From the NCBI GenBank assembly GCA_900319505.1, contig ONOV01000170.1:1-10366 (forward strand): a DNA stretch of 10,366 bases, read 5' to 3'. This stretch comes from an uncultured Erysipelotrichaceae bacterium. Its GTDB lineage: Bacteria; Bacillota_I; Bacilli_A; Erysipelotrichales; Erysipelotrichaceae. Shown here piece by piece: positions 1-10,366 of this stretch (the first letter of the stretch is position 1; each line of letters starts with the position of its first letter). Below the pieces are notes generated by a model that saw only the letters and a program-made list of their open reading frames with translations, was not told the origin of the DNA and did not search any database. Position numbers and translations under genes: made by a program.

Positions 1-799
1 TAACGGCATGTTTACCGGCTTTGTAATACAGATCATCCGTAAACAGTGTATCAAACTGAATGCCTGTCAGTCTGCCCTTGGCCAGCAGAGCGCCATGTTC
101 CTTGATGAGCGTGAAGAAATGCGGAATGGTATTATGACGCGGGAAGACGACAGCTTCACCAATGTAGGCACCGCATTTTGTTCCGCCGATATAGAATGCT
201 TCACAGCTTCGGGCAAGCAGAGGCAGACTGACATCATTGTCTTCAGCTGCCAGGGCATCTGCCAGACGCGCCCCATCTATATACAGCGGCAGACCGTACT
301 TCTGACATATTTCATGCAGAGCTTCCAGTTCATCCTTATGATAGACAGAACCATACTCCGTCGGCTGTGAGATATAAACTATGCCCGGCTGTACCATATG
401 TTCATGGCTTTCATCCCCCAGAAAATCTTCCATATAGTGTTCCACTTCTGCTGCGCTCAGCTTATCAAAGGAACCCGGGATCGTCAGTACTTTATGCCCG
501 CAGTATTCAATGGCCCCTGCTTCATGCAGAGCAACATGTCCCGTTCCTGCGGCAATCACACCTTCATAGCGATGCAGAAAACCGTCAATCACAACCGCAT
601 TGGTCTGTGTACCGCCGATCAGAAAATAAATATCCGCCTCCGGTGTCTCACATGCCTTTCTGATCTTATCCTTTGCACTTTCCGAAACAGGATCAAAGCC
701 ATAGCCCGGCACCTGTTCCATGGATGTCTCTTCCATCCGCTTCAGTATTTCCGGCAGTGCTCCTTCCAGATAATCACATGAAAAACTCATTCTGCTCAT
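1..799 (-). CDS. Threonine aldolase-like PLP-dependent lyase (3'-truncated by window edge)
   Basis: This is a fold-type I PLP enzyme of the beta-eliminating lyase / low-specificity L-threonine aldolase family, which cleaves L-threonine or related beta-hydroxy amino acids to glycine and an aldehyde in the cytosol. I translated 266 residues before the window edge; the family is usually about 340, so the C-terminal domain is missing here only because of the edge. H88, in a GHVALHEAGAIE context, matches the histidine that stacks on the cofactor ring. D175 and R178, in YIDGARLA, match the pyridine-nitrogen aspartate and phosphate-side arginine. K208, in GGTKCGA, is the expected Schiff-base lysine. 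The ATG at 799 is chosen because AGGAGGA lies 7 nt upstream; a second in-frame ATG three codons later is poorer. It follows the malQ terminator and probably has its own promoter. The exact substrate cannot be fixed. Confidence 0.88.
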   Translation of the reverse strand, partial: MSRMSFSCDYLEGALPEILKRMEETSMEQVPGYGFDPVSESAKDKIRKACETPEADIYFLIGGTQTNAVVIDGFLHRYEGVIAAGTGHVALHEAGAIEYCGHKVLTIPGSFDKLSAAEVEHYMEDFLGDESHEHMVQPGIVYISQPTEYGSVYHKDELEALHEICQKYGLPLYIDGARLADALAAEDNDVSLPLLARSCEAFYIGGTKCGAYIGEAVVFPRHNTIPHFFTLIKEHGALLAKGRLTGIQFDTLFTDDLYYKAGKHAV

Positions 800-830
800 C
801 GCTCTATCCTCCTGTTTTCTGATGTTGTCT

Positions 831-836
831 ATTATA
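831..836 (-). promoter_or_regulatory. Possible -10 box for the threonine aldolase-like gene
   Basis: A perfect TATAAT on the minus strand sits just past the T-tract of the malQ terminator. Initiation about 7 nt downstream would give a leader of roughly 25 nt carrying the AGGAGGA ribosome binding site. No convincing -35 hexamer lies 16 to 18 nt upstream: the only TTGACT abuts the -10 directly, with no spacer. The location is sensible but the promoter is only half supported. Confidence 0.35.
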
Positions 837-838
837 AG

Positions 839-877
839 TCAAAAAGAGAAGACTCAGTCCTCAGACTCTGTCTTCTC
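839..877 (-). terminator. Intrinsic terminator overlapping the 3' end of malQ
   Basis: On the minus strand GAGAAGAC (870-877) pairs perfectly with GTCTTCTC (846-853). Inside is a 2x2 internal loop, then a second stem AGTC/GACT capped by TGAG. The outer stem is followed directly by TTTTTG. The 5' arm and loop lie inside the last malQ codons, and the stop codon (854-856) is within the hairpin. This is a classic Rho-independent shape and probably ends the long operon. Confidence 0.8.
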
Positions 878-2341
878 CTTTACATTCCAGTTATAGCGGC
901 AGTAAAGTTTCATTTTTTCACTGAGCACTTCTGCCATCTTTTTCGTATACGCACCTTTCTTCATGCGCCATACCCATTGCCTGGAAGCAGCACCAGGCTC
1001 ATTCATACGTGCTTCTTCACCCAAGCGCAGTATATCCTGGGCCTGAACAATGGCAAGATCACATGTCGAAGCCCAGCCGCACGCCATGACGGCAAGATCC
1101 AGATCTTTCATATCCGTGCACAGGTATTCACACGCCCGCTTCGCTCTTTCCGGTTCTGCTGTGATCCAGCCTTTCAGGGTATTGTTGTCATGTGTACCGG
1201 TATAAACCACAGCATTTCTGACATCATACTGGAACGGCATGTAATAGGATCCCGGATCATTGGGATCAAATGCATATTCCAGAATACGCATGCCCGGAAA
1301 GCCGGATTGTCTGACCATCTTCTTGAAGTCATCACTCAGTTCACCGAGATCTTCCACAATCATCTGATGCCAGCCGTACCTTCTTTCAAACGCCTGCAGT
1401 ACCGCATTGCCCGGTCCCTGATGGAATTCACCGATGCAGTCCTTACTGTCGCGCGCAATGGCATAATACTCCATCAATCCCCGGTAATGATCCAGACGCA
1501 GGACATCACACCATCTGAACTGATGATATGCCCGCCGGCACCACCACTCATAATCATCCTGGCGCATACGGTCCCAGTTGAACAGCGGATTGCCCCACTT
1601 CTGTCCCGGCATGCCGGCCACATAAGTCACTTCGTTATTCGCATCAAGATCAAACTGTTCCGGTCTTGACCAGATATCAATGGAATCTTCCCCAAGGTAG
1701 AACGGCAGATCACCGATGATCTGTATGCCGCGTGCTCTGGCATAGGCGTGAAGCTTCTTCATCTGCCGGTCAAAGAAGTACTGAATTCTTTCATAGAGCA
1801 CAATATCACTGCCCAGTTCAGCAATCAGTTCCTGTACTTCTTGTGAATCATGATGGCGCAGTGCTTCGGGCCATTTCTGCCATGGCCTGCCATCCTCGGC
1901 ATCCTTGATCGCCATGAATACGGCATAGTCCTTCAGCCAGCCTGCTTCTTCCTTCAGGAAGGTGAAGTAGTCTTCCGGCTGAATTACAGCCAGCTTTTCG
2001 GCTGCTTTCTTGAGAATCGGCAGCTTTACTTTATACAGCAGGCCGTAGTCAATGGTATCTGTCTCTGCCTGTTTCAGAGGTTTGAGATCGCTCTCTTCAA
2101 GGTACCCTTCTTTGACTAAGGCATGCAGGTCAATCAGATACGGATTGCCGGCAAAAGAACTTAACGGCTGGTATGGTGAATTGGAAAAACCGGTCGGACC
2201 GAATGGCAGTACCTGCCAGTATGTCATACCGGCATCCGCCAGGAAATCAACCCAGTCCATTGCTTCCTGCCCCATCGTACCGATGGCCTGGTCATTATGC
2301 AATGAGAATATAGGCAACAGTATGCCTGCGCTGCGAGTCAT
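854..2341 (-). CDS. malQ: 4-alpha-glucanotransferase (amylomaltase, GH77) with shortened 250s loop
   Basis: This cytosolic enzyme transfers alpha-1,4-glucan segments between maltodextrins, releasing glucose, in maltose or glycogen metabolism. The 495-residue length is normal for GH77. The family start is clear (RSAGILLPIFSLH, then GFSNSPYQ near 51-58). The catalytic residues are intact: D284 in LRLDHYRG (nucleophile), E330 in IVEDLG (acid/base) and D385 in TGTHDNN (transition-state stabiliser). MNEPGAAS near 446-453 is a common C-terminal motif. The loop around residues 241-251 is odd: it reads VAGMPGQKWGN where most GH77 enzymes carry VAGVPPD, a few residues, then FSxTGQLWGN, so about seven residues are missing. 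The ATG at 2341 has GAGGGG about 7 nt upstream and lies 31 nt past rlmH. No glycogen phosphorylase gene is in the window. It appears to be the last gene of the operon. Confidence 0.95.
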   Translation of the reverse strand: MTRSAGILLPIFSLHNDQAIGTMGQEAMDWVDFLADAGMTYWQVLPFGPTGFSNSPYQPLSSFAGNPYLIDLHALVKEGYLEESDLKPLKQAETDTIDYGLLYKVKLPILKKAAEKLAVIQPEDYFTFLKEEAGWLKDYAVFMAIKDAEDGRPWQKWPEALRHHDSQEVQELIAELGSDIVLYERIQYFFDRQMKKLHAYARARGIQIIGDLPFYLGEDSIDIWSRPEQFDLDANNEVTYVAGMPGQKWGNPLFNWDRMRQDDYEWWCRRAYHQFRWCDVLRLDHYRGLMEYYAIARDSKDCIGEFHQGPGNAVLQAFERRYGWHQMIVEDLGELSDDFKKMVRQSGFPGMRILEYAFDPNDPGSYYMPFQYDVRNAVVYTGTHDNNTLKGWITAEPERAKRACEYLCTDMKDLDLAVMACGWASTCDLAIVQAQDILRLGEEARMNEPGAASRQWVWRMKKGAYTKKMAEVLSEKMKLYCRYNWNVKEKTESED

Positions 2342-2372
2342 ATTCTATCCCCTCTTTTATCCTTTTTCTATC

Positions 2373-2849
2373 CTACTTGTGATAGGGCTCATGGTGCAGA
2401 ATCCGGAAACACCGGTAGATCTGTTCACTGACCATTACCCGGCACAATTGATGCGGGAACGTACAGTCAGAGATCTTCCAGCGATAATCCGCCCTGTTGA
2501 TCAGAGCCCTGGAAACACCCAATGACCCACCGATCACAAAATCGATATGGTTACGGTTTCTATTATACAGCGACTGAAGAAACTGAGCCATCTCAGGTGA
2601 ACTCCATTCCTTTCCGGCAAGATCCAGGAGGATGACATAATCCGTATCCCTGATCTGCTTCAGCAGGCGTTCTCCTTCTTTATCCTTAACCTGTTCGTTC
2701 TGGGCATCGGAATTGCTTTCCGGTGCCTTTTCATCATTCACTTCAACAACTTCAATCTTTTCATAGGGAGAAATTCGTCTGACATATTCCTGCAGTCCGT
2801 CTTTCATCCACTTTTCTTTCATATGCCCGCAGGCAATGATCCGGATCAT
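2373..2849 (-). CDS. rlmH: 23S rRNA (pseudouridine-1915-N3)-methyltransferase RlmH
   Basis: RlmH is a SPOUT-class, SAM-dependent methyltransferase that adds the N3 methyl group to pseudouridine 1915 in helix 69 of 23S rRNA, acting on assembled ribosomes. At 158 residues it has the family length. Diagnostic parts are an NDEKAPES stretch and KDKEGERLL (to about 63), LDLAGK (75-80), the knot glycines IGGSLG (106-111), FPHQLCRV (131-138) and the C-terminal YHK. All expected motifs look intact. Its ATG overlaps the htrA-like stop by four bases (ATGA, 2846-2849) and has only a weak AAGG upstream, so translation is probably coupled. The walJ-htrA-rlmH order matches Bacillus and Staphylococcus. The active product contrasts with its degenerate upstream neighbour. 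Confidence 0.97.
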   Translation of the reverse strand: MIRIIACGHMKEKWMKDGLQEYVRRISPYEKIEVVEVNDEKAPESNSDAQNEQVKDKEGERLLKQIRDTDYVILLDLAGKEWSSPEMAQFLQSLYNRNRNHIDFVIGGSLGVSRALINRADYRWKISDCTFPHQLCRVMVSEQIYRCFRILHHEPYHK

Positions 2850-3877
2850 TGGGCGGTTACCTTCACTTCCGTCTCCTCTTCCCCGCGCACAAGGGTAATG
2901 TCCAGCTCATCCCCGCTGTTACAGCCATACAGTACATCTCTGACATCACTCATATTGGTAATGTCTTTGGTATTGATCCTGGTGATGACATCATCTTCCT
3001 GGATGATATCCTTCAGGGCATCTCCGACCTGATTGACAATGACCCCATCGGTCTGATCGAGCATCATGCCTCTTTCATTCTTCTGATAGGAAGCCAGGCG
3101 CGATACATTGGTCAAAGAAAGATCCAGGGTACCCCGGCTTACCTTTCCATCTGCCACAATCTCATCATAGGCTTTCTTCACATCATTGATGCCCACCGCA
3201 TACGTATCTGCGCCATTGCCATGGTAGTCAGTATTGATCATGCCGATGACAGCACCGGATACATCACAAAGCGGTCCGCCATTGCTTTCCGCAGCCACAT
3301 TGCCGTCAAACCCGATCAGCTGGGTATGGTAGGCTGAACCAGCATTCAATGTATCGGTAAACACCCCGGACATGACCCCGAACGAAATTGCGCCTTCTGA
3401 AACACTGCGGTCATGTCCGCCAAAAGCCGCGCCATATTCCCCGGCATCCACCTGGTCTGCACTGCCTCTGGTGATGGCGGATGCCGTAAAATCCGTATCC
3501 ACTTTAATCACACTGATGCCGGAGCCGGGATCCTCTCCCAGCACCGTTCCTTCCTTCTGGGCACCGGAATCAAACGTCACTGTCGCCTTGCCGTTTTCAT
3601 CCGTCACACTGGCAGCAGTCACAACATAGATGGTGTTATTATCCGTACCGAACACAAAGCCGCTGGCCTTTTCCACACCATTCACCCGGACAATGGAGCC
3701 CTGTACATTCTTGGCCATTTCCGTCAGATCGGAAGTATAGTCAGTTACCGTGTATTCCTGCGGCGGCTCACTCTGCTTTGTCTCGGTTTCTTTTTTCTTC
3801 TTTGAATAGACCTGTACACTCAGCACGACGTTCCACGCCAGCAGAACAGAAAACAGTACCGCAATCCATTTCTTCAT
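2846..3877 (-). CDS. HtrA-like PDZ protein lacking the entire catalytic triad (predicted pseudoprotease)
   Basis: The protein is a membrane-anchored member of the HtrA/DegP trypsin-like family, 343 residues. Residues 1-22 form one hydrophobic N-terminal segment followed by KKKK, with no clear signal peptidase site, so it is probably anchored with the rest outside the cell. Residues about 52-240 follow the HtrA protease fold, and about 250-343 form a PDZ domain. The triad is lost: the VVTAAHV histidine is S90 (VVTAASV), the SDIAVIK-type aspartate is G120 (GSGISVIKV) and the GNSGGPL serine is N199 (ESNGGPL). Surrounding motifs remain good, so the frame is not decayed. AAAGGAGA stands 5 nt before the ATG at 3877, which lies inside walJ; the genes overlap by 110 bp. 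It occupies the htrA/yycK position of the Wal locus. I expect a ligand-binding or regulatory role, but the role is unknown. Confidence 0.92.
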   Translation of the reverse strand: MKKWIAVLFSVLLAWNVVLSVQVYSKKKKETETKQSEPPQEYTVTDYTSDLTEMAKNVQGSIVRVNGVEKASGFVFGTDNNTIYVVTAASVTDENGKATVTFDSGAQKEGTVLGEDPGSGISVIKVDTDFTASAITRGSADQVDAGEYGAAFGGHDRSVSEGAISFGVMSGVFTDTLNAGSAYHTQLIGFDGNVAAESNGGPLCDVSGAVIGMINTDYHGNGADTYAVGINDVKKAYDEIVADGKVSRGTLDLSLTNVSRLASYQKNERGMMLDQTDGVIVNQVGDALKDIIQEDDVITRINTKDITNMSDVRDVLYGCNSGDELDITLVRGEEETEVKVTAQ

Positions 3878-4619
3878 CCGTCTCTCCTTTCGTCAGAATC
3901 TCAAACTGTCCGGCCGCACATACTTTCAAAGCCGGATTCAGATCCGTTCTCTGACGCAGCACCTTCATCGTTTCCTCCAGTGCCTTTTCTCTTGTATTGC
4001 CCTGCTGGGAAATATGAGCCAGGAAGATCATCTTTGTCTTCCCGGTCACAATGTGATCCAGCACTTCAGCACATTCCTCATTGTTCAGATGTCCTTCATC
4101 CGAATAGATTCTTGCCTTGACATACTGCGGCCGTGAGGTATGCATGAGCATCTGTACATCATGATTGCTTTCCATCACGATTGTATCCGCATCCTTCAGC
4201 AGCGGAAAATACTTCTCATTCACATAGCCTGTATCCGTAATATACACCAGCTTCTCCTGCCCGTTTTCCAGGATATAGCCGGTGGTATGCGGGGCATCAT
4301 GGCTTAAGGCAAGCGGAGTGATCTTCAGCGTTTCAATGTAGAAGGAACGCATCGGCCGCACCGCAAATACATCTGTTTCCATCAGTTCCACCGGTGAATA
4401 TACCGGCAGATCCGCAAACAGCTTCAATTGGGAAATATGATCCGTATGATCATGGGTAATCAGCAGCGCATCAATATCATCATGGTGCACCCCTGCTTTC
4501 TCCATCGCTCCCTTCAGATACTTACGGGTTGTCCCGCAGTCTATCATGATACATGTTGTACCATCTCTTACAATACAGCAGTTTCCCTTGGAACCGCTGG
4601 CCAGCAAATCTACTCTCAT
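3768..4619 (-). CDS. walJ: WalJ/YycJ-type metallo-beta-lactamase-fold hydrolase with overlapping C-terminal tail
   Basis: This is a cytosolic MBL-fold protein of the WalJ (YycJ/VicX) family, linked in Bacillota to the WalRK cell-wall regulon and to coordinating division with replication; its substrate is not firmly known. The start MRVDLLASGSKGN is typical. The metal site is complete: H56, H58, D60 and H61 in THDHTDH, H107 in LSHDA, D129 in ITDTG, H177 in EGHLNN and H202 in LAHIS. ESNHD at 150-154 is another family mark. The 283 residues exceed the usual 260-265. The conserved core appears to end near residue 245, and the last 36 codons overlap the htrA-like gene in another frame, giving a charged tail with three cysteines. 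The start overlaps the M23 stop as ATGA (4616-4619), suggesting coupled translation. Confidence 0.94.
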   Translation of the reverse strand: MRVDLLASGSKGNCCIVRDGTTCIMIDCGTTRKYLKGAMEKAGVHHDDIDALLITHDHTDHISQLKLFADLPVYSPVELMETDVFAVRPMRSFYIETLKITPLALSHDAPHTTGYILENGQEKLVYITDTGYVNEKYFPLLKDADTIVMESNHDVQMLMHTSRPQYVKARIYSDEGHLNNEECAEVLDHIVTGKTKMIFLAHISQQGNTREKALEETMKVLRQRTDLNPALKVCAAGQFEILTKGETDEEMDCGTVFCSAGVERRAECTGLFKEEKRNRDKAE

Positions 4620-6133
4620 TCCTGCTGATACGCCTCACAATCCATAAACCCGTCACATGCATTCAGATGGGTGTCGCTTCCATCCTGTGTAATATAGAAC
4701 AGCAGCATCGCTCCCGGTGCACTGCCGCTGGCCCCGATCTGTCCGATCACCTGGCCCCGCTGCACCGTATCGCCAACCTGTACGGAAGCACTGTTATTGA
4801 GATGGCCATAATGGGAATAATACCCGTTATGATGATCAATCACACAATAGCTGCCTTCCGTTTCATCATAGCCGACCGCCGCTACCGTACCGGTATCCGC
4901 CGCCTTCACATCGCCATAGCGGTCATACTGATTGATGAGATCAATGCCTTCATGATCCGCGTAATCCTCAAACCCCGCCAGAATCAGAGCATGATCCACC
5001 GGCATGATCCAGCTGCCGGTTCCGCTTAAAGGCGTATGATCATCCTTGATGGCGATGATCTCATCGGTTTTCTCTTTGACAGTATAGGAAGAGATCAAAG
5101 TGCCCTTCATGAGTATGCCGTTGATCCATGTCTCTTCATAGAGACAATTCTCACTGCCGGCTTCGCCTTCCTGCAGTACACTCTCCCCCTCCTGGGCCAT
5201 GGCATCATTCACCACATAGCTCAAAGCAGGATCTTCGGTCTCATTGACCAGCCTGTGTTTCACAACCGTTACAGTCAATGGTGATTCAAGATAGGTCACA
5301 CAGAGACTGCTGCCGGTTATGACACTGGTGCTGTTTTCATTCAGCCTGTCAGGATTGATGCGGATCAATTGTTCACGGGTCAGACCCTGTCTTGCCGCAA
5401 AGCCATCCAGAGTATCCTGACCTTCCACCGTATCATAGACAGGCTTTGTATCATGCCCATAACAGAGATACTGGAAGACGGCATCTTTGTCTGTATATAC
5501 CTCATTCACCGGGGCATACGCGGTATGATACGTTATTTTCTGATCAATCCGCAGCGATACCGGCACACTGCCATAACTGTTCAGCGATGTATTGACACTG
5601 TCATTTTTCAGCTCTTTCAATTCATCTTCACTGACAAAAAGACACAGAAAATCATGCAGGGACTCGGTAAAAAGACTCTTCTTCAGTACATAGATCCGAT
5701 CATACACAGCTGTACTGTCCGCAAACTCAACCGCCTCACACTTCAAAGTAAACAGATGATTCTTCTTCAGATAGGAAAGAATGGCATCATCCGCATTTTC
5801 ATAAGTGATGTTTGTCTCTTCCTTGACAACATTGACATCTGCTCCGGTATTGAGTTCACTGTCAGGATAGTCCTTTTCGTATTCCTTCTCATACGTCTCT
5901 TTCAGAAAATGATTGAGCACAGAAGGAGAAGATAGCGTACCGATAAGCTTTCCTTCCTGATAGATGCGCACGGCTGTATGGCGTCTGAAAGAAAAGCCGG
6001 TAATATTCTGTTCCACAAGTCCTTCCTGTCCTTCCATTTCCACCGTACCGTTGCCATGGATCAGCACCGGTACACCGATGGAAAGAAAGATCGATGTACA
6101 GACCAATATAAAAATGGCAAGAAAGCGTTTCAT
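4616..6133 (-). CDS. Membrane-anchored LysM-G5-M23 protein with degenerate LytM active site
   Basis: This is a 505-residue cell-envelope protein. Residues 4-25 are a hydrophobic N-terminal anchor. Residues about 45-220 form an extracellular region I do not recognise. A LysM-like peptidoglycan-binding segment spans about 232-281 and a G5-type domain about 284-362. An M23 (LytM) domain spans about 375-505. The first zinc motif is intact (H394-x3-D398 in HEGID) and H444 in YGHL is kept. The third motif, normally GPHLHF, reads GAMLLF, so the general-base histidine and the third zinc ligand are M476 and L478. Hydrolysis of peptidoglycan cross-links is therefore unlikely. Degenerate LytM proteins such as EnvC, NlpD and SpoIIQ act as activators or scaffolds. 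It precedes walJ where walRKHI stand in other Bacillota. No ribosome binding site lies at normal distance from the ATG. Confidence 0.92.
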   Translation of the reverse strand: MKRFLAIFILVCTSIFLSIGVPVLIHGNGTVEMEGQEGLVEQNITGFSFRRHTAVRIYQEGKLIGTLSSPSVLNHFLKETYEKEYEKDYPDSELNTGADVNVVKEETNITYENADDAILSYLKKNHLFTLKCEAVEFADSTAVYDRIYVLKKSLFTESLHDFLCLFVSEDELKELKNDSVNTSLNSYGSVPVSLRIDQKITYHTAYAPVNEVYTDKDAVFQYLCYGHDTKPVYDTVEGQDTLDGFAARQGLTREQLIRINPDRLNENSTSVITGSSLCVTYLESPLTVTVVKHRLVNETEDPALSYVVNDAMAQEGESVLQEGEAGSENCLYEETWINGILMKGTLISSYTVKEKTDEIIAIKDDHTPLSGTGSWIMPVDHALILAGFEDYADHEGIDLINQYDRYGDVKAADTGTVAAVGYDETEGSYCVIDHHNGYYSHYGHLNNSASVQVGDTVQRGQVIGQIGASGSAPGAMLLFYITQDGSDTHLNACDGFMDCEAYQQE

Positions 6134-6186
6134 AGTTGTTACTGGTTTATGAAATCAGCGTTACGCCTCCTTTCCATTTTTTCTCA
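6134..6186 (-). promoter_or_regulatory. 53-bp gap with a distant Shine-Dalgarno and two tiny reading frames
   Basis: On the minus strand a strong AAAGGAGG (6166-6173) lies 32 nt before the M23-like ATG, too far for direct use, and in-frame TGA and TAA codons between them rule out an upstream start. Two mini-frames sit here: an 8-codon one (6161-6187) whose ATG shares one base with the dnaB TGA, and a 12-codon one (6139-6177) that stops 5 nt before the M23-like ATG. These could be chance or a coupling leader. I see no terminator and no good promoter. Confidence 0.3.
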
Positions 6187-7557
6187 TCAAAGGGTGCCGG
6201 AAGGCTCCTGGGCATTGGACAGGTTGTAAATCGCATTTGTATCAGCCTGGAACGCTACTTTGATGGTTTCGGTCGCACCGTTACGGTGCTTGGCAATATT
6301 GATTTCAAGCGGTTCGGTTCCGGTCCGCTGCGCCTCTTCCTTGGCCGCCGCATTGTAATAGGAATCACGATACAGCATCATGACAATATCCGCATCCTGC
6401 TCAATGGCACCTGATTCACGCAGGTCGGAAAGCATCGGCCGCTTGTTCTCACGTGTTTCAACGGTACGTGACAGCTGTGACAGGGCAATGACCGGTACAT
6501 TCAATTCACGCGCAAGATTCTTCAGAGAACGGGAAATATCAGATACTTCCTGCTGACGGGAATCTGTCGGACGTCCTCTTGCCGCGGTGATCAGCTGAAT
6601 ATAGTCGATCAGAATCATGGACAGGCCGGCATCGGCCTGCAGTCTTCTGCACTTGGCCGCAATATCCGTGACCCGGGTCATGGAGTTATCATCAATATAC
6701 AGCTTGGCAGCACTTAACTGGGCTACTGCTTCCGAAAGGGTATTCATCTCATTGTCATTGAGCTGGCCTGTTTTGATCTTATCACCGGCAATGCCGCTTT
6801 TGGCACTGAGTAAACGCATGGCAAGTGATTCCGCGCCCATTTCAAGCGAGAAGATCGCCACAGCTTTGTCTCTCTGATACATGGCAACATTCATGGCCAG
6901 ATTCAGGGCTACTGCTGTTTTACCCATGGAAGGACGGGCTGCCAGAATGATCAGATCCCCATTCTGGAAACCATGCAGGTTGCGGTCCAATAGATCAAAT
7001 CCGGTCTTCAGACCGATGATCGTGGAATGCTTTTCCTTCATGGCCCGGATATGTTCCATGGTTTCCGCCATCAGCTGCGGGGAGGCAATGAATTCACCGG
7101 CTCTTCGATCATGCGAAACCGCCAGCACCTTCTTCTCACACTCATCCAGATACGCATCCACGCTCTCCGTGCCGTTCATGCCTTCTTCCGCCACTTCCTG
7201 GCCGACCTGTATCATCCGGCGCATCAAAGCCTTATCACGGATCATATTGATATAGGCACCGGTATTCCACGAAGTCACCGACGCATTCATGAGCGTTGTG
7301 ATATAGGATATCCCGCCGACATTTTCCAGCTGTTTATCATCCTCAAGCCGGGTAACTACCGTCGTTGAATCAATGGCGGTATTTTCCTGGTACAGCTTCT
7401 GCATCGTACTGAAGATAATGCGGTTGGCATCCGAGAAGAAATCATCCGGGGATAAACCGGATTCCATCGCCGGCCTCACCGCATTCTCCGGATACATCAG
7501 CAGTGTACCAAGCAGAGCTGCCTCTGCTTCCAGGGCAGCAGGCAATTTAGAGCTCAT
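6187..7557 (-). CDS. dnaB: Replicative DNA helicase DnaB (DnaC in Bacillus)
   Basis: This is the hexameric 5'-3' replicative helicase that unwinds DNA at the fork and binds primase. The 456 residues match the family length (about 440-470). An N-terminal all-helical domain (about 5-105) has the typical AALEAEAALLGTLL start, then a linker and a RecA-fold motor from about 175. Visible motifs are Walker A ARPSMGKT (207-214, K213), Walker B ILIDY (316-320, D319), the sensor region ALSQLSR (358-364), SDLRESGAIEQDAD (377-390) and KHRNG (423-427) carrying the likely arginine finger R425. No intein is present. The ATG overlaps the rplI stop by 4 bp (7554-7557). The rplI-dnaB pairing is conserved in Bacillota. 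Two tandem TGA codons end the frame. Confidence 0.98.
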   Translation of the reverse strand: MSSKLPAALEAEAALLGTLLMYPENAVRPAMESGLSPDDFFSDANRIIFSTMQKLYQENTAIDSTTVVTRLEDDKQLENVGGISYITTLMNASVTSWNTGAYINMIRDKALMRRMIQVGQEVAEEGMNGTESVDAYLDECEKKVLAVSHDRRAGEFIASPQLMAETMEHIRAMKEKHSTIIGLKTGFDLLDRNLHGFQNGDLIILAARPSMGKTAVALNLAMNVAMYQRDKAVAIFSLEMGAESLAMRLLSAKSGIAGDKIKTGQLNDNEMNTLSEAVAQLSAAKLYIDDNSMTRVTDIAAKCRRLQADAGLSMILIDYIQLITAARGRPTDSRQQEVSDISRSLKNLARELNVPVIALSQLSRTVETRENKRPMLSDLRESGAIEQDADIVMMLYRDSYYNAAAKEEAQRTGTEPLEINIAKHRNGATETIKVAFQADTNAIYNLSNAQEPSGTL

Positions 7558-8006
7558 GCGTCTTCACTGCCGACCAGTTTGACATTGATCGTTCCTATAA
7601 CACCCTTGAACAGTTCTACTCTTACCTTGGAAGTGCCAAGAGACTGAATCGGATATGTATCGATGATCTTGCGTTTATCGACACGGATATCATGCTTTCT
7701 GAGCTCTTCGACAATCTGCTTGGTGGAAACAGAACCGAACACTCTGCCTTCCTTGCCGCTCTTGACCCGGAATGTCAGCGTCAGTTTTGACAGTGTCTCC
7801 GCCGTCTTTTCCGCCTCTGCCTTCATTCTGGCTTCCTCTGCTGCTTCTTCTTTCTTCTGTTCCTTCAGAACTTCCATGGAACCTTTAGTCTCAGCTACCG
7901 CAAGGCCTCTTGCGATCAGATAGTTGCGGGCATAGCCGTCCGCCACATTAACCACTTCACCTTTTTTGCCGACCTTCTTCACATCCTGTTTCAGTATGAC
8001 TTTCAT
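7554..8006 (-). CDS. rplI: 50S ribosomal protein L9 (bL9)
   Basis: bL9 is a large-subunit protein binding 23S rRNA near the L1 stalk; its long shape reaches toward the neighbouring ribosome and helps keep the reading frame. The 150 residues match the family. The N-terminal domain carries MKVILKQDVKKVGKKGEVV and the signature GYARNYLI. A charged, alanine-rich helix follows at about 50-75, then the C-terminal domain with FGSVSTKQIVEEL. The start lies 5 nt after the gdpP stop, and its AAGGAGGA ribosome binding site is inside the last gdpP codons. The yybS-gdpP-rplI-dnaB order is conserved in Bacillota. Nothing in the gene is unusual. Confidence 0.98.
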   Translation of the reverse strand: MKVILKQDVKKVGKKGEVVNVADGYARNYLIARGLAVAETKGSMEVLKEQKKEEAAEEARMKAEAEKTAETLSKLTLTFRVKSGKEGRVFGSVSTKQIVEELRKHDIRVDKRKIIDTYPIQSLGTSKVRVELFKGVIGTINVKLVGSEDA

Positions 8007-8011
8007 TTCTC

Positions 8012-9973
8012 TTATTCCTCCTTCGCACTTTCTTCAAAATAGGCATCAATTGCGCTGATCAGTTCTTTGCGCATGCCCTCTATTGACGTCTTGGGCCGCT
8101 GCACAGCTGCTGCGGTCATATGACCGCCGCCGTGCATGCGCTCGAGAATCCACTGTACATTGACCTTTCCGGCACTGCGGGCACTGATGCATGTTTCCCC
8201 ATGATCCGAATCCGCAATGATGAATACCGCTTCCACACCCTGTATATCCAGCAGCATATCCGCGGTCTGCGACATGAGCGAACGGCTGATGGTACGCAGA
8301 TTGAACGGACATATGACAATGCCGTGTTCATACCGCTGGGCACTGGAAGCCACCTGGTTCTTGAGGTTGAATTCCTCATATGTATCCTTGAGATAGGTAT
8401 TGGAAAGCTGCGGATCAGCCCCATACTTCTTCAGGGCACTGGCCGCATCATATGTACGCGAGCCCGTCCGCACATGCCAGTGGTTTGTATCAATGGTCAT
8501 GCCCGTTAACATGATCGTCGCATCAAGGGCACTGATATCCGTGCGTGCCGATACATACGGAATCATCTCCGTTACCAGCTCACACGCACTGGAAGCACCA
8601 GCTTCAAGATAAACAAGCACCGGCTTGACCCCCATCTCGGTAGATCTTCTATGATGGTCGATAATGACAACCTTTCGAGCCGCTTCTTCCACCCTTGGTC
8701 CATTGGACTGTACGACAGAATGGTGGTCCGTCATGATAACAAGGGTATTGGGTTTCAGCTGATTGAGCGCTTCGGACTCTGTCACAAAGCTGACTTCCCT
8801 GCTTAACGCTTCTTCATTCTCTTTGAGACATGCCGCAAGCTTTTCTTCTATACCGCCGCTCTTGGCAATGATAACTGCCTGCTTCTTCAACGCAGATGCC
8901 ATTCTGGCTAAGGCAATCGCACTGCCCATACAGTCAAAGTCCGCATTCTTATGCCCGCAGATAATCACATTGGACGCATTCATCATGAGCTCTCTTAAGG
9001 TATGCGAAATAACTCTGACCCTGACCCGGCTGCGCTTTTCCGCCGCTTCACTGGAGCCGCCATAGTACTGCACATCTTCACCATACGCCTGTACGGCCAC
9101 CTGGTCGCCGCCGCGCGTCTTGGCAAGATCCATCAGCTTATTGACCATACTGTCCAGTTCCCCCAGATCATCTGTACCTCTGGCAAACGCCATGGACAGA
9201 GTAATAGACACATCCTGGGCACTGGAAGCCTTACGCACCCCATTCAATACCGAGAAATGATCATGAACAAGTTCCGTAAAGATCTTTTCATTCAATACCA
9301 TCAGGTATCTGGCATTGGCAATGCGCTTGATCAGAATACCGTGCTTCTGACAATACTCCGTCAAAGGCGTACGCACCGCCGTATTGATCTGGGCCGCTTC
9401 GGTTTCATCGGCATACTGCACACTTTCTTCGTAGTTATCAAATGAACTCATTCCGATGACAAGACGGCTCGTCAGATATTTATTCTTATAGTTCTGTATA
9501 TCCGTCACATCCCGGAAGTACATGATCGGCGCATCCGGCTTTCTTCTGATCTCATAGATCCGATCATCCAGCTGTACCGTACCGGAATCCAGCTCTCCCG
9601 AAAGTATCCTGACACTTTCCGGCAGCCACTCCGTCAGCTTATCCCCGACCCGGTCAATACCTCTTTCTTCAAACAGCTCACTCATCCAGGTGATATTGTA
9701 CTTGTCATCATAGATGATCAGTCCTACCTGGCCGAAATCAAAAGCCTCCTGGGACGAGGTGCCGAGAATACTGCGGACCCCGGAGTTCTGTTCTTCATAG
9801 ATATCCTGAAACGCATCAAACAGATAGAAAATCAATACCGCTTCAACAATCAGAATGACAACCGCGGTCATGATCCCCTGTCTTAATCCCGTACGGAACA
9901 GAAACAGCAGAACCGCCTGAACGATAATCGCTGCCAGCACAATGTGCTGCAGACGGGTAATCTTACTGCGCAT
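8012..9973 (-). CDS. gdpP: Cyclic-di-AMP phosphodiesterase GdpP (YybT)
   Basis: GdpP is a membrane-bound enzyme that hydrolyses c-di-AMP to pApA and so controls osmolyte balance, wall stress and beta-lactam tolerance. From the ATG at 9973 it has 653 residues, close to the usual 655. Order of parts: two membrane helices (about 10-27 and 34-53), a PAS-like sensor (about 75-150), a degenerate GGDEF domain (about 170-300), the DHH domain (from about 330) and DHHA1 with GGGH at 615-618. Metal-binding residues are visible: H341, D345 and D347 in HKNADFD, D416 in TDHHS, D439-H440-H441 in IDHHR and D495 in TIDTNHW. The start at 9973 is preferred over the upstream in-frame ATG at 10036 because GGGAGG lies 8-9 nt before it and the longer form would overlap yybS by 74 bp. 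The chosen start overlaps yybS by 11 bp. Confidence 0.97.
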   Translation of the reverse strand: MRSKITRLQHIVLAAIIVQAVLLFLFRTGLRQGIMTAVVILIVEAVLIFYLFDAFQDIYEEQNSGVRSILGTSSQEAFDFGQVGLIIYDDKYNITWMSELFEERGIDRVGDKLTEWLPESVRILSGELDSGTVQLDDRIYEIRRKPDAPIMYFRDVTDIQNYKNKYLTSRLVIGMSSFDNYEESVQYADETEAAQINTAVRTPLTEYCQKHGILIKRIANARYLMVLNEKIFTELVHDHFSVLNGVRKASSAQDVSITLSMAFARGTDDLGELDSMVNKLMDLAKTRGGDQVAVQAYGEDVQYYGGSSEAAEKRSRVRVRVISHTLRELMMNASNVIICGHKNADFDCMGSAIALARMASALKKQAVIIAKSGGIEEKLAACLKENEEALSREVSFVTESEALNQLKPNTLVIMTDHHSVVQSNGPRVEEAARKVVIIDHHRRSTEMGVKPVLVYLEAGASSACELVTEMIPYVSARTDISALDATIMLTGMTIDTNHWHVRTGSRTYDAASALKKYGADPQLSNTYLKDTYEEFNLKNQVASSAQRYEHGIVICPFNLRTISRSLMSQTADMLLDIQGVEAVFIIADSDHGETCISARSAGKVNVQWILERMHGGGHMTAAAVQRPKTSIEGMRKELISAIDAYFEESAKEE

Positions 9974-10366
9974 TTCTTCTTCCTCCCTCTTCGAGAATTC
10001 TTTCATGCATATGCGTGGAAATATAGAAGAAGCCAAGAATACACATGAACCTTGTCAGCATAAAGCAGAGAATGCATAAAAGGATGACGCCGCCCTTGGG
10101 CATATGAAACAGCTGGCGCAGAATCACCGCCATGGCAATCAGTCCCCAGATCAGCAGATACATCAAAGCAAGAATGCCAAGTGACTGAATCACCATCTGG
10201 GCCATATCATTGCTTAAAGGCCTGGCTACGGAATAGTAGTACAGTACCACTCCGGCCAGACCCGCATAACCGGTCCATTTGGCAGGATAATACTGTGATA
10301 CCGGTACATCCGCTTCGGTCTTCATATGCATGCGGCGCATCATCAGCCTGGCCAGCATATGCGTCA
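9963..10366 (-). CDS. YybS-like DUF2232 membrane protein, C-terminal part (5'-truncated by window edge)
   Basis: The frame is open to the right window edge, leaving about 133 C-terminal residues; the true start is outside. Three hydrophobic helices are visible: near WTGYAGLAGVVLYYY, a long one around LGILALMYLLIWGLIA, and VILLCILCFMLTRF. A short polar tail follows. Both the pattern and the position immediately before gdpP fit the YybS/DUF2232 family, whose role is not well established; some annotations suggest a transporter substrate-binding-like component. It overlaps gdpP by 11 bp (9963-9973), so the two are probably co-translated. The family call rests mainly on synteny and hydrophobicity. 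Confidence 0.75.
   Translation of the reverse strand, partial: THMLARLMMRRMHMKTEADVPVSQYYPAKWTGYAGLAGVVLYYYSVARPLSNDMAQMVIQSLGILALMYLLIWGLIAMAVILRQLFHMPKGGVILLCILCFMLTRFMCILGFFYISTHMHERILEEGGRRNAQ

Follow-up and report, generated by a model that had tools for sequence, protein, structure and literature searches.

An rlmH-linked HtrA-like protein without its catalytic triad, probably a maintained pseudoprotease, in a genus of Erysipelotrichaceae

Overview

The gene studied here lies in a 10,366-nucleotide stretch of DNA from an uncultured Erysipelotrichaceae bacterium (assembly GCA_900319505.1, contig ONOV01000170.1, positions 1 to 10,366), referred to below as the window, which belongs to a 1.56-Mb draft genome that is 92% complete. 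Its product is probably the rlmH-linked HtrA of this family, occupying the position of HtrC in Bacillus and kept as a pseudoprotease whose PDZ domain and protease groove bind without cutting. The initial annotation proposed a maintained pseudoprotease, and this reading is supported by loss of the triad throughout the genus, open frames, low dN/dS in genus pairs, the lack of a conserved alternative His or Cys and an intact second HtrA. That the loss is common to the whole genus suggests that the protein now binds rather than cuts.

Gene neighbourhood and domain architecture

The HtrA-like gene (2846..3877, minus strand) is, as first described, an uninterrupted frame of 343 codons with an ATG start, identified from the open reading frame, Pfam matches and a structural model as a protein with an N-terminal helix, a Trypsin_2 domain and one PDZ domain. 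Its stop codon is overlapped by rlmH (2373..2849, minus strand), encoding a 23S rRNA methyltransferase (NCBIfam RlmH, 198.6 bits; cut-off 172), which by gene order makes it an rlmH-linked, HtrC-position HtrA. On its other side lies a metallo-beta-lactamase-fold gene (3768..4619, minus strand; Pfam Lactamase_B_2), which we take from its fold and place to be walJ (yycJ). The last part of walJ and the first part of the HtrA-like gene share 110 bases (3768-3877), read in different frames; at most genus loci the two open frames, measured stop to stop, overlap as well. The row continues on the minus strand with a gene for a G5 and M23 peptidase protein with a degenerate zinc motif (4616..6133; Pfam M23, 67.9 bits) and a presumed dnaB-like gene (6187-7557); a 4-alpha-glucanotransferase gene (854-2341, minus strand) is located beyond rlmH. 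The m23, walJ and rlmH neighbourhood is found at 60 of 64 genus loci. Elsewhere in the window, positions 9963-10358 encode a hydrophobic-looking protein of 131 amino acids that matches nothing in Pfam or NCBIfam and lies upstream of a GdpP-like gene.

The N-terminal helix (residues 2-28; 3794..3874, minus strand) was taken from the model and is read as a signal anchor; its coding sequence lies over the end of walJ, in a different reading frame, and W15, N16 and L19 are conserved in 100%, 94% and 99% of genus rows. Residues 71-213 match Trypsin_2 (51.8 bits; cut-off 27.6) and residues 274-341 match PDZ_2 (34.7 bits; cut-off 27), the latter within a PDZ part (residues 244-343; 2849..3148, minus strand) delimited from Pfam, the genus alignment and the model, in which Y264, K266 and D274 are conserved. 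A Trypsin_2 domain with a C-terminal PDZ domain and an HtrA fold place the protein in the HtrA family. The residues expected of an S1C endopeptidase, the His-Asp-Ser triad and the oxyanion Gly of GNSGG, are all replaced. Alignment with intact HtrAs puts Ser at codon 90 (3608..3610), Gly at codon 120 (3518..3520) and Asn at codon 199 (3281..3283; all minus strand) in the His, Asp and Ser columns, just as the initial annotation had placed them; its view that the flanking motifs are well kept holds in part only, as the oxyanion Gly is Glu197 here and this position varies across the genus. The same Ser, Gly and Asn were read in P0002, a 97% identical protein that represents a 42-member database cluster, and none of the 65 other genus orthologues readable at the His column has the His, so chance or an assembly error is unlikely.

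Loss of the triad across the genus

Among 70 species genomes carrying the genus code of the window, 68 gave a match to the window protein, that in G193 being only to the other HtrA, and the gene was read in 67 (the window, 64 tree loci and the two partial loci L094 and L095). The catalytic His is absent from all 66 genus genes that cover its column, the window included, with a gap in L051 and L067; the partial L095 lacks this region. Of the 64 tree loci, 28 keep the Asp, 4 the Ser and 6 the oxyanion Gly; among 53 active orthologues the Ser is fixed and 52 have the Gly. In the genus, the Ser and oxyanion columns rank 11th and 14th in variability among the 183 columns of the protease domain. A close homologue with an intact triad would have spoken against the pseudoprotease reading, and none with the His exists among these genes. 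Relatives share the loss itself but not the substituted letters, which vary within the genus and therefore look like drift after loss and not like a new motif. An order of loss with His first, followed by Ser and Asp, would fit these sequences.

A tree built without the triad columns comprised 150 of 165 aligned rows, the 15 left out being duplicates (L141-L145), the two partial loci and other HtrAs (P0016-P0023); five loci from an extra contig scan, all like genus loci already included, were left out of the counts. The genus forms one clade of 79 rows (the window, 64 loci and 14 database proteins; SH-aLRT 99), divided into a part of 29 rows with Asp retained in 24 and a part of 50 rows, including the window, with Gly at this position in 38, a split that is absent from the careful 55-row tree, where several such rows were unplaced. 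The database protein P0029, named 'S1C family serine protease [Solobacterium sp.]', has active-site motifs identical to those of L062, which carries Lys, Asp and Thr in the triad columns; database names can thus mislead.

An intact canonical HtrA paralogue

The window's own genome has an intact HtrA elsewhere, so that the second htrA anticipated by the initial annotation is indeed present. Canonical HtrA kept His-Asp-Ser at 41 of 41 loci read, drawn from 37 genus genomes and four others with a triad-less rlmH-linked gene (G005, G018, G046 and G053, four of eight such genomes). Since the paralogue keeps its triad at every locus read, errors in the draft genomes or a poor alignment are unlikely to have produced the pattern at the rlmH-linked locus. 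The rlmH-linked gene is also held by 34 of these 37 genus genomes and was not found in G031, G075 and G193. A canonical-type HtrA (PF13365, E below 1e-30) occurs in 62 of the 70 genus genomes; of the eight without one at this threshold, seven have a completeness below 90% and the eighth stands at 90%. Further trypsin-like genes were observed in some genus genomes.

Repeated loss in other genera

Outside the genus, 71 rows with the same family code, which represent most of the best-scoring matches and not a random draw, comprised 61 with His-Asp-Ser (HDS), two with HDT and eight with the triad lost; three canonical paralogues (the outgroup) and five rows lacking neighbours in the piece fetched are among them, and leaving these eight out of the 61 gives the active set of 53. 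The two HDT rows (L025 and L101) have Thr for the catalytic Ser and keep His and Asp. Several lost rows stand beside intact sisters, among them L097 (sisters L020 and L023) and L140 (sisters L132, L134 and L139). Parsimony gives eight triad changes on the careful 55-row tree and eight on the large tree, or nine if Thr for Ser is scored as loss; these are read as losses because regain of a triad is unlikely, the counts by themselves being unable to separate loss from gain. AU tests, on groups picked after the tree was seen, reject a grouping of all 21 lost rows into one clade (p 8e-50), the genus with L097 (p 0.009) and the genus with L140 (p 0.003). L105, L114 and L133 form long branches of unsure placement. 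In a control from another family of the order, 20 of 20 sequences were HDS; no rlmH or walJ was present in the pieces fetched, and this may be another HtrA.

Selective constraint and alternative explanations

In 16 close genus pairs, none of which includes the window gene, dN/dS (NG86) ranges from 0.023 to 0.171 with a median of 0.10, far below 1, in agreement with the purifying selection expected of a maintained gene. Nine active pairs range from 0.014 to 0.095 (median 0.03), one of ten having been dropped for want of a finite dS and another having a saturated dS of 3.2; the two sets differ (Mann-Whitney p 0.0017), with the reservation that pairs were hand-picked and some share rows. For rlmH in the same pairs the medians are 0.04 and 0.06, and a single genus pair reaches 0.27. 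The genus ratio is about three times that of the active pairs, and constraint is therefore relaxed: these substitutions show evident selection against change, though weaker than in the active orthologues. The protease part has a mean column entropy of 1.78 bits in active rows and 2.18 in genus rows; for the PDZ part the values are 2.18 and 2.07, the lower one in part because one genus is compared against many. The PDZ is altered too, with Asp252 in the window where Gly is found in 96% of active orthologues and 72% of the genus.

Such relaxation is what slow decay would leave, the job of the protein having been lost at the base of the genus and a fading gene remaining in frame partly through its overlaps with walJ and rlmH and through co-transcription. 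The genus root-to-tip median of 3.47 versus 2.28 for active rows agrees with this, as do two genomes in which little remains between walJ and rlmH: 187 bases in G075 (L149:3748-3934), and in G031 (L146:1256-1501) an 81-aa frame whose first part, in a stretch overlapping walJ, still resembles the HtrA membrane helix. With two of 70 species nearly without it, the gene is therefore dispensable in some. We nevertheless consider decay an improbable account, since the genus pairs show low dN/dS, no listed rlmH-linked genus match has an internal stop, columns including F102, D116, F130 and Y264 stand at 96-100% across the genus (F130 and D116 invariant, Y264 nearly so, D116 equally fixed in active rows), and the walJ overlap spans only about the first 36 codons. 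A non-proteolytic chaperone or holdase, in which the empty groove binds unfolded secreted proteins, seems no likelier than decay; the fold is kept, and an inactive B. subtilis HtrA is described as having raised fitness under amylase overproduction (PMC10715036), but the protease part is the more variable half in the genus, and a review on Gram-positive HtrAs regards chaperone activity as not definitively demonstrated in these bacteria (PMC12826053).

The presence of canonical-type HtrA in most genus genomes would allow the protein to act as a regulatory subunit that forms mixed trimers with intact HtrA, tuning its activity or recruiting substrates, but the two paralogues are deeply separated in the tree and we regard this as quite unlikely. 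That the protein is still an enzyme through a relocated catalytic group is hardly credible: nothing was found in favour, and across 78 genus rows (P0008, near-identical to L033, was left out) no column between residues 40 and 343 exceeds 35% His or 17% Cys, on which ground a relocated triad was rejected.

The pseudoprotease reading would have the N-terminal helix anchor the protein in the membrane, facing outward, with the PDZ domain and the emptied protease groove binding partner proteins, or the C-termini of these, and leaving them uncut. Within the cell envelope the protein may thereby scaffold, hold or compete, with proteolysis presumably left to the canonical HtrA, and the M23 cell-wall protein encoded in the same row would be a possible partner.

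The neighbouring M23 protein

In the window this protein has itself lost its zinc motif, Met-Leu-Leu replacing the His-x-His motif of M23 peptidases at residues 476-478 (4700..4708, minus strand). Of 61 genus loci read, counting the window, 56 keep the zinc motif, as do all 59 read outside the genus; the five losses are those of the window and, with letters unlike the window's, of Lactimicrobium massiliense (L033), L004, L007 and L083. In G075 (L149), where the HtrA gene is gone, the M23 protein also lacks one His, and that of G031 keeps all. Wherever the M23 zinc motif is lost, the HtrA gene is either deleted or devoid of all three residues, but most fully dead HtrAs adjoin an intact M23 protein; with few cases and some related lineages, the co-loss is a lead and not a test. 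As to the M23 C-terminus as a PDZ ligand, the tails have a common two-Cys pattern and their last residues differ. Many of them show a pattern such as NPCxGFLxC, in which the two Cys perhaps form a disulfide.

A more speculative proposal, to which we give little credence, is that the main work of the family's rlmH-linked HtrA is non-proteolytic, a PDZ scaffold controlling the neighbouring envelope M23 protein, hence the repeated loss of the cutting site (about eight times); in the window lineage the hydrolase would have followed, leaving two dead peptidases as a structural pair.

Comparison with known HtrA proteins and significance

The window protein shares its fold and domain order with canonical HtrA, DegP, DegQ and DegS (S1C), but these act with His-Asp-Ser, and here all three residues and the oxyanion Gly are replaced. 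HtrC of Bacillus (HtrA3, YycK) is a membrane-anchored protease with one PDZ domain, a layout that the window protein would share. The place next to rlmH is also shared, B. subtilis htrA3 and B. anthracis htrA2 being reported to adjoin this gene (PMC12826053). Bacillus HtrC cleaves YpeB in spore germination (PMC13393411), YpeB being the partner of a cortex-lytic enzyme (PMC12826053, PMC13393411); by analogy, a link between the rlmH-linked HtrA and wall hydrolases could be old. The window protein, in contrast, lacks the triad, and YpeB (PF14620) is below the cut-off family-wide, with no match in its own genome and two weak ones in 145 family genomes, one where the gene is active (G014, HDS) and one where it is inactive (G017, FGN). 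The absence of YpeB was rejected as an explanation for the lost cutting, since none exceeds the cut-off in the 145 genomes whether the gene is active or inactive.

MamO of magnetosome bacteria, with which the initial annotation drew a comparison, has an HtrA-type domain with a degenerate triad and a non-catalytic role beside an active protease, and is described as having arisen independently in three taxa (PMC4794232). The comparison is right in kind, but nothing links the window protein to MamO as such, for which the NCBIfam model gives 20.9 bits (cut-off 800). MamO carries a TauE transporter domain and a metal-binding di-histidine and serves in the magnetosome (PMC4794232), whereas the window protein has a PDZ, no TauE domain in the Pfam scan, and comes from another phylum. 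A 2008 survey of prokaryotes counted 42 putative inactive serine protease homologues among 966 in 91 genomes (PMC2605481), and its available text names neither such a clade nor a locus with repeated loss. HtrA pseudoproteases are already known from MamO, and full-text searches of a library with few subscription papers turned up nothing on the present clade.

This family offers, at one gene place, a natural series that runs from intact HtrA through partial and full loss of the triad to deletion. With the intact paralogue serving as a control, the series lets one ask what HtrA does apart from cutting.
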